From: Mycobacteroides chelonae CCUG 47445
Lineage (GTDB): Bacteria; Actinomycetota; Actinomycetes; Mycobacteriales; Mycobacteriaceae
DNA length: 64,000 bases
NCBI RefSeq assembly: GCF_001632805.1
Contig: NZ_CP007220.1
Location: 186,001-250,000 of the forward strand
Direction: 5' to 3'
Shown: positions 1 through 64,000 of the stretch, piece after piece
Layout of the letters: every line of letters starts with the position of its first letter
Numbering within the stretch: position 1 is the first letter of the stretch
Position numbers and translations under genes: made by a program
Notes under the pieces: generated by a model
Databases searched by the model: none
Told to the model about the DNA's origin: nothing
Seen by the model: the letters and a program-made list of their open reading frames with translations, nothing else

Positions 1-1
1 C

Positions 2-475
2 GACACCCCGGGCGCCATGCCGGGTGTGGAAGAGGAGACGAACGGCGTCATCAAGCGCGGCGGCAGGTTCTTCAATGCCGTGGTGGAGGCCGATGTGCCC
101 AAGGTAACCATCATTACCCGTAAGGCCTATGGCGGCGGGTACGCGGTCATGGGCTCCAAGCAACTCTCAGCCGACCTGAACTTCGCCTGGCCCACAGCGC
201 GTATCGCGGTGATCGGCGCCGAGGGTGCCGCGCAGCTGCTGGTGAAGCGATTCCCCGATCCGACGGCTCCAGAGGTGCGGAAGATCCGACAGGACTTCAT
301 CGACGGGTACAACAAAAACCTGGCCACGCCGTGGATCGCCGCCGAGCGTGGCTACATCGACGGCGTCATCGAGCCGCATCAGACTCGGCTGCTATTGCGT
401 CAGTCGCTGAAGCTGTTGCGGGACAAGCAGAATCTCGGCAAGGTGCAGCGCAAGCACGGTCTCACCCCGATCTAA
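2..475 (+). CDS. accD4: Acyl-CoA carboxylase beta subunit AccD4, C-terminal part
   Basis: The gene enters the window from the left; about 157 C-terminal residues of a protein that is normally near 520 residues are visible. The segment is the C-terminal half of a carboxyltransferase domain: a glycine-rich stretch ([15 protein letters not shown]), then a conserved block reading [20 protein letters not shown], and a typical ending with a DG(V/I)I..P..TR motif that places the acyl-CoA site. AccD4 works with AccA3 and AccD5 to make the carboxylated extender for Pks13 in mycolic acid condensation. The name rests partly on context, since accD4 lies beside the emb genes in M. tuberculosis. A paralogous AccD is the alternative. 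Confidence 0.8.
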
Positions 476-487
476 CGATTCATCACC

Positions 488-524
488 AGAAGGCCCCCGC
501 ACGCGACGCGTGCGGGGGCCTTCT
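488..524. terminator. Perfect hairpin, likely bidirectional terminator
   Basis: Two 17-base arms (488-504 and 508-524) are perfectly complementary around a 3-base loop, with a very GC-rich core. It begins 13 bases after the accD4 stop and ends 13 bases before the stop codon of the convergent gene, so it could serve both. No long U tract follows, as is usual in mycobacteria. Confidence 0.75.
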
Positions 525-537
525 GCTTGTCGGAGTT

Positions 538-951
538 TTAGTCGCGCAGCACCAGGGCGCGGCTGCCCGCGTGCGCCCACACCATGGCGGCGGCGATCGA
601 TATCAGCATCGTCATCCAGGAAAACCAGGTGACGTCGATGCGCGGACCGGAGATGAAGCTGTCTTGCACGGCCGGCCAGTACGTCGGCATGAGGTGGACA
701 TAACCGAGCCCGAGGACGCTGGCGGTGCCCACCACCACGGTGGCCTCAGGGGCGTGCTTGCGATGGCGCAGGATCATCGTTACCGCAATCGCGATCAGCA
801 CTGCGTGCGTGGCCGAGAGGTACGTGAGCGTGGGCGGTGCCGCCGCGATCCCGCGGCGCAGGTGGTCGATGAGGTCCAGTGCCCAGCCGATGATGAAGGC
901 AACGGTGGCGGCCCGCAGAAATCTGTCGGCGCGAGTGGTGAGCTCTGTCAT
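538..951 (-). CDS. Small integral membrane protein, function unknown
   Basis: This 137-residue protein has about four hydrophobic segments (roughly residues 12-30, 43-62, 70-85 and 105-127) joined by short charged loops, so it should lie in the cytoplasmic membrane. I see no catalytic or ligand-binding motif, and I do not recognise the family beyond resemblance to short conserved actinobacterial membrane proteins. It converges on accD4 across a shared hairpin terminator and stands alone, 39 bases downstream of the cation transporter stop, so read-through from the transporter is possible. Confidence 0.6.
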   Translation of the reverse strand: MTELTTRADRFLRAATVAFIIGWALDLIDHLRRGIAAAPPTLTYLSATHAVLIAIAVTMILRHRKHAPEATVVVGTASVLGLGYVHLMPTYWPAVQDSFISGPRIDVTWFSWMTMLISIAAAMVWAHAGSRALVLRD

Positions 952-990
952 CGCGACCTCCGTTGGCCTACTACAAGCGATAGTAGATAC

Positions 991-1965
991 CTAACCCTTG
1001 CCGGGCAACATGCTTTCGCCCGAGCGGTACGGCTCTCCATGGGGGTCGAGGCAGTGTGTTGAGGCCTCGGTGTCCTCGTGGTCGACCTGCAACGTGGTGT
1101 GGTCGATGTCGTACTGCGTATGGAGTAACCCTTCGATGTCGCGCCGTATTCCGTGGCAGTCCGCATCGGGGGCCACCAAGATATGCGCGGACAGTGCGGG
1201 CTGGCCGGAGGTGATCTGCCAGATGTGCAGATCGTGCACTTCGGCGACGGATGGCAACGCCGCGAGCTGGGTGCCGATGGCCTCGGGATCCATGTTCGCC
1301 GGTGCGGCTTCCAGGAAGATGCGGCCCGACTCACGCACCAGGCCCCAGCCGGCCTTGAGCATCAGCGCGGCGACGACGAGGGCGGCAATGGCATCGGCCC
1401 GGGTGAACCCGGTGAGCCACACCACGGCGCCGGCGACGGCGGTGGCGATGAAGGCGTACAGGTCGTTGAGGATGTGCTGGAAGGCCCCCTCGACATTGAG
1501 GCTGGATCGGTTGGCCTTGCTGATGCACCAGGTGGCCGCGACGTTGACGGCGATACCCGCAAGTGCGGTGACGAACACGAGCAGACCCGACACCTCTGGG
1601 GGAGTGATCAATCGGCGGATGCCCTCGTAGATGAAGAAGGCGGCAAGCAGGAACAGGGTGACGCCGTTGGCCTGTGCCGACAGGATTTCGGCGCGTTTGA
1701 GCCCGTAGGTGTAGCTGCCGCGAGCCGGGCGGGAGGCCAGCCGAATGGCAATGAGTGCCAACACGATCGATGCCGCGTCGGTCAGCATGTGCCCGGCATC
1801 GGAGATCAGCGCCAGCGACTGGGCGATCACACCGATGACGACCTCGATGGCCATGAATCCGCCGATCAGGATCAGGGCTATGGTCAGCCATTTCCGATCG
1901 GCGTCGGCACTCACGCCGTGGCTATGCGAGTGCCCGGCTCCGTGCTCGTGTGCGTCGGTGGACAT
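991..1965 (-). CDS. Cation diffusion facilitator (CzcD-type zinc exporter)
   Basis: A 324-residue CDF transporter expected to export Zn2+ or related divalent cations in exchange for protons. The N-terminus is histidine-rich (HEHGAGHSHSHG). Six membrane helices follow, with the two metal-site motifs of the family visible: SDAGHMLTDA in helix 2 and HILND in helix 5. A cytoplasmic metal-binding domain (VHDLHIWQI..., HTTLQVDHED) closes the protein. The start at 1965 was chosen because GAGGAAG lies 6 bases upstream; an in-frame ATG 24 bases earlier has no such site. It is divergent from a zinc-ribbon gene with a palindrome between them, suggesting metal-responsive control. Confidence 0.88.
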   Translation of the reverse strand: MSTDAHEHGAGHSHSHGVSADADRKWLTIALILIGGFMAIEVVIGVIAQSLALISDAGHMLTDAASIVLALIAIRLASRPARGSYTYGLKRAEILSAQANGVTLFLLAAFFIYEGIRRLITPPEVSGLLVFVTALAGIAVNVAATWCISKANRSSLNVEGAFQHILNDLYAFIATAVAGAVVWLTGFTRADAIAALVVAALMLKAGWGLVRESGRIFLEAAPANMDPEAIGTQLAALPSVAEVHDLHIWQITSGQPALSAHILVAPDADCHGIRRDIEGLLHTQYDIDHTTLQVDHEDTEASTHCLDPHGEPYRSGESMLPGKG

Positions 1966-2000
1966 GGCCACTTCCTCTCTAAGATTCATGCAAACATATG

Positions 2001-2012
2001 CATGCTAGCATG
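2001..2012. promoter_or_regulatory. Palindrome between czcD-like and zinc-ribbon genes
   Basis: CATGCTAGCATG is a perfect 12-base palindrome inside an AT-richer stretch (about 1985-2016) between two divergent genes with metal-related products. It lies 35 bases upstream of the transporter start and just before the zinc-ribbon start, where an ArsR/SmtB- or MerR-type metal sensor could bind. No such sensor gene is adjacent. Operator function is inference. Confidence 0.35.
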
Positions 2013-2016
2013 TGTG

Positions 2017-2331
2017 ATGACAAACGTTCAGCCCTTGACCTGTCCCAAGTGTGAGTCGCAGATGCTCTCCACGAAATGGTTTGGTGTCCGCACGTTCCAA
2101 TGCACGGGCTGCGCCGCCGTGCTGGTGGAGCAGGAGAGTCTGCAGCAGTTCGTCGACGGCGCCGCACGCTTCGGCCCGTCGGCGCATATCGACCAGGCGC
2201 CCCCCGCGCAGCCGTATCCACCCGCCCCGCAACCGTATCCGCCCGCGCCACCACAGCAGGACTACCGCGGCGTCATGGGTGGACTATTCGGTGGAGGAGG
2301 CCACGGCTATCGGCGACGGGGCCACCACTAG
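2017..2331 (+). CDS. Small zinc-ribbon protein with Pro/Tyr-rich tail
   Basis: A 104-residue protein. Residues 8-33 hold a two-knuckle zinc ribbon (CPKC, then CTGC about 20 residues later), like the short TFIIB-type ribbon family. It is followed by a low-complexity tail of PYPPAP repeats and a Gly/His/Arg-rich end (GGGGHGYRRRGHH). A GTG at 2014 in the same frame is an alternative start. Function is unknown. The divergent arrangement with a zinc exporter suggests a link to metal handling, but nothing in the protein proves this. Confidence 0.65.
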   Translation: MTNVQPLTCPKCESQMLSTKWFGVRTFQCTGCAAVLVEQESLQQFVDGAARFGPSAHIDQAPPAQPYPPAPQPYPPAPPQQDYRGVMGGLFGGGGHGYRRRGHH

Positions 2332-2413
2332 TCCCCAGCCTTCGTGGTTCCGTGGGCCCGGCTAGCCCGTCGACATCACACTTGTGGACCGGCATTTCGT
2401 ACAGTGCTTCGGC

Positions 2414-3307
2414 ATGACGTCGATCATGCACAGCCAGGGTGCTCCGGTCTGGGTGGCGACTCGTGATGGCCGACGCCTCTACAGCCAGGTGCTGCCCGGG
2501 CCTGCCGACTCGCCCACCGTCGTTTTCGAAGCGGGATCCGGTGCCACGCGCTCGTATTGGGCTGCAGTGCAGCTGCGCGTCGCGGCAGGTGCCCGTGCGA
2601 TCGCCTATGACCGTGCCGGTCTGGGCCGTTCGGAGCCCGATCCGGCGGGCCGGTCCCTGGACCGGATGGCCGACGACCTGGTTGATCTGCTCGACCACTT
2701 CGGCCCGGGCCCCGTTATTCTCGTCGGGCATAGTGCCGGTGGCGCCATCGTGCGCCTGGCCGCCTCCAAGCGGCTGCATCTACTTGCCGGGCTGGTCCTT
2801 GTTGAACCGGTCGATGAGTCTGCAGAGGTGTTGTTCGGCAAGGCATTCCGCCGAAACGAACGGATCGGCATCGCTGTCGGTAAGGCGTTCGCCCGATTAG
2901 GGGTCCTGCGGTTTCTGTACGGTTCACTGCTGGCGGCGGCCCCCGCCGCCGATGTCCGCGAGGATCTTCGCCGGGAGGCCTTCACCCACCGCGTTCTTGA
3001 GACGCAGCGCCGCCAAGCTCGCAGCTTTCTTGACGATCTCGCGGCCTGGCGCAGTTGTCCGCCCGAAGTTGGTGACCTGCCAGTCACCGTGATATCCGGC
3101 GCGCTCGCGTTGGCAAAAGACGGCATGCCCGGGCAGGTGCGCGCTCAAGCGATCGCCGCACACGTGCACCGCGCAGCGCAGTCTGCAGGCGGACGGCATG
3201 TCATCGCCCAGCACTCCGGGCATGCCGTCCCCGTTACCGAACCGCAGCTCGTCGCCGACGAGATCGCACGCCTAGCCGCCAAGGCTCGGGGCCAGTCCGG
3301 CGGCTAG
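2414..3307 (+). CDS. Alpha/beta-fold hydrolase
   Basis: A 297-residue hydrolase. It shows a strand followed by FEAGSGATRSYW as oxyanion region, YDRAGLGRSEP, the nucleophile elbow GHSAGG, VEPVDE near the acid position, and a candidate catalytic histidine near the C-terminus (QHSGHAVPVTEPQ). This is the usual Ser-Asp/Glu-His arrangement of esterases and lipases of the fold. There is no signal peptide, so it is probably cytoplasmic. Substrate unknown. A GTG at 2384 would add ten residues; the ATG at 2414 fits the family better. Confidence 0.75.
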   Translation: MTSIMHSQGAPVWVATRDGRRLYSQVLPGPADSPTVVFEAGSGATRSYWAAVQLRVAAGARAIAYDRAGLGRSEPDPAGRSLDRMADDLVDLLDHFGPGPVILVGHSAGGAIVRLAASKRLHLLAGLVLVEPVDESAEVLFGKAFRRNERIGIAVGKAFARLGVLRFLYGSLLAAAPAADVREDLRREAFTHRVLETQRRQARSFLDDLAAWRSCPPEVGDLPVTVISGALALAKDGMPGQVRAQAIAAHVHRAAQSAGGRHVIAQHSGHAVPVTEPQLVADEIARLAAKARGQSGG

Positions 3308-3408
3308 TCGCACAGCACCAGTACGTAGCCACCCGCATCGCTCCGCTGTCGGCTAGCCTCGGTCAAATAGTGAAGTAGCATCACAAATTACTGATCAGGG
3401 GTTTTAGT

Positions 3409-4107
3409 ATGTCAGCAGCCTCGCGCCCGGTGGGCCGACCCGTCGTATTCACCCGCGCTGACATCGTGGCGGCCGGGTGCAAAATCGGACTGCAGGGTCT
3501 GCGGATCAGCGCGGTAGCTGCCGCCCTCGGTGTGTCCGCGGCCGCGTTGTACCGCCACATCGACGGCCGGTGGGAGCTCGAACGCCTGGTCGGTGAAGAG
3601 CTGTTGAGCCGATTGCGTATCGCAGACAACCCGGAGCACGACACGACCGAACACCTCGTGTCCTTCGCCGTTGCATTGCGGGCCTTCGTCACCGCACACC
3701 CTGGCCTTGCCTCCTACATGCTGGTGCTGTTTCCCCGCGGCGAGAGCAGTGCCCAGTTGATTCGGGACCAGGTAGACGCACTCGGGCGCCGTGGCTATCC
3801 CGTCGAGGTCGCGGTCACGATCGCGGGTTGCGTTGCCCGAGTGGCCCTGAGTCTGGTCGCGGCCGATGAGCAGCGCAGCGCCGCGAACGACGGTGCTGAC
3901 TTCTTGGCCGAGAACGAAAAGGCGCATGACGTACTCACCGCACAGGGCGCGATAGGTCCCGCCTACGAACGTCGGTGGATGCTGACCGACGACGAGTACT
4001 TCGCGATGCTGATCGCCACGGCGGTGCGGGGATTTGTCGCTGCGGCACCGCCGGGTGCGCCGGTGGATGAGGTGATGGCCGCGCTGCGGAACCACGGCAC
4101 ATCGTGA
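3409..4107 (+). CDS. TetR family transcriptional regulator
   Basis: A 232-residue regulator. Residues 10-60 form a TetR-type DNA-binding domain: [20 protein letters not shown], then the recognition-helix region [15 protein letters not shown]. The rest is a helical ligand-binding and dimerisation domain. Its stop overlaps the start of the PPE gene by a few bases, so the two are probably co-transcribed and the regulator may control the PPE gene and itself. Upstream, 3370-3395 contains short TGA/TCA dyads that could be an operator, but these are weak. Confidence 0.85.
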
Positions 4108-5555
4108 TGCCGATCTGGATGGCATTGCCTCCGGAAGTATCCTCGGCGCTGCTCAGCACGGGTCCGGGCCCGGGGCCGCTGCTGGCCGCGGCCAGCGCCT
4201 GGCTCACTCTGAGTGCCGAGTACGCCGACGCCGCAGCGGAACTCACTACGGTGCTGGGTGCCACAGAGATGGGCGCATGGCAGGGGTCGAGCTCTGAGAG
4301 CTATGTCGCCGCGCACGGCCCCTATCTCGCGTGGCTTTCGCGGGCCAGCGCCGACAGTGCGGTCGCTGCCGCGCAATACGAAACGACGGCCGCCGCGTAT
4401 GCGAGCGCGATTGCCGCGATGCCAACGCTGGCCGAATTGGCGCTTAACCATTCCGTTCACGGCGCGCTGATCGCCACGAATTTCTTTGGTATCAACACGA
4501 TTCCGCTTGCCCTCAATGAAGCCGACTATCTGCGCATGTGGCTGCAGGCGGCCACCGTGATGAGCACGTATGAGGCCCAGTCCAGCCTCGCACTGTCGGC
4601 TGTGCCGGCCAGCGCGCCCGCGCCGGCGATCATGGCCCCGGGCGCGGAGGCGAGCACCGCGAGCCGGTTCACAGCCGACCTCGCTGCTACGTCGAGCGCC
4701 ACTGAGGCGGGAAGGGCCCTCGACAGCAGCGACAGCGACAGCGGCGCCATCGACGGTTTCCCGTTCTTGGGCGAGGCGATCAAGGCACTGCGCGAGTTCA
4801 TCGCCAACCCCAGCCCAACCAGTCTGCTTGCTCTGATCGTCAACGGCGGATTGTTCGCCGCCTATCTGTCGACGAACGTCCCCATCTACATGGCGCTGAC
4901 GAGTCCGCTGTGGGGATCGGCCTTGGCCACGATTCTGGGGTCGATTGCCGTGGCCGCGCCGTCCGGTGTCGATCAGCCGACAACAGATCAGCCCGGACAG
5001 AGCCCACCATTACGGGAGTCGGCCACTAGGGTGCACAGGGCGCTTCCGTTGCCCGCGTTAGGTGTTTCGGCGCCGGCGAGTCCGTCCGCGCCGGCGCCAT
5101 CCGCCCCGGCGCCGGCGTCGTCGGCGACCCCGGCCACCGCACCGGCTTCCGCGGTAACCCCCGCCTACCTGGTGTTTGCCTCTGGCGAGGACCCGCCGAA
5201 CCATGGTCTCGGCCCGACATTCGAGGAGGGCTCCGAGGCACGGATGCCTGCGGCGGGCGCCGCTGTGGCTGCGCAGGCAACAGCACGCAGACAGACGGCC
5301 CGCCGACGGCGCACACGGTTGGCGAGCTCCAGTCCGGAGTTCATGGACATGAATGTCACGGTGGCTCCGGAGCCCGAAGAGCCGCCCGGCGTGCAGGCAT
5401 CCGCGCGCGGCACCGGGCCGCAGCGGCGCACCGGTACGGTTCCCGCTGCCTCACTGAGCCGGCCCGCAGGGCTTGTCGCACAAGACAACACCGCTTCTCA
5501 CGACGGTGCCCGGACGACGCCTATGCTGCCGCAAACATGGGACGGTGATCACTGA
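4107..5555 (+). CDS. PPE family protein
   Basis: A 482-residue protein with the mycobacterial PPE domain over about residues 1-165: the N-terminal [13 protein letters not shown] signature, a long helical hairpin and AWQGSSS as the W-x-G turn. The rest is rich in Ala, Pro and Ser (APAPSAP-type runs at about 310-350) with a basic patch ([12 protein letters not shown]) near residue 400. PPE proteins usually pair with a PE partner and leave through an ESX system; no PE or ESX gene is in this window. Start ATG 4107 overlaps the TetR stop; GTG 4104 is possible. Confidence 0.85.
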
Positions 5556-5590
5556 GGTCCGCGGCTGCCCGTCTTCCGACGTGAGGTGGA

Positions 5591-8500
5591 TTAGGGCTTG
5601 ATCCGGATCTTGTTCGGCTTCCACAGCCCGCTGTGTACCTCGGACCCGTACTCGATCTGGGCGGGTTGGGCGTCGACCAGGGTGTCGAACTTACGCAGCG
5701 AGCCCCAATCTCTGCCCCAGTCCTTGGACAGATAGGTCGGCATCACATGCGCCCGCAGGAGCGGATCGGAGATCCCCAGCAGGCCGCCGTTCTCGCCGTC
5801 CTCCCAGGTGTCGGTGTCCTTGCGCTTCTGGTCGTAGTCCGGAGTGATGCGGAACTCGGGGATCTCGGTGATCCCGTACTGGTGCAGCATGGGGTGTTGG
5901 CAGGGGAAGACGAGTCCCACGGTCCAGTCCATGAGCACCGGCCGCTCACTACCCACATACTCCTGCAACGACTTCAGCTCGGGCACCCGAGGCGGGGCGA
6001 AGGCCAGCCAATCGCCGGGACTCAGCGAGACGTCAACGGCCACGATGCGTACGGCGGTGGCGGTATCCGGGATATCCGAACGTGCGAAGCGCAGGTTGCG
6101 CCATGACGGCGCGGGGCCAAGGTCATAGGGCGTCAGCCGTCCGGCGGGTGCGAAAGTGCCGTCCGGTCCGGCCGTGCCGTACTCCAGTTCCAGTGTCTGC
6201 CCGGCGACGGCGCCCTTGACGTTCTTGCCCGCGATCGTTCCGGCAGCTGTCACCACCACCAGTGGGTGTGCGGCGTCACGGGCCGGTAGCTCGTACCAGT
6301 CGGAGGTCGCCTTGGCCTGCTGTTGCGGGCCGACCCGGTAGGTGCCCACGATCGGCACTCGCGCCGGGTCCAGCCCGTAGGGCAGACGCACGGTGGAGCC
6401 ATTGATCCCCGGAGTTTTGTTGCGGTCCTTGGAGTCCCAGTCGTAATCGGTGCCCGGGCGTGAGTCGTTCATCCGGATCGACTCGGCGACGATCTTGTCC
6501 GGCACTCCGTCTGGCGTGAATCCGGAGGGAGCCGCGCCGCCGAGCGGGCCCAGGGGACCCGACGGTGCGCCAATGGCCTGCAGCAGACCGGCATTCGCGT
6601 CGGATTCGACCAGAACGTCGTCGGCCAGCCCGCACCCGCCGGCGAGTTCACGGATGTTGGCCCAGCCGTTGGAGTACGACGGGTACTGGCGAACGACACC
6701 GATCGCCAGCTGGCAGATGGACGTCAGCACCATGAATCCGGCCGCCCAGGCCACCGGGGCCGAGGTGATGGACTTGATCACCCGGCTGTCATCGTGCCGG
6801 GGTGAGAAGTGCAGCCATGCCGCATAGGCCACGGCCAGCGCGAACAGCGCGAAAAATATTGTGCTGACGCTTATTCCGGCGATCTTGGGCATGCTGCTGT
6901 TGAAGGGCACGCCGAAACTCGAGACGTACCACCAGCCGGCCGCGCTGGCCCAGCTCAGTGCCAGCACGAACAGCACGGTCGCCACCACTGCCATCCTGTT
7001 GCGGCTCCAGCGCAGCACCTGTGGCGATACCAGCACCGTGGCCAGGGCCGCCACTGCGGCTCCCAGGGCAGCGAAGAGCCCGAAGTGGTGCACCCACTTC
7101 GTCGGCGCGAACATCAGGAAGAAGATGGTGCCGAAGACGACGCCCAGCACGCGCCAGGCCGGTCCGCGGGCGACACCGGGAACCCGCTTGCGGCGCAACA
7201 GGATGAACATCGCGATGAACAGGCACGCGGCGATGAGCAGGAACCCGAAGCGTCGCGACACCGAGCCGTCGACGGTCGGCAGGAACATGTAGTAGTACCG
7301 CAGGTTATCGGTGTACCACGCCTGTGCCGGGCCGATCGCGGTGCGAATCCGGGTGGCCTCGACGACCGTCGCCAGGGTCTGATCGGCGAAAATGACGGCA
7401 AGAACCACTGTTCCCGCCGCCAGCATGGGCGACACCAACGGCCACGTGCCCACCTGCCGATGCTTCGTCACGATGATTCGCAGGATGGGTCGGCCACCGG
7501 CGAGGAGGGCAGCGACGGCGATCAGACCCGTCGGCTGAATTCCCAGGGTGAAGGCCGCCGTGACGATTGCCAGCGCGGCGGGAGTGAGTCGGCGAGAGGT
7601 GATGGCGCGTTCGATGAGCACCCAGGTGATCAGCGATCCGACGGCGATCTGGCCCTCGGGACGCAGGCCGTTGTTGAACGGGAACCACGATGCGAGCAGC
7701 ACAAAGCCGGCCGCCCAGGCCGCGGGCTTGCTGCGGGCGACGGCGGGTCCCAATCGTGGCAGCACCTCCCGGCTGATCAGCAGCCAGCAGACCAGTGAGG
7801 CGACGAGATCGGGCAGCCGGATCCACAGGCTGATATCGCTGAACTTCGTCATGATGGCCAGCAGGTTGTAGTACCAGCCGAAGGGGTCCTCGGGGCTTCC
7901 GAACCAGCGGAAGTAATTGGCCATGTACCCGGCGTGCTCGGCGGTACGTGCGATGCCCATCTGGTAGCCGTCGTCGGAAGATCCCGCACCGATCACGTAC
8001 CAGAGCACCAGGCTGCTCATGATGACGGTGTCGGTGAAATCGAAACGGCGCCATCGGGTGGGGATGACCCGCTGCATGCGATGACCGTCGGTCTGGTCGA
8101 TTCGCCACAGGGCCAGTAGCGCGATGATCGTGGAGATGATCGCGCCTACCATCGCCGCAAGCTTGAGAAGCGTTGGGCTGGAGGAGAACCGGTTGTCGAT
8201 ATGGGCGGTGAGGCTCAGTCCTGCCGGAGCCGGACCGGTGAGCTGGGTGAAGACCCCGACGATCTGCGGGCGCAGATTGGGATCGGGGAATCCCGACTTG
8301 AGGTCGGCGGTCTTGTCGTCGCCGCGCAGCCCCTCGAATGTCGCGTAAGTGCCCTTGTCCGAGGAGGTGATGACGATCTGCCGGCACTCGGGCGAGGCCA
8401 CCTTGGCGCGCGGAGCGGTGGCGATGACCACGTTGCGATCGGTGATGTCGACGCGTTCCTTGGATACCTTGACAAACAGGCCCTGCAACGCAGCCTCTTT

Positions 8501-8797
8501 GCCTTCGGGAGGTGCGGTACCCAGGATCACCGCGCCCTCGGCGGGTGCCGAGTTGACCACCGCGCACGGCACGGTCACGGTCATATCCATGGGCGTCTGC
8601 GCGATCAGCGGCGCGGTGACATTGTTCAGTTGTCCTTGCTGCGGCCAGTTGAGGGTCGCGGTGGACACCTCGACCGGCAGCAGGGGGATGGAGACGCTCA
8701 ATACGAACCCGAGCAGACCGAAAACGGTTGCTGTCCAACGTGCGATGTTCAGTTTGCGGGCCTCAGGGGAGGTGTCTGTCACGGAATTCTTTGTCAT
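5591..8797 (-). CDS. embB: Arabinosyltransferase EmbB
   Basis: A 1068-residue GT-C arabinosyltransferase (GT53) that adds arabinose from decaprenyl-phosphoryl-arabinose to arabinogalactan, acting with EmbA and as the main ethambutol target. It has an N-terminal helix and extracellular jellyroll-like domain to about residue 205, many membrane helices, the catalytic SDDGY loop (D275, D276) and a C-terminal carbohydrate-binding domain. The ethambutol-determining region reads [10 protein letters not shown], so the residues equivalent to M. tuberculosis Ile303, Leu304 and Met306 are Gln279, Met280 and Ile282. Its ATG overlaps the embA stop by 4 bases, implying translational coupling. Confidence 0.95.
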
Positions 8798-11700
8798 GGC
8801 AGGGCTCGAATCGGTCCGTTGCGGGTCCAGCCGTTCACCACGACGGTGCCCTCAGTGAGTTGTGCGTTGGGTGCCAGGTCTGCGGCGATGACGGGCTCGT
8901 ACTTCTCGATCGAGCCCCAGTCGCGGTACCAGTCATTACGCAGATAGGTCGGAACCGAGGAGGTTCGCAGCAGCGCGGTCGTGAACATGAACGGTCCGCC
9001 GTCCTCGGCCGACATCCACATGTTCGACGACGTCGCGACCTGCTTGTGTTCGGGCATGACCCGGAACTTGGGCAGCTCGGCGACCCCGAGGCGCTCGCTG
9101 AACGGCCGCTGGCAGGGGAAGTTCTGCGCCACAGCCATATCCAGTAGTACCGGAGTATCGGAGCCCAACAGATCCTGTGCGGTCTTGAGGGTGGGCACCC
9201 GGGGTGGCGTGAACGCCAACCACTGGTCGTTGGACAGGTTCGGGTCGTCGGCGACTATCCGAACTACGTTGGCCCCTGCAGGAGCGGTCTTGGTGGGGAA
9301 CCTCAGGTTGCGCCAGACTCTCTGCGGCCCGATGTCGATCGGGTAATCCTGGCGAAGCGCACGGATGCCACCGGGACTGCCCTGGTCGCGGACTCCCCAC
9401 TCCAGCTTGAGCGACTGGCCGTAGTTGATCTCCGGGCTGAAGGTGCCGTCTTGCTGGAACGACCAGATCGCTCCGGCGGCCGAGATCACCACCAGTGGGC
9501 GATCCGGGCTGGGCGGAGGAAGCTCGTACCACGAAGACTTCAGATGCGCGGCAATCGAATTCTCGCCGTAGCTACCCATCACCGGAGTGCGGGCGGGATC
9601 GAGTCCGAATGGCAGCAGTGCGTTGGAGCCGTTGATTCCGACGGGCCCGATACCGCCGGTGGTCCCGGCCGCATCGCTGACCTCCATGATGGGTGCGTTG
9701 GGTGAGGCATCGGAGTTCACCAGGCCCGGCTTGCCGATGACGGGCAGTGAGGTCATACCGGTCTCTACCGCATCGGGGGTGAAGCCGATGGGGTCGGTGC
9801 CGCCGAGGGGTCCGTACTTGCCCGCTGGCTGGCCTGGAATGGGTTGCAGCAGGCCGTCATTGGCGTCAGGTTCGACGAGGATGTCGTTGGCCATCGCGCA
9901 CGGTCTGCCGGCCAGAGCCAGCAGATTGGCCTTGCCGGTGGTGTAGGTATCGCTGCGTGCGTAGACCCCCTTGGCCATGGAGGAGACCTCGAGAATCACC
10001 ATGATCGCCGCCACGATCATCAGCGGCGTGGAGGCCAGGAGCCGGTTCCTGCGGGTGTTCTCGACCTCGGTGTGCCCTGCGTAGTCCAGACGGAAGTGCA
10101 ACCAACCGGCCAGCAGGGCGGTGACGATCGACAGTGCCAGGAAGATCGTGGTGACCGGTTGTCCGGCGATGACCGGTTGCTTGTCGAACCACGGCACGCC
10201 GTAGTTGCCGACGTAGAACCAGCCGTTGATGCCGGAGGTCGACCACGCCAGGATGAACAGCAGGGCCGTGACGTAGAGCGCCAGGTTGCGTCGTGAGTGC
10301 AGTCCGACCCGGGCGAACGTGAAGGCCGCGACCGCGCCGAGCGCACCGGACAGCCCGGCGAAGATGCCGAACTGAATCGCCCATTTGGTGGGGGTGAAGG
10401 TGAGTAACAGCAGCCCAATCGCGGTGCTGCCGAGGAGTCGCCACACCGGTCCGCTGGCCAGGCCCGGAAGTACGCCACGGCGCAGTAGCACCGCGAGTGT
10501 GCCGAAGAGGCAGAGCAGCAGGGTGAACACCGCGATGCGGCGTGTCAGCGAGCCGTCGACATTGGATTCGACGGTCAGGAAGTAGTAGCGCAGAAATTCC
10601 TGGTACCAGGCGATTGTCGGGCCCACCACGTATTTGATGCGGGCGGATTCGGCGACCGTGGCCAGTGTCTGGTCCCGGAAGGTAAAGGCCAGCACACCCG
10701 CGACCGATGCTGCCAGCACCGTGACGGGGGTGAATCGTCCGTATCGGACCCGCCGCACGGAGATCACGCGGGCAATGGCTCGTCCGCCGGCGAGTAGCGG
10801 TCCCAGCGCGATGAGGCCCTGGGGAGCAACGGTGGCGGTGAGTAGTGCCGTGACGATAGCCAGAGCGGCCGGGGATAGGCGCCGGGTCGCGATGGAGCGC
10901 TCCACCAGGATCCAGGTGACCACGGTGCCGAACACGATGATCGGTTCGGGCCGCAAGCCATTGTTGAAGGGCAGCCAGGCAGCCAGGAAGACCAGTGCCG
11001 CGGTCCATACCGCGGTGCGGCTCGCGGCGAGCTGCTCACCGAGGCGGGGCAGCATCTTTTTGCGCAGGATGTACCAGGTGCCGATGCCCGCGAGAGTGGC
11101 CGGCACGCGCATCCAGACGCCGACCGTGCTCACTTGCGTAAGCCAGCTCAAAAGGGTTGCGTACCAATCGAATGGGGAGGCAGTCGCGCCGAAGTAGCGG
11201 TAGTACTCGGTAACGTATCCGGCCTGATGGGCCACGCGCGCCTCGACCAGGACGTTGCCGTCGTCGGAGGTGATGGCGCCGATGACATGCCAAAGAAGAA
11301 GTGTGCCAACGACTCCGATATCGGCGAGGCCGTTGGTCAGCAGAGCCGCACGATCCGGCAGCCTGAATGGGCGCCGGACGGGTCTACGTGTACCGCGGTC
11401 CAGTACGGCCAGTGCTCCGATGGCGATGGCCACCGCGGCAAGGCCGAGCACCAAGGCCGCGAGCTTCAAAGCGGTTGGGCTGGTGATGAACCGGGTGTCG
11501 ACCACCACGTGGGCTGTCGGCCCGCCCGCTGCGGGCACCTTGAGGTCGGTGAACAGGCCGGTCACCTGAGGCTTTTTCTCGATGGGCAGGGTTCCGTTGG
11601 CGCCGGGGAGCCCGGCGAAGTTGGCACCCACGCCGCCGGCATTGGCCCAGATGTCCAGCGAGGTGCAACCACCGGATTCCACCGCCTTGCGCGGGGCGAC

Positions 11701-12084
11701 TGTCGCGACGTTATCGCGGAAGGCGACCACCACCAGGTCAGAGGTCGCACGGACGAACAACGCGTGTCGGCTTGCCTCGAGGCCGCCGTCGGGGCTGGTC
11801 GACAGCACCACACCACCGCCGGCGGGCAAGGTCGCGATGGCGGTGCATGGGATGTGCGCCTCGAAGGACAGTGGCGCGCCCGACACCAGCGGTGCCGTGA
11901 TGCTGGTGATGTTCCCGTCGGCCGTGACTCCCTGAGGCCAGGTGATGTCGACGGTGGACTGGCGGACCGGCAGCAGGGGAACGAGCACACACAACAGCAC
12001 ACCGATGGAGGCCGCAGCCAATGAAATCAGACGTGCCCGCTGGGCTGTACCTGCTGTCGCGGACTTTGAAAGCGGCGAAGGCAC
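8794..12084 (-). CDS. embA: Arabinosyltransferase EmbA
   Basis: A 1096-residue paralogue of EmbB in the GT53 family. EmbA and EmbB form the complex that builds the branched end of cell-wall arabinan. Layout matches EmbB: N-terminal helix, extracellular domain with WPQG signature near residue 50, a membrane region with SDDGN in the catalytic loop (tyrosine of EmbB/EmbC replaced by Asn), and a C-terminal lectin-like domain. Unlike M. tuberculosis, it does not directly follow embC: a plus-strand ATPase gene and a small minus-strand gene intervene, so embAB needs its own promoter within 12085-12276. Confidence 0.95.
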
Positions 12085-12163
12085 GAGGGCGATGGTATGT
12101 GACGAAGCTTCGGGCGCCTCAATGCAGCGCGCCCGGTTGGCCGGATTGAGACCTCACCAGCGG

Positions 12164-12263
12164 GATACCTCTTGATACCTTGGCTGGAGTATCAAAAAGT
12201 ATCCAAGTTGTCGGACCCATCTGATACTTGTTGATACAAGTCAGCACAGTATCGATAAGTATC
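12164..12263. promoter_or_regulatory. Regular array of eight GATAC/GTATC half-sites
   Basis: GATAC occurs at 12164 and 12174, GTATC at 12189 and 12199, GATAC at 12223 and 12233, GTATC at 12249 and 12259. Within each pair the repeat distance is exactly 10 bases, and each set of four forms a dyad (outer GGATAC/GTATCC and inner TTGATAC/GTATCAA in the first; outer CTGATAC/GTATCAG in the second). The two dyads start 59 bases apart. The array lies 80 bases upstream of embA and ends 13 bases before the ATPase gene, so it could control both. Operator function is inference. Confidence 0.6.
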
Positions 12264-12276
12264 AGGTGGAACACGT

Positions 12277-13434
12277 ATGCAGCCCAGTCCGTACACACCA
12301 GGTCAGGTGGCGCGCGACGTGGTTGGGCGCACGGAACAGCTTGCCGAGATCGGTGAGCGGCTGATGTATATGGCCGAGCTTGGCCGACTGATCGGGCGCA
12401 TACGCGTCGACACCGGCCCACGTGGGGTGGGAAAGACCTCCCTATTGCGCGAGGTGCAGCGCGATGCGGAGGCACGCGGTGTGGTGACGGTGTGGGTCAC
12501 CGCTGGAGGAGATGAGCCGCTCGCGTCGGCCATCGCGACGCAGATCCGCGTGCGTGGGGCGGCGTGGAAGAAGAAGTCGCGCGGCCGCCTGCTTCGCGCC
12601 ATCGATCAGGTGAACATCACCGCCGGCGTACCGGGTGTGGCCCAAATCGGTGCCACCGTCAAACCGGCGCAAGGGGGTCAGGCCGAGTCGTCGTTCAAGG
12701 AACTGATTGTCGAGACCGTTACGGCCGCGCGTGAGGAGGGGCACCGCGGTCTGGTGCTGCTGATCGACGAGATCCAGGACGCCGACCGGGCCGGGCTTCG
12801 TACGCTGGCCGTGACCTGGCAGGACCTGCAGGCCGAGGCCGCTGCTCTGCCCGCCGGGGTATTCGCGGCGGGTTTATCGCAGACGCCCGAGATCATCAGT
12901 GCCGCGGCGACATTCAGTGAACGGTTCGCCTATCGCACGCTGCAACGTCTTGGTCCCGACGCGTCCCGTGTGGCGCTCGTGAAGCCGGCCGGGGCAGTGG
13001 GAGTCGGGTGGGAGTCGGGTGCGCTCGATGCCGTTATCGCGCAGACGAGCGGATATCCGTACACCCTGCAGCTGTACGCCGACGCCGCATGGGCGTGCGC
13101 CGGTTACCCGGATCCCGGGGGTCGGATCCGGATCACCGACGTGGAGCGCGCCGCCCGACAGGTCGCCGAGGATATGGACGCGCTGTTTCGCGCGCGCTGG
13201 AACAACGCCACACCGGTGCAGCGGCGCTTCCTGTCGGCGATGGCGCAGGCGTTGTCCGATGATCGGTCGGCGAGCCGGGCCGATATCGCGGCCGCCATGG
13301 GGCGGGATTCGCGGGCGATCAGCGCCGCCCGCGCCGCACTCATCGACAAGGGCTTGATCGCCGTCGCGGGCCACGGACTTCTCGAGTTCACCATCCCTGG
13401 CTTCGCGGAATTTGTTCGCGCTCAAGAGGGCTGA
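12277..13434 (+). CDS. AAA-type ATPase with C-terminal winged-helix region
   Basis: A 385-residue P-loop ATPase. Walker A is GPRGVGKT (residues 47-54), Walker B is LVLLIDEIQD near residue 165. The C-terminal part from about residue 300 (RRFLSAMAQAL..SRADIAAAMGRDSRAISAARAALIDKGLI) looks like a winged-helix domain, as in ATPases of the Cdc6/STAND-related type. It sits between embC and embA on the opposite strand, downstream of the GATAC array, which it or an unlinked factor may bind. No toxin or protease partner adjoins. Role unknown; direct DNA binding is suggested by the winged helix. Confidence 0.75.
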   Translation: MQPSPYTPGQVARDVVGRTEQLAEIGERLMYMAELGRLIGRIRVDTGPRGVGKTSLLREVQRDAEARGVVTVWVTAGGDEPLASAIATQIRVRGAAWKKKSRGRLLRAIDQVNITAGVPGVAQIGATVKPAQGGQAESSFKELIVETVTAAREEGHRGLVLLIDEIQDADRAGLRTLAVTWQDLQAEAAALPAGVFAAGLSQTPEIISAAATFSERFAYRTLQRLGPDASRVALVKPAGAVGVGWESGALDAVIAQTSGYPYTLQLYADAAWACAGYPDPGGRIRITDVERAARQVAEDMDALFRARWNNATPVQRRFLSAMAQALSDDRSASRADIAAAMGRDSRAISAARAALIDKGLIAVAGHGLLEFTIPGFAEFVRAQEG

Positions 13435-13449
13435 CGCAGTGTCGGCAAC

Positions 13450-13611
13450 TTAGTCGTTGTGCGGCGACTTCTCCCGGACCACTCCAGAGCGCTCGCACTT
13501 GGGATCGACCTTCACCGGGTGATACGGGCAGGGCTCACTGGTGGCTACGGCAGGCGAGGCCGTGACCAGGGACGTCGTCAAACACGCGGCCATCGCGAAC
13601 TGCCGAAACAT
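13450..13611 (-). CDS. Small secreted protein, unknown
   Basis: About 53 residues from ATG 13611, chosen because AGAGGAAGG lies about 8 bases upstream. The N-terminus looks like a signal peptide (MFRQFAMAACLTTSLVTASPAVA) with a likely cut after AVA, leaving about 30 residues with two cysteines (EPCPYHP, PKCERSG) that could form a disulfide. It converges on the ATPase gene with 15 bases between stops. No family recognised; the short length makes it less certain. Confidence 0.45.
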   Translation of the reverse strand: MFRQFAMAACLTTSLVTASPAVATSEPCPYHPVKVDPKCERSGVVREKSPHND

Positions 13612-13739
13612 CGCAGGAACCTTCCTCTGGGATCTCTTTGGAGACAACCCCATTGAAGTTGGCGTGCCCTGCTACTGGCTTCCGATAAGTTGCCAGTCTC
13701 TGTCGAAAATCGGCCAGGCTTTGATGCTGGTGCCGCGTG

Positions 13740-16700
13740 TTACCGACTCTTACGCAACGGCGCGGGTGTCCAGAGTCCGCCGTGCACAGCGGTTCCGACC
13801 TGTAGCTGTGCCACGGTGGCATTCCGGTAATACGGCGTAAACCGTTGCAACGCACCCCAGTCACGGAACCAGTCGTTCTGCAGATAGGTCGGCACCGGAG
13901 TGGCCTTCAACAGCAGCTCGGTGATGCCCAGCGGTCCGCCACCGAGGTAGTCCATCACCGGCGAGTTGGCCTCCGCACCGAAGCGGTCAGGGAGGATGCG
14001 CCACTTCGGGATCTCGATGACCCCGTTCTTGTGGTCGAACGGACGCTGGCAGGGGAAGGCAAGTCCCACAAGCCAATCCAGGAACACTGGATCGGCGCCC
14101 ACAACAGCCTGCAGTGAACGCAATGACGGCACGCGGGGTGGGGTGACCGCGATCCAATGCTGCGGTGCCAAGTCGTCATCGGTGACCAGCAACCGGATTC
14201 GGGTGGCGCTAGTCGGAAGGGCATCGCGGGACATCCGTAGGTTTCGCCAAGCCGGGGAGGGGCCGAGGTCGGCAAACGAGATGGCGCCCATAACCTTTCC
14301 GTCCTCACCGGCGAACTGCGCCTGCAGCTCTACCGGGTCGAACCGGCCCGCGGCCGCCAATACGACCAGCGGCTTGGTGGCGTCCTTCGGGGGCAGTCGG
14401 TACCACGCCGACTGCAACCGGGCGGGACGCTGACTGCCGATCTGATAGCTGCCCATCACGGGTGTGGTCTCGGGCCTGAGATCGAAGGGCAGGCGTGCCC
14501 GCGATCCGTTGACACCGGCGACAACGGTGGTGCCGCCCTCGGTGCCTTCCTGGCTGCCGTTGACGTTGTTGCCGCTCTTGTCGCGTGCGACGAAGCTGTC
14601 CGAGGCCTGGGGGTTGTTCTCCTCGTCGGCCGACACATCCGAGGGAATCCCGTTGGGATCGAACATGATGTTGGTATCGGCGGCCAGTGCCTGTCCGATC
14701 GGGGTGTCGATCGGTTGCAGCATCCCGGCGTTCGGATCCTCTTCGACCAGCACGTCGTTGGCCAGCCCGCAGCCGTTTCCGCGTAGTGCGTCGAGGTTGG
14801 AACGTCCGACCGACCACGCGGGGTACTGGTTGACCATGCCTGCGGTCAGCGAGAAGACCGACCAGATGACGACGATCCAGGTGCCAACGGCCAGAGGAGA
14901 CTCGGCGATGCGTGCCAGCACCGGATGCACGGGTGTGCGGCCGGGGTGGTCGCGGCCGGTGAAATGCATCCATGCCGCTATCAGAAGGGCGAGCACCGAC
15001 AGCCCGAAGAAGACGGTGCTGATGCCGAAGTGCCATTGCGGGAAGGAATTCGACCACGGCACGCCGAAGTTGGAGACGTACCACCACCCGTTCACGCTGG
15101 AGAACGAGAGGGAGAGGACGAACAGCACGATGGCGGCGTACAGCGTGCGGTTGCGCGGTGAGCGCATCGCTGCGGCGGTCACGGCCACGGCGGCCAGCGC
15201 GCCCAGTGATCCCGCCAGGCCCGCGAACACCCCGAAGTGGTGCGTCCACTTGGTGGGAGTGAACATGATCGCGATGAACGAGATCAGCGTGATGCCGATG
15301 ATTCGTCGGCTGGGGCCGCTAGCGGTGCCGGGGATCTTGTTCTTGCGCAATGTCATCGCCACGGCCACGCCGAGCGCGATGAGCAGGGCAAGCACCGGGA
15401 ATCGCCGGGAGATCGCGCCGTCGGTGGTGGGCAGGAATAGCCGTTCGTAGCGGACGTGTTCGTCGAACCAGTTCAACGACGGTCCCACGGCCGATTTGAG
15501 TGCGTTGGCCTGGATCTCACCGACGAGGGTTTGATCCCGGAAGATGACGACCAACGTGACCAGCCCGGCTGCCAGGATCGGTGCCAGCAGTGCGGCATAA
15601 CCGAACCGTTTGGCGCGCTTGCCCACGATGGTTCGTAGTGGTCCGATCGCGACCAGCAGCGCACCGACGGAGGCGATACCCGTCGGTCCGGAGAACAAGG
15701 TGAGCGCACCGATGATGCATGCGACCGCGGCGGGAAGGAGCCGGTTGGTCGCGATCGATCGCTCGACCGAGCACCACGTCAACAGGATGCCGACGGCGAT
15801 GATCGGTTCGGGTCGCAGGCCGTTGTTGAATGGCAGCCAGAACGCCAGGAACATCGCGGCCGCCGTCCATGGCACCACCGGATTCGTGCGCGCGGCGTGG
15901 CCCAGTCGCGGGATCACCTCGCGGCTGATGACGGCCCAGCACAGCACCCCCATGATCAGGGTGGGCAGCCGCATCCAGACGCTGGCAGTGCTGATGTGCG
16001 CCCAGAGGGTCAGTAGGTCGTAGTACCAGCCGAACGGCGACTCGGGAGTGCCGAACCAGCGGTAGTAGTTGGCCATATAGCCCGAGTGCTCCGCGACGCG
16101 GGCCATGGTGAGGATGTAGCCGTCATCAGAGGTGTTGGCGCCCACGAAGTGCCACCACACCAATACCGCGCCGACCAGCGCGTCGAGCGGTCGGGGCTTC
16201 CACCAGCCCTCGGGCATGAAGCGCTTGTGCTTGCGCCCGTCGGCCGTATCGAGAGTGTGTAGCGCGATCAGCGAGATGCCGGTAAGCAGGACGCCCAGGA
16301 TCATCGCGATGAACTTGATGACGGTGGGGGAGCTGCTGTAGCGGGTGTCGACGGTGGCGGAGAGATGCAGGCCGGCGGGAGCGGGTCCGGACAGGTCGGT
16401 GAACACGCCGACGATCTGGGGCCGGAAGTCGTATCCGCCGCGTTCCCCGGCACGGGGCTGTCCGGGTTTGGCGTCTTTGGGGCCCTGCGTCAGGCCGACG
16501 AATTGACCGGTCACCTTGTCTGAATGCGCGGTGACCTCGAGTTGTTGGCAGTTGGGGCCGGTGACCTCGGACAGCGGGGCTGAGACCACCGGCACATTGC
16601 GCACGATCACCACGAGGTCGCCGCCGATCCGCTGGATCAGCATGCCGCGGTCCACCGCGTTGGGCGCCTGCTTGGGGACGGTCGAGAGCAGCACGGTGTT

Positions 16701-16970
16701 GTGGCCCTCGAGCCCCTTGGCCGCCGCACAGGGCACCGTGATCGTGAGGTCGGTGGGAACGTATCCGATGAGGGGTGCGTCAACGCTGGTGAGGGTGCCG
16801 TTCTGTGGCCAGTTCAGCTCAGCGGTGTCCTGCCGGACCGGCAGCAGCGGAGTGGCGATGGCCAACAGTGCGCCAAGAAAACCGGTGACGATCGCGATCA
16901 GCCGGGCCCTGCGGTAGTCGCCGTCGCCGTTGCCGGCGACCTTCTCCGTCGCGTTGCCCTGAACCGTCAC
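13740..16970 (-). CDS. embC: Arabinosyltransferase EmbC
   Basis: A GT53 arabinosyltransferase of about 1076 residues. EmbC elongates the arabinan of lipoarabinomannan in mycobacteria and is a secondary ethambutol target. It has the N-terminal helix, the LNWPQNG signature, a catalytic NTSDDGY loop followed by ILTMAR, WFGTPESPFGWYYDLL, and a large C-terminal carbohydrate-binding domain. The start is uncertain: GTG 16970 sits 19 bases beyond the aftA stop, while TTG 17012 would overlap aftA; neither has a strong ribosome site. Position directly after aftA supports EmbC rather than EmbA or EmbB. Confidence 0.92.
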   Translation of the reverse strand: MTVQGNATEKVAGNGDGDYRRARLIAIVTGFLGALLAIATPLLPVRQDTAELNWPQNGTLTSVDAPLIGYVPTDLTITVPCAAAKGLEGHNTVLLSTVPKQAPNAVDRGMLIQRIGGDLVVIVRNVPVVSAPLSEVTGPNCQQLEVTAHSDKVTGQFVGLTQGPKDAKPGQPRAGERGGYDFRPQIVGVFTDLSGPAPAGLHLSATVDTRYSSSPTVIKFIAMILGVLLTGISLIALHTLDTADGRKHKRFMPEGWWKPRPLDALVGAVLVWWHFVGANTSDDGYILTMARVAEHSGYMANYYRWFGTPESPFGWYYDLLTLWAHISTASVWMRLPTLIMGVLCWAVISREVIPRLGHAARTNPVVPWTAAAMFLAFWLPFNNGLRPEPIIAVGILLTWCSVERSIATNRLLPAAVACIIGALTLFSGPTGIASVGALLVAIGPLRTIVGKRAKRFGYAALLAPILAAGLVTLVVIFRDQTLVGEIQANALKSAVGPSLNWFDEHVRYERLFLPTTDGAISRRFPVLALLIALGVAVAMTLRKNKIPGTASGPSRRIIGITLISFIAIMFTPTKWTHHFGVFAGLAGSLGALAAVAVTAAAMRSPRNRTLYAAIVLFVLSLSFSSVNGWWYVSNFGVPWSNSFPQWHFGISTVFFGLSVLALLIAAWMHFTGRDHPGRTPVHPVLARIAESPLAVGTWIVVIWSVFSLTAGMVNQYPAWSVGRSNLDALRGNGCGLANDVLVEEDPNAGMLQPIDTPIGQALAADTNIMFDPNGIPSDVSADEENNPQASDSFVARDKSGNNVNGSQEGTEGGTTVVAGVNGSRARLPFDLRPETTPVMGSYQIGSQRPARLQSAWYRLPPKDATKPLVVLAAAGRFDPVELQAQFAGEDGKVMGAISFADLGPSPAWRNLRMSRDALPTSATRIRLLVTDDDLAPQHWIAVTPPRVPSLRSLQAVVGADPVFLDWLVGLAFPCQRPFDHKNGVIEIPKWRILPDRFGAEANSPVMDYLGGGPLGITELLLKATPVPTYLQNDWFRDWGALQRFTPYYRNATVAQLQVGTAVHGGLWTPAPLRKSR

Positions 16971-16989
16971 GGAGGAAGATGTTAGTTGG

Positions 16990-18879
16990 CTACTTAGAGG
17001 GGACCCGCACAACCAGGACGAAGGGCCCTATGGTGCGCACGGTGAACCGCGGGTCGGCGAATAGCTGTTTGTTCAGTGTGACGGTGTACCGCTTCACGTT
17101 CGGCTGGTTGGGGTAGACGTCCTTGGCGAGCCGCAGGGAGTAGTTGTCACCGGTTTGGCGCATGAGAAGGACGGTCGGCGCGCGCCAGGGCAGTGCGTCC
17201 AGCGCCCGAATCATTTCGTCGGCGGTGTGCAGGTCTTCCCAGCTCTTGATCGCGGCCGCGCGCTTGTCGAACTGGGCTAAGGGATTCGCGTAGTGCGGGG
17301 TGAGCCCCTGGAAGCCGTAGTAGGGGTAGAACGCCAGGAAGCTGTAGTCGGCGGTGAGCACCACGATCTCATCGCGCGGCTTGCCGGTTATCTCGGTGAT
17401 TGCCTTGTCGATAGCGCCGTAGTGACTTTCCGGGCCGGGCGGGCGACGGTCGGCGCGCTGTCCGGTGCCGTCGGTATCGGCGTAGGCGATGACGATGTCG
17501 GAGCGCAGAAAATTGGGGATGTCTTGGCTGAATGCCAGTGCACCGGCAAGTCCGACGACGGTGGCCACGAGCGTGGCTGACTTGGCGCGCTGGGTGGCCC
17601 AGGCGGCCACCTCGATGAAGGCGAACACTCCCGCCGCGGCGAGCAGCACGGTGAGGGTGGGCACGAGCCGGAAGGAAAGCAGGGTGGTCTTGGCAAGGGT
17701 GGCAAGCATCGAGAGCAACGACCACAGATAGACCGAGCCCACGCCGATCGCCAGCGCGCCGGCACGTACCGAGGTCCGTGCCCGCACCACCAGCCAGCCC
17801 GTGCCAAGCAGACACAGGCCGCCGAGCATGGTGGGCTGCAGCATCGGGAAGGCCAGTTCGGCGCCGTCATTGGGCAGGTAATGCTGCGCCGATGCGGCCT
17901 TTTCCAGGGAGGCCCGCGAAACCGCGATCAAGTAGGGACCCCAGAACACCAGAGCCAGCGCAATGGCGATGCCTGCGATGGCGAGCCAGCGCAGCAGGGG
18001 CTCTTTCACGGCGGACCACCAGCCGTCCCGCCGGATGCGGCTGATCGCCACCACCTTGGCGGCGACGGTGATGGCCAGCGCGCCGTACGCGGTGAGCAGT
18101 GTGTAGAACAGCGCCGCGAACCCCAGAAACACACCCGTCCCGATGACGGCGCTCCAGCCGCTGCCTGCGGGTGCACGGAGGGCGCTATAACCCAGAACCA
18201 GTACCGGCGGCAGCAGCACCGTGATGATCGCGCCGTAGGGCTCGGCAGCGGTGGAGTACAGGGTGACGGCGGCGGTCGCGGTAGTCACGATGAGGGCGTA
18301 CTCGAAACGGATCAGCTTGTTCCAGAGGATGAATGCCGCACACACGGCGATCGCCAGCGACGTGACGGCCCACGGCTTGTACATCTCCCAGCCGGCGGTC
18401 CCGGTGAGCGCCGCCAGCCGCCCGCCGATCCAGAACCAGCCGGCCGGATAGAACGGTGGCATGTCCGGATAGGTCATATCGTGTAGCGCGGGCGAGTCGG
18501 TGAACCGTGTCAGGTACTCGGTGCGGAACTGCTGGTCCACCGAGACCCCGAACAGGTACAGCTTGGTGGCCCCTAGCGGCATCCCCAGTGTCACCACGGT
18601 GAACGTCGACAAGAAGAGCAGAGAAAGCATTTTCGCGACGGCCCGGCGCCCTCTGCGCCAGAGAACCCCGGCCAGCACCAGTCCGGCGATGGCACCGAAC
18701 TGCCCGACCGTAGTCAGGGCGTGGAGCTGGTTTGACGATCCGAAGGCCGGCCACTCCACCCGGGCAATCGCGAGGAGCGCGACGACACTGACCGCCGAGG
18801 CCGTGACGACAGCAAGCGCCAGGTCCTTAGTGGTGTCTAAAACGTGCCGACGTGACGCCTCTGCTGTCTGGGCCGTCAT
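16990..18879 (-). CDS. aftA: Galactofuranan 5-O-arabinofuranosyltransferase AftA
   Basis: A 629-residue GT-C membrane enzyme (GT85) that primes arabinan synthesis by adding the first arabinose residues to the galactan chain from decaprenyl-phosphoryl-arabinose. The first two thirds contain about 11-13 hydrophobic helices. The acidic extracytoplasmic loop after the third helix ([13 protein letters not shown], then [14 protein letters not shown]) is typical of the family. A soluble C-terminal domain starts near residue 460. It lies between dprE2 (7 bases upstream) and embC, the conserved gene order, so one transcript is likely. Confidence 0.93.
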
Positions 18880-18886
18880 CTCGCGC

Positions 18887-19666
18887 CTAGACAGGCAGCT
18901 TGCGGAAAATGGGGCGCGGAACGTGACGCAGCACTGACATCACAAAGCGCCATTGGCCGGGTGCCCAGATCAGCTCCTTGCCCGCAGCGGCCGACGCGAC
19001 CACCAGCTCGGCGATCTCCTCCTTGTCGACCGTGAACGGCGCCTCCTTGGCGCCGGTGGCCTTCCAGTGTTCGATCGTCGTGGTGGTGCGGACTTGGCCC
19101 GGGCGTACCACCAGTACGCGAACACCGAACTCGCGCAGGGCTTCTCCGAGACCAAGGTAGAACCCGTCGAGCCCGGCCTTGGTTGAGCCGTAGACGAAGT
19201 TGGAGCGACGCACCCGCTCACCGGCGACCGAGGACATCGCGATGACCTGACCGAAGCCCTGTGCCTTCATCTTCTGGCCGATCAGCACGCCGACGGAGAC
19301 GGCGGCGGTGTAGTTGACCTGTGCGCTCAGCACCGCCTTGGCCTGGTTCTGCCAGAGTTCCTCGGCATCGCCCAGGACGCCGAAGGCGACGATGGCGACA
19401 TCCACATCGCCTTGTGCCCAGGCGGATTCGATGAGAGCGGGGTGACTCGCGGTATCGACGGCATCGAAGTCCAGGTACTCGACGGACTTGGCTCCGGCAG
19501 CCTCGATCTGTGCGACAGCGGCCGCGCGCTTCGGTGCGTTGGGCAGGTCGGCCAGGATGACGCGCGCGTGGGCGTTCTTGAGGTAGCGCTCGACGATGGC
19601 CAGGCCGATCTCCGAGGTACCGCCGAGCAGCAGGATGGTCTGGGGGTTACCCGTTGCGTCAATCAT
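18887..19666 (-). CDS. dprE2: Decaprenylphosphoryl-2-keto-ribose reductase DprE2
   Basis: A 259-residue short-chain dehydrogenase. The nucleotide-binding motif is GGTSEIG (residues 15-21), followed by [11 protein letters not shown] for cofactor choice. The catalytic Ser and Tyr-x-x-x-Lys are visible in [22 protein letters not shown]. DprE2 reduces the keto intermediate made by DprE1 to give decaprenyl-phosphoryl-arabinose, the only known arabinose donor for AftA and the Emb proteins. It lies 18 bases after dprE1 and 7 before aftA in one operon. Confidence 0.95.
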
Positions 19667-19684
19667 TGTGGGGCAGAAGCCTTT

Positions 19685-21094
19685 CTAGAGCAGCTCGAGG
19701 CGGCGGGCCATATCGGAGGCGAACACACCTTGGGGGTCGGCCTTGCGCCGGGTGGCGATCCACTCGTCGACGCGCGGATACATCTTGTGGAACTTCTCGG
19801 CACTCACCCGGGAATCCTTGGCGGTGTAGACCCGCCCGCCGAACTCCATGGCACGGGTGTCGAGCTCGTTGAGGAACTCGTTGACGCCGGGCTTGTTGGG
19901 GAAGTCCATTGCGACGTTCCAGCCCTTCATGGGGAAGCTCAGTGGCGCTTTGTTCCCCGGGCCAAAAAGCTTGAAGACATTGAGTGCCGAGTATTGGCCC
20001 TGGGTCTGGATCCACCGGATGATGCCCTTGAACTCATCGAGTGCATCGGGCGGAACCAGGAACTGATGTTGCGCGAAACCCGCTGGGCCGTAGGCGTATT
20101 GCCATCCGGTGGTGATGTCGAGCATGTGATAGAACTGCGTCAGATTGACGATCTTGCCCTGATAGTTGCCGCTCATCCGGTAGAACGCCTCGCCAATCGC
20201 CATGAGCGACGGCTTGATCATGAAGTTCACCGGGAAGAGGTCGGGGAAGCCGGGCAGTTGCGGCGCACTGAATTTCAGCGGATCCTTGGCCAGCTTCGGG
20301 GGCAGCTGATCCAACTTCGCAAGACTGCCGCGGCTGACGGCCGCCCGGCCCAGCTTCGGTGCCGGATTGATCAGGTCGAACCACGCACTGGAATAGGTGT
20401 ACTGGTCCTCGCTGCCGTCCTGGTGCACCGCGATGGTCTCGTCCAGGTCCCGGGTCGCGACGCCGTCGGCGATGAAGTAGGCCGTTTCGGTGCGCGTCAT
20501 GGCGATGCGTGCGCGAACGACGATGCCCGTCAACCCGTTTCCCCCGACGGTGGCCCAGAAGAGCTCGCTCTCGGGTCCGTCGGGCGTGATGGTGCGCACC
20601 TCGCCATCGGCCATCAGCAGGTCCAGGGACACCACGTGGTTTCCGAAGCTGCCGGCGCTGTGATGGTTCTTGCCGTGGATGTCCGAGCCGATGGCACCGC
20701 CCACGGTGACCTGGCGGGTACCGGGTAGCACCGGCACCCACAGGCCGAACGGCAGTGCGGCCTTCATCAGCTGATCCAGGCTCACACCTGCATCGACATC
20801 GGCGATGGCGGTCTCGGCGCTGATCGAGTGCACCCTGTTCAGCGGAGTCATGTCGACCACGATTCCGCCACCGTTGCACGCGTGATCGCCGTACGAGCGG
20901 CCCAGGCCGCGCGCGACGATCCCACGACGCAGGTGCGCGGGGCTGCCGGCGCTGGCATCGGCGACCTGGCGTACCGCTTCGGCGATCACATCGACATCGG
21001 GAGTGGAGAGTACGTGCGCGACGGTGGGCGCGGTGCGACCGAACCCGGTCAGTGCGCGCTGGGTCAGCGGAAGGTCTGTAGACATATCAGTCAA
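19685..21094 (-). CDS. dprE1: Decaprenylphosphoryl-ribose oxidase DprE1
   Basis: A 469-residue FAD flavoprotein that oxidises decaprenyl-phosphoryl-ribose at C2, acting with DprE2. The FAD_binding_4 domain shows [15 protein letters not shown] and [19 protein letters not shown]; the C-terminus matches the family ([20 protein letters not shown]...[11 protein letters not shown]). The residue matching M. tuberculosis Cys387, which benzothiazinones modify covalently, is Ala395 here (GWNVAMDFP; both lie 75 residues from the C-terminus). This substitution is known in several non-tuberculous mycobacteria and predicts insensitivity to covalent inhibitors. It precedes dprE2 and follows gtrA by 18 bases. 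Confidence 0.96.
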
Positions 21095-21112
21095 AAAGCG
21101 TACTTGAGCCTG

Positions 21113-21529
21113 TTAGCGCAGCCGGAAAATCACGGCGCGCTGGACGATGAAGTTGATGACAGTCGCGGTGCCCTGGGCGATGGCAAAGGCCACGAGCACC
21201 GCGGTCGGCGTGTAGTTCAGCAGCCCCAGGAACAGATGGTTGAGGCCCACCTGGACGAAGAAGGTCGTCAGGTACAGCGCCCATACCGCGATGAGCCGGG
21301 CGGTGCTGGGCGGCGCCTGGAACGTCCAACGCCGGTTGATCAGGTAGGCCGTGGTGGTGCCTGCGATGAAGCCGATGGCCTTGGCGAGGTCGGGCTGCAA
21401 CCCGGCCACCTTGTAGAGCAGGACGTAGAGCCCGAAGTCGACGATCGCCGAAAGTCCACCGGTGATGACGAAACGGGTCGCTTGAGTGGTCAGCGACAGC
21501 GGAGCCTGCTCGGCTGGGACACCTGACAC
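21113..21529 (-). CDS. GtrA family membrane protein (Rv3789-like)
   Basis: A 138-residue protein with four membrane helices and the GtrA motif set ([41 protein letters not shown]). The M. tuberculosis homologue Rv3789 was proposed to move decaprenyl-phosphoryl-arabinose across the membrane or to recruit AftA. It is first in the minus-strand operon gtrA-dprE1-dprE2-aftA-embC, and the promoter should lie in 21530-21660 between it and a divergent tiny ORF. Confidence 0.9.
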
Positions 21530-21662
21530 GGGCCAGAGCCTATGTCAGGTGTCTGGCCGCAGCGCCAATCAACGGGCCCCGCGCATGACTTTCCGCGCGC
21601 GGGTATGGTCCCAAAGGGTTTTCTAACAAGATTGCTGGAACATCGATGCGTGAGGGGCAACC

Positions 21663-21782
21663 ATGACGACTCCAGAGCACGGAAGGCACGAGCGGGCCGA
21701 AGGCGAAGGACTTGATCCGCTGATCGACCTGTCGCGCGATCCCAACCCGGGAGTCCCCGACCACGCCAAAGACGACGAGTAG
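21663..21782 (+). CDS. Very small acidic protein (39 aa), tentative
   Basis: An ATG at 21663 with GAGGGG 5 bases upstream opens a 39-residue frame ending in TAG at 21782. The product is highly charged (MTTPEHGRHERAEGEGLDPL..., ending HAKDDE) with no membrane segment. It fills the gap between gtrA and the convergent hydrolase gene almost completely, and its codons follow mycobacterial third-position GC preference. No family recognised. Confidence 0.4.
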   Translation: MTTPEHGRHERAEGEGLDPLIDLSRDPNPGVPDHAKDDE

Positions 21783-21786
21783 GCAC

Positions 21787-22611
21787 TCACACTCGTTGCG
21801 GGACGAACGCCTCGATCTCCTTCACCATGAGCTCGGGCTGGTCCTCGCTGACGAAGGTGTAGCTGTCCGGTACCTCGACGAGTTTTGCGTCGGGCAGTAG
21901 CTGCACCCACCGTTGCGCGTGTGTGAACGGGAAGAACGGCAGCTTGCGTGGCCAGAGCAGCAGCACCGGCTTGTCGAAGGTGCGCAGCGTCTCGGCCGCG
22001 GCCAGCGTGTCGTGGTAGTCGATACCGCGCAGGAACGCCCGCACATCGCGCCGCACGGCTTTGTTCTGTAGCAAGGGCCGGACCCACTCGCCGAGCACAT
22101 CCTCGGGGATGGAGTGCTTGGCAAGGGTGTTACCGAGAGCACGTTGGGCGATCTTGAGCCGGAACGGGCGCAACACGAAATCGGTGCCGGGAATGCGTGC
22201 CCAGTACTGGAAGATGCGAATCGACATCGGTAGGAAATTGTCGAAGGAGTCGCAGGGTGTCAGCACCACTCGGCCGATCCGGTCGCAGCCGTCCGCGAGG
22301 AGCAGCTGTGTGATGGCGCCACCGGTGTCGGTCGCGACGATGGTGACGTTATCGAGGTCGAGGGATCCGATCAGTTCCCGGATCAGCCCTGCCACCGAGC
22401 GAGGGGTGAGGTCCGCGCTCGCGTTCATCGGAGTCGTATGCGCACCCAGCGGGAGATCCGGCGCGATGCATCGGAACCGTTGGCTCAGCGGTTCGGTGAC
22501 CTTGCGCCACATGGTGCTGGTGACGAACAGCCCGTGCACGAAGACGATCGCGGGACCGTCGCCGTTATCGCGGTAGTGGATGGGGCCGGCGGAGGACTCG
22601 AAGGTAGGCAT
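21787..22611 (-). CDS. Alpha/beta-fold hydrolase with Asp at the nucleophile position
   Basis: A 274-residue protein with the hydrolase fold: HGLF oxyanion motif (residues 26-29), PDLPLG, and a nucleophile elbow reading ATDTGG with Asp95 in place of the usual Ser. An Asp nucleophile is typical of haloalkane dehalogenases and epoxide hydrolases. The segment that normally carries the catalytic His reads PDSYTFVSEDQP, with Tyr251 at the expected position. The protein may therefore be inactive as a classical hydrolase or use another base. Substrate unknown. It converges on the tiny ORF with 4 bases between stops. Confidence 0.7.
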   Translation of the reverse strand: MPTFESSAGPIHYRDNGDGPAIVFVHGLFVTSTMWRKVTEPLSQRFRCIAPDLPLGAHTTPMNASADLTPRSVAGLIRELIGSLDLDNVTIVATDTGGAITQLLLADGCDRIGRVVLTPCDSFDNFLPMSIRIFQYWARIPGTDFVLRPFRLKIAQRALGNTLAKHSIPEDVLGEWVRPLLQNKAVRRDVRAFLRGIDYHDTLAAAETLRTFDKPVLLLWPRKLPFFPFTHAQRWVQLLPDAKLVEVPDSYTFVSEDQPELMVKEIEAFVPQRV

Positions 22612-22685
22612 GCCTCAACCATGGTGTTGAGCTGCTGCCATGACGAGGCGCGGCACTGCCAGACGGTGCCACTCGGATGCCTGCG

Positions 22686-24119
22686 CTAGAGGCCCGTGGC
22701 CGCCAGTACGCCGCAGAGCGCGTCGACGGCCGGTGCGAAACCGTGATCGGCAGGTGTGCCGAAGCTGACGACCACCCCGTCCGGATCGGGGATATGCGGT
22801 CCGGCCTGGGGGTGCCGCAGCCGCGACAGCCCGGCCAGCGCCACGCCCGCCTCGCCCGCCCGGTACAGCACGTCGGGTTCGGCCCCGTCGGGCAGCGTCA
22901 GCAGCAGATGCAGTCCGGCCGACAGTCCACGGACTCCGACGTCGTACTCCGAGAGTCGCGTGACGAGTTGGTCGCGTCGGCGCCGGTATCGGCCGCGCAT
23001 CCGCCGGATATGCCGGTCGTAGTGGCCGCCGCCGATGAAGTCCGCCATGGTCAGTTGCGAGATGGCGTCGACGTACCACTGCCCGCCCCCGGCAGCCGCC
23101 ACGGCGGCGTCCACCAGGTCCGGTGGCAGCACCATCCATCCCAGGCGCAGCACGGGGGCCAGGCTCTTGCTCGCTGAGCCGAGATAGACGACGCGATCGG
23201 GATCCAGGCTTTGCAGCGCGCCGACGGGCTGCCGGTCATACCGGAACTCGCCGTCGTAGTCGTCTTCTAGGACGTAGGAGTCGGTGCGGCGTGCCCAGTC
23301 CACCACCGCGGTGCGCCGACCCGGGTGTAGCGGCAGCCCGTGCGGAAAATGGTGGGCGGGGGTGATCATGGCGGCGCGCACGTTCAGGGTGTCAAGGTCG
23401 CTGACCACGGCACCCTCCTCGTCGAATCCTATGGGGATGCTGGAGCCTCCGGCGGCTTCGATGCAGTCGCGAAAGATGAAGAGCCCGTACGCTTCCAGGG
23501 CGATCGGCCGGGTCAGCCCATACATGCGGGTGAGGATCTCCACGGCATGACGGGTGCCCGCGCAGATGACGACCGAATCCGGTGAGGTTCGCACGCCCCG
23601 CACTCGGCCCACGTATTCGGCGACGGCTGAGCGCAGTTCGGGACGTCCGCGTGGGTCACCCGCGCGCAGGGCCTCGTGGGGTGCGTTGCTCAGTGCGCGG
23701 CGCACGGAGGTGACCCAGTCGGTGCGAGGGAAGGCGGTGACGTCTCCGGAGCCGGGTATGAGGTTATGCGGCGGCGGAGAGCCCGCTCCGCGTGATCGCG
23801 GCGGCAGTTGGTTGTGGACCCGATTGACCACGCGGGTTCCCGAACCCTGCCGCGATTCGAGCCAGCCTTCGGCGACGAGCTCCGCGTAGGCCTCGGCGAC
23901 GGTGTTGCGCGCCAGTCCGAGGTCGGCTGCCAGGGTGCGGGAGGGTGGCAGCATCGCACCCACCGTCAGGCGTCCGGACCGGACCGCTTCGCGGAGCGCG
24001 GTGATCAACACATCGCGTACGCCGCGGGCACCGGGGGTGATGGCGTGACGCAGGTCCAGATGCAGATCATGGCTGAGGGGACGCGGCTCCGGTATTCCCG
24101 AATTGGCCCATGAACTCAC
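22686..24119 (-). CDS. MocR/PdxR-type regulator (GntR HTH fused to aminotransferase fold)
   Basis: A 477-residue fusion. Residues 20-100 are a GntR winged helix (VGAMLPPSRTLAADLGLARNTVAEAYAEL...SRQGSGTRV). The rest is a fold-type I aminotransferase domain with the PLP lysine in YLGSASKSLAPVLRLGW and the Asp of LEDDYDGEFRYD. MocR proteins sense PLP or amino-compound adducts and often control a divergent gene. Here the divergent neighbour, 49 bases away, is an AhpD-like gene, the best candidate target. PdxR proper would be next to pdxST, which is not in this window. Confidence 0.88.
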   Translation of the reverse strand: MSSWANSGIPEPRPLSHDLHLDLRHAITPGARGVRDVLITALREAVRSGRLTVGAMLPPSRTLAADLGLARNTVAEAYAELVAEGWLESRQGSGTRVVNRVHNQLPPRSRGAGSPPPHNLIPGSGDVTAFPRTDWVTSVRRALSNAPHEALRAGDPRGRPELRSAVAEYVGRVRGVRTSPDSVVICAGTRHAVEILTRMYGLTRPIALEAYGLFIFRDCIEAAGGSSIPIGFDEEGAVVSDLDTLNVRAAMITPAHHFPHGLPLHPGRRTAVVDWARRTDSYVLEDDYDGEFRYDRQPVGALQSLDPDRVVYLGSASKSLAPVLRLGWMVLPPDLVDAAVAAAGGGQWYVDAISQLTMADFIGGGHYDRHIRRMRGRYRRRRDQLVTRLSEYDVGVRGLSAGLHLLLTLPDGAEPDVLYRAGEAGVALAGLSRLRHPQAGPHIPDPDGVVVSFGTPADHGFAPAVDALCGVLAATGL

Positions 24120-24168
24120 GGTCAGATTGAACCATGAGAATGGGACTTTCTGCTTCTACCGTTAAGGC

Positions 24169-24633
24169 ATGACAAGCACCCTGAATGCCCCAAGAATCCG
24201 CATGGACAAGGTCTCCCCCGAGGTGTACGAGGCCATGATGGCGTTGAGCATCGCCTCGGCCAAGGACGTCGAGCCCAGCCTCGCCGAGCTGATCAAGATC
24301 CGCGCCTCCCAGCTCAACCACTGTGCGTTCTGTCTCGATATGCACACCCACGATGCGCGCAAGCAGGGTGAGACCGAGCAGCGCATCTACCTGCTGAATG
24401 CCTGGGCCGAGGCCGGCGATATCTACACCGACCGGGAGAAGGCCGCACTGGCCCTCACCGAGGAAGCCACTGTCCTTTCCGCTGGTGAGCACGTGTCCGA
24501 TGCCACCTACGCACGGGCGGCGGCGGTGTTCACCGAGCGCGAGCTCGGGCAGATCATCGGGATGATCCTGACGATCAACGCCTGGAATCGCATCGCTGTC
24601 ACTACCCGCAACGCACCTCCGAAGCGTGGCTAG
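24169..24633 (+). CDS. Carboxymuconolactone decarboxylase/AhpD family protein
   Basis: A 154-residue AhpD-like protein. The reactive CxxC-x-x-x-H signature is seen in LNHCAFCLDMHTHDARKQG (about residues 50-60). Family members act as alkylhydroperoxidases or thiol-disulfide proteins and are usually homo-oligomeric and cytoplasmic. The single CMD domain and lack of extra domains agree with the AhpD-like group rather than true gamma-carboxymuconolactone decarboxylase. It is divergent from the MocR regulator, a common arrangement in actinobacteria for AhpD-like genes. Confidence 0.85.
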   Translation: MTSTLNAPRIRMDKVSPEVYEAMMALSIASAKDVEPSLAELIKIRASQLNHCAFCLDMHTHDARKQGETEQRIYLLNAWAEAGDIYTDREKAALALTEEATVLSAGEHVSDATYARAAAVFTERELGQIIGMILTINAWNRIAVTTRNAPPKRG

Positions 24634-24693
24634 ATTTGCCACATTCTTCGCCGTCGGCGTGACAGAAGCGTGATCGTTTCGTAATCTGACCGG

Positions 24694-25323
24694 GTGATCT
24701 CGGCGAGATGGCGTGCGAACGACGGTGGGAAGAGGCCCGCGATGCCGCTCTCTCGCGTCGCGGGCCTCGGCCTGTCACTCGTTGCCGGTGCCGCCGTGAT
24801 GGGGGTAGTGAGCGAAGTTGGGAAGCCGGATGTCCAGCTTTCGCTCAAGCCGGAAGAGAAGGCGATCGTCTTGATCGCCGACTTGCCGCGTGCGCAGCGC
24901 GACCGGCGCTATGTCTCGGCCGAGGCGCTGGCCCTGGAGGCCAGGGCCAGGGCCATCAAGCCATGTTCGACGGTGTTGGCAGGTGCACAACCGGCGGTGG
25001 CGCAAGCGGGCAACTTCTTGAAGACGATGTTCGGCATCGGCGATATCGGCGGTGCCAGCGGGCGTGGTGGCGGCGGTGACCACGGTCGCGGTCTGGCTCT
25101 GGACTTCATGACGAGCTCTAACACCACCGGTACGGCGCTTGCGAACTTCGTGCTGGCCAACCGCGATCGGTTGGGGGTGACGTACGTGATCTGGCAGCAG
25201 CGGTACAACGATGGCAATGGCTGGTCGATGATGGAGAACCGCGGCAGTCCGACCGCCAATCACATGGATCACGTGCACGTCTCGTTCCGGGCAGGTGCGA
25301 AACCGCCCGCGATCAGCTGCTGA
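24694..25323 (+). CDS. Secreted M15-like/ARB_07466-type domain protein
   Basis: A 209-residue protein with an N-terminal hydrophobic export signal (RVAGLGLSLVAGAAVMGVV). The C-terminal half carries motifs seen in the zinc D-Ala-D-Ala carboxypeptidase-like fold: HGRGLALDF (His and Asp ligands), then YVIWQQRYNDG, and NHMDHVHVSF (His ligand). Such mycobacterial proteins are thought to act on peptidoglycan peptides, but activity is not shown. Start is GTG 24694; a downstream ATG at residue 17 would still leave the signal. It stands alone between the AhpD-like and the PAP2-kinase genes. Confidence 0.7.
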   Translation: MISARWRANDGGKRPAMPLSRVAGLGLSLVAGAAVMGVVSEVGKPDVQLSLKPEEKAIVLIADLPRAQRDRRYVSAEALALEARARAIKPCSTVLAGAQPAVAQAGNFLKTMFGIGDIGGASGRGGGGDHGRGLALDFMTSSNTTGTALANFVLANRDRLGVTYVIWQQRYNDGNGWSMMENRGSPTANHMDHVHVSFRAGAKPPAISC

Positions 25324-25368
25324 CTGCAGTCGGCCGCGATAGACAGCGCCGAGGGCCCGGGCGCAGAT

Positions 25369-26874
25369 ATGTTGAATTCCATGGGTTTCTTGCCATCTCG
25401 TAATTCTCTGCGCGGTCTGCGGCAGATCGGTGACGGCCTCGGCACGCTCGATCGAGAAGTGTTCGAAGCGATTGCGGAGTCCCCGAGCCCGCTGCTGGAC
25501 ACCGTCATGCCCCGGCTCACGCGCGCTGCCGACCATTCCAAACTGTGGATCGGGATCGGCGCCGGGCTGGCCATGTTCGGCAAGCCGGCCATGCAGCGCG
25601 GCGCCACGCGTGGCCTGTTGACTCTGGCTGTGACCAGTGCGGTCACCAACCAGGTGGCCAAGAGGCTGCGGCGGCGCGACCGTCCCAACCACCTCTCGGT
25701 GCCGCTGATGCGGCGCAGTAGGCGCATCCCCACGTCGTCATCACTGCCCTCGGGCCATTCGGCGAGTGCGGCGGCCTTCGCGGTGGGCGTTGGCCTCGAG
25801 AGTCCGCCGGTGGGTTTTGGGCTCGCACTCCTCGCCGGGTTGGTGGGTCTGTCGCGCGTGGCCACCGGTGTCCACTATCCCGGCGATGTGTTCGCCGGAT
25901 TCGGGATCGGCGCGGGGATAGCGGTGTTGGGTGCACGGGTGGTGCCGCCCATCGCACCGGCGACGGTGCGCGCGGCAGATCCGTTGCGGGTGGTGACTGC
26001 CGCGCGGCCCGAGGGCGAGGGCGTGGTCTTGGTGGTCAACCCGGCCTCCGGTGACGGAACCGGGCAGCGGATCCTGGATCAGGTGCGGAAAGCCTTGCCG
26101 CGCGCTGAGATCGTCGAACTCGACAAAGACGATGATGTGATCGAGGTGATGCGCAGCGCGGCGGGCCGGGCCGAAGTGCTCGCGGTGGGCGGCGGTGACG
26201 GCACGGTGGCATGCGCGGCCGGTGTTGCGGCTCAGACCGATACACCGCTGGCGGTTTTCCCCGGTGGCACGTTCAACCACTTCGCCAAGGACATCGGCTG
26301 TGACAGTGTGGCCAAGACGGTCGATGCCATCCGCAGGGGCAGCGCCAGCCGCGTCGATCTGGTCTACCTGAACGAAGACCAGGTGGTCATCAACACCGCC
26401 AGCATCGGCTCCTACCCGAAGTATGTACAGATCCGGGAGAAGCTTGAACGCCGGATCGGCAAGCCGCTGGCGAGTGTGTACGCGATGCTGCACATGCTGC
26501 GGCGCGATCATCCCGTACGTATCCGGTTCGATAACAAGACCATTCAGACATCACTGTTCTTCCTGGGTAATTCGGTCTACTTGCCGGCGGGTTTCGCCCC
26601 CTCGCTGCGAAGCCGTCTGGATGACGGGTTGATCGACGTGCGCATCCTGGAGACCGGCCGCAGGTTCAGCAGCGTGCGAATCCTCAGCGCGCTGGCATTC
26701 GGCCGCTTGCAGCGCAGCCCGCTCTATCACGAGTTGCAGGTGCCGGAGTTCACGTTCACCGCGGTGGATGGTCCGACGGTGATTGCGCATGACGGTGAGG
26801 CCGGCGACAAATACCCGGAGGCGCGCTTCAGGGTTCGCTACCGGGCGCTGGCGGTGCTCCGCCCGCTGCCCTGA
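25369..26874 (+). CDS. PAP2 phosphatase fused to diacylglycerol kinase-like domain
   Basis: A 501-residue fusion. The N-terminal third is a PAP2 phosphatase: KRLRRRDRP, SLPSGHSASA and SRVATGVHYPGD give the three phosphatase motifs (about residues 98, 126 and 160). From residue 220 a lipid kinase domain of the DAGK/LCB5 type begins (VVNPASGDGTG, then AVGGGDGTV, then FPGGTFNHFAKDIG). Such fusions occur in actinobacteria and may interconvert phosphorylated and free lipids at the membrane. ATG 25381 is an alternative start. Its 3' end overlaps the convergent PAP2 gene by 37 bases. Confidence 0.88.
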   Translation: MLNSMGFLPSRNSLRGLRQIGDGLGTLDREVFEAIAESPSPLLDTVMPRLTRAADHSKLWIGIGAGLAMFGKPAMQRGATRGLLTLAVTSAVTNQVAKRLRRRDRPNHLSVPLMRRSRRIPTSSSLPSGHSASAAAFAVGVGLESPPVGFGLALLAGLVGLSRVATGVHYPGDVFAGFGIGAGIAVLGARVVPPIAPATVRAADPLRVVTAARPEGEGVVLVVNPASGDGTGQRILDQVRKALPRAEIVELDKDDDVIEVMRSAAGRAEVLAVGGGDGTVACAAGVAAQTDTPLAVFPGGTFNHFAKDIGCDSVAKTVDAIRRGSASRVDLVYLNEDQVVINTASIGSYPKYVQIREKLERRIGKPLASVYAMLHMLRRDHPVRIRFDNKTIQTSLFFLGNSVYLPAGFAPSLRSRLDDGLIDVRILETGRRFSSVRILSALAFGRLQRSPLYHELQVPEFTFTAVDGPTVIAHDGEAGDKYPEARFRVRYRALAVLRPLP

Positions 26875-27506
26875 GGCCAGGGCGGCAGTACCAACAGGCA
26901 GGCAATGAAGTACGCGTAGCCCAATGCCCACCCCGCCAGCACGTCCGAGGGATTGTGGACGTTGAGCAGAACTCTGCTGACGCCGATCGCCAGAATCAGC
27001 ACAGAGCCGAGCAACGCGAGCCAGGGGCGCAGCGCGGCAACCGCTTTCGGCAGAAACACCGTGAGCAATGCCAGCACACCGACCATGACGCCCAGGGCAT
27101 GTCCCGAGGGGAACGAGGATCCGTACGCATCGACCAACCTGGTCGCCGGGCGGGGACGGCCCGCGAGCAGTTTCGCCAACTCGGTTACCAGCGCGCTGAG
27201 TTCCACGGTGATCAGCAGGAACACCGCCTCGCGCCGCTGGTGCCGCACCAGCAGCACGACGATGACGACGGCCACCGCGATGCGGAACGCGCCCGGACCC
27301 AAGGCAGTGGCGAACACGTCCCAGGCGGTGACCCAGCCGGGGTGAGCGATTCCATAGTCATGCGCGGGGGCCAGTGCCGCGATGTCCAGTCGAGACAGCC
27401 AATCCCACTGCTGGGCATAGCCGATCCAGAGCAGCGCGAAGACGATGAAGGCGGCGCCGGCGGACACCGGCAGCCATCGGTGGTCCCGGGCGCTTATCCC
27501 TGGCAT
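26838..27506 (-). CDS. PAP2-family membrane phosphatase
   Basis: A 222-residue membrane protein with five or six helices and the three PAP2 motifs: KLLAGRPRP, SSFPSGHALG and SRVLLNVHNPSDV. The start ATG 27506 lies 2 bases after the wzm stop, so it is probably the last gene of the wzt-glfT1-wzm operon. That context suggests a polyprenyl-phosphate or pyrophosphate phosphatase that recycles the carrier after galactan export; this is inference. It is not the known decaprenyl-phosphoribose phosphatase (Rv3807c), which lies beside ubiA in M. tuberculosis. Confidence 0.82.
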   Translation of the reverse strand: MPGISARDHRWLPVSAGAAFIVFALLWIGYAQQWDWLSRLDIAALAPAHDYGIAHPGWVTAWDVFATALGPGAFRIAVAVVIVVLLVRHQRREAVFLLITVELSALVTELAKLLAGRPRPATRLVDAYGSSFPSGHALGVMVGVLALLTVFLPKAVAALRPWLALLGSVLILAIGVSRVLLNVHNPSDVLAGWALGYAYFIACLLVLPPWPQGSGRSTASAR

Positions 27507-27508
27507 GC

Positions 27509-28336
27509 CTAGACCCAGTACGGGACCCGGGCGCGGTACTGGCGCATCACCAGTATCGCGACGGTCCAACCGACGACGGTGATGGCGATCGCGATGATCC
27601 AGTGGTGCAGCTGCTGGTCGAGCCCGAGCAGCGGATCACGGATGATGGCCAGGAAATGCACGAAGGGGTTGAGCTGCACCACGGTGGCCAGCTTGCCGAC
27701 CTTCTCGTTGAGCATGTTCTCGTTCCAGATGATCGGCGTCATGAAGAACAACAGCTGCACCAGGCTGCCCAGCAGTGGGGAGATGTCCCGGTAGCGGGTG
27801 GCCAAGATGCCGAAAACCAGTGAGACCCATATGCAATTCAACGCGATCAACACCAGCGCGGGGATGAAGCTCAGGTCGGTGATATGCCAGTGCGGCGGAT
27901 ACACGGCGACGACGACAAAAAAGATGATGATGTTGTGGGCGAACAACAGCAGCTGTCGCCACACCAGCCGATAGACGTGCACGCTCAGCGGTGTCGGCAA
28001 CTGTTTGATCAGGCCTTCGTTGGCGACGAAGACGTCTGCCCCCTCCAGGATCGCGGCGTTGAACAGGTTCCAGACGATCAAACCGATTGTCACGTAGGGC
28101 AGATGTTCGGCGAGTGGGATCTTGAACAGCTGCGAGTACAGGATGCCCATCGCCATGGCCGTCGAGCCGGTGGCGATGGTGATCCAGAACGGTCCCAGCA
28201 CCGAGCGGCGGTAGCGCTGCTTGATGTCCTGCCAGCCCAGCTGTAGCCAGAGCTGCCGGTGCTCGAAGCCTTCGGAAAGATCACGCCACGCGCGTTTGAA
28301 GGTGCGGGAGTCCGAGGCGAGGTCCTCAATCGTCAT
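27509..28336 (-). CDS. wzm: Galactan exporter, ABC permease Wzm
   Basis: A 275-residue ABC-2 type permease with six membrane helices and the polysaccharide-exporter signature near the N-terminus (LWLQLGWQDIKQRYRRSVLGPFW). It matches M. tuberculosis Rv3783, which with Wzt moves lipid-linked galactan out of the cell. ATG 28336 was chosen over upstream codons because it gives the length of Rv3783 and overlaps the end of glfT1 by 11 bases, as in a coupled operon. Confidence 0.92.
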   Translation of the reverse strand: MTIEDLASDSRTFKRAWRDLSEGFEHRQLWLQLGWQDIKQRYRRSVLGPFWITIATGSTAMAMGILYSQLFKIPLAEHLPYVTIGLIVWNLFNAAILEGADVFVANEGLIKQLPTPLSVHVYRLVWRQLLLFAHNIIIFFVVVAVYPPHWHITDLSFIPALVLIALNCIWVSLVFGILATRYRDISPLLGSLVQLLFFMTPIIWNENMLNEKVGKLATVVQLNPFVHFLAIIRDPLLGLDQQLHHWIIAIAITVVGWTVAILVMRQYRARVPYWV

Positions 28337-29270
28337 GTCGCTCCTGTACTGAGGGAGTCGGGTTGCCTGGTCTTCCGAACTGCTCACGCCGGCCCAAGCG
28401 CCGCAACGCAATCCAGTCGCGCAGGCCGGCAACGTCGCGGCGCGTGATCAGGAAGTACCACCCGAACCGCACCCATTCCTGCGGCAGCAGCTTGCGCATG
28501 CCGGGCTGGGACATCAGGTAGCCGCGGTTGCGGTAGGTGAAATAGCGCTTGGTGGCATCGTCTGGGTACTGGGTGTGCATACGCCCACCCAGAATCGGTT
28601 TGAACTCGGCGGCGCCGTTGGGGTGTAGGTATGTCGTTTCCAGGCAGGTTCCGAACGGTAGACCCGAGCGTACGAGCCGCCGGTGCACGTCCACCTCGTC
28701 TCCGCGCACGAACAGACGCAGGTCCGGAACGCCCACGGCCTCTAGGGTTTCAGCGCGAAACAGTGCGCCGTTGAATAGCGAGGCGATGCCCGGCAACAGG
28801 TCTTGGCCGGCTTCGGTGCGCAGCTCCTTGACCCGTCGACGCCACACCAGGCCGCGGCGCAAGGGGAACGCCAACCGGCCGGGGTCATCGATATCGCACA
28901 CCACCGGGGACACCTCGGCGAGACGATGCTTACGGGCACAGGCCAGCAGTGTTTCGAGAACGTCGGTGCCGCCCGGGCGGCCGTCGTCGTCGGCAAGCCA
29001 TACCCAGGCAGCGCCGAGGGTGAGTGCGTGCAACATGCCGAGCGCGAATCCGCCTGCGCCCCCGAGGTTCCGGTGCGAACCCAGGTACGTGGTGGCGATG
29101 GGTTGACCGTCGACCAAGGCCTTCACCGCGGGATCGTTGTCGTTGTCCACCACCACAAGATGATTCGGCGGGACGGTCTGCGTCGTGACGATCTTCAGCG
29201 ACTCGGCCAGTTCCGCGGTGCGCCGGTAGGTGACGACGACGGCGACAACACCGCCGACGGAGTCATCCAT
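28326..29270 (-). CDS. glfT1: Galactofuranosyltransferase GlfT1
   Basis: A 314-residue GT2 enzyme. It has the nucleotide-binding VVVTYRR start, VVDNDNDP, and the metal-binding WLADDDGRP acid cluster. GlfT1 adds the first two galactofuranose units to the rhamnosyl-GlcNAc decaprenyl linker, before GlfT2 polymerises galactan. The start ATG 29270 gives the length of Rv3782 and overlaps the wzt end by 8 bases; the stop overlaps wzm. Encoded between the two exporter subunits, as in other mycobacteria. Confidence 0.93.
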   Translation of the reverse strand: MDDSVGGVVAVVVTYRRTAELAESLKIVTTQTVPPNHLVVVDNDNDPAVKALVDGQPIATTYLGSHRNLGGAGGFALGMLHALTLGAAWVWLADDDGRPGGTDVLETLLACARKHRLAEVSPVVCDIDDPGRLAFPLRRGLVWRRRVKELRTEAGQDLLPGIASLFNGALFRAETLEAVGVPDLRLFVRGDEVDVHRRLVRSGLPFGTCLETTYLHPNGAAEFKPILGGRMHTQYPDDATKRYFTYRNRGYLMSQPGMRKLLPQEWVRFGWYFLITRRDVAGLRDWIALRRLGRREQFGRPGNPTPSVQERHDD

Positions 29271-30051
29271 GGGCGTCTTCGGCCAGGACCTGGGCCACGT
29301 GATCGCCGGCCTCGTTGCCTTCGTAGGCGCGGACCACCTCTTCGATGCCGCCACTCATCTTGATGGTGCCGTGATCGATCCACATTGCCGTGTTGCACAG
29401 TCGGGCCAGAAATTCGTTGGAATGACTGGCGAAGACGAGCATGCCGGAGCGTTCCACTAACTGCTGCAATCGAATTCGGGCCTTCTTCATAAACTCGGCA
29501 TCTACCGCACCGATGCCTTCGTCGAGTAGCAGGATCTCCGGGTCGATGCTGGTGACCACACCCATAGCCAGCCGAACGCGCATACCGGTGGAGTATGTGC
29601 GCAGCGGCATGGAGAGGTACTCGCCGAGTTCGGTGAAGTCGGCGATCTCTTCGACCTTGGCCTGCATCTGTTTACGGGTCTGCCCCAGGAACATGCCGCG
29701 GATGATGATGTTCTCGTATCCTGAGATCTCGGGGTCCATGCCCACGCCCAGGTCGAATACGGGCGCGACCCGCCCCTGGACGTACGAGCTGCCGCGGGTG
29801 GGCTCGTAGATTCCCGAAAGAAGCCGCAGCAGAGTCGATTTGCCCGCGCCGTTGTGGCCGACGAGGCCGACCCGGTCGCCCTCCTTGAGGGACAGCGTGA
29901 TGTCTCGCAGTGCCTCGATGACCACGACGTTCGATTCGTTGCGACCGATGGCGCCGCCGGCCTTGCCGAGAAACGCCTTCTTCAGCGAGCGTGATTTGGC
30001 ATCGAAGATCGGGAATTCCACCCACGCCTCGTGGGTCTGGATACGGACCAT
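29263..30051 (-). CDS. wzt: Galactan exporter, ABC ATPase Wzt
   Basis: A 262-residue ATPase of the polysaccharide-export group. Walker A is GHNGAGKST (about residues 65-73), the signature is YSTGMRVRLAMGV, Walker B is EILLLDEGIGAVD and the switch His is in FASHS. It powers Wzm. There is no C-terminal carbohydrate-binding domain of the kind that recognises capped O-antigens, consistent with Rv3781. First of the wzt-glfT1-wzm set, 11 bases downstream of bpa. Confidence 0.93.
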   Translation of the reverse strand: MVRIQTHEAWVEFPIFDAKSRSLKKAFLGKAGGAIGRNESNVVVIEALRDITLSLKEGDRVGLVGHNGAGKSTLLRLLSGIYEPTRGSSYVQGRVAPVFDLGVGMDPEISGYENIIIRGMFLGQTRKQMQAKVEEIADFTELGEYLSMPLRTYSTGMRVRLAMGVVTSIDPEILLLDEGIGAVDAEFMKKARIRLQQLVERSGMLVFASHSNEFLARLCNTAMWIDHGTIKMSGGIEEVVRAYEGNEAGDHVAQVLAEDAHG

Positions 30052-30062
30052 GTTCTCGGGGC

Positions 30063-30581
30063 CTACAGGTACTGGCCGGTGCCGCTGCCGCCGCCCTGCG
30101 CGGGTACGGAAAGACCGGGCGGCAGAACACCTTGACGCATCTGCTGTAGCTGTGCGCGTGCCGCCATCTGCTGGGCGAAGAGCGCGGTCTGGATGCCGTG
30201 GAACAGCCCCTCCAGCCAGCCCACCAACTGTGCCTGCGCGATGCGCAGCTCGGCATCGGAAGGAATGCTCTCCTCGTTGAACGGCAGGGCGAGGCGCTCC
30301 AGTTCCTCACGGAGCTCGGGGGCCAACCCGTCTTCCAGCTCGGCGATGGATGCGGCGTGGATCTCGCGCAGCCGAGAGCGGCTGGCGTCGTCGAGAGGTG
30401 CCGCGCGCACCTCCTCGAGAAGCTGCTTGATCATCGTGCCGATGCGCATCACCTTGGCGGGTTGCTCGACGAGATCGGTGATCGAGGGGTCGTCGTCGGC
30501 GCTGTCGGCGCCCTTGTCGGCATCGCCGGCGCCCAGAATGATCACCTGGTCGTCGTCATCGTCCTGACCGGGATGGGTCAT
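30063..30581 (-). CDS. bpa: Bacterial proteasome activator Bpa (PafE)
   Basis: A 172-residue helical protein matching mycobacterial Bpa (Rv3780). Bpa forms a 12-subunit ring that opens the 20S proteasome without ATP. The acidic disordered N-terminus (DDDDDQVI), four-helix core (about residues 35-155) and the C-terminal GQYL motif, which docks into proteasome pockets, are all present. The gene start overlaps the end of the upstream membrane-protein gene by 4 bases. Confidence 0.93.
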   Translation of the reverse strand: MTHPGQDDDDDQVIILGAGDADKGADSADDDPSITDLVEQPAKVMRIGTMIKQLLEEVRAAPLDDASRSRLREIHAASIAELEDGLAPELREELERLALPFNEESIPSDAELRIAQAQLVGWLEGLFHGIQTALFAQQMAARAQLQQMRQGVLPPGLSVPAQGGGSGTGQYL

Positions 30582-32554
30582 CTGTCACCTTCCGCCTGTG
30601 GTTTCCGATCGCCGACCCATTCGTAGATCTGGGCGGCGCCGTTGTCGTACAGCTTTCTCCATGATCGGGATCTGTCCAACGACCTTAGTCCGTCGGGAAC
30701 CTTGAACCCCTGGACCACGGGAGTACTGGTCATGACGTAGCGAATATTCAGCGCGTGCACGGCATCGGTCACGCGCCGATCGGTATCGGCGTCGTCGGCG
30801 TAGGCCCAGAAGATGTACCGGTGATAGCCCGGACCCTGTTGCTGCGGGAAGTCGTAGTGCGTCCACAGCGGGTGCAGTCCCGCCACCGCGTACATCCAGC
30901 CCGAGCCGTCCACGTTTCCGTCGCCGATGGTGGTGTCTTTGGCGCCCGGCAGGGTGGCCAGGTAGGCGAACGCGTCGAGTTTCTTGGGCCCGATCATCAC
31001 CTGGTCGTATTTCGCGCCGACGAGGTACTTGTGCGGCAGGAAGTAGTGCCGGGCGGAGAAGGCGCAGACCGCGGCCAACGTGATGGCCGTGGCCACCAGG
31101 GCCCATTGGCGGGTGCGCTCCCCCCGGATCCTCGTCAGCACGGCGTAGGCCAGCGTGAACAAACCGATCCCGGCAGCGGGAGCCAGCAGCAGGCACACGA
31201 TGGCCGACAGCCTGCGCGGGTCGCTGTAGAAGGCGTCGGAGAACAGGGCCACCGCGCGGCCGATGAAACCACCAAAGGGTCTGGAGGAGTGGACAATTGC
31301 CACGATCAGCAGCAGCCAAACCGCAAGTGGCCAGTACACCCGCTTCACGATCAGTACGACAGCGCCGAGAAGTGCCAGCCAGAGCAGGGCGGACTGCACC
31401 GGGTAGTCGGCGAGGTGGCGGGTGTGCTGGGTGAGGGCGTCCAGCAGCGCGCGCTTCTTTCCCCACGGAGTGGTGAATTGGTGTCCTGCGATGATCTCGG
31501 ACAGCTGGAGCAGGGTGCGCAGTTGCGGGTAGAGCAGCACCAGAGAGACGACACCGGCAATGGCCAACGGCAAGAACCCATTTCCCACCCGGCGTCGGGG
31601 CTTGTGTTCCTTGCCGCGGTATCGGGACAGTGGCGCAAGGAGCCACCAGGCGGCGACGAAGACGACCGCCACGATGGCACCGGAGGTGTGCACCGAGGCG
31701 ATTCCCACGAATGCCAGCACCGCCACGGGTATGCGGCTGCGGTCGGCGACCACGCTCGTGACGGCGATTACCGCCGGACCCACCAGGGCGAAGGACACGA
31801 GGTTCGGCACCGCCGCCACGTGGAACTCCACGTAGGGCAGCGCCGTGAACGAGGCCGAGAGCGCGGCGGCGGTGGCTGCGCAACCGGCCTGGAAGGTGCG
31901 GCTGGTGCGGCCGCGCAGCATCTGCCAGGCCAGTGCCGCGGCGCTGAGCGGGAAGAGCAGCGACCCGGCCACCGCGTACAGCGTGTAACTCGTCGTGGGA
32001 GCCGCGCCGGTCAGTTGGCTCAGCACTGCCGCCAGACCGTGGAAGGCCGACGGGTAGTAGAGAGTCGCGTGCGTCTCGACATTGCGGAGGTCGCCCATCC
32101 GGGTCGACGATGCTTGCCCGGTGTCGAGGATGTAGCGGATGGTGTTCCCGTGCCACATCGAGTCCCAGGTACTGGGGACCGATTGCCAGTTGGTCAGTCC
32201 GCGCAAGAATGCGTAGAAGATGAGCCCGGATCCGATCGCGATGCCGAACGCGACCGCGATCACTGCCGCACGACTTTGTGACGGGAATTGTTCGGCGTGC
32301 TCTTTTGGCCGCAGCCAACGCCACAGCAGCCGTGCGACGACGATCCCGCCGAGGAGCGCAAACCCGGCGGAGACTGAATTCCACGGTATGCCGATTGAGC
32401 CGAAGGTGACGATGCACAGCCCAACTAGCCCATAGGTCAATGCAGGTGCGGTGACGGCGGCCGAATGTGTTGGTAGCCCGAAGGCTCGGCCAATCAGCCA
32501 GCCTGGGATGAACAGCAACAGCAGTGCCGTGGCCACCCCGAAAGCGAACGACAT
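30578..32554 (-). CDS. Large polytopic membrane protein (Rv3779-like, DUF6541)
   Basis: A 658-residue protein with about 12-14 hydrophobic helices and a hydrophilic C-terminal domain from about residue 530 (TTIGDGNVDGSGWMYAVAG..., YHRYIFWAYADDADTDRR). The layout resembles GT-C enzymes and M. tuberculosis Rv3779, which has been linked to polyprenyl-phosphomannose metabolism. The N-terminal helix pattern (FIPGWLIGRAFGL) supports this family. Substrate cannot be read from sequence. It is first in the operon with bpa. Confidence 0.75.
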   Translation of the reverse strand: MSFAFGVATALLLLFIPGWLIGRAFGLPTHSAAVTAPALTYGLVGLCIVTFGSIGIPWNSVSAGFALLGGIVVARLLWRWLRPKEHAEQFPSQSRAAVIAVAFGIAIGSGLIFYAFLRGLTNWQSVPSTWDSMWHGNTIRYILDTGQASSTRMGDLRNVETHATLYYPSAFHGLAAVLSQLTGAAPTTSYTLYAVAGSLLFPLSAAALAWQMLRGRTSRTFQAGCAATAAALSASFTALPYVEFHVAAVPNLVSFALVGPAVIAVTSVVADRSRIPVAVLAFVGIASVHTSGAIVAVVFVAAWWLLAPLSRYRGKEHKPRRRVGNGFLPLAIAGVVSLVLLYPQLRTLLQLSEIIAGHQFTTPWGKKRALLDALTQHTRHLADYPVQSALLWLALLGAVVLIVKRVYWPLAVWLLLIVAIVHSSRPFGGFIGRAVALFSDAFYSDPRRLSAIVCLLLAPAAGIGLFTLAYAVLTRIRGERTRQWALVATAITLAAVCAFSARHYFLPHKYLVGAKYDQVMIGPKKLDAFAYLATLPGAKDTTIGDGNVDGSGWMYAVAGLHPLWTHYDFPQQQGPGYHRYIFWAYADDADTDRRVTDAVHALNIRYVMTSTPVVQGFKVPDGLRSLDRSRSWRKLYDNGAAQIYEWVGDRKPQAEGDR

Positions 32555-32663
32555 TGCTCTAGTATGACTACACGAGACGGCGCCGTTAACCGTCGTCCGT
32601 CGGGGCGTGGTGCAACGACGGGTTCAGCGCCGTGACCTGTGGTGAGCATCTAAGGTGTCTGGC

Positions 32664-33860
32664 ATGGCTTATGACGTCGCCCGGGTGCGTGGTTTGCACC
32701 CGACCCTCGGCGACGGGTGGGTACATTTCGATACCCAAGCCGGGATGCTCATCCCCGATGCGGTTGCTACGACTGTATCCACAGCGTTCCGGGGATCCTT
32801 TTCCGACACGCGGGGTCCGCACCCCAGCGCGCGGCGCAGTGCTGCCGTCCTGGAGGCCGCTCGGCACGCTGCCGCCGATCTGGTGGGTGCCGACGCGCGC
32901 GGGGTGGTGCTGGGCAGTGACCGCGCCGTTCTGCTCAATTCTCTGGCGGAAGGATCGTCCTCCAAAGCGGGCCTCGGCTACGAGCTGGTGGTGTCCAGAC
33001 TCGACGAAGAAGCCAATGTGCAGCCGTGGCTGCGTTCGGCCAACCGATACGGCGCCAAGGTCAAGTGGGCCGAGGTCGACATCGAGTCCGGCGATCTGCC
33101 GTCCTGGCAGTGGGAGTCTTTGATTACCAAGCCGACCCGGCTGGTGGCGGTGACGGCCGCTTCTTCGACCCTGGGCACGGTGCCGGATCTGCAACAGGCC
33201 ACCAAGCTCGCGCACGCGGTCGGTGGTCTCGTGGTGATGGACTGTTCAAGCCTGGTGCCGTATCGCGCCTTCGATATCGAAGACCTGGACGCCGATGTTG
33301 TCGCCTTCAACGCGACGGCATGGGGTGGACCGCCGGTGGGCGCGTTGGTCTTCCGGGATCCTGCGCTGCTGGATTCGATCAGTTCGATTTCGCTCAACCC
33401 GCTGGCGAGCGGGCCCGCGCGCCTGGAGCTGGGCGGGCATCAGTTCGCGATGCTGGCCGGGCTGGTTGCCAGCGTGGAGTACCTGGCCGGTTTGGACGAG
33501 TCCGCGTCGGGCACCCGGCGCGAGCGGCTGCTGACGTCCCTGACTTCGGCGGGCGCGTATCTGGATTGGTTGTTCCGGTATCTGGTGAGCGCGCTGCGGA
33601 CCCTGCCGCGGGTCATGGTCATCGGGGCTCCGGAGGACCGGATTCCCGCGCTCAGCTTCACTGTGATCGGGATTCCCGCGGACCGGGTGGTGCAGCGACT
33701 GGCCGACAACGGGGTGTGCGCGATCGCCAACACCAGCTCGCGGGTGCTCGACGCTATCGGTGTGAACGAGATCGGCGGCGCGATAACGGTTGGGTTGGGG
33801 CACTATTCGACGGCCGCCGAGGTCGACCAGCTGGTACGCGCGGTCGCCTCGCTGGGGTGA
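32664..33860 (+). CDS. Cysteine desulfurase/aminotransferase-fold protein lacking the PLP lysine
   Basis: A 398-residue protein of the class V aminotransferase fold, matching Rv3778c by position. The expected segment before the PLP lysine (S-x-H-K-x-x-G-P in the encapsulin cargo desulfurase at 38266) reads [12 protein letters not shown] here, so His and Lys are replaced by Thr218 and Ala219. An Asp in VMDCSSLVP is kept. It is therefore unlikely to be a normal PLP enzyme. Start ATG 32664 follows AAGGTG by 6 bases. It is divergent from the Rv3779-like gene, as in M. tuberculosis. Confidence 0.78.
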
Positions 33861-33873
33861 CCGCGGCGCCAGC

Positions 33874-34860
33874 TCAGAGTGTCAGTAGTACCTTCCCCAC
33901 GACCTCCCCGCTCTCCAGCAGGCGGTGAGCCTCGGCCGCTTGGCTCACCGGGATCTCGGCGCCCACGATCGGCCGGACCTTCCCCGCCTCGACAAGCGGC
34001 CACAGGTTCCGCGTGACGGAATCGACGATCGCGGCCTTGCCGGACGGTCCGTCCAGTGGCCGTCCGCGCAGCGTGGTAGCGGTGACGGAGCCGCGTTTGG
34101 TGATCAGCTTGGCGATGTTCAGCTCTGCCACCGCGCCGCCTTGCATACCGATGATGACGAGGTGGCCGTCATTGCCGAGAGCATCGACGTTCCGGTCCAG
34201 ATACTTCGCTCCCATGATGTCCAGGATGAGGTCGGCTCCGGCACCGTCGGTGAAGTTGTGAACTGCCTGTACAAAATCGGTGGCCCGGTAGTTGATGGCC
34301 AGATCGGCACCAAGATCACGACAGGCGTCGAGTTTGTCGGGGGTGCCTGCGGTGATCGCAACCCGAACGCCGAGCGCCTTGGCTACCTGAATGGCATGGG
34401 TGCCGATTCCGCTTGAGCCACCGTGAATCAGGATAGATTGTCCGGCAGTCATTCTCGCCGTCATCACGAGGTTCGACCACACCGTGCAGGCGACTTCGGG
34501 TAGTGCCGCAGCGACATCAAGGTTGATGTTTGAGGGAATCGGCAGTACCTGACCGGCGGGTACCGCCACCTTCTCGGCGTACCCGCCACCGGACAGCAGA
34601 GCACAAACAGATTGTCCTACAGCCCATTCCGTGACATCTGCGCCAACCTGACCGATGGTTCCGGAGCATTCGAGTCCCAAGATGTGGCTCGCACCGGGCG
34701 GCATGGGATACAGGCCCTGGCGCTGTAGCAGATCCGCGCGGTTAACTGCGGCGGCCGTTACATCGATCAGTATTTCGCCTGGTCCCGGAGTTGGGTCGGG
34801 AACTTCGGTCCAGCACAGCGCTTCTGGCCCACCCGGCTGGTCAACGGTGATAGCGTGCAT
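33874..34860 (-). CDS. NADPH:quinone oxidoreductase (MDR superfamily, Rv3777-like)
   Basis: A 328-residue medium-chain reductase of the zinc-free quinone oxidoreductase (PIG3/QOR) group. The N-terminal GroES-like domain (VNRADLLQRQGLYPMPPGA, LGLECSGTI) is followed by a Rossmann domain with GGSSGIGTHAIQVAKALG. It should reduce quinones with NADPH in the cytoplasm. ATG 34860 gives the usual length. Convergent with the PLP-fold gene, 13 bases apart. Confidence 0.85.
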   Translation of the reverse strand: MHAITVDQPGGPEALCWTEVPDPTPGPGEILIDVTAAAVNRADLLQRQGLYPMPPGASHILGLECSGTIGQVGADVTEWAVGQSVCALLSGGGYAEKVAVPAGQVLPIPSNINLDVAAALPEVACTVWSNLVMTARMTAGQSILIHGGSSGIGTHAIQVAKALGVRVAITAGTPDKLDACRDLGADLAINYRATDFVQAVHNFTDGAGADLILDIMGAKYLDRNVDALGNDGHLVIIGMQGGAVAELNIAKLITKRGSVTATTLRGRPLDGPSGKAAIVDSVTRNLWPLVEAGKVRPIVGAEIPVSQAAEAHRLLESGEVVGKVLLTL

Positions 34861-34963
34861 AGCATCCAGACTATGCCGAGCTATTGGTGGTCGCCGGGTT
34901 ATCGGACAGTGCGGGTGGAGGCGCGGTCGAGGCCATGGCTTGGTCGACGGAGGGGGATGGTGC

Positions 34964-35467
34964 ATGAGTACACGTTCGGAGAGCGAAGTCCCGGGACTTG
35001 ACCTCGCCGAATTTCGTTCGTGGCAAAACTTTTGGATAGCGACTAACCGGTTGTACTTTTTGTTGAACCGCAAAATGGTTGCTTCGCACGGAATTTCGTT
35101 GACCGACTTCCAAGTGCTTCAGCAATTGTTGCGGTCAGCTAACGGCAGTTGCCGGATGGGGGATATCGCCACCAGCCTGTTGGCCTCGCGCAGCCGGATC
35201 ACGCACCAGGTGCGCCGCCTCGAGGAACAGGGGCTGGTGAAACGGGGGTCGATGCCCCAGGACCGTCGGGCGGTCTTGGCGGCGCTTACCGAGCAGGGCC
35301 GCACGCTGGGCGAGGCGGCGATGCGTACGTACTCCGAATGTGTTCGTGAGCACTATCTGACCCGCCTGACCCGGCCACAGCAGGCGGCCATCGCCGAGAG
35401 CTTCCGGCGGGTCGGAGAGGGTGCCGAAGAGGCGCTCCATGACACCGAGGGCCGCGGCGGGGAGTAG
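34964..35467 (+). CDS. MarR family transcriptional regulator
   Basis: A 167-residue MarR-type winged-helix protein: LTDFQVLQQLLRSANGSCRMGDIATSLLASRSRITHQVRRLEEQGLVKR forms the DNA-binding unit, and PQDRRAVLAALTEQGR the wing. The ATG at 34964 is preceded by GGAGGGGG about 8 bases upstream, which decides the start. Its gene is divergent from the quinone reductase with about 100 bases between, so it may regulate that gene. Confidence 0.87.
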   Translation: MSTRSESEVPGLDLAEFRSWQNFWIATNRLYFLLNRKMVASHGISLTDFQVLQQLLRSANGSCRMGDIATSLLASRSRITHQVRRLEEQGLVKRGSMPQDRRAVLAALTEQGRTLGEAAMRTYSECVREHYLTRLTRPQQAAIAESFRRVGEGAEEALHDTEGRGGE

Positions 35468-35498
35468 ATCGCTCGGCGGAGCCGCTAGGCTTGCCGAC

Positions 35499-35585
35499 GG
35501 TGGCGTGGCAGAGCGGCCTAATGCACTCGCCTTGAAAGCGAGAGACGGCTAACACCGTCCGGGGGTTCAAATCCCTCCGCCACCG
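35499..35585 (+). tRNA. tRNA-Ser(UGA)
   Basis: An 87-nt class II tRNA with acceptor arms GGTGGCG and CGCCACC, a D-arm with AGCGGCC, anticodon stem CTCGC/GCGAG around loop CTTGAAA (anticodon TGA, reads UCA), a long variable arm and T-arm GGGGGTTCAAATCCCTC. CCA is not encoded. Confidence 0.96.
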
Positions 35586-35761
35586 CTCTTAACGCCGCAG
35601 CTGGACTGTGCGCAGCTGGGGATGTTTCTGGGTCCCGGCCCGGCTCGAACGGGCTGCCTCCCTCGCCGGCTGCGTATGCAGCGGACCGCGGGTACCGGTT
35701 GACGCGGTCTAGGGCGGGCGCCGCTGATGCTGCCAGGCAGGATTTGCGTCCGGCAACAGAT

Positions 35762-36295
35762 TTACGACCGCGGCCGCGTGATGAGTTGTGTATGTACGGA
35801 CGTCGAGCCGGTGGTCAGATCCAGTACCGGGCAGTGTGCGTCCACGGCCTCCTGCAGCTCGCGATACCGCTCCTCGCTGTCCGGGCCCGAGACCGTCACG
35901 GTGACCCGGATCTGCTGGAAGCCGGGCCGGATGCTGTCGTCCAAGCCGAAGAACCCGCGTACATCGAGGTCACCTTCGGCGCTGGCGCTGAGCGAATCGA
36001 CTTGAACTCCTAGTCTTTCCGCCCAGAAGCGATAGGTCACCACTTGGCAGGACAGCAGCGATGCCAAGTAGTACTCGACGGGGTTCGGCGCGGTGTTCTG
36101 TCCGCCGAGACCCGGTGGCTCGTCGACATGGACGCGGTACTTGCCCAGGGCGATTTCGCTGCCGACCGTGCCCTCTGGTTGGGCGGACGCCTTGAACACC
36201 ACCGTTGCGGCCGCCGGGTTGTCGGCTACTGCCGCACGGGTCGCGTCGGTGATCGCGTTGAGGGATGTTGTCGAGGCAGTCACGCGCGGTGACAT
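35762..36295 (-). CDS. OsmC family protein
   Basis: About 177 residues of an OsmC/Ohr-type protein. The two reactive cysteines are visible: LLSCQVVTYRFWAERLG and DAHCPVLDL. NPVEYYLASLLSC matches the OsmC group that works on organic hydroperoxides. ATG 36295 is chosen; GTG 36304 would add three residues and neither has a clear ribosome site. It stands alone between tRNA-Ser and the methyltransferase operon; 35586-35761 between the tRNA and this gene shows nothing recognisable. Confidence 0.85.
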   Translation of the reverse strand: MSPRVTASTTSLNAITDATRAAVADNPAAATVVFKASAQPEGTVGSEIALGKYRVHVDEPPGLGGQNTAPNPVEYYLASLLSCQVVTYRFWAERLGVQVDSLSASAEGDLDVRGFFGLDDSIRPGFQQIRVTVTVSGPDSEERYRELQEAVDAHCPVLDLTTGSTSVHTQLITRPRS

Positions 36296-36397
36296 TAGTG
36301 GCACTGGCGCCGCGACGGGAGGGTTGCGTCCGTGGTGAATCCAACGGTCGAGGACGTAGGCCTATTTAAAAGGAGAAGTTTCCTCTAAATTGGAGTC

Positions 36398-37198
36398 ATG
36401 GCTGACAGAGAAACACTTCCGCTGGCTGGGCGCAGAGACGAGGACCTTCCCGGGCACTGGTTGTTGGCGCGGCTGGGCAAGCGCGTCCTGCGTCCGGGCG
36501 GGCTTGAACTGACCACGCGGCTCTTGGCTGCTGGGAAGGTGACCGATGCCGATGTGGTCGAACTCGGGCCAGGTCTCGGCCGGACCGCGCGTGACATCGT
36601 GGCGCTGCGCCCGCGCTCCTACGTTGGTGTCGATGACACCGCGGCGGCTACCCAATCGGTACGCGATGTGGTTGCACCGTGTGGTGGTCGGGTGATCGTC
36701 GCGGATGCCGCCAGCACGGGTCTGCCCGACGCCAGCGCCGACGTCGTAGTGGGCGAGGCGATGCTGACGATGCAGAGTGACAAGGCCAAGCGCGCCATCG
36801 TCGACGAGGCCTATCGGCTACTACGGCCCGGTGGGCGGTACGCGATTCACGAGCTCGGGCTCACGCCGGACTCCGTGGATACCGCCACCAAGGACGAGAT
36901 TCGCCGTGCGTTGGCTCGTTCGATCAAGGTCAACGCACGACCGCTCACCGTGGCCGAATGGAGTGAGCTGCTCATGGCCTCGGGATTCGAAGTGGTGAGC
37001 ACCGACCGGGCACCGATGGCACTGCTCAGCCCGCGTCGCATCATCGCCGACGAGGGCGTACTCGGGGCCCTGCGTCTGGTGAAAAACGTTCTCCTGCATG
37101 GTGGGGCGCGCAAGCGAGTGCTCGCCATGCGCCATACGTTTCGGGAACACGCCAACGCGCTGACGGCAGTCGCCGTGGTGGGCGTGCGCCCCGAATGA
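36398..37198 (+). CDS. Class I SAM-dependent methyltransferase
   Basis: A 266-residue methyltransferase with motif I VVELGPGLGRTA (about residues 52-63), the acidic residue ending motif II in YVGVDDT, VADAASTGLPDASAD and YRLLRPGGRYAIHELGL. The methyl acceptor cannot be told. TTGGAGTC lies directly before the ATG, and an AT-rich stretch (36360-36395) upstream suits a promoter. It overlaps the next gene by 4 bases, so methyltransferase, regulator and cupin form one operon. Confidence 0.82.
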   Translation: MADRETLPLAGRRDEDLPGHWLLARLGKRVLRPGGLELTTRLLAAGKVTDADVVELGPGLGRTARDIVALRPRSYVGVDDTAAATQSVRDVVAPCGGRVIVADAASTGLPDASADVVVGEAMLTMQSDKAKRAIVDEAYRLLRPGGRYAIHELGLTPDSVDTATKDEIRRALARSIKVNARPLTVAEWSELLMASGFEVVSTDRAPMALLSPRRIIADEGVLGALRLVKNVLLHGGARKRVLAMRHTFREHANALTAVAVVGVRPE

Positions 37199-37851
37199 CC
37201 GTTGACCGCCGAGCGGGCCAGCAGCGCGAGCGGGTGCTCGGGCTGCTGCGGGAGGCAAGGCAGCCGGTCGGGGTGCAACACATTGCCGACAGCCTGGGGA
37301 TTCACATCACCACGGTGAGGTTTCACCTCAGAACCCTGGAAGAACAGGGTCATATCGTCCGGCGCAGTGGTGGTGCCGGGCAGAGGGCGGGCAGGCCGAG
37401 CCTGGCCTACGCGGTCGCCCCGCGACTGGATTACGCCGATGTCGTGTCACTGTTCGCGGTGCATCTCGGTGGCACCGCAGCAGAGCGCGAATCACGGGCG
37501 GCACTGGTTGGCGCCGACCTTGCACACCGCGTGAATGTTGCGCGGCACCGGGCGTCGCTTCCGGCCGTGGATTTGGTGGTGGAAACCCTTGGTGAACTTG
37601 GTTTTACGGTGCAGTCCACGCTGATGTCCTTTGGGAGCGTCACCGTGCAGATCTGTTCTTGCCCACTTGCCGAGATCGCCACCACGGCTCCGGAAGTGGT
37701 TCGCGGAATCCAGCGTGGACTCATCCAGGAGGTTCTCGACGTGAATGCCGACGCGGTCGGGGGCCAGTTTGAGGTCACCGTATCGCCCGATGCCGGGCAC
37801 GGGGATTGCACTGTCAGCCTGACTCTGGATCCACAGGTGAAAGGGAGATAG
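37195..37851 (+). CDS. HTH regulator with C-terminal cysteines (ArsR/SufR-like)
   Basis: A 218-residue protein with an N-terminal winged helix (ERVLGLLREARQPVGVQHIADSLGIHITTVRFHLRTLEEQG) and RRSGGAGQRAGRPSLAYAV wing. The C-terminal domain has Cys154 and Cys156 (VQICSCPLAE) and Cys205 (GDCTVSL). This layout resembles SufR-like regulators that bind an iron-sulfur cluster, but the cysteine spacing does not exactly match. Cluster binding is inference. Overlaps the methyltransferase gene by 4 bases and is followed by a cupin 2 bases later. Confidence 0.78.
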   Translation: MTVDRRAGQQRERVLGLLREARQPVGVQHIADSLGIHITTVRFHLRTLEEQGHIVRRSGGAGQRAGRPSLAYAVAPRLDYADVVSLFAVHLGGTAAERESRAALVGADLAHRVNVARHRASLPAVDLVVETLGELGFTVQSTLMSFGSVTVQICSCPLAEIATTAPEVVRGIQRGLIQEVLDVNADAVGGQFEVTVSPDAGHGDCTVSLTLDPQVKGR

Positions 37852-37853
37852 TC

Positions 37854-38189
37854 GTGGATGTCATCTCGATAACGGCTCTAGGGGATGAGCTGGTCGAAAC
37901 GGCGCAGCGCGCGCACAGTGGTCGGTCCGCGCACACGGTGCACGGTGGCAGGGACCATGCGCTGAAGCAGGTGCTGTTGGCCCTCGGCGCCGGGCATAAA
38001 CTTGCCGAACACGAAAACCCCGGCGAGGCAACCCTGTTAGTGCTCAGCGGGCGGGTGGAGCTTGCGACAGCGACCGCGAAGGCGGCGCTGGCCACCGGCG
38101 ACTACGTGATCATCCCGCAGGAGCGCCATGACCTCACTGCGGTCGAGGACTCGGCGGTGTTGCTGACAGTGGTGGGCCGGGCGGGCTGA
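37854..38189 (+). CDS. Small cupin-domain protein
   Basis: A 111-residue single-domain cupin. The first motif is degenerate (GAGHKLAEHENPGEATLLVLSGRVEL: GxxxxxHxHxxxxE-like with EHE), and the second reads GDYVIIPQERHDLTAVED with a His ligand. GTG 37854 is preceded by GGGAGA, which sets the start. Cupins of this size often bind a metal and act as sensors or dioxygenases. It ends the methyltransferase-regulator-cupin operon. Confidence 0.78.
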   Translation: MDVISITALGDELVETAQRAHSGRSAHTVHGGRDHALKQVLLALGAGHKLAEHENPGEATLLVLSGRVELATATAKAALATGDYVIIPQERHDLTAVEDSAVLLTVVGRAG

Positions 38190-38265
38190 GCCCGCCGAGT
38201 GCATACCAGGCGCAGGGTATTTCGCTGAGATGCCTGCGTGTTGTATGCGCTCGGCGAACTGAGTC

Positions 38266-40137
38266 TTACGCCTTGGGGCCGCCGCTTTCGGCCAGCCGCC
38301 GCACCGCGTCGATGAAGACGTCGATCTCGTCGAAGGTGTTGTAGAACGCGAACGAGGGCCGCACCGTCTGTTCCAGCCCGAGCCTGCGCAAAATCGGCTG
38401 AGCGCAATGATGTCCGGCACGCACCGCGATACCGTCGGCATTCAGTGCCTTACCGGCCTCCACCGGATCGTGCCCAGCGAGCACGAACGACAGTACCGAT
38501 GCCTTGTGATCGGCCGTCCCCACCAGCCGCACACCCGGGATGGCGGCCAATTGCGGTGTCGCGTACTCCAGTAGCGCGTGCTCGTACTCAGCGATCCGGT
38601 CGATGCCGATGCGCTCGACATACCGCAGCGCCTCGCCCAGCCCCACGGCGTCGGCGATGTTTCCGGTGCCCGCCTCGAACTTGTTGGGTGGACCCTGGAA
38701 TACCGCACGCTCCAGGGTGACATCGGCGATCATGTTGCCGCCGCCCTGCCACGGCGGCGTCTCCGCCAGCGCGTCTTCGCTGCCATAGAGCACGCCGATC
38801 CCGGTGGGGCCGTAGATCTTATGACCCGAGAAGACGAAGAAATCGGCACCGAGCTCCTGCAGGTTCACCGCGAGGTGTGGCACCGACTGCGCACCGTCGA
38901 TGAGCACGCGCGCGCCGTAGCGGTGCGCGATCTCGACGATCTGCTTGGCAGGCGTCACCGTCCCCAGCGCGTTGGAAACCTGAGTGGCCGCAACCAGTTT
39001 GGTGCGCGGACCGACCAGATCCTCGAGCTCGGAGAGCAGCAGGTTGCCGGCGTCGTCCACCGGAGCCACCTTGATGACGGCGCCGGTCTTCTTCGCGATC
39101 AATTGCCACGGAACGATGTTGGCGTGGTGCTCTAGGTGGGTGATGACGATTTCATCCCCGTGTCCCAGGTTCTTACCGCCCCAGGCATGAGCCACCAGGT
39201 TGATGGCCTCGGTGGCGCCACGCACGAAGATGATGTTCTCGTCCGCCTCGGCGCCCAGGAACTTACGGGCCGCGCCGCGCGCGTCCTCGTATGCATCGGT
39301 GGCCCGTGCCGCCAATTCGTGTGCCGCACGGTGGATGTTCGAGTTCTCATGCTGATAGAAGTGCACCAGTCGATCGATCACCGACTGTGGCTTCTGCGTG
39401 GTCGCGGCGTTATCGAACCAGATCAGCGGCTTACCGTTGACGGTCTCGGACAGGATCGGGAAATCCGCCCGAATCGACGCGACGTCGAAGGCGCGAGCGT
39501 CTTCGTGGATCGGCGCCGCGGCCGGCGCTTGACCCAAGAAGTAGTAATTCGACTCGTCGCCTCCCTTCGGTGCCACGGGGGCCGTCCAACCCAGATCCGG
39601 CACCGAAAGCGCCTCCGAGTGTGGGCTCACCCGTGGTGAAGCGACGGCTGGGGCCACCACAGGGGTGGCGAGCACCCCGGGGATTGTCGGCACCAGGCCC
39701 GAGGGGACCGCGAAATCGGCGAGACCGGTTGTCGGATAACCCGTTGCGGCGGTGTGCGCCGCAGAGGTGCCCGATGTCAGGTCACCGCCACCGCCGCGAG
39801 GTGCCACCGGCACCGCTCCGGGAATGCCGTCGGGTGTCGCCGAACTGAAAGCCGCTACCGGCGGGGCCACCGTTGCCGTCGACAGGGCGTCGGCAACGGG
39901 TGCGGGTGCGTATGGACTGGCCAACGAGCCCGCTGTGGCCGCCGCGGAGGATCCGGCCGTCGCGTCGGGCACGTTGCCCCGGGGTGCGACGGGTACCGCC
40001 GGTCCCGGGGTGTCGATACCCGGCGCTCCGGTGGGTGTGGCCTCCCAGAACAATTGGGTGGCCAATGCCGACAGCTCCGCCGCAGAGGGGAAGCCCGGTG
40101 GGCTGTCGGTTACGGGAATCGCGTCACTTGTAGACAT
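38266..40137 (-). CDS. Cysteine desulfurase with N-terminal encapsulin-targeting extension
   Basis: A 623-residue protein. About 210 N-terminal residues are rich in Ala, Pro, Gly and Ser and contain three similar motifs, PVAPRGN, PVAPRGGGGD and PVAPKGGDE (near residues 50, 111 and 188). The C-terminal 400 residues are a SufS-type desulfurase: PLP lysine in SGHKIYGPTG (K440) and the persulfide cysteine in RAGHHCAQP (C578). Such extensions load desulfurases into family 2A encapsulins, whose shell gene lies directly upstream. ATG 40137 overlaps the shell gene end by 14 bases in another frame. Sulfur would be released from cysteine inside the shell. Confidence 0.92.
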   Translation of the reverse strand: MSTSDAIPVTDSPPGFPSAAELSALATQLFWEATPTGAPGIDTPGPAVPVAPRGNVPDATAGSSAAATAGSLASPYAPAPVADALSTATVAPPVAAFSSATPDGIPGAVPVAPRGGGGDLTSGTSAAHTAATGYPTTGLADFAVPSGLVPTIPGVLATPVVAPAVASPRVSPHSEALSVPDLGWTAPVAPKGGDESNYYFLGQAPAAAPIHEDARAFDVASIRADFPILSETVNGKPLIWFDNAATTQKPQSVIDRLVHFYQHENSNIHRAAHELAARATDAYEDARGAARKFLGAEADENIIFVRGATEAINLVAHAWGGKNLGHGDEIVITHLEHHANIVPWQLIAKKTGAVIKVAPVDDAGNLLLSELEDLVGPRTKLVAATQVSNALGTVTPAKQIVEIAHRYGARVLIDGAQSVPHLAVNLQELGADFFVFSGHKIYGPTGIGVLYGSEDALAETPPWQGGGNMIADVTLERAVFQGPPNKFEAGTGNIADAVGLGEALRYVERIGIDRIAEYEHALLEYATPQLAAIPGVRLVGTADHKASVLSFVLAGHDPVEAGKALNADGIAVRAGHHCAQPILRRLGLEQTVRPSFAFYNTFDEIDVFIDAVRRLAESGGPKA

Positions 40138-41047
40138 GGAACTTGTCCACCTGCACGTCGTCGAGAACGGCCAGTGCGTCATCAGTCAGCACGGCCAGCG
40201 ACGAATACAGGGTGACGAGGTATGAGGCGATGGCCGACCGGTTGATTCCGGTGAACCGCACCGACAGTCCCGGTGCCTGCTCGCCGACCAAGCCGGGCTG
40301 GAACAGGCCGACAACGCCCTGGCGCTCCTCACCGGTACGCACCAGCAGGAACTTGGTCTTGGCGTCCTTCACCGGAACCTTGTCCGACGGGATGATCGGG
40401 ATGCCGCGCCAGGTGATGAACTGCGCACCGAACAGGCTCACGACAACGGGCGGCACGCCGCGGCGGGTGGCCTCACGGCCGAACGCGGCCACACCCAGCG
40501 GGTGGGTCAGGAAGAAACCGGGGGTCTTCCACACCTTGGTGATCAGGGCGTCCAGGTCATCCGGTGTGGGAGCGCCACCGAGGGTCTTGATGGTCTGCTC
40601 GGGTGTTGCCTGAGCCAGCAGGCCGTACTCGGCGTTATTGATGAGCTCGCTTTCCTGACGCTCCTTGATGGACTCGATGGTCAGGCGCAGCTGCTGGGCG
40701 ATCTGGTCGTGCGGGCTGGAGTACAGGTCCGAGACCCGGGTGTTGATGTCGAGCAGCGTCGAGATGGTGCGCAGCGTGTATTCGCGCGGATTGGTCTCGT
40801 AGTCGACGTAGGTCTGCGGCAGCGGGGCCTCGTTCTCGCCCTGCTCCTCGCTGTGGATCGCCACCTTGTCGGGGTTGATGACGCGGTTCACCCGGTAAAT
40901 GCCGGCCTCGACGGGTACCCAGTTCAGCAGATGCAGCAGCCACCGTGGAGTGATCGTCGACAGCTGGGGGACGGTCTTGGTGGCATTGGCTAGCTGCCGT
41001 GCGGCGAGATCGCCGAGGGCCTGGGATTCATTCTTGGCAGCGGGCAC
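40124..41047 (-). CDS. Family 2A encapsulin shell protein (SrpI/35-kDa antigen type)
   Basis: A 307-residue HK97-fold shell protein, the same length as the M. leprae major membrane protein I and similar to the M. avium 35-kDa antigen. It reads ARQLANATKTVPQLSTITPRWLLHLLNWVPVEAG near the N-terminus and ends KFHVYK. There is no inserted cyclic-nucleotide domain, so it is the 2A rather than 2B type. GTG 41047 is chosen because GAGGAGG sits 8 bases upstream. About 60 copies are expected to form a nanocompartment around the adjacent cysteine desulfurase. Confidence 0.92.
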   Translation of the reverse strand: MPAAKNESQALGDLAARQLANATKTVPQLSTITPRWLLHLLNWVPVEAGIYRVNRVINPDKVAIHSEEQGENEAPLPQTYVDYETNPREYTLRTISTLLDINTRVSDLYSSPHDQIAQQLRLTIESIKERQESELINNAEYGLLAQATPEQTIKTLGGAPTPDDLDALITKVWKTPGFFLTHPLGVAAFGREATRRGVPPVVVSLFGAQFITWRGIPIIPSDKVPVKDAKTKFLLVRTGEERQGVVGLFQPGLVGEQAPGLSVRFTGINRSAIASYLVTLYSSLAVLTDDALAVLDDVQVDKFHVYK

Positions 41048-41078
41048 AGCGGTTTCCTCCTCAGCGAATGGGATCAAG

Positions 41079-41124
41079 ACCTGATGCCCGAAATCCTAAT
41101 CGCGATTGGGGCGGTGCATCAGGT
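41079..41124. promoter_or_regulatory. Inverted repeat flanking a putative encapsulin promoter
   Basis: ACCTGATGC (41079-41087) and GCATCAGGT (41116-41124) are perfect 9-base inverted copies separated by 28 bases. On the minus strand, TAGGAT (complement of 41093-41098) between the arms could be the -10 box of the shell-desulfurase operon. Binding of a repressor to both arms is plausible but untested. Confidence 0.4.
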
Positions 41125-41256
41125 AAGGAACACCCGTGCGCCAAACTCCTCGCGGGCGGTTGAGCCGTCGCGCCGCGTCGCCGTGAATCGGTATCTCACT
41201 CGCCCGCCCCCTAGAAGTGGCCCCGGTGGAAAAGCAGGCGCGCGGCTGGGGATCCG

Positions 41257-41262
41257 TAGACT
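41257..41262 (+). promoter_or_regulatory. -10 box of a leaderless transcript
   Basis: TAGACT fits the mycobacterial TANNNT consensus and its last base is 7 bases before the ATG of the poly-cysteine leader ORF, so transcription probably begins at or next to that ATG. No clear -35 box is seen. Confidence 0.55.
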
Positions 41263-41268
41263 GGTTGC

Positions 41269-41370
41269 ATGCAGCACGTCGCACAGTCGCACCGACGCCG
41301 GGCGATCAGCGCGCTGCGCGCCGACAGCTTCGGGGCGCGCAGCGCCGCCGTGTGTTGCTGTTGTTGTTGA
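41269..41370 (+). CDS. Leaderless poly-cysteine leader peptide (33 aa)
   Basis: The ORF starts at ATG 41269 and ends at TGA 41368-41370. The product begins MQHVAQSHRRRAISALRADS and ends in five consecutive cysteines directly before the stop (TGT TGC TGT TGT TGT TGA). Short leaderless ORFs with a terminal Cys run are known in mycobacteria as cysteine-sensing attenuators: when Cys-tRNA is scarce, ribosomes stall and free the ribosome site of the next gene. Here the Cys codons and stop are complementary to the ribosome-binding region of the gene at 41465, which fits the mechanism. Confidence 0.8.
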   Translation: MQHVAQSHRRRAISALRADSFGARSAAVCCCCC

Positions 41371-41462
41371 TTCCCTAACCCCGCCCTCTGGCACCCGGGA
41401 TCGCCGTTTTCCATGTTGACGAGCTCCTGGGCTGCAATCCGCCGGCACAAGGATCAACCAAC
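41363..41462 (+). promoter_or_regulatory. Predicted cysteine-responsive translational attenuator
   Basis: GTTGTTGATTCC (41363-41374, the end of the Cys run plus stop) can pair with GGATCAACCAAC (41451-41462) in 11 base pairs interrupted by two single-base bulges. The second segment includes AAGGA (41449-41453), the likely ribosome site for ATG 41465. Ribosomes stalled on Cys codons would block this pairing and allow translation. The pairing was read by hand; competing structures in 41375-41448 were not evaluated. Confidence 0.6.
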
Positions 41463-41464
41463 CC

Positions 41465-42736
41465 ATGACCACTCATTCTTTGCTATCGCTCGTCGATTGG
41501 CCCTCCGCCCGCATCACTGGCAGGCGTCACGGGTACCACGCCGAGGCACTCCCGCAGCGCCTGACGAGGTACCGCGGCGGCACCTATTCATCCACTGTGG
41601 ACAAGGTTGTGTTCACCGACGGAACTTCCGCTCGCACAGATTTAATTCGCCTGAACCCCACTATCGCCGCGTACTCCCTCGATATCGCGGGAATCGCCCC
41701 CAATCTGCCCTCGGGCTACGCGGTGGCCGACTGGCTGTCGGTGGCGAACCTGCGGGCCCGCACCCGTGAATCTCAGGTGGCCTGGATCTTGGCCAACTCC
41801 TTCCCGGCGCTGTCGACGGCACAACTGAGTCGCCGGTTGCGTGCGGTGGGGTATCTGGGCGAGGCGAACATCAAGGACCACGAGGCCATCGCGGGAACCC
41901 AGGCCGCCATCTGGTTCCTCACCAACGGGACAGAGCTGGACACCGCGGCGCGCAATGTGCCAACCGCTACCCGAAAGTCTCCGTCTTTCATCGAGTTCGA
42001 ATTCAAGGAGCGCCCACAGCTGGGCGGTCTGACGGTGCGGACCAGTGCGGGGCAGCAGCCGGCCAGCGTGCGGCTGCACGCATCCGTGAATGGGGCCGTG
42101 TGGCGCGAGGTGTCCTCTTCGGAATTGAATTTCAGCGAGGGTGAGGCGCAGTACGTCAAGACGTTGGGCGTCGGCGCGACGGTTGCCGAAACCCGGCACG
42201 GTGCACCGGATCTCGGGTATCGCTTCTATCGCCTGTACGTGCAGGGCGGTACCGCCGATATCGAGGGTGTCGAATTCTGGTTGCACGATGCCCGTAATCA
42301 CCGCAATGCCGACCGCGTGGTGCAGCTGTACCGGTATCTGTTGGAGCAGTCGTTGATCGCGGCCGGCCAGACTGAGCACGCCCCCGTCATCGATGACTCG
42401 CAGGCTGTGATGGCGGCAGGACTCATGGGGCCCTTCGTCGTGGATTCACAACGCCCGGTTCTGCTCTCGCTGTCCGAGGGTGCCAAGGCCATGGACATCT
42501 CCGGCGCGGAGCTCACCGGGCTGGTGGGCTCGGGCACGCGTTTCTATGTGCGGCCCGCGGAGTGCGTTGCGGCGGTGACGGTCTCGGTGGTTGACCCAGT
42601 GACGACCGCCCGGGTGCTCACCGGTGTGGCAGAGGGGCCGTTGACTCCGTTGGCGCTCGTGCTTCCCGGTGCGCGGGAAGTTGTCGAACTCACCGTCGAG
42701 TGGGCCGAGACCACGCAACTGTCGCGGGTGAGTTAG
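41465..42736 (+). CDS. TQXA thioester-domain protein with the reactive Cys replaced by Ser
   Basis: A 423-residue protein. Residues 60-155 match thioester (TQXA) domains: IAAYSLDI, SQVAWILANSFP and GTQAAIWFLTNG. In active domains the first motif is a-Y-C, and its Cys forms a thioester with the Gln of TQ. Here it is Ser71, so a thioester with Gln146 cannot form. A discoidin-like beta domain follows (about residues 175-280), then a C-terminal beta-rich region. No signal peptide or anchor is seen, unlike surface thioester adhesins. A poly-cysteine attenuator precedes it, and it converges on hisC2 with a 4-base overlap. Role unknown. Confidence 0.75.
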   Translation: MTTHSLLSLVDWPSARITGRRHGYHAEALPQRLTRYRGGTYSSTVDKVVFTDGTSARTDLIRLNPTIAAYSLDIAGIAPNLPSGYAVADWLSVANLRARTRESQVAWILANSFPALSTAQLSRRLRAVGYLGEANIKDHEAIAGTQAAIWFLTNGTELDTAARNVPTATRKSPSFIEFEFKERPQLGGLTVRTSAGQQPASVRLHASVNGAVWREVSSSELNFSEGEAQYVKTLGVGATVAETRHGAPDLGYRFYRLYVQGGTADIEGVEFWLHDARNHRNADRVVQLYRYLLEQSLIAAGQTEHAPVIDDSQAVMAAGLMGPFVVDSQRPVLLSLSEGAKAMDISGAELTGLVGSGTRFYVRPAECVAAVTVSVVDPVTTARVLTGVAEGPLTPLALVLPGAREVVELTVEWAETTQLSRVS

Positions 42737-43776
42737 CGCCAGGAGCGCGCGAACTCCAGGAATGCGTCGTTCTCTTCGGGTGCTCCGACGGTGACTCGCA
42801 CACCGTCGGCGCCGAAGGGGCGCACGATGATTCGGGCCTCGGCGGAGGCTTGTGCGAATTCCGTCGAGCGATCGCCCAACGGTAGCCACACGAAGTTGGC
42901 CTGCGATGGCGGTACCTCGTATCCCGCCTCCCGGAGTGCTTGGGTCACTCTTGTGCGTTCGGCGACAACATCATTGGTTCGTGCGAGGAGTTCCTCTGCG
43001 GCGCCCAGGGAGGCCACCGCAGCGGCCTGAGCGAGGCTGGAGGCGCTGAACGGCACGTACACCTTGCCCAGCGTGGTGATCACATCGGGATCGCCGATCG
43101 CGTAGCCCACCCGCAGGCCGGCCAGGCCGTAGGCCTTTGAGAAGGTGCGTAACACAACAACATTGGGATGTTCGCGAACAAGGGCAATGCTGTCGGTGAA
43201 GTCTTCGCGCACGTACTCGATGTATGCCTCGTCGATTGCGATGAGGATGTGGGGCGGTACCGCCTCGACAAACCGGCGTAGCTCGGCGGGTGGGACCACG
43301 GTGCCGGTCGGATTGTTGGGATTGCAGACGAAGATCAGCCGGGTGGCGTCCGTCACTGCGGCGGCCATGGCCGCCAGGTCGTAGGTGTGGTCGGTCAGCG
43401 GCACCTGAACGGGAGTGGCCCCAGCGACCCGCACCACCAGCGGGTAGGTCTCGAAGGACCGCCAGCCGAACAGCACCTCGTCCCCCACCGTGGCGGTGAC
43501 CTGTACGAGCTGCTGGCACAGGCTCACCGATCCGCATCCGACCGCGATGTGCTCAGGCGGCATGTCCACGTGTTTGGCCAGGTGTGAGCGCAGCTCGGCG
43601 TAGCCGTTGTCCGGGTAACGGTTGATCTGCGCGGTTGCCTCGACGATGGCCGTGTGGACGCTGGGCAGTGGTCCGTGCACGGTCTCGTTACTGGCGAGCT
43701 TGATGGCACCGGGGACGTTGCGGCCGGGGGTGTACGCCGGCAGTTCAGTCAGCTCGGGGCGAAGTCGGGCAGGCAC
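42733..43776 (-). CDS. hisC2: Histidinol-phosphate/aromatic aminotransferase (HisC2-like)
   Basis: A 347-residue fold-type I aminotransferase. It has LASNETVHGPLPS at the N-terminus, NPNNPTGTV, the Asp and Tyr of AIDEAYIEY, the PLP lysine in RTFSKAYGLAGLRVGYAIG, and the distal Arg region. It matches Rv3772 and may act on histidinol phosphate or phenylpyruvate. It is the last chromosomal protein gene before the tRNA pair and the island. Confidence 0.87.
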   Translation of the reverse strand: MPARLRPELTELPAYTPGRNVPGAIKLASNETVHGPLPSVHTAIVEATAQINRYPDNGYAELRSHLAKHVDMPPEHIAVGCGSVSLCQQLVQVTATVGDEVLFGWRSFETYPLVVRVAGATPVQVPLTDHTYDLAAMAAAVTDATRLIFVCNPNNPTGTVVPPAELRRFVEAVPPHILIAIDEAYIEYVREDFTDSIALVREHPNVVVLRTFSKAYGLAGLRVGYAIGDPDVITTLGKVYVPFSASSLAQAAAVASLGAAEELLARTNDVVAERTRVTQALREAGYEVPPSQANFVWLPLGDRSTEFAQASAEARIIVRPFGADGVRVTVGAPEENDAFLEFARSWR

Positions 43777-43908
43777 TGGAACAGACTATCTGTGCATGTT
43801 GGACCGGATGGCGACCAACGGCTTTGCCTTCCGGCCTCGCGGGCCTGTACTCTGTGCCCTCGGCGGTTCGGAATCCATTTATGGGTTCCGGTACCCTCGG
43901 GAAGTTCA

Positions 43909-43997
43909 GGAGGCGTGCCAGAGCGGCCGAATGGGACTCACTGCTAATGAGTTGTCCCCTTTACGGGGGACCGGAGGTTCAAATCCTCTCGCCTCCG
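43909..43997 (+). tRNA. tRNA-Ser(GCU)
   Basis: An 89-nt class II tRNA: acceptor GGAGGCG/CGCCTCC, anticodon stem ACTCA/TGAGT around CTGCTAA (anticodon GCT, reads AGC/AGU), long variable arm TCCCC..GGGGA and T-arm CGGAGGTTCAAATCCTC. CCA is not encoded. Confidence 0.96.
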
Positions 43998-44045
43998 CGT
44001 CGGTCTGCAGGCCAAACCTGTTGACCTGCAACAATTGAATAGCAC

Positions 44046-44118
44046 GCGCCCGTAGCTCAACGGATAGAGCATCTGACTACGGATCAGAAGGTTAGGGGTT
44101 CGAATCCCTTCGGGCGCA
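44046..44118 (+). tRNA. tRNA-Arg(ACG), island attachment gene
   Basis: A 73-nt tRNA: acceptor GCGCCCG/CGGGCGC, D-arm AGCTCAACGGATAGAGC, anticodon stem TCTGA/TCAGA around CTACGGA (anticodon ACG), T-arm AGGGGTTCGAATCCCTT. Its last 35 bases recur at 54303-54337, so this gene served as the integration site and stays intact after insertion. Confidence 0.97.
44084..44118 (+). repeat. attL: 3' half of tRNA-Arg, 35-bp direct repeat copy 1
   Basis: Identical over 35 bases to 54303-54337; the bases before (A versus G) and after (C versus T) differ, which sets the limits. The repeat covers the anticodon-stem 3' strand, variable loop, T-arm and acceptor end, the usual crossover region for tyrosine integrases. 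Confidence 0.93.
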
Positions 44119-44278
44119 CTATAGTTCGAGTTCAGGGGCATTTCGCTGGTAGCTGGCTAATTGCACGGCCATCGAATACCCGCAAATTAGATTTTGGTCG
44201 GTGTTGCTGGCTCATCTGCCTACTACCCGACCCGGACTGGCCCACCATGGTTCCTTGAAACACATGGGCACTCTTTGT

Positions 44279-45661
44279 TCAACAGGCTCGCTCAGCAGGA
44301 GAAAAGCCCCAACGGCGACGCGCATGCAGGCCAAGTGTCCATAGGCCGAGGACAAGCGCGGCGGCCAAGCAACTAATTGCGGTGATTTGTAGGGCCGTTT
44401 CAGAAGCGACTTGTGAGCCGATACCGCGGCTGCGATCGGTGACGGCTCCCGCCATCGCCACGCTAAGGCCAGCTGCGACGGTGATCACTGTTTTGGTGAC
44501 TCCGGATGCCTCCCCGGCTCGCTCGGGTGTGATGACTCCTTGAGTGGCGATCAGGGTCAACGCATTAGCGGCCCCGAGGGCGGCGCCAGCTAGCGTGGCC
44601 GCGATCAGATAGACCGTGAGCGATGGCGCCCACACCAGGCATAAAAGGCATGTGGCCGCGCCCGTAAGGAATATAGCCATCGCATATACGGCAACCGAGG
44701 GAACGATGCGGCCGGCCAGTGGGCCGGTGAGTGCCATCGCCAGTGCCGGGATGAGAAAGGCGACGCCTGCCCTAACGACCGACAGACTCCATTGCCCCTG
44801 CAGTGTCAAGGGGACAACGAATAGGAGCATCACCATTGCGGCGTTAGCCACCGCACCGGTGAGCGTCAGCGCCACAAAAGGCCCATTGCGAAAGAGCGCT
44901 AGGTCAACCAGTGGATTAGTCGCTAGTTGTTCGCGATACACAAACAAGATCAGCAGCGCGAACACCAGGATGATCCCGGCGATACTTGCAGATAACGGCC
45001 ATATCCTGACGCGGTCGACGACGATCGCGAGTGCCGCGAGGGCTGCGGTGATCGTCACCAACCCCGGCCAGTCGATCTGTCGATGGTGGTCGTTGTCGAA
45101 GCTCTCGTCGACGCGACGGGCCGCAAGAGCCCCGGCGGCGGCCAAGGGCACATTAAGCCAGAACACCGCCCGCCAAGAGACGGTGTCGGTGAGAAATCCG
45201 CCGACGAATGGCCCGCAGGCGGTGGCTATTCCGCCGATACCTAGCGCCCATCCAATGGCGCGACCACGCATCTTGGTCGGGTACAGGTTGGTGAGCAAAG
45301 ACAGACCTACCGGCATGATCATCGCGGCACCCGCCCCTTGGGCCACACGCGCTCCGACTAAGACGGGCAGCGTCGGAGCGAGCGCGCACACCAGGGACGA
45401 CACCCCGAAAAGGGCCAGTCCTAACACGAGCAGACGCCGTCGCCCGAACAGGTCACCAAGACGTCCGGCACCTAGCATCAGCGTGCCGGTAGACAGCAGG
45501 TAGGCACTGACCACCCACTGCAGACCACCGCTGTCTGCGTGCAGATCACGGCCGATCTGCGGGAGCGCCAGGTTCAACGCGAACGCGTCCAGCTGAATGC
45601 AGAACACTCCAACGGACATGGCCAGCAAGGCCCACTGTCTAGCTACGAATATTGGTGCCAT
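44279..45661 (-). CDS. bcmT: MFS drug exporter of the bicyclomycin-type cluster
   Basis: A 460-residue major-facilitator protein of the DHA2/EmrB-QacA group with about 14 membrane helices. It shows the motif A region GRLGDLFGRRRLLVLG and motif C-like GPFVGGFLTDTVSWRAVFWLNVP. Known bicyclomycin clusters encode an MFS exporter, and this one is divergent from the biosynthetic genes across a 546-base intergenic region. Its likely job is export of the diketopiperazine product and self-protection. The gene name is assigned by context; a general drug pump cannot be excluded. Confidence 0.8.
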   Translation of the reverse strand: MAPIFVARQWALLAMSVGVFCIQLDAFALNLALPQIGRDLHADSGGLQWVVSAYLLSTGTLMLGAGRLGDLFGRRRLLVLGLALFGVSSLVCALAPTLPVLVGARVAQGAGAAMIMPVGLSLLTNLYPTKMRGRAIGWALGIGGIATACGPFVGGFLTDTVSWRAVFWLNVPLAAAGALAARRVDESFDNDHHRQIDWPGLVTITAALAALAIVVDRVRIWPLSASIAGIILVFALLILFVYREQLATNPLVDLALFRNGPFVALTLTGAVANAAMVMLLFVVPLTLQGQWSLSVVRAGVAFLIPALAMALTGPLAGRIVPSVAVYAMAIFLTGAATCLLCLVWAPSLTVYLIAATLAGAALGAANALTLIATQGVITPERAGEASGVTKTVITVAAGLSVAMAGAVTDRSRGIGSQVASETALQITAISCLAAALVLGLWTLGLHARRRWGFSPAERAC

Positions 45662-46207
45662 GACGATCTGGCGTCCTTCCTTGCCGCGGCGGCGGCATTA
45701 CCGAGAACTTGGCGCCCGTCTCGGCTCGGACTAGGCGCGTAAAGAGCAATAGAGCGGAACAAGGAAAACCCACGGTGGGTTGGCGATTTCACGGAAATCG
45801 TGATCAGACGACAGGCACGTAAATTCACTCTGGGCGCCGCAGGAAGACACCTGCAGCAGGAAACCGCGAGGGCGTGCATCAATACCCTACCGGATATCAA
45901 ACTAGCGTGCCAGAACCAGAACAGATCGTGCCAACATGACAGATTGCCATCAATATGACAGATGCAGCAACGCCTTCGTTCAACTTGACTAATTCATGGC
46001 CAATTGACTGACTATGCCGGATCTGTTGGCTGAACTATTTCGCCTTGCTACGGTTTTTGTGTACGACCTCTAGCGTGTAATCCGCAGGGGTTCGAATTGA
46101 CTCTTCCGGGGGCTGGGAGTTGGCGGGTAATTAGCCCTCATTTTCGAGAATATGGTAGTTCGCTACCTGTCCTAGACCTCGACAATGAGAATAGTTAGGC
46201 AGATGCA
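45662..46207. promoter_or_regulatory. 546-bp divergent intergenic region, probable cluster promoters
   Basis: No convincing gene here. Between exporter and synthase genes it is relatively AT-rich. Visible elements are an inverted repeat CGATTTC-ACG-GAAATCG (45784-45800), two direct ATGACAGAT copies (45936-45944 and 45955-45963), and TTGACT boxes around 45984 and 46004 that could be -35 elements. No regulator gene is in the island, so control would come from a host factor. Confidence 0.4.
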
Positions 46208-46951
46208 GTGACATTAGATGCACAGACGACTTTTACTGAATCGAATTCAACTCGACGAGGACGCTACAAAGCAGAAATAGCGTCGGTCTCCCCCATGTCC
46301 AGCAGAAATACCTTCGAACAGCATGACACGTGCTTTCTCGGGGTGAGCCTTGAGAATGCGAACTTCACTCCAGCCAAGCTCAGGAGCATGGTGAAGTGGA
46401 TCTCACGTAGATTTTCACACTGCACGGTTCTCGTAGGTGACAGCATTCATCGCATCACGCTTGAGTCGGCTGGTTCGACCACTCCCGATGATGCTCAGTT
46501 GCGCGCGCTGGAGCTCGGATGTGAGTTTATCGAGGATATGAGTGAGATATTTGATGAGTACTGCGATTCCACTGACTTCACATACTTGAAATGCAGCGAG
46601 GTAGCCGATAGCCAGGAGTTCTCCAAGTTTCACACCGAGCTACGTGCCTTCTTCTCAGAGAACGACGCATTTAAGTCATCAGTGGAGTCGTTCGGTCGCG
46701 CATACCACGGCAAACACTCGCATGAAGTAGGTGCAGCTGAATGGGAAAAGCGAATCAACATGTCCAGCGACTACTTCTTAGAAGAGTTCGCGATTTTCGC
46801 CTGCCTGCAGCAGCAAGGAATTCCGGTGATGATATATCCCGGCTCCTTTAGCACACTCTCCGAAATCGCAGGCGGAGAACATCCGATGGCGCCACAAGAG
46901 TTGCGTGATCTGATTGTCGTGTCACTTCACCTGAAAGGCCGCGGATCGTGA
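46208..46951 (+). CDS. bcmA: tRNA-dependent cyclodipeptide synthase (BcmA-like)
   Basis: A 247-residue cyclodipeptide synthase, which joins two aminoacyl-tRNAs into a diketopiperazine. The nucleophile motif CFLGVSLENANF gives Ser47, matching Ser37 of AlbC, with Asn50 at the AlbC Asn40 position. The second site SSDYFLEEFAIF gives Tyr189 and Glu193 (AlbC Tyr178 and Glu182). Then MIYPGS gives Tyr210-Pro211 where AlbC has Tyr-His. HCTVLVGDS matches the Rossmann strand. In known clusters BcmA makes cyclo(L-Ile-L-Leu); this product is inferred. The GTG start is uncertain; ATG 46294 would remove 29 residues. First gene of a coupled operon. Confidence 0.88.
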   Translation: MTLDAQTTFTESNSTRRGRYKAEIASVSPMSSRNTFEQHDTCFLGVSLENANFTPAKLRSMVKWISRRFSHCTVLVGDSIHRITLESAGSTTPDDAQLRALELGCEFIEDMSEIFDEYCDSTDFTYLKCSEVADSQEFSKFHTELRAFFSENDAFKSSVESFGRAYHGKHSHEVGAAEWEKRINMSSDYFLEEFAIFACLQQQGIPVMIYPGSFSTLSEIAGGEHPMAPQELRDLIVVSLHLKGRGS

Positions 46952-47937
46952 CAGATTCAATTCGTACAACCATCCCGGAAATACGGCGGGGAAAGATCTA
47001 TCAGGATGTCTACGCAAAACGCTCCTCGGATCAGGTTGCCCTGGACGAAGCACAGCTAGAACGAGCCAAAATCTCGGCTGGAGAACTACTTTTCGAAAAT
47101 TCTCACGCGCGGAATCAGGCATTTGGCGACGGAGTGTTCTTCCTGGAGATACCTGCCGATCTTGACGTGGTGGCCGGGGATGCATTCGCTCAGCAGTTCT
47201 ATCGCGGCCTTTCTTTCGCTCCGTACGGCAAGTTCCGCACCATCGATAGCGACAGTTTTGGCGACCCTCTGCTGGGATTCCACCAACGCTCCAACCAGAT
47301 CGAACAATTCCTCCTGGAACGACGCTTTTGGGCCAATCATTATCCGGCCGAGATCGCCAGTCTTGGCGAGGCGCTCACACAGCTCTCCGAACAGGTACTG
47401 CGATCGGTGTTATCGCTGGTGGGCATACCCGAGACGGAATGGTCGCTGGCCACCGGCGGCTGCTCAAGGTCGGCGGGCTCATATCATTTAACATTCAACC
47501 ACTATCGGCCTGCCCACGAAGACATCGGTCTGAGCTCCCATAAAGACGACGGGTTTCTCACGATCCTGCGGACCACCAGGCCGGGCCTGGAAGTTGCCCG
47601 CGGCGACCGGTGGGAGATCGTGCCGGTAGACCCCTCCTGCTTCATCATCAACTTTGGGCTGTCGATGGAAATCCTTACCGCGCACAGCGAAACACCTGTT
47701 GCGGCAATCATGCATAGGGTCGCACGCCAACAAGAAGATCGGTCCAGCTTCGGACACTTCAGCTCCAGCGGATGCCTGCCGGGCCAGGACCAAGGCATCT
47801 ACCGCTACGCCCAAGAAGCCGGACTTGAGCGCATCTGCGATTCGCGTGAGTTGATCGATGAGAACGACTACGAGATCTATGCCGGGACCGAGGCCCCTGA
47901 ACCCGCCTCCCTGCAGGCCGAAAGCAGCCCCCAATGA
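46948..47937 (+). CDS. bcmB: Fe(II)/2-oxoglutarate dioxygenase (BcmB position)
   Basis: A 329-residue oxygenase of the isopenicillin-N-synthase-like group. The iron triad is His198-x-Asp200 (SSHKDDGF) and His256 (MHRVAR), and Arg265-Ser (DRSSF) should bind 2-oxoglutarate. GTG 46948 overlaps the synthase stop by 4 bases. Five such enzymes plus one P450 oxidise cyclo(Ile-Leu) in bicyclomycin synthesis; the reaction of this one is assigned only by gene order. It has a longer N-terminus (about 40 residues before the core) than its four paralogues. Confidence 0.85.
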   Translation: MTDSIRTTIPEIRRGKIYQDVYAKRSSDQVALDEAQLERAKISAGELLFENSHARNQAFGDGVFFLEIPADLDVVAGDAFAQQFYRGLSFAPYGKFRTIDSDSFGDPLLGFHQRSNQIEQFLLERRFWANHYPAEIASLGEALTQLSEQVLRSVLSLVGIPETEWSLATGGCSRSAGSYHLTFNHYRPAHEDIGLSSHKDDGFLTILRTTRPGLEVARGDRWEIVPVDPSCFIINFGLSMEILTAHSETPVAAIMHRVARQQEDRSSFGHFSSSGCLPGQDQGIYRYAQEAGLERICDSRELIDENDYEIYAGTEAPEPASLQAESSPQ

Positions 47938-48839
47938 CCGCGGCAATGACACTGCAACGCGCGCTCGTTGATAATGAGGCTGCTCTGGCATTCACCACCG
48001 AAGGTGGCATGTCTCAAGCACTGCGGGACGGTTGTTTCCTCCTCGCTATACCAAACGGATTCGACGCCGAGCCCGGTATCACATTGTGCCGTCAGTTCTA
48101 TCGGAGTCCCGAAGACGGCCCCGAAGAGACCCATGCGTATCGCGGATTCCGAGCGCTAGAGGGCATCTACTTTGATCGGGAACATTTCCAGACCGAGCAT
48201 GTCCTAATAGACGGGCCCGGACGCCGTCTGCATTTCCCCGACGAACTTATCGACATGACCGAGCAGATGAGCGATCTGACCCGCTTGGTGTTGCGCCACG
48301 CGATGAACGAATTGGATATCCCTGAGGCCCTGTGGAGCAAGGTCACCGGGGGCGCAGTAGATGGACGAGGCACACACTGGTTCGCGGCAAACCACTACCG
48401 CTCCGAACAGCCCAAACTCGGCTGCGCCCCGCACAAGGACACTGGATTTGTGACCGTCCTGTACAACGAAGAGCCAGGACTGGAAGCCTCTGTCGAAGGC
48501 ACCTGGGTTCCGATCGACCCAGCACCCGGCTATTTCATCGTGAACTTCGGGGGGACGTTCGAGCTGCTCACCGCCGAGTTAAGCCAACCTGTGCGAGCCA
48601 TCTTGCATCAAGTCCGCCAGTGCAATCCGACACCCAGTTCGCAGGACCGCTTCTCATTCGCGGCCTTCGCCAATCCACCAGCGACCGGCGACCTCTACCA
48701 GGTGTATCGCGATGGGTCCGCCGCGGCGGTGCGCAGCTCCGCAGAATTTCTGCGCGAGTTCAACGAACAAACCTGGTCCGACCGCCACGCAGAGTTCGGA
48801 ATTAGCCAGTCTGTGGGTGCAGGAACAGGAACACCATAG
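47934..48839 (+). CDS. bcmC: Fe(II)/2-oxoglutarate dioxygenase (BcmC position)
   Basis: A 301-residue paralogue of the previous enzyme. Iron ligands are His167-x-Asp169 (APHKDTGFVTV) and His225 (ILHQVRQ); Arg239 in DRFSF should hold the 2-oxoglutarate carboxylate. The N-terminal signature RDGCFLLAIP...CRQFYRSP is shared by the set. ATG 47934 overlaps the preceding stop by 4 bases. Expected to hydroxylate an unactivated carbon of the diketopiperazine side chain; the exact site is not readable from sequence. Confidence 0.85.
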   Translation: MTAAMTLQRALVDNEAALAFTTEGGMSQALRDGCFLLAIPNGFDAEPGITLCRQFYRSPEDGPEETHAYRGFRALEGIYFDREHFQTEHVLIDGPGRRLHFPDELIDMTEQMSDLTRLVLRHAMNELDIPEALWSKVTGGAVDGRGTHWFAANHYRSEQPKLGCAPHKDTGFVTVLYNEEPGLEASVEGTWVPIDPAPGYFIVNFGGTFELLTAELSQPVRAILHQVRQCNPTPSSQDRFSFAAFANPPATGDLYQVYRDGSAAAVRSSAEFLREFNEQTWSDRHAEFGISQSVGAGTGTP

Positions 48840-50353
48840 TGGCTACTTCCGCAAGCACCCACAAGACTACCCAGTCGACCAGCATCGTCGCTGCACCGGA
48901 ATATCCAAAAAATGAGCCTTTTCCCGGTGTGCTCGCCCATCATCCCGGACCCACTCGTGGACATAGCCATGCCGCTGCCTTTCATGAAGCAACAGTTAAT
49001 CGAGGCTTGCCGGCATCGGATTACTTCCGCAGCGCTGGGATCAGCAGACTCGCTGAGGAAAACGGCGGCCTGTGCACTTTCTGGATGGGACACCAACTCG
49101 CGGTCTACCAGATCACAAACACTCCCTTAGTCGGCGACAACTCCTTGGCACCCTCCACGGACGCAAACAGGGACCTGTTCGGCGATTTCATGGGATCGCT
49201 GCCACATGACCACCAGGACCGCCCGACGAAACGCGCAGTCATCGAGCGGTCCCTGGGTAACGCGAAATTTATTGAGCGCCTTGAGCCCGCTATACGGCGA
49301 TACACCGCAGATTATCTACGCCGCTCAGCCGGGCAACCGATTGCGCTAGATGACTTCACGCTGACCCTGACTGCCTACGTGGACAGCATGATCCCCGGCG
49401 TTCTGGATCTCACTGACAAACCACTGCCGGAGTACCTTCACTCAGCAGAATACGGTCCGGTAGTCCGCGGCTTCTTCGACTTGGCCTCCGATGTCATCAG
49501 CAACAACAACCCCCAAGCTATGCGGGATTTCGACATCATCGTCCCGTTCGTTCGCGACCTACTGACCGACAACCTCGGCTCTCTAGAAAACGCCCCGTCC
49601 TCCAACATGATTCGGCGCTACTTCGCGTTGTGGGACCACCCTTTGACTCGTGACGGTCTAGATCTCCTCGACACCGCACGGATCAAAGAACTCGGCACAA
49701 TCATCGTCGCAACGTACGACACCACCGCTCTGAGTCTGATGTGGGCACTTAGCTACATCGAGAGCGAACCCGAAGTCAAGAAAACTGTCATTGCAGAAGC
49801 CCAGAGTCGTGGCGTCGGATCGTGCCCCGCACACGAAGCGCCTTCGGTGACGGACCTTGCAGTTCTCGAAGCCGTACGGCTCGGCGGGAGCAACCCCTGC
49901 GCGCTGTGGCGTCGTACGACCGCGCCCTTCACCCTGCATCATCGAGGAACAACGGTGACGATCCCGCCGGACACCATGCTGTGGTTGGACCGCCGCCAGG
50001 CCAACCGCGACCCAGCTGTCTTCCCAGAGCCAGACCGTTTCGCACCCGCGAACATTCAGGCGATTTTCCGGACTGAGCGTGAGACGGTCGCATCCCTGAT
50101 TTCCCGGGGACGTTACGAGATCAATTCATTCAGCATGGTCAACGCCGATCGAAACCCGCGCAAGTGTCCTGGCCGCCTTTTTTCAGTACAGATGCAGTCC
50201 GTCGTCCTGTCGGAACTGTATGGCGCGTACACAGTAAGCGCCAATGGCGTAGACCTTCAGCTCAAGCGGCACGCGTCCATGCCCCGCCCCGCCGCACCCG
50301 GCACGATCACGATCTATCCACGCACCGAGACAGTCAAGGAGCCGACCTCATGA
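48839..50353 (+). CDS. bcmD: Cytochrome P450 (BcmD position)
   Basis: A 504-residue P450. The heme cysteine is Cys443 in NADRNPRKCPGRLFS; the K-helix ExxR is in VLEAVRLGG; the I-helix segment reads GTIIVATYDTTALSLMW, with Thr at the oxygen-activation site. It is longer than typical soluble bacterial P450s (about 400) because of an extended N-terminus. GTG 48839 shares one base with the preceding stop. As the fourth gene and only P450 it matches the bicyclomycin cluster order. Ferredoxin and reductase partners are not in the island and must come from the host. Confidence 0.87.
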   Translation: MATSASTHKTTQSTSIVAAPEYPKNEPFPGVLAHHPGPTRGHSHAAAFHEATVNRGLPASDYFRSAGISRLAEENGGLCTFWMGHQLAVYQITNTPLVGDNSLAPSTDANRDLFGDFMGSLPHDHQDRPTKRAVIERSLGNAKFIERLEPAIRRYTADYLRRSAGQPIALDDFTLTLTAYVDSMIPGVLDLTDKPLPEYLHSAEYGPVVRGFFDLASDVISNNNPQAMRDFDIIVPFVRDLLTDNLGSLENAPSSNMIRRYFALWDHPLTRDGLDLLDTARIKELGTIIVATYDTTALSLMWALSYIESEPEVKKTVIAEAQSRGVGSCPAHEAPSVTDLAVLEAVRLGGSNPCALWRRTTAPFTLHHRGTTVTIPPDTMLWLDRRQANRDPAVFPEPDRFAPANIQAIFRTERETVASLISRGRYEINSFSMVNADRNPRKCPGRLFSVQMQSVVLSELYGAYTVSANGVDLQLKRHASMPRPAAPGTITIYPRTETVKEPTS

Positions 50354-51294
50354 CGACCTCCAATTCAGTCACGGCGCGGGCGCCCGTTAGCTTGCCGCCG
50401 ATGCCACGGGAACACGAAGCTCTTGCTGCCTACCCTCGAATCCAGCTAGAACACGCCCACCTCGACGAGGAACAACTCCTGTTCGAATCCGCTGAGGGGT
50501 TCGACCGCGCCTTAGCTCAAGGTTTCTTTCTGCTGCGCATCCCTGAAGCTCTCGAGACCGAGCCCGGCGATCGGTTCGCTGCACACTTCTACCAAGACCA
50601 AGCAGGCGACGAACTAGACCGTTATCGCGGGTTCCGGGAGATCGACGTGCCTGGCACCTACCAAGGCTACTTCGACCGCGAACATGACCAATGGGAGAAC
50701 TTCTACATCGAACAAGCCAATTGGGCGCTGCTGCCTGCCGACGTTGCCGAACTAGGGCGTGGCATGACCGAACTTGGGATCTCCGTCCTGCGAGCAGTAT
50801 TCCGCCGCCTGCGAATCCCTGCGGAGCTATGGAGTCAAGTCTCTAGCGGCCTGTCCGAGCACCACGGCCATCAAATGCTCGCGTTCAACCATTTCCGCTC
50901 ACAGAAAACCACCCGGGGCTGCAAGTTCCACCGTGACTCTGGATGGGTGACCGTACTGCGGTCTGTAGACCCCGGTCTCCTTGCCCTCATCGAAGGCAGA
51001 CTCGGTTCCATAAACCCAGAGCCGGGATATTTCATTGTCAACTTTGGAAGCTCTTTGGAAGTACTCACCGCGGATCTGCCCACCCCGGTCCGGGCGAACA
51101 TTCACGGAGTAGTCGGCACGGAAAGAGCCGCAGGCCAGCCCGATCGCATCTCGTACGTAACGTTCCTGGACTCCAACCTCGACGGAACCATCTACCGCAT
51201 CACCAACGACGGAACAGCGCAGCCCGTGCAGTCGGTCGCCGACTTCGCTGTGCAAGAAGTGAATCGTACTTACAACGACGACATCACGCTGTGA
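50350..51294 (+). CDS. bcmE: Fe(II)/2-oxoglutarate dioxygenase (BcmE position)
   Basis: A 314-residue dioxygenase. Iron ligands are His194-x-Asp196 (KFHRDSGWVTVL) and His252 (NIHGVVG); Arg266 (PDRISYVTF) should bind 2-oxoglutarate. ATG 50350 overlaps the P450 stop by 4 bases, which decides the start over upstream in-frame codons. It is closest in motifs to the last dioxygenase of the cluster (both have DSGWVTVLRS). Role in oxidising the diketopiperazine is inferred from cluster match. Confidence 0.85.
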   Translation: MTTSNSVTARAPVSLPPMPREHEALAAYPRIQLEHAHLDEEQLLFESAEGFDRALAQGFFLLRIPEALETEPGDRFAAHFYQDQAGDELDRYRGFREIDVPGTYQGYFDREHDQWENFYIEQANWALLPADVAELGRGMTELGISVLRAVFRRLRIPAELWSQVSSGLSEHHGHQMLAFNHFRSQKTTRGCKFHRDSGWVTVLRSVDPGLLALIEGRLGSINPEPGYFIVNFGSSLEVLTADLPTPVRANIHGVVGTERAAGQPDRISYVTFLDSNLDGTIYRITNDGTAQPVQSVADFAVQEVNRTYNDDITL

Positions 51295-51349
51295 ACACTC
51301 ACTCCGATCCCAACAACGAAGACACCAACCACGATGGGAAGCAACCAGC

Positions 51350-52240
51350 ATGACCACGCACGCTGTTGACGAAACTCGCCTAATCCTCCCCGCAGCTGCG
51401 CTAGATGCAGGGAAATTGCGGTTTGCCTCCGAGACTGACGAAACCCAGGCGCTCCAGATCGGCGCGTTCCACCTAGCCGTACCCGATGATATCGACGTAA
51501 GTGCTGGGCTCATCTTCTGCCGAAGCTTCTACAAACCCCACACCGACAACCCTGACGATCGCTATCGCGGCCATCGCGACCACGGTCACCCCGAATCCAA
51601 GCTCGGCTACGAAGACCGCCCCGACCAAGTCGAACAGCTACAACTGGAAAGCTTCCTCTGGCACCGATACCTCCCAGACGACGTGACGGCGCTACTTCAG
51701 CAGATGAAAAAGCTGACCTTAGATACCCTTTTCGGTATTTTCGACGCTGCAGACATACCGAAAGATGATTGGGAACCCATCACTGGCGGGGCCCAAGAAG
51801 ACACAGGGCTCTGCTACACCACCGTGAATCATTACCGCTCAGGCCTCAACGATCGAGCGGGGATCGTTGAACACACGGACAGCGGATTTATTACCACTAT
51901 CTGCACCGATCAGCCCGGCTACGAGATCCTGCATGACGGTCGTTGGCTGCCCGTACAAGAACGCACAGGGCATTTCATCGTTAACCTCGGCGACGCCTTT
52001 CAAGTCCTGACCGAGAAGCTTCCACGCCCAGTGAATGCTGTATACCACCGCGTTCCGGAGCGTCAGGCCGACATCACTTCCTCGGATCGCTCTTCATTCA
52101 CCATTTACATGGGGCCGCGATACGACATGTCTTTGTACCAATACGACTCAGAGCACAAGCTGTCTGAGTTTCAGGGCTTCCGCGAGTTCTCGGTGGAGAA
52201 AGCCGGCAAGCTGGGCTACGAATTCCACTCGCGCATATGA
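51350..52240 (+). CDS. bcmF: Fe(II)/2-oxoglutarate dioxygenase (BcmF position)
   Basis: A 296-residue dioxygenase and the most divergent of the five. Iron ligands are His175-x-Asp177 (VEHTDSGFITTI, with Thr between instead of Lys or Arg) and His233 (VYHRVPE); Arg247 is in DRSSFTIY. It is the only one not overlapping its predecessor: 55 bases separate it from bcmE, with GGGAAG before the ATG as its own ribosome site. In published bicyclomycin pathways one dioxygenase desaturates rather than hydroxylates, and this position is a candidate by order. Confidence 0.83.
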   Translation: MTTHAVDETRLILPAAALDAGKLRFASETDETQALQIGAFHLAVPDDIDVSAGLIFCRSFYKPHTDNPDDRYRGHRDHGHPESKLGYEDRPDQVEQLQLESFLWHRYLPDDVTALLQQMKKLTLDTLFGIFDAADIPKDDWEPITGGAQEDTGLCYTTVNHYRSGLNDRAGIVEHTDSGFITTICTDQPGYEILHDGRWLPVQERTGHFIVNLGDAFQVLTEKLPRPVNAVYHRVPERQADITSSDRSSFTIYMGPRYDMSLYQYDSEHKLSEFQGFREFSVEKAGKLGYEFHSRI

Positions 52241-53163
52241 ACACCGCACCGGAGCACACACAAAGCAGCGCCCGCCACGACTGGCAGCTAGCGGAGCTGC
52301 AAAACGAAACCCTTGTCTTCTCGACCCAAGACGGGCTGCAACGCGCACTGCAGGACGGCTTCTTCTACGTCAAGCAGCCCAGCGACCTGGATCTGTCCGC
52401 CGGGGACCGCTTCGCCCGCAGCTTCTATCTCCCAGCTGCACCGGGCGAACAGCCGGACCCATACCGCGGCTACCAGAAGTGGACTTCAGACGAACTAGGC
52501 CCGCATCAAGGCTACTTCCGCCGAGAAGCCGACCAAACCGAACAATTCTTCCTCGAAAGTGCCTGGTGGAAGAAGATCTACCCGAACCCGCTTGTGCAAC
52601 AGGCCGAAGCCATGCGCGACTTTGCACTAAACATCCAGCAGGCAGTGTTAAGTCAACTCGACCTACCGCGTGAGCTTTGGCACCAGGGCACTGGACACAG
52701 TCTCACCCCGCAAGGTACACACACCCTGACGTTCAATCACTTCCGTCCCGAAGTCGCCGCCCGCGGCCTCAACATCCACAAAGACTCAGGATGGGTGACC
52801 GTCCTGCGCTCCACTGAACCCGGGCTAGAAGTGGCTCGCGACGGCGACTGGCACCCTATCGACCCCATCCCCGGCACGTTCATCGTCAACTTCGGCTGTG
52901 CCATCGAGATTTTGATGCGATCGACCACTACCCCGGTCGCCGCCGTCGCTCACCGCGTAATACAGCAAGAGCGTGACGACGACGGGAAATCGGACCGATT
53001 CTCCTATGCACTGTTCGTTGACAGCGCCCTCGATAGCGACGTATGCCCCGGCCTTTTCACCTATCACCCGGAAACAGGCCTCCACCTGCAGACCAGTTTT
53101 GACGCCTTCCTCAACGAGATCCTCGACAACACCTATCAGAAAGACACGACCGGACTGTACTGA
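52237..53163 (+). CDS. bcmG: Fe(II)/2-oxoglutarate dioxygenase (BcmG position)
   Basis: A 308-residue dioxygenase. Iron ligands are His181-x-Asp183 (NIHKDSGWVTVL) and His239 (VAHRVIQ); Arg254 is in SDRFSYALF. ATG 52237 overlaps the previous stop by 4 bases. It completes the seven-gene run. Like its paralogues it begins with a segment of the form QDGLQRALQDGFFYVKQP followed by DRFARSFYLP. Expected to hydroxylate an intermediate of the pathway. Confidence 0.85.
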   Translation: MNTAPEHTQSSARHDWQLAELQNETLVFSTQDGLQRALQDGFFYVKQPSDLDLSAGDRFARSFYLPAAPGEQPDPYRGYQKWTSDELGPHQGYFRREADQTEQFFLESAWWKKIYPNPLVQQAEAMRDFALNIQQAVLSQLDLPRELWHQGTGHSLTPQGTHTLTFNHFRPEVAARGLNIHKDSGWVTVLRSTEPGLEVARDGDWHPIDPIPGTFIVNFGCAIEILMRSTTTPVAAVAHRVIQQERDDDGKSDRFSYALFVDSALDSDVCPGLFTYHPETGLHLQTSFDAFLNEILDNTYQKDTTGLY

Positions 53164-53251
53164 CGGCGCCATCTCCTGCACCTCATAAGTGGTGACAGTT
53201 CAGGTCTGAATCGTTGTCGCTAAGCAGACCGCGCGGTGGTGGGCATTCTCG

Positions 53252-53440
53252 ATGTCCGACAGAACCGATCGCACCTCTGTCGACGTCGCCGTTCCTGAGA
53301 TAACCGATCGATCAAAGAGGTTCCCAACCGAGACGTTCCGGTATCTCATCGCGCAGCCGTGGCGGTTCCCCGAATACAACGGAATGCCCAGCGGGGGAGT
53401 CGTTGAACTGGCAAACGGAGCCGTAAAGAAGGTCTATTAG
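53252..53440 (+). CDS. Small protein of unknown function in the island
   Basis: A 62-residue hydrophilic protein with a mixed charged N-terminus (MSDRTDRTSVDVAVPEITD), an aromatic middle (FRYLIAQPWRFPEYNG) and no membrane segment. Its stop shares one base with the next gene start, so the two are probably co-translated. It begins 88 bases after bcmG. No family recognised, and a pathway role is doubtful. Confidence 0.5.
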   Translation: MSDRTDRTSVDVAVPEITDRSKRFPTETFRYLIAQPWRFPEYNGMPSGGVVELANGAVKKVY

Positions 53441-53940
53441 TGTCACGCAAGAATGTTCTGATAACTGTCTCAGCTGTCATCGTCGCGGCAGCTTTGGTGC
53501 TGGGCGGGGTGTACTTGCTTCGATCGGCGCCGTCCGCTCCAGACGTGAGCTGTCAAACCGTTGGGGAACTGCTCAGGTATTCCGACGATGAGATGGCGCG
53601 CATCAAAAAGCACAACGAAGAGGTGGCCGAGACACGAGACGCTGACCGACAAGACGAAGCGATCCCGATGTATCAGAAATGGGCTGCCACCCTTAGGGAT
53701 TACGCCGAGAAGATCTCTGGCCCGGAGTTCAAAGGTACTGCGGTGCAAATGGCCGACGCTGCAGACGAGGTTGTCGAGCGGGAGATTCAATTCCTGGGGA
53801 AACCGGCGGCAGGGCAGACCCGAGAGCAGCATCTGAAAGAGTCGACGGACAACATTGTGGCTGCCGTCCGCAAGGTCAAAGATGCCGAGGCCAAGCTGCG
53901 AATCAGGTGCCCGGTCGGATCCTCTGACACCAAACTCTAG
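53440..53940 (+). CDS. Membrane-anchored helical protein, unknown
   Basis: A 166-residue protein. An N-terminal hydrophobic segment (VLITVSAVIVAAALVLGGVYLL, here described by its residues 6-27) should anchor it in the membrane with the rest outside. The outer part is charged and helical, with two cysteines (VSCQTVG and RIRCPVG) near its two ends that could form a disulfide. GTG 53440 overlaps the upstream stop by one base. Family not recognised. Confidence 0.55.
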   Translation: MSRKNVLITVSAVIVAAALVLGGVYLLRSAPSAPDVSCQTVGELLRYSDDEMARIKKHNEEVAETRDADRQDEAIPMYQKWAATLRDYAEKISGPEFKGTAVQMADAADEVVEREIQFLGKPAAGQTREQHLKESTDNIVAAVRKVKDAEAKLRIRCPVGSSDTKL

Positions 53941-54263
53941 CGTCGTTCCTCGATGGGGTTACCGTCCTCATCGACCGGCCACGGTGGACGCGGGGTGGCA
54001 GGCATTTCTGGTGCGCCACCGTACAAGTACGGATGCGGCATGTCGGGGTTTTTCCACGCGGGACGGACGTTGCGAGTCTTGTACATCACGAACATCCCCA
54101 CGCCGAAGATGAGCAATCCGACCAGCGTTAGCAGGGGGCCATGGATCCAGGGTATATGACCCCAGGTCGCTACATTCCTGATATACACGCACGCGAACCC
54201 AGGTGAAAGGTTACGAACAACGGCGGTGGCAAATTGATGGAAAGTCATGTGCCACAACGTCAC
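53937..54263 (-). CDS. Small membrane protein with Pro-rich tail, unknown
   Basis: A 108-residue protein. One clear membrane helix (about residues 42-62, HGPLLTLVGLLIFGVGMFVMY), preceded by a weaker hydrophobic stretch, and a proline-rich polar tail (PDMPHPYLYGGAPEMPATPRPPW). It converges on the previous gene with a 4-base overlap and is the last gene before attR, 40 bases away. The true start may be one of the internal Met codons. Family not recognised. Confidence 0.45.
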   Translation of the reverse strand: MTLWHMTFHQFATAVVRNLSPGFACVYIRNVATWGHIPWIHGPLLTLVGLLIFGVGMFVMYKTRNVRPAWKNPDMPHPYLYGGAPEMPATPRPPWPVDEDGNPIEERR

Positions 54264-54302
54264 TAGCGTACTCTGGAGAACACAGGCAAACGCACGAATA
54301 TG

Positions 54303-54337
54303 TCAGAAGGTTAGGGGTTCGAATCCCTTCGGGCGCA
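54303..54337 (+). repeat. attR: 35-bp direct repeat of tRNA-Arg 3' end, copy 2
   Basis: Perfect copy of 44084-44118. It lacks the 5' half of a tRNA, so it is not a gene. It marks the right end of the island; the ordinary chromosome resumes after it. Confidence 0.93.
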
Positions 54338-54368
54338 TCAGGACTTCTTCACGAGTGAGTGAGAAGCA

Positions 54369-54800
54369 ATGACACAGGTTCAACGATATTTCCCGCACCC
54401 TCCCCACGAGGTGTGGTCGGCTCTCGTCGATCCGGCATCGTGGTGGGGCAAGCCTGATACCCCGCCGGCTGATGTCACCGTGGGGAGCGCTTTCACGATG
54501 ACCACCGTTCCCGTGGTGGGCACGCGGTTCAATGGCGTATTCGAGGTCGAGTTTCTCGACGCCGCCCCCTACGAGCATTTGACCTTGGGCCTGCTGGCCC
54601 ACGCGTCAACCGGTCAGTCGGCGCGGTGGACGCGCCATGTGGCCTTTCGTGAGCACGAGGGCGGCACGCTGTTGACGGTGACGAATAGGGGCGTCAATCT
54701 CGACGACGTCGATGAACGGATTCTGCTCCGGGTGGTCAAAGAGATTCAGGCGACCGAGTTGCACGGCATCGCCCGGCTCCTGGATCAGCCTCGCCCGTGA
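54369..54800 (+). CDS. SRPBCC/AHSA1-type START-like domain protein
   Basis: A 143-residue single-domain protein of the helix-grip fold: YFPHPPHEVWSALVDPASWWGKPD at the start, FEVEFLDAAPYEHLTLG in the middle and a long C-terminal helix. Members bind hydrophobic ligands or act as cyclases or chaperone partners; no specific role can be given. First chromosomal gene after the island, 31 bases from attR, so before insertion it lay directly behind the tRNA-Arg gene. Confidence 0.75.
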   Translation: MTQVQRYFPHPPHEVWSALVDPASWWGKPDTPPADVTVGSAFTMTTVPVVGTRFNGVFEVEFLDAAPYEHLTLGLLAHASTGQSARWTRHVAFREHEGGTLLTVTNRGVNLDDVDERILLRVVKEIQATELHGIARLLDQPRP

Positions 54801-54813
54801 TCCCCTGTCACGG

Positions 54814-55407
54814 TCATATCAGGCCATCGCGCAGGCGCTGAAAGCCTTGGGCGACAAGTTCGCCGGGGTTTCTGGGCACGGTGGAATCGGATACCGCCAG
54901 TTGGATCACGGTGCCAAGTACCGCGTACGCGGCGTTGCAGACCAATCGCGGATATAGGTCGGCATCGGGATCCAGGCCCGTGCGTCGACTGACTTCGGCG
55001 AGCACCACGGTTCCCACGTCGTCGGATCGGGCCGCGTCGTGTGCGGCCAAGCCCGGATTCTGTGCGGACAACCGAGTGACGGCCACTGCGGTGCTGAATG
55101 CCTCGGAGGTCGCCAGGTCCAGCATCACGGCTTCCAGTGAGTCGATCACGGGCTCGTCAGTGGGGCGCTGGCGCAGTAGTTCGACGGCGTTGTCCTCGAT
55201 CCCGCGCAACGAAAACAAGACGGCGTCTTCCTTGCTGGTGAAGTAGTTGCGGAACGTGCGGGACGAGACGCGCACCGCGTCGGCGATGTCGTCGACCGTG
55301 ACGGCGGCGAGGTCTCCGCGTTCCAGTGCCAGCTCCAGTGCGGCGCGACTCAACGCCAACTTGGTCTCGGACTTCTTCTGCTCGCGCAGGCCATTGGGCG
55401 GTGGCAT
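54814..55407 (-). CDS. TetR family transcriptional regulator
   Basis: A 197-residue TetR regulator: residues 10-60 contain the DNA-binding domain, with VDDIADAVRVSSRTFRNYFTSKEDA as helix-turn-helix. The C-terminal domain resembles mycobacterial MftR-like regulators (ELLRQRPTDEPVIDSLEAV). It is divergent from a small secreted-protein gene. Between them, 55425-55465 carries CCGTTTT and a near-complement AAAATGG around repeated GGAAAC, a candidate operator. Confidence 0.85.
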   Translation of the reverse strand: MPPPNGLREQKKSETKLALSRAALELALERGDLAAVTVDDIADAVRVSSRTFRNYFTSKEDAVLFSLRGIEDNAVELLRQRPTDEPVIDSLEAVMLDLATSEAFSTAVAVTRLSAQNPGLAAHDAARSDDVGTVVLAEVSRRTGLDPDADLYPRLVCNAAYAVLGTVIQLAVSDSTVPRNPGELVAQGFQRLRDGLI

Positions 55408-55520
55408 GTGGCCATCCTAACAAACCTTCCGTTTTGGGAAACTTTTCTAAAAATGGAAACGTTCTACGAGTATGTCCGGCGTCGCGGTGAGGCCGGGGGC
55501 ACGAAGAAGAGGCGATTGAC

Positions 55521-55745
55521 ATGAGGAAAGCACTGGCCTCACTGGGCATCGCTGCCGTACTGGCGGCCGGGGGCATGGCCCTTGCCGGTCCCGCCGCGGC
55601 GGCGCCCTGCGGCAAGGTTGTGGTGTGGGGTAACGGCGGCGGCGTGTGCGAATCCGACTTCGCGCCCGATGGCAGCTTCACTCGATGCGACACCGTGTAC
55701 GTGCTCGGCATCGGAGGGACGAACTGCTATCGGGTGTACCCGTAA
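55521..55745 (+). CDS. Small secreted cysteine-containing protein
   Basis: A 74-residue protein with a strong signal peptide (about residues 1-28, ending GPAAAA) and a mature part of about 46 residues with four cysteines (APCG, GVCE, TRCD, TNCY), enough for two disulfides. Glycine-rich segments (GNGGG, GIGG) alternate with beta-prone stretches. Family not recognised; similar short exported proteins are common in mycobacteria. Probably controlled by the divergent TetR gene. Confidence 0.65.
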   Translation: MRKALASLGIAAVLAAGGMALAGPAAAAPCGKVVVWGNGGGVCESDFAPDGSFTRCDTVYVLGIGGTNCYRVYP

Positions 55746-55822
55746 GCGCGTCAGGGTCGCACCTGGGACGTCCTGTACCAGAAGCTTCCCCGCGCGGTGT
55801 CCAGTCCGCTACCGTCCCCCTC

Positions 55823-57412
55823 ATGGTTGAGGACCTGACAGCTGATTACGTCATCGTGGGCGCGGGATCGGCGGGGGCTCCGCTGGCCACCCGGCTCGCT
55901 GAACGCACCAACGACCAGGTGCTGGTTCTGGAGGCGGGGCCCAAGGACAAGGACATGGGAATCCACATTCCCGCCGCGTTCTCGAAGCTGTTCCGCAGCG
56001 ACGTCGACTGGGACTACCTCACTGAGCCGCAGCCCGAGCTGAACAATCGCCAGATCTATTGGCCGCGAGGCAAAACGCTGGGCGGCTCGTCGTCCATGAA
56101 CGCGATGATGTGGGTCCGGGGATTCGCGGCCGACTACGACGACTGGGCGGCGGTGGCCGGCGATCAGTGGTCTTTCGCCAACGTTGCCCCCTACTTCAAG
56201 CGCATCGAGACGGTGGAGGGCGCGACCGAAAGCGATGAGGGCACTGAGGGCGCGCTGAAGATCTCCAAACAGCGCAGCCCCCGCTCCAGCACCGCGGCAT
56301 GGCTGGAGGCCGTCAAGGAAGCCGGATTCGATGTCGAGCGGGCCAATACTCCTGAACCCAAGGGTTTCTCGGAGACCATGGTGTGCCAGAGTGGCGGACG
56401 CCGCTGGAGCACCGCAGATGGTTACCTCAAGCCGGGCCTGCGGCGCCGGAACCTGAATGTAGTTACCGAGGCCCAGGTGCGCCGGGTGCTGTTCGACGGC
56501 ACCAGAGCCATCGGCGTCGAGTACGTGCGCGATGGCATCACACACACCGTGCGCGCGCGGCGCGAGGTGATCTTGAGCGGCGGTGCCATCAATTCTCCTC
56601 AGCTGCTGATGCTTTCGGGTATCGGTGATGCCAAGCACCTTGGCGGGTTGGGAATCCCGATCGTGCACGACGCCCCGCAGGTTGGCCAGAATCTGCTCGA
56701 TCACCTGTGTTGCCCGGTGGGTTACGCGGTCGAGGCTGACTCGCTGTACGGGGCGGAAAAGCCGCTACAGCTCGCCAACTACTTCCTGCGCCATCGCGGC
56801 ATGCTCACCTCGAATGTCGGCGAGGCTTATGGATTCCTGCGCAGCCGGGCCGATCTCGCCCTACCCGACCTAGAGCTGATTTTCGCCCCCGCACCATTCT
56901 TCGATGAAGGCCTGGGGGAGGCTACCGAGCACGCCATCGTGATGGGCCCGATTCTGCTCAAGCCAGAGAGCAGCGGTGAGATCACCCTGACCTCGCCCGA
57001 TCCGCTGGCCAAGCCGCGCATCGACCCGCGTTACCTCAGTGATAGTGCCGGACAGGACCGCGCCGCCATGATGTTCGGGCTACGGACCACCGCCCGTATC
57101 GCCGAGACGCCGTCGATGCGGGCGATACTCGGCAAGATCCTGCGGCCGAGGAATCCCAGCGACAACCTGGAGGAGACTCTGGTCGCTGCGCTGCAGAACA
57201 ACTCGCACACCCTCTATCACCCCGTGGCGACCTGTCGGATGGGTGTGGACGAGGCCAGCGTGGTTGCTCCGGATCTCACGGTGCGCGGTGTGCAGGGACT
57301 TCGGGTGGTCGACGCCTCGGTGATCCCGAGCCTCATCCGTGGTCACACGCACGCTCCGTCGGTGTTGCTCGGTGAGAAAGCTGCCGATTTAATTCTTTCT
57401 CCACAAGCATGA
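55823..57412 (+). CDS. GMC family FAD oxidoreductase
   Basis: A 529-residue GMC oxidoreductase (choline dehydrogenase/alcohol oxidase type). FAD is bound by DYVIVGAGSAGAPLATRL at the N-terminus; GMC signature 1 is near YWPRGKTLGGSSSMNAMMWVRG and signature 2 near SGGAINSPQLLMLSGIG. The active-site His is in HPVATCRMG, with a second in HTHAPS. The substrate is an alcohol that cannot be specified. ATG 55823 was chosen because it places the FAD motif at residue 9. Confidence 0.9.
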   Translation: MVEDLTADYVIVGAGSAGAPLATRLAERTNDQVLVLEAGPKDKDMGIHIPAAFSKLFRSDVDWDYLTEPQPELNNRQIYWPRGKTLGGSSSMNAMMWVRGFAADYDDWAAVAGDQWSFANVAPYFKRIETVEGATESDEGTEGALKISKQRSPRSSTAAWLEAVKEAGFDVERANTPEPKGFSETMVCQSGGRRWSTADGYLKPGLRRRNLNVVTEAQVRRVLFDGTRAIGVEYVRDGITHTVRARREVILSGGAINSPQLLMLSGIGDAKHLGGLGIPIVHDAPQVGQNLLDHLCCPVGYAVEADSLYGAEKPLQLANYFLRHRGMLTSNVGEAYGFLRSRADLALPDLELIFAPAPFFDEGLGEATEHAIVMGPILLKPESSGEITLTSPDPLAKPRIDPRYLSDSAGQDRAAMMFGLRTTARIAETPSMRAILGKILRPRNPSDNLEETLVAALQNNSHTLYHPVATCRMGVDEASVVAPDLTVRGVQGLRVVDASVIPSLIRGHTHAPSVLLGEKAADLILSPQA

Positions 57413-57480
57413 AACCGATCCGCGTCTCCGAACGTCTGACTGGATAGAGTCAGCAGTTGAGGAGTTAGCGGAGGGAAATC

Positions 57481-57774
57481 ATGAGCGACGAGTTCGGTGT
57501 CCGGACCGAGGAGCTCGCAGCCATTTCCAAGACATGGCTGGGTGAGACGCTGCACATCAACGACATGCCATGGACGTCATTTCAGGATGCCTCGGGTTCG
57601 GGAAGCGAAGTCCTGGCTGCCATTCGTGACACCGCCTCGCCCGGAATCAAGGCGATGTCCTCGATTGCCCGCAGGTTCTCCGACATGGCAGGGCTCGTCG
57701 ATACCTTCGCCACCAACGTGACAGCGCAGGACGAGAAGACCGCCACGTCGTTCGATGCGCTGAAGCCACGCTGA
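57481..57774 (+). CDS. EspC-like/WXG100-like small protein
   Basis: A 97-residue mostly helical protein resembling the EspC-type (DUF2580) family that travels through type VII secretion: an N-terminal helix (FGVRTEELAAISKTWLG), a short loop, and a C-terminal helix (SIARRFSDMAGLVDTFATNV). GGAGGG precedes the ATG. It overlaps the next gene by one base, so it probably pairs with the larger protein as chaperone or partner. Confidence 0.65.
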   Translation: MSDEFGVRTEELAAISKTWLGETLHINDMPWTSFQDASGSGSEVLAAIRDTASPGIKAMSSIARRFSDMAGLVDTFATNVTAQDEKTATSFDALKPR

Positions 57775-59672
57775 TGCGCCCGACGATCAGTCAGCTCCGC
57801 GGCTGGAATCTCGACGCGCTCAGCAAGGCCGCTGACATCGCCCGCGACAACGCCCGGACGCTGGATGCGTCCTTGGACTCGTGCGACCGCGTCTTCAACG
57901 ACGCATCGGGCTGGTTTGGCAAGACGCACGACGCGGCCCGGATCAAGGTCGACCAGGAGCTCGACCACGGTCGCGAGGTCCGGAATGTCCTGAACCGGTT
58001 ATCCGATGACGCCGAGGACGCGGGACGAACTCTCAAGCACGCCAAGGAATACACGCTTCAAGACGTGGACGCCGCGGTCGCCGAAGGGTTCACGGTCACC
58101 GATACCGGAGAAGTCAGCCACCCGGATGCTGCGAAGGCACAGGCGGCGGCCGACCACCAGCGCCGGATTCAGGCGGGCCTCGACGAGGTGGCCCGTCTGG
58201 ACGAGTTGTACGGCCGGAAGCTGCGGGAGGCCGTCAACGACTTGGAGGCCATGCGCGACGGGCAGCAGGATGTCACGCTGCCGACAGGAGAGAAGATCGA
58301 TCCCGATGCGCTGGTCGACCGGGTGCGTGGCATGTCCGAGGAGGAGCGCCGCGCGTTCCTGGAGGGTTTGCCCCCGGAGACGGTGCATCAGATGGTCATC
58401 GCCGATCCCGAGTTCATGGGGAACACCAACGGAGTTCCCTTCGACGTCCGCGCGGACGCCAATGAGATCAACATCAGGAACGCGCTCACCGATGAGCTGC
58501 AGAACCCGTCGCCTAATCAAGCACGCGTCGATCAGCTCCGGGCGATGCTCGAACCGATGGATGATCCGTTCGCAACGATCCCTGCCGGAGGCTCGCCCGC
58601 CGACTTCAAGATCGATCGCAAGTTCGTGATGTTCTCGACCGAGGGCAACGGCCGGATGATCGAACAGATCGGCGACCTCAAGCCAGGTGCACCCGGCGTC
58701 GGGGTCTACGTGCCCGGCACCAACACCAACCTCAACGGCAGCAGAAATAACCACGACTCGGCCGTCAACCTGGCCAAGCAGAGCGGGTCGCCGGTCTTCC
58801 TCTATATGGAGAACGATTTTCCGCAGGGGCTGGACAAGGCGACAGACCCGTCCTACGGATTGGCGATGGCGCCGCAACTCGTCTCGTTCGGCAAGGAACT
58901 CGACGCCGAGGTCGCCCGCCATGCGCCGGGTGCGCCAACTACGTACATCGGACATTCGTATGGCGGTTCTGTCGTCGGCACCGCCGAACAGATGGGTCTG
59001 CGCGCCGACCGCGTGTTGTACGCCTCGTCCGCCGGCACGGGCATCCTCAGCACCGAGTGGCATAACCCCAACCCGAATGTGCAGCGGTTCTCCATGACTG
59101 CCCCCGGCGACCTCATCGGCGCAGCACAACTCGCGCCCCGTGACAGCGATATCCCCACCAGATTTTCCCCGTTCCCCGGGGTGAATCTGGATCTGCCGCC
59201 GGTGATTCCGCGGGCGCCGGACGGCGATATCGGTAACCCCCATGCGGGTAATCCGCTTGGGGGAGACCCGGATTCGATTCCCGGCGTCACCCGGCTGGAC
59301 ACCGGCTACTACAGCGACGACAACAAGGATCATCCCGGCGAGGTGGTGTTCGGCCCCAAGGGGCACGGCAGCTACTGGGACGACCCGAAATCTGACGCCT
59401 TCCAGAACATGGCGAACGTGATCAGGGGTGGTGAGGTGACCACCTACGTCGAACGGGGTATCGAGTCGAACAACGTCGACATCAACCTCGGAGACGACAG
59501 CAGCCTGAACGAATCGGTGAAGGACATCGCCAAGGCGTACGGCGATCAATGGTTGTCGGGCGCCAAGATCGGCCCGATCACGTTGCCGACCAATCCCAAA
59601 TGGGAAGACCCCTACGGCAATCCGCACGTCACCGACAACCCCGGTCTTGGTCGGAAGGTGCAGGTCCGATGA
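57774..59672 (+). CDS. Type VII-like secreted DUF1023 alpha/beta hydrolase
   Basis: A 632-residue protein. The N-terminal 100 residues form a helical hairpin with a W-x-G turn (Trp47-Phe-Gly49) and a YxxxD motif at Tyr93-Asp97 (YTLQD), the bipartite type VII export signal. A DUF1023 hydrolase domain occupies about residues 270-480, with the nucleophile elbow GHSYGG (Ser395). An acidic, glycine-rich C-terminus follows. The pairing with an EspC-like gene upstream and a lipoprotein downstream suggests a secreted effector or wall enzyme. Substrate unknown. Confidence 0.75.
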   Translation: MRPTISQLRGWNLDALSKAADIARDNARTLDASLDSCDRVFNDASGWFGKTHDAARIKVDQELDHGREVRNVLNRLSDDAEDAGRTLKHAKEYTLQDVDAAVAEGFTVTDTGEVSHPDAAKAQAAADHQRRIQAGLDEVARLDELYGRKLREAVNDLEAMRDGQQDVTLPTGEKIDPDALVDRVRGMSEEERRAFLEGLPPETVHQMVIADPEFMGNTNGVPFDVRADANEINIRNALTDELQNPSPNQARVDQLRAMLEPMDDPFATIPAGGSPADFKIDRKFVMFSTEGNGRMIEQIGDLKPGAPGVGVYVPGTNTNLNGSRNNHDSAVNLAKQSGSPVFLYMENDFPQGLDKATDPSYGLAMAPQLVSFGKELDAEVARHAPGAPTTYIGHSYGGSVVGTAEQMGLRADRVLYASSAGTGILSTEWHNPNPNVQRFSMTAPGDLIGAAQLAPRDSDIPTRFSPFPGVNLDLPPVIPRAPDGDIGNPHAGNPLGGDPDSIPGVTRLDTGYYSDDNKDHPGEVVFGPKGHGSYWDDPKSDAFQNMANVIRGGEVTTYVERGIESNNVDINLGDDSSLNESVKDIAKAYGDQWLSGAKIGPITLPTNPKWEDPYGNPHVTDNPGLGRKVQVR

Positions 59673-60178
59673 GGCGCGCATGGACGATTGCGATGGCGGG
59701 GCTGACGATTCTGACTGCGGTTTCGTGCAATCCCGGTGCGGGCAGTGAGCAAGGAGGTAATACGAGCATGGAACCCACGACGGTCAAGATGTCCGACGCG
59801 CTGCGGGTCACGGCCGAGAACCTGTCGTTCGTCACGGCGGAGAAGGTGCAGCCGGGCGTCAACGACGTCGAACGGATGGGCTGCCGCACGAGCTACAACT
59901 CGGCCCTCCCGGAGGGGCCGCCGTGGTGGCTGCGCCTGCAGCGCGATTTCGCGGACCCCACTCCAGAGCTGATCTCGGGCGTGCTGGATCGCCTCGAATC
60001 GCTGTCCAGCAAGGGCTTTCGCCGTCAAGAAAGCAAGCGGCCGGAGCCTGAGCCGGTGAACAGCCGGACCTACCGTGATGATGCCGGTTACATCGTGAGC
60101 GCCCGCGAAGATGTTCGCGGCAATGGGGTTCGGGTGTACGTCGTCACCGCGTCGTCTCCCTGCGCCAACGAGGACTAG
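59669..60178 (+). CDS. Lipoprotein, partner of the secreted hydrolase
   Basis: A 169-residue predicted lipoprotein: charged start, hydrophobic core (WTIAMAGLTILTAVS) and lipobox with Cys20 (LTAVSC). The mature part is small and alpha/beta with Cys pairs (GCRTSYN and SPCANED). ATG 59669 overlaps the hydrolase stop by 4 bases, so it is translationally coupled. Such lipoproteins beside polymorphic-toxin-like genes can serve as immunity proteins; here that is only a hypothesis. Confidence 0.7.
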   Translation: MRRAWTIAMAGLTILTAVSCNPGAGSEQGGNTSMEPTTVKMSDALRVTAENLSFVTAEKVQPGVNDVERMGCRTSYNSALPEGPPWWLRLQRDFADPTPELISGVLDRLESLSSKGFRRQESKRPEPEPVNSRTYRDDAGYIVSAREDVRGNGVRVYVVTASSPCANED

Positions 60179-60846
60179 CGGTAGGTCACCAGATCCCTGT
60201 TGCCCCCGTCGCCGATCAGGTGGGTGTGGTCGTTGAAGGACAGCAGGCTGAGCCCGCGCTTGCCATTGACCAGTGAGGTGATCGACGAGTTGATGACAAC
60301 ACGTTGTGCGGTAAGCCAGTTCGATACGTTTCCGCCCCACAGATCGGCGACGATCATTCCGATGACCCCGGCTGAGGTGGCCACCACGGTGTCACCGTCA
60401 CGTTTGGCGGCATCGGACATGGCGTCGAGCACGCGCTGCTGAAACCGGGTGTAGCTCTCCGCATACCCGCCGGAGGAATCGGCGCTGGCCCACTGGGCCA
60501 GACCGTCCTCCAGGATGGCCTGCGTGTCACCTTTGGCCAGGCTCTTGACGGTGTTCACCGACGCCAGGCGGCGCATCCGTGAATTGCCGACGATCTCCTT
60601 GTAGTCGTATTCGTCCCAGCGGTCATCCTGCTGCGGTTCGGATCCCAGCGCGAGCGCGATGGCCTCTCCGGTCTGCCGCTGTCGCTTCATTCCGCCGTGC
60701 AGGAGCCGGGTGCCGCTCAGACCGCGGCGGGCCAGCTCGGCTGCCACGGTGTCGGCCTGTCGCTGCCCGGCGCTGGTCAACGGGCTATCGGGGCTGCTGG
60801 AGTAGTTGGCAGCCTGACCATGCCGGACCAGGTAGATGACGCCCAT
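60175..60846 (-). CDS. Histidine phosphatase family protein
   Basis: A 223-residue phosphoglycerate-mutase-like phosphatase: the catalytic RHG motif is YLVRHGQA at residues 5-12, and the second His region is HGGMKRQRQTGEAIA. The distal His expected in a T-x-H segment reads VATSAGVIG, with Ser in place of His, which may lower or change activity. Cytoplasmic, substrate unknown. Convergent with the lipoprotein gene, overlapping 4 bases. Confidence 0.8.
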   Translation of the reverse strand: MGVIYLVRHGQAANYSSSPDSPLTSAGQRQADTVAAELARRGLSGTRLLHGGMKRQRQTGEAIALALGSEPQQDDRWDEYDYKEIVGNSRMRRLASVNTVKSLAKGDTQAILEDGLAQWASADSSGGYAESYTRFQQRVLDAMSDAAKRDGDTVVATSAGVIGMIVADLWGGNVSNWLTAQRVVINSSITSLVNGKRGLSLLSFNDHTHLIGDGGNRDLVTYR

Positions 60847-60863
60847 GCGGGCAATCGTATCGA

Positions 60864-61556
60864 CTAACCGCCGCCGAGGACCCTCCGCTTCTCGACCTCG
60901 AACTCGGCTTCGGTAAGCGCTCCGGAATCTCTTAGGGCAGCAAGGGATTTGAGTTGTTCGATGCGCACACCGTCGTCACTGGGTTCATAGGAGGATGTGG
61001 GCTGCGGATTGTCTAGCGGTGATGGTGGGGATGAACGGGTAGAACGCACTCTCGTCAGCACGTAGGCGATCCAGCCGAGCGCCGCCGCCCCGAGCAATCC
61101 GGCGAATCCCCAGGTGAGCGCCCAATAGGGACTGCCGTGCCCGAAGGCCAGGCGTGGATTGACGAACCCGCTCACCTCACCGTCGACCTGCACGTTGTAG
61201 GTACCGGCGGCGGGGATCTGCGCGACCCACACCCGTCGGCGGGCATCGCCGTTCACCGTGGTCGAGCTTCCGATGCTCTCGCGCACCTGAGGTTCAGCGA
61301 CCCCGGGCGGCGGAAAGAGCGACATGCCGAGCTGGGGGATGAGCAGCCCGTTGTCACCGGATACCCAGGAGTGGAAGCTGACGGTCACTTCACCGGCGGG
61401 CAGTTCCAGCTGGGTGTTGCCCGGGATCTTCACCTCGCCGTAGGCGTCGAACTTGTCGAACACGAAAACGTTCAGGATGAGGGTGGCGATGACGCCGATG
61501 ACCCCACCAACGGTCATCGTGGTCAGTGCCAGTACCGAGGTCCGGCGCATGCTCAT
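60864..61556 (-). CDS. Membrane protein with C-terminal SHOCT domain
   Basis: A 230-residue protein with an N-terminal membrane helix (about residues 8-33), an extracytoplasmic beta domain, a second helix (about 145-168) and a C-terminal SHOCT motif (IEQLKSLAALRDSGALTEAEFEVEKRRVL). SHOCT domains bind nucleic acid or mediate oligomerisation. ATG 61556 is chosen because the protein then begins MSMRRTS before the helix. It is divergent from the acyl-CoA dehydrogenase gene, 48 bases apart. Confidence 0.75.
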   Translation of the reverse strand: MSMRRTSVLALTTMTVGGVIGVIATLILNVFVFDKFDAYGEVKIPGNTQLELPAGEVTVSFHSWVSGDNGLLIPQLGMSLFPPPGVAEPQVRESIGSSTTVNGDARRRVWVAQIPAAGTYNVQVDGEVSGFVNPRLAFGHGSPYWALTWGFAGLLGAAALGWIAYVLTRVRSTRSSPPSPLDNPQPTSSYEPSDDGVRIEQLKSLAALRDSGALTEAEFEVEKRRVLGGG

Positions 61557-61604
61557 GTGCCGAAGTCTGTCACGTGCCGCGTCAACCGCCCTAGCATCGG
61601 ACAG

Positions 61605-62846
61605 ATGGACTTCGCCCCCTCCGCCCGCGCCGCCGAACTGACTGCCGCCGTCCGCGAATTCATCGACGGGGAGATCATGCCGGTGGAACGTGCGGTGCTG
61701 GCCCACCACGACGCGCTGCTGGGTGCGCGCGCAGGCACGACGGCCGAGCTGTGGGACGTCCCACCGGAGCTGGACAGTTTGAAGGCGAAGGCGCGCAACG
61801 CCGGGTTGTGGAACCTCTTCCTGCCGGATCCGGAGTTGGGCGGCGGCCTGTCCAATTCCGAGTACGCGCCGCTGGCCGAGCAGATGGGCCGGTCGCTGTT
61901 CGCCCCTACCGTGTTCAATTGCAACGCACCGGATTCGGGAAATATGGAGGTGCTGCACCGGTACGGCAGCCAGGAGCAGAAGGAGGTCTGGCTCGAACCA
62001 CTGCTGGAGGGCGATATCCGGTCTGCGTTTTGTATGACGGAGCCCGATGTGGCTTCCTCTGATGCCACGAACATGGAGGCCACGGCCATCGTCGACGGCG
62101 ACGAGGTGGTGATCAACGGCCGCAAGTGGTGGAGCACCGGCGTCGGTCATCCCGACTGCAAGGTGATCATTTTTATGGGGTTGACCGACCCGGACGCGCA
62201 TCGATACGCGCGCCACTCGATGGTTCTCGTCCCGATGGATACTCCGGGCGTCACTGTGGAACGGATGCTGCCGACGATGGGGTTCTACGACGAGCCGGGC
62301 GGACACGGCGTGGTGTCGTTCGAGGACGTACGGCTGCCCGTCGATGCCTTCATCGCGGGACAGGGCAAGGGATTCGAGATCGCCCAGGGGCGGTTGGGGC
62401 CGGGCCGTGTGCATCATGCGATGCGCCTGATCGGCCTGGCCGAGGTGGCCCTCGAGCATGCGTGCCGACGGGGACTGGACCGCACCGCGTTCGGAAAACC
62501 GTTGGTGAACCTGGGCGGAAACCGGGAGCGCATCGCTGACGCTCGCGTTGCCATCAACCAGACCCGGCTGCTGGTGCTGCATGCTGCCTGGCTGCTGGAC
62601 ACCGTGGGCATCATGGGCGCGTTGTCGGCGGTATCCGAAATCAAGGTGGCCGCACCGAACATGGCTCAGCAGGTCATCGACATGGCGATCCAAATCCACG
62701 GTGGTGGAGGGCTTTCTAACGATTTCCCGTTAGCGGCCGCGTGGGTCAATGCCCGCGCGCTGCGGCTGGCCGACGGCCCCGACGAGGTGCATCGCGGTGT
62801 GGTGGCCCGGATCGAGCTGGCGAAATACGCTACCGACGGACGGTGA
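61605..62846 (+). CDS. Acyl-CoA dehydrogenase (FadE)
   Basis: A 413-residue acyl-CoA dehydrogenase of the long ACAD10/11-like group. It has FCMTEPDVASSDATNM (FAD/substrate loop), the beta domain GRKWWSTGVGH, and IHGGGGLSNDFPLAAAWVNARALRLADGPDEVH near the C-terminus. Such enzymes oxidise medium, branched or hydroxy-acyl-CoA substrates in beta-oxidation. No other beta-oxidation gene adjoins. Its 3' end overlaps the convergent exporter gene by 17 bases. Confidence 0.9.
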   Translation: MDFAPSARAAELTAAVREFIDGEIMPVERAVLAHHDALLGARAGTTAELWDVPPELDSLKAKARNAGLWNLFLPDPELGGGLSNSEYAPLAEQMGRSLFAPTVFNCNAPDSGNMEVLHRYGSQEQKEVWLEPLLEGDIRSAFCMTEPDVASSDATNMEATAIVDGDEVVINGRKWWSTGVGHPDCKVIIFMGLTDPDAHRYARHSMVLVPMDTPGVTVERMLPTMGFYDEPGGHGVVSFEDVRLPVDAFIAGQGKGFEIAQGRLGPGRVHHAMRLIGLAEVALEHACRRGLDRTAFGKPLVNLGGNRERIADARVAINQTRLLVLHAAWLLDTVGIMGALSAVSEIKVAAPNMAQQVIDMAIQIHGGGGLSNDFPLAAAWVNARALRLADGPDEVHRGVVARIELAKYATDGR

Positions 62847-64000
62847 GCGCGTAACGCATCCCACGGTGCAGGCTCGCCCCCACCAGAAGCCCCAGTGCGA
62901 TCGAGAAGATCGCCATGCAGGTATCGAGCAGTGCGGTGAGGTTGGCATGTCCGGTGGCCGCGACCTCGCTGACGTTCACGAAGCTCAGCGCGCCGGGCAC
63001 CAGGCACCAGAAGGCGGCCAGTAGCAACACGATTGCCGAAGGCGCCCCCTTGAAGCGTGCCGCGAACAGGGCGAAGGGAACGACGGCGACCGCTCCGATG
63101 AAGCCCGTCATGGCGGGTGCCAGAAAGAGACCGCCGAGGCGTTGTCCCAGCATGGCGACCCCGATCGCCAGCACCAACCAGATCAGTGATCCGCGTGGCG
63201 CGGACTTGTACAGGTAAAACCCCACCGCTATTACCGGTACGGCCAGGGCGATTGTCCAGCTGCCCAGCGGCGGTCCCAGTGGTGAGGGCTCCGGCGGACC
63301 AGCGACTTTCACGCCGATCACCACCCCGAATGCCAGCAGCATCAGTTGTGCGATGCCGTACACAATGCGCGTGGACCCGGCCATCAGCTGGGTGCTCGTC
63401 AGCTCCAACGCCCCGATGGTGAGGGTCACCCCGGGCAGCACGGCGATCAGGGCGGGCGCCACCACGCGGGCAAGCCCCTCGCTGGGCACGTTCGCGACGA
63501 TGAATGTGCTGATGACCGTCACCACGAAGGCGGCGACCGCGGGCATGGTGGCGGCCAGGGTGGGCATGGGGTTGGTGGCCAACATCAGGATGCCGACGAT
63601 CAGGCCCAGCACCAGATAGGCGGGTAACGCCGAGGAGGTCGGTGCCAGCGCGAGCCCGAAGCCGAGGGTCAAGATGGTGTGTCCGATGACGGTGACGACC
63701 GTACCGAAACGTGGTTTCAAACAGCGGATCTCGTAGATTCGTGCGATCGCCTCGGCCGGTGCGATCGCCCCGGCGACGGCCATGTCGGCGATGGTGTCGA
63801 TGTGGCCGGCCTGGTCCAACTGTGCTGTGCTGCGGGTGGATTCCTCCACTTCCAGCTGACCGGTGACGCCGTCGATCTGGATGATCAGCACCGTCGGCAA
63901 CACAACGGCGCGCAGTTCTTTGTCGGTGTACTGCGGTGCGATGTCATGCAACTTGGCCAATACCAGGTTGGTGGGCTGACCGACTTCCAGCATCGCGATA
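62830..64000 (-). CDS. Threonine/serine exporter family protein (ThrE), partial
   Basis: About 390 residues are visible; the gene continues beyond the right end, so the N-terminus is missing. The first visible part is a cytoplasmic DUF1212-type domain (VLPTVLIIQIDGVTGQLEVEES), followed by about ten membrane helices in two blocks (ThrE and ThrE_2), with SALPAYLVLGLIVGILM and PGVTLTIGALELTSTQL. Members export threonine and serine by proton motive force; the substrate here is not proven. Confidence 0.85.
   Translation of the reverse strand, partial: IAMLEVGQPTNLVLAKLHDIAPQYTDKELRAVVLPTVLIIQIDGVTGQLEVEESTRSTAQLDQAGHIDTIADMAVAGAIAPAEAIARIYEIRCLKPRFGTVVTVIGHTILTLGFGLALAPTSSALPAYLVLGLIVGILMLATNPMPTLAATMPAVAAFVVTVISTFIVANVPSEGLARVVAPALIAVLPGVTLTIGALELTSTQLMAGSTRIVYGIAQLMLLAFGVVIGVKVAGPPEPSPLGPPLGSWTIALAVPVIAVGFYLYKSAPRGSLIWLVLAIGVAMLGQRLGGLFLAPAMTGFIGAVAVVPFALFAARFKGAPSAIVLLLAAFWCLVPGALSFVNVSEVAATGHANLTALLDTCMAIFSIALGLLVGASLHRGMRYALTVRR

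What the first reader, a model, noticed from the sequence alone, without database searches (positions are those of the whole stretch)
44279..53163. Complete bicyclomycin-type biosynthetic cluster in a mycobacterial genome
Seen: a cyclodipeptide synthase, two Fe/2OG dioxygenases, a P450 and three more Fe/2OG dioxygenases in one coupled run, with a divergent MFS exporter. All catalytic residues are intact (CDPS Ser47, Tyr189, Glu193; five H-x-D...H triads with R; P450 Cys443). Known: the Streptomyces and Pseudomonas bicyclomycin clusters consist of one CDPS, five such dioxygenases, one P450 and an MFS exporter, with the P450 fourth in order. Inferred: the host makes bicyclomycin or a close relative that inhibits Rho. 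I recall similar clusters being noted in other actinobacteria, including mycobacteria, so the type may not be new, but the host and island context deserve study.
Basis: partly seen in the sequence, partly recalled or inferred. Interest (0 to 1): 0.95.

Follow-up and report, generated by a model that had tools for sequence, protein, structure and literature searches.

The report
Bicyclomycin gene island in Mycobacterium chelonae
The Mycobacterium chelonae genome carries a complete, intact gene set that likely makes the Rho-blocking antibiotic bicyclomycin, a cluster type already reported for this species in 2018, and it sits in a 10-kb DNA island bounded by a repeat of a tRNA gene end, at a site that prophages of related bacteria also use.

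Summary
In detail: eight intact genes at 44279-53163 are bcmT and bcmA-G. C, E and G match solved BcmC, BcmE and BcmG, D a solved BcmD, and all five dioxygenases fall into position-specific clades at 100% support. The host is M. chelonae CCUG 47445. Bicyclomycin-like clusters in 20 M. chelonae strains were published by Vior et al. 2018. Saridakis et al. 2022 proposed that the Leu-to-Met change in Rho makes M. chelonae immune; this genome has that Met. So the finding itself is already known.

New detail here is the island. An exact 35-bp repeat of the 3' end of tRNA-Arg(ACG) lies at 44084-44118 and 54303-54337; prophages of related bacteria use the same core. Relative G319 has the empty site. 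Relative G088 has a 2.5-kb element there with a WXG100 gene and a toxin-like gene. In M. chelonae the bcm segment replaces all but the last 47 codons of that toxin-like gene. No integrase was found in the island.

The likely route, inferred, is arrival at a prophage site followed by loss of the integrase. Production of bicyclomycin was not testable here.

The parts
44046..44119 (+). tRNA-Arg (ACG); its 3' half is the left attachment-like repeat
   Evidence: ARAGORN
44084..44118 (+). left 35-bp direct repeat (attL-like)
   Evidence: exact repeat
44279..45661 (-). bcmT, MFS exporter
   Evidence: Pfam MFS_1 2.9e-55; best NCBIfam model is the DHA2 type EmrB, below its cut-off; 65-71% identical to the divergent MFS of six Gram-positive clusters (L002-L006, L019), 56% and 53% to the downstream MFS of Actinokineospora and P. 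fragi
45662..46207 (.). 546-bp divergent intergenic region, presumed promoters
   Evidence: promoter role inferred
46208..46951 (+). bcmA, cyclodipeptide synthase
   Evidence: Pfam CDPS; NCBIfam tRNA_cyclodipep; PDB 9j61 2.1e-93
46948..47937 (+). bcmB, Fe/2OG dioxygenase
   Evidence: PDB 7v2t 5.4e-136, labelled only as a dioxygenase; clade B 100/100
47934..48839 (+). bcmC, Fe/2OG dioxygenase
   Evidence: PDB 8xhp (SsBcmC) 2.8e-134; clade C; 7 of 7 reported pocket residues, counted by hand
48839..50353 (+). bcmD, cytochrome P450
   Evidence: PDB 9xho 'BcmD' 6.1e-220; 68% to S. cinnamoneus BcmD P0161
50350..51294 (+). bcmE, Fe/2OG dioxygenase
   Evidence: PDB 8xhy (SsBcmE) 3.9e-140; clade E; 11 of 11 pocket residues
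51350..52240 (+). bcmF, Fe/2OG dioxygenase
   Evidence: clade F 100/100; no close solved structure (best 2.4e-43)
52237..53163 (+). bcmG, Fe/2OG dioxygenase
   Evidence: PDB 8xht (PaBcmG) 1.5e-116; clade G
53297..53440 (+). remnant: last 47 codons of a 364-aa toxin-like gene that is open in relative G088
   Evidence: junction and translation compared with L138
53440..53940 (+). 166-aa protein of the resident cassette; possibly an immunity or membrane-anchored partner
   Evidence: 20 homologues, 74-93% identical, the named ones all Mycobacteroides; 95 of 396 genus genomes match, but only 3 (host, G088, G319) at over 80% identity, the rest weakly; no Pfam family; role inferred
53937..54263 (-). 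108-aa ORF of the resident cassette, membrane-protein-like by eye
   Evidence: no Pfam family
54303..54337 (+). right 35-bp direct repeat (attR-like)
   Evidence: exact repeat; empty site in G319 has one copy

Best explanation
This is a complete bicyclomycin (bcm) gene cluster, predicted to make bicyclomycin and likely to export it, carried on a 10.2-kb island at the 3' end of tRNA-Arg in Mycobacterium chelonae CCUG 47445. Predicted steps, by orthology with the pathway worked out in Streptomyces: BcmA joins Ile-tRNA and Leu-tRNA into cyclo(Ile-Leu); BcmE, BcmC and BcmG hydroxylate it in turn; BcmB closes the ether bridge; the P450 BcmD hydroxylates; BcmF makes the exocyclic alkene; BcmT exports the product. 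The host Rho has Met at the position of E. coli Leu320, which in M. tuberculosis Rho confers bicyclomycin resistance, so the producer is likely immune at the target. The Met is also present in two relatives in which no bcm cluster was seen, so it likely preceded the cluster. History of the island (inferred): a prophage-type site was first filled by a WXG100/toxin-like cassette. A bcm-bearing element then entered at the same tRNA end, and a deletion removed any integrase together with most of the toxin-like gene.
For: Sequence and families. Matches to solved enzymes for A, B, C, D, E and G; the entries for C, E and G are named as bicyclomycin enzymes in PMC12089406 and that for D is labelled BcmD. 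Five dioxygenase clades, each by position, in a 57-row tree. Gene order A-G identical in ten other clusters, of which S. somaliensis has bcmD and bcmE in two frames and Williamsia a stop inside bcmB. Pocket residues: BcmE 11 of 11 and BcmC 7 of 7 as reported for the crystal structures; BcmG 8 of 10 against PaBcmG, the two differences shared with 7 of 10 other BcmG rows. Host identity: the attachment pair of prophage McProf, printed in PMC9434293 for M. chelonae CCUG 47445 at 1,521,426-1,589,648, lies at exactly those coordinates. Rho Met. Island: repeat, one-copy empty site in G319, 2,537-bp element at the same site in G088, toxin-like-gene remnant.
Against: No metabolite or expression data. 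The CDPS tree is weakly resolved inside the bcm-like set. BcmF has no close solved relative. The cluster holds no regulator of its own, so it could be silent in culture. No integrase was found in the island, and its ends share only the core with the prophages, so the route of entry is inferred. G319 was checked for bcm only at this site and in the stretches held, not genome-wide.
Confidence: 0.85

Rival explanations
1. The cluster makes a bicyclomycin analogue rather than bicyclomycin itself, because one tailoring enzyme or the CDPS has drifted.
For: The CDPS is 65-69% identical to the BcmAs of five Gram-positive clusters (L002-L006) and 51-59% to those of five others. BcmG differs from PaBcmG at two substrate-contact positions.
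Against: All reported pocket residues of BcmE and BcmC are kept. The BcmG differences are shared with 7 of 10 other rows. P. aeruginosa and S. cinnamoneus, whose clusters Vior et al. place in distant clades, make the same product (PMC5930311, abstract and passages).
Confidence: 0.1
2. The genes are intact but silent: a recently arrived cluster that is not expressed under ordinary conditions in M. chelonae.
For: No regulator in the island. GC 58% against 65% suggests foreign, incompletely adapted DNA. In the listings I saw no paper that reports bicyclomycin from a mycobacterium; most of those papers were not opened.
Against: All eight frames are open, and the database clusters P0001 (16 member sequences, 96% identical BcmA) and P0141 (19 members, 92% identical BcmD) suggest a lasting, conserved cluster.
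Confidence: 0.2
3. The two 35-bp repeats are an old relic unrelated to bcm arrival: bcm entered the resident cassette by homologous or illegitimate recombination, not by integration at the tRNA.
For: G088 has the same repeat pair without bcm, and the right bcm junction lies inside the toxin-like gene, not at a repeat.
Against: The left bcm junction is at the end of the tRNA repeat, with no resident sequence left between, as integration at the tRNA followed by one deletion predicts.
Confidence: 0.35

Closest known systems
bcm clusters of Mycobacterium chelonae (20 strains), Vior et al. 2018, PMC5930311
   Same: Same species and cluster type, near tRNA genes; flanks syntenic in M. abscessus; most Gram-positive clusters there have the divergent bcmT seen here.
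   Different: No difference in the cluster is known to me; their sequences were not compared. In the main text 'direct repeat', 'attB', 'attL' and 'toxin' do not occur; its figures and supplements were not seen.
bcm clusters of Streptomyces cinnamoneus (PMC6934819) and Pseudomonas aeruginosa SCV20265 (PMC5930311)
   Same: One CDPS, five dioxygenases, one P450, one MFS.
   Different: P450 68% to S. cinnamoneus and 52% to a P. aeruginosa P450. P. aeruginosa has bcmT downstream and, by Vior et al., exchanged E/F.
Rho Leu-to-Met bicyclomycin resistance of M. tuberculosis, Saridakis et al. 2022, PMC8828861
   Same: Same residue in this host; the paper names M. chelonae and proposes self-immunity.
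   Different: Shown here in addition: two near relatives in which no bcm was seen also carry Met.
Prophage integration at tRNA genes and phage-encoded ESX-secreted toxin cassettes of the M. abscessus-chelonae group, PMC8092301 and PMC10654092
   Same: A tRNA-Arg core used as attachment site; WXG100 plus toxin-like gene beside an attachment junction (in G088).
   Different: No phage genes and no integrase found in this island; an antibiotic cluster takes their place. The G088 genes have no sequence match in the prophage stretches tested.

Membership tests
bicyclomycin biosynthetic cluster | CDPS of the BcmA type with catalytic Ser, Tyr, Glu | tested here: met
   Ser47, Tyr189, Glu193; families and relatives
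bicyclomycin biosynthetic cluster | five Fe/2OG dioxygenases orthologous to B, C, E, F, G | tested here: met
   each in its own group, support 100, in 100% of 200 bootstrap trees
bicyclomycin biosynthetic cluster | P450 orthologous to BcmD | tested here: met
   9xho 'BcmD' 6.1e-220; 68% to S. cinnamoneus BcmD
bicyclomycin biosynthetic cluster | order A-B-C-D-E-F-G with MFS exporter | tested here: met
bicyclomycin biosynthetic cluster | product is bicyclomycin | not testable with these tools
   needs LC-MS or NMR
tRNA-integrated mobile island | direct repeat of the tRNA 3' end at both edges | tested here: met
   35 of 35 bp
tRNA-integrated mobile island | empty site with one repeat copy in a relative | tested here: met
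   G319: one copy, then after 24 bp a gene whose protein is 60% identical to that of the gene right of the island
tRNA-integrated mobile island | own integrase | tested here: not met
   none of the 8 PF00589 matches in the genome lies in the island; no unassigned ORF of integrase size; serine integrases were not searched for as a family
phage-encoded ESX toxin cassette | intact WXG100, toxin and immunity genes | tested here: not met
   only the last 47 codons of the toxin-like gene plus the 166-aa gene remain in the window

The most novel reading that the evidence does not exclude
The bicyclomycin cluster is cargo of a prophage attachment-site hot spot: an integrase-less, satellite-like cassette that changes places with WXG100/toxin cassettes at tRNA-Arg and can be cut out and moved by the integrases of prophages that use the same core, so phages carry an anti-Rho antibiotic pathway among mycobacteria whose Rho is already immune.
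Probability: 0.15. Interest if true: 0.65.

Novelty: already known. Interest (0 to 1): 0.3.

Why it matters
[quoted passage not shown] The cluster in M. chelonae is published. What is added is how it sits there: three states of one tRNA site (empty, toxin-like cassette, bcm) in three genomes of the group, and a Rho that carries the resistance residue in all three. That makes two questions directly testable: whether immunity came before the antibiotic genes, and whether phage attachment sites move antibiotic pathways among mycobacteria.

Tried and rejected
bcm genes on phages or plasmids: none found. The IMG/VR scan gave 21 pattern matches and no relative; the phage collection gave no match; the plasmid collection gave one partial match, 28% of the query, in Cupriavidus.

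Phage origin of the cassette genes: tblastn of the 166-aa and 108-aa proteins against the phage collection gave no match. The G088 WXG100, the first 300 residues of the 364-aa protein and the 166-aa protein had no match at E 1e-4 in prophiGD43A-5's end or the 49 IMG/VR stretches. So the link to prophages rests on the shared core and the cassette type, not on sequence similarity of the genes.

Shared integrase arm sites: blastn found no similarity beyond the core and tRNA flank between the island and the prophage stretches. This is against easy mobilisation in trans.

CDPS tree as proof of substrate: rejected, too weakly resolved.

Rho regular expression missed Williamsia and Actinokineospora. 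Both were then read from a tblastn alignment: Leu.

Papers: PMC5930311 (outline with abstract, and passages), PMC8828861, PMC6934819, PMC8092301, PMC10654092, PMC9434293, PMC10796651 and PMC10499228 (passages found by term); PMC12089406 (passages and its section 7 in full). Figures and supplements were not seen; all other papers only as search listings. The passages of PMC10796651 and PMC10499228 mention only bcr-type resistance genes, not the cluster.
Full report
Observation. The eight ORFs are where the finding puts them, all open, and Pfam assigns MFS, CDPS, five 2OG-Fe(II) oxygenases and a P450. Neighbouring genes from A to G overlap by 4 or 1 nt, except a 55-nt gap between bcmE and bcmF.

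Identity of each enzyme. Against solved structures the window proteins match, in order: A to CDPS 9j61 (2.1e-93); B to 7v2t (5.4e-136); C to 8xhp, SsBcmC (2.8e-134); D to 9xho, named BcmD (6.1e-220); E to 8xhy, SsBcmE (3.9e-140); G to 8xht, PaBcmG (1.5e-116). The names SsBcmE, SsBcmC and PaBcmG come from PMC12089406. 7v2t is called only 'dioxygenase' or 'Fe/2OG dependent dioxygenase' in the PDB table; that it is BcmB is recalled. What 9j61 makes was not looked up. BcmF has no close solved relative (best 2.4e-43). The BcmD search gives 68% identity to the protein named BcmD of S. cinnamoneus and 52% to a P. aeruginosa P450.

Orthology. A scan of species genomes with a 20-row CDPS alignment gave 33 loci. 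Ten of them have CDPS, five dioxygenases and P450 in the order A-G (L002-L006, L008, L009, L011, L019, L034); L019 (S. somaliensis) has bcmD and bcmE in two frames each, and L005 (Williamsia) has an in-frame stop in bcmB. L021 (Photorhabdus) holds only A, B and E-like pieces in the DNA held. The other 22 loci show no bcm dioxygenase (ORFs of 80 aa or more, E 1e-10), but several of them are short contigs. In a tree of 57 dioxygenase sequences (window, the ten loci and Photorhabdus), the five positions form five groups, each one side of a branch with support 100 and in 100% of 200 bootstrap trees; window B, E and G pair with Williamsia. The bootstrap had not fully settled (0.987). The CDPS tree (33 rows) places the window nearest, by path, to the BcmAs of Streptomyces clusters, but the branches around it are not well supported.

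Active sites. Eleven residues that PMC12089406 section 7 reports around the substrate of SsBcmE are all kept in the window's BcmE, and in 9 of 11 other BcmE rows (one row is truncated there, Photorhabdus differs). I derived the numbering correspondence from motif offsets, not from a printed alignment. Seven of seven reported SoBcmC residues are kept (counted by hand in the alignment, chain numbering one higher than the paper's). For PaBcmG, 8 of 10 are kept (by hand); R81 and H154 read H and T here, as they do in 7 of 10 other BcmG rows, among them Streptomyces and P. fragi. The predicted reaction order E, C, G, B, D, F is that of PMC6934819 (passages).

Host. The genome is one contig of 5,029,817 bases. 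PMC9434293 prints the attachment repeat of prophage McProf in M. chelonae CCUG 47445 with coordinates 1,521,426-1,589,648; the repeat is found twice in this genome, starting at 1,521,426 and ending at 1,589,648. The host is therefore M. chelonae CCUG 47445.

Prior art. Vior et al. 2018 (PMC5930311; abstract and passages) report bcm-like clusters in 20 M. chelonae strains and Williamsia; the mycobacterial ones lie near tRNA genes, with flanks syntenic in M. abscessus, where some strains have phage genes between the flanks. Saridakis et al. 2022 (PMC8828861; passages) show that Met495 of M. tuberculosis Rho (E. coli Leu320) causes resistance, and name M. chelonae as having both the Met and the cluster. 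The finding is thus already known in its main points. In the listings of the other searches I saw no paper on bicyclomycin detected from a mycobacterium and none on the repeat described below; most listed papers were not opened, and the library holds only part of the literature.

Rho. This genome has one Rho over the family cut-off. It reads IIATAMVETG where E. coli reads IIATALIDTG. Met is also present in G088 and G319, two near relatives. G088, by its handle number, was among the 198 genomes, in which only the host had BcmA. G319 was not in that sample; its bcm absence rests on the empty site and the stretches held. Leu is present in 8 of 8 other bcm hosts examined, out of the ten clusters: Williamsia, Actinokineospora, four Streptomyces, Kitasatospora, P. 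fragi. So the Met likely preceded the cluster in this lineage; the Williamsia host, whose B, E and G enzymes pair with those of M. chelonae, lacks it.

Island. An exact 35-bp repeat of the 3' half of tRNA-Arg(ACG) lies at 44084-44118 and 54303-54337, 10,219 bp apart. In G319 one copy of the core (one mismatch in 31 nt) ends the tRNA, and 24 bp further begins a gene whose protein is 60% identical to that of the gene at 54369 in the window (AHSA1 family): the empty site. In G088, 97% identical over the 1.4-kb left flank and 94% over 8.6 kb, two copies lie 2,537 bp apart and enclose a WXG100 protein (Pfam 9.2e-11), a 364-aa protein, a 166-aa protein and a small ORF. The right kilobase of that element is 94.0% identical to window 53297-54302. 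In the window the 364-aa gene is reduced to its last 47 codons, and everything from the tRNA to that point is the bcm segment. A relative of the 166-aa gene also lies elsewhere in G319, 82% identical in DNA. WXG100 plus polymorphic toxin plus immunity genes next to attachment junctions are a common feature of M. abscessus prophages (PMC8092301, PMC10654092; passages), and the latter paper describes an attachment site overlapping a tRNA-arg gene; whether it is this one was not checked. That the 364-aa protein is such a toxin is inferred from its position and its WXG100 neighbour; no toxin family was matched.

Phages at the same core. Seven phage records share part of the tRNA region, among them prophiGD43A-5 of M. 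abscessus, Bipper and Gordonia phage UmaThurman (95-97% over 39-44 nt); in prophiGD43A-5 a tyrosine integrase lies beside it. Of 49 IMG/VR stretches with the exact 31-nt core, 13 carry the left flank of this very tRNA (75-97% identical) and 20 encode a relative of that integrase; four contigs show the flank at one end and the integrase at the other. No integrase was found in the island. No similarity beyond the core was found between the island and those phages, which speaks against ready mobilisation.

Spread. BcmA was found in 1 of 198 genus genomes, the host itself. In 397 genomes of the order, 8 had a match, but only 2 are close: the host, and one at 55% identity.

Verdict. Shown: complete orthologous cluster, host, Rho residue, three states of the site. 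Inferred: the product, its export, immunity, the order of events at the site. The cluster is known; the site history is a modest addition. Interest 0.3.

Noticed in passing
L012, L013, L014, L016 (Okeania, Symploca): Cyanobacterial loci pair a BcmA-like CDPS (51-52%) with a BcmD-like P450 (57-58% in Okeania, a partial 47% match in Symploca at a contig end) and no bcm dioxygenase in the DNA held (only L012 has long flanks): possibly a two-gene relative of the bicyclomycin pathway. No listed paper in one literature search names Okeania with it.
   Followed up: partly
L034 (Pseudomonas fragi), 13945-15796: This Gram-negative cluster has bcmE and bcmF in the Gram-positive order by tree, although Vior et al. 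describe E/F as exchanged in Gram-negative bacteria.
   Followed up: partly
L005 3382-3384; L019 12562-15142; L021 9929-10690: Broken bcm genes in relatives: in-frame stop in Williamsia bcmB, bcmD and bcmE in two frames each in S. somaliensis, bcmA in two pieces in Photorhabdus.
   Followed up: no
P0089, P0215, P0233: Proteins that by Pfam listing join a 2OG dioxygenase domain to a CDPS (P0089, 320 aa) or to a BcmD-like P450 (P0215, P0233).
   Followed up: no
window 35499-35591; L138 5214-7027: At tRNA-Ser(TGA), relative G088 holds about 1.7 kb that the window lacks, edged by a near-identical 54-bp copy of the tRNA end: probably another variable tRNA site.
   Followed up: partly
L143 and L150 (Streptomyces sp. 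DH24 genome): A second Rho-like protein below the family cut-off in a bcm host, with Leu at the resistance position.
   Followed up: no
window 41465-42736: Protein with a thioester (TED) domain, Pfam 7.8e-10, upstream of the island.
   Followed up: no
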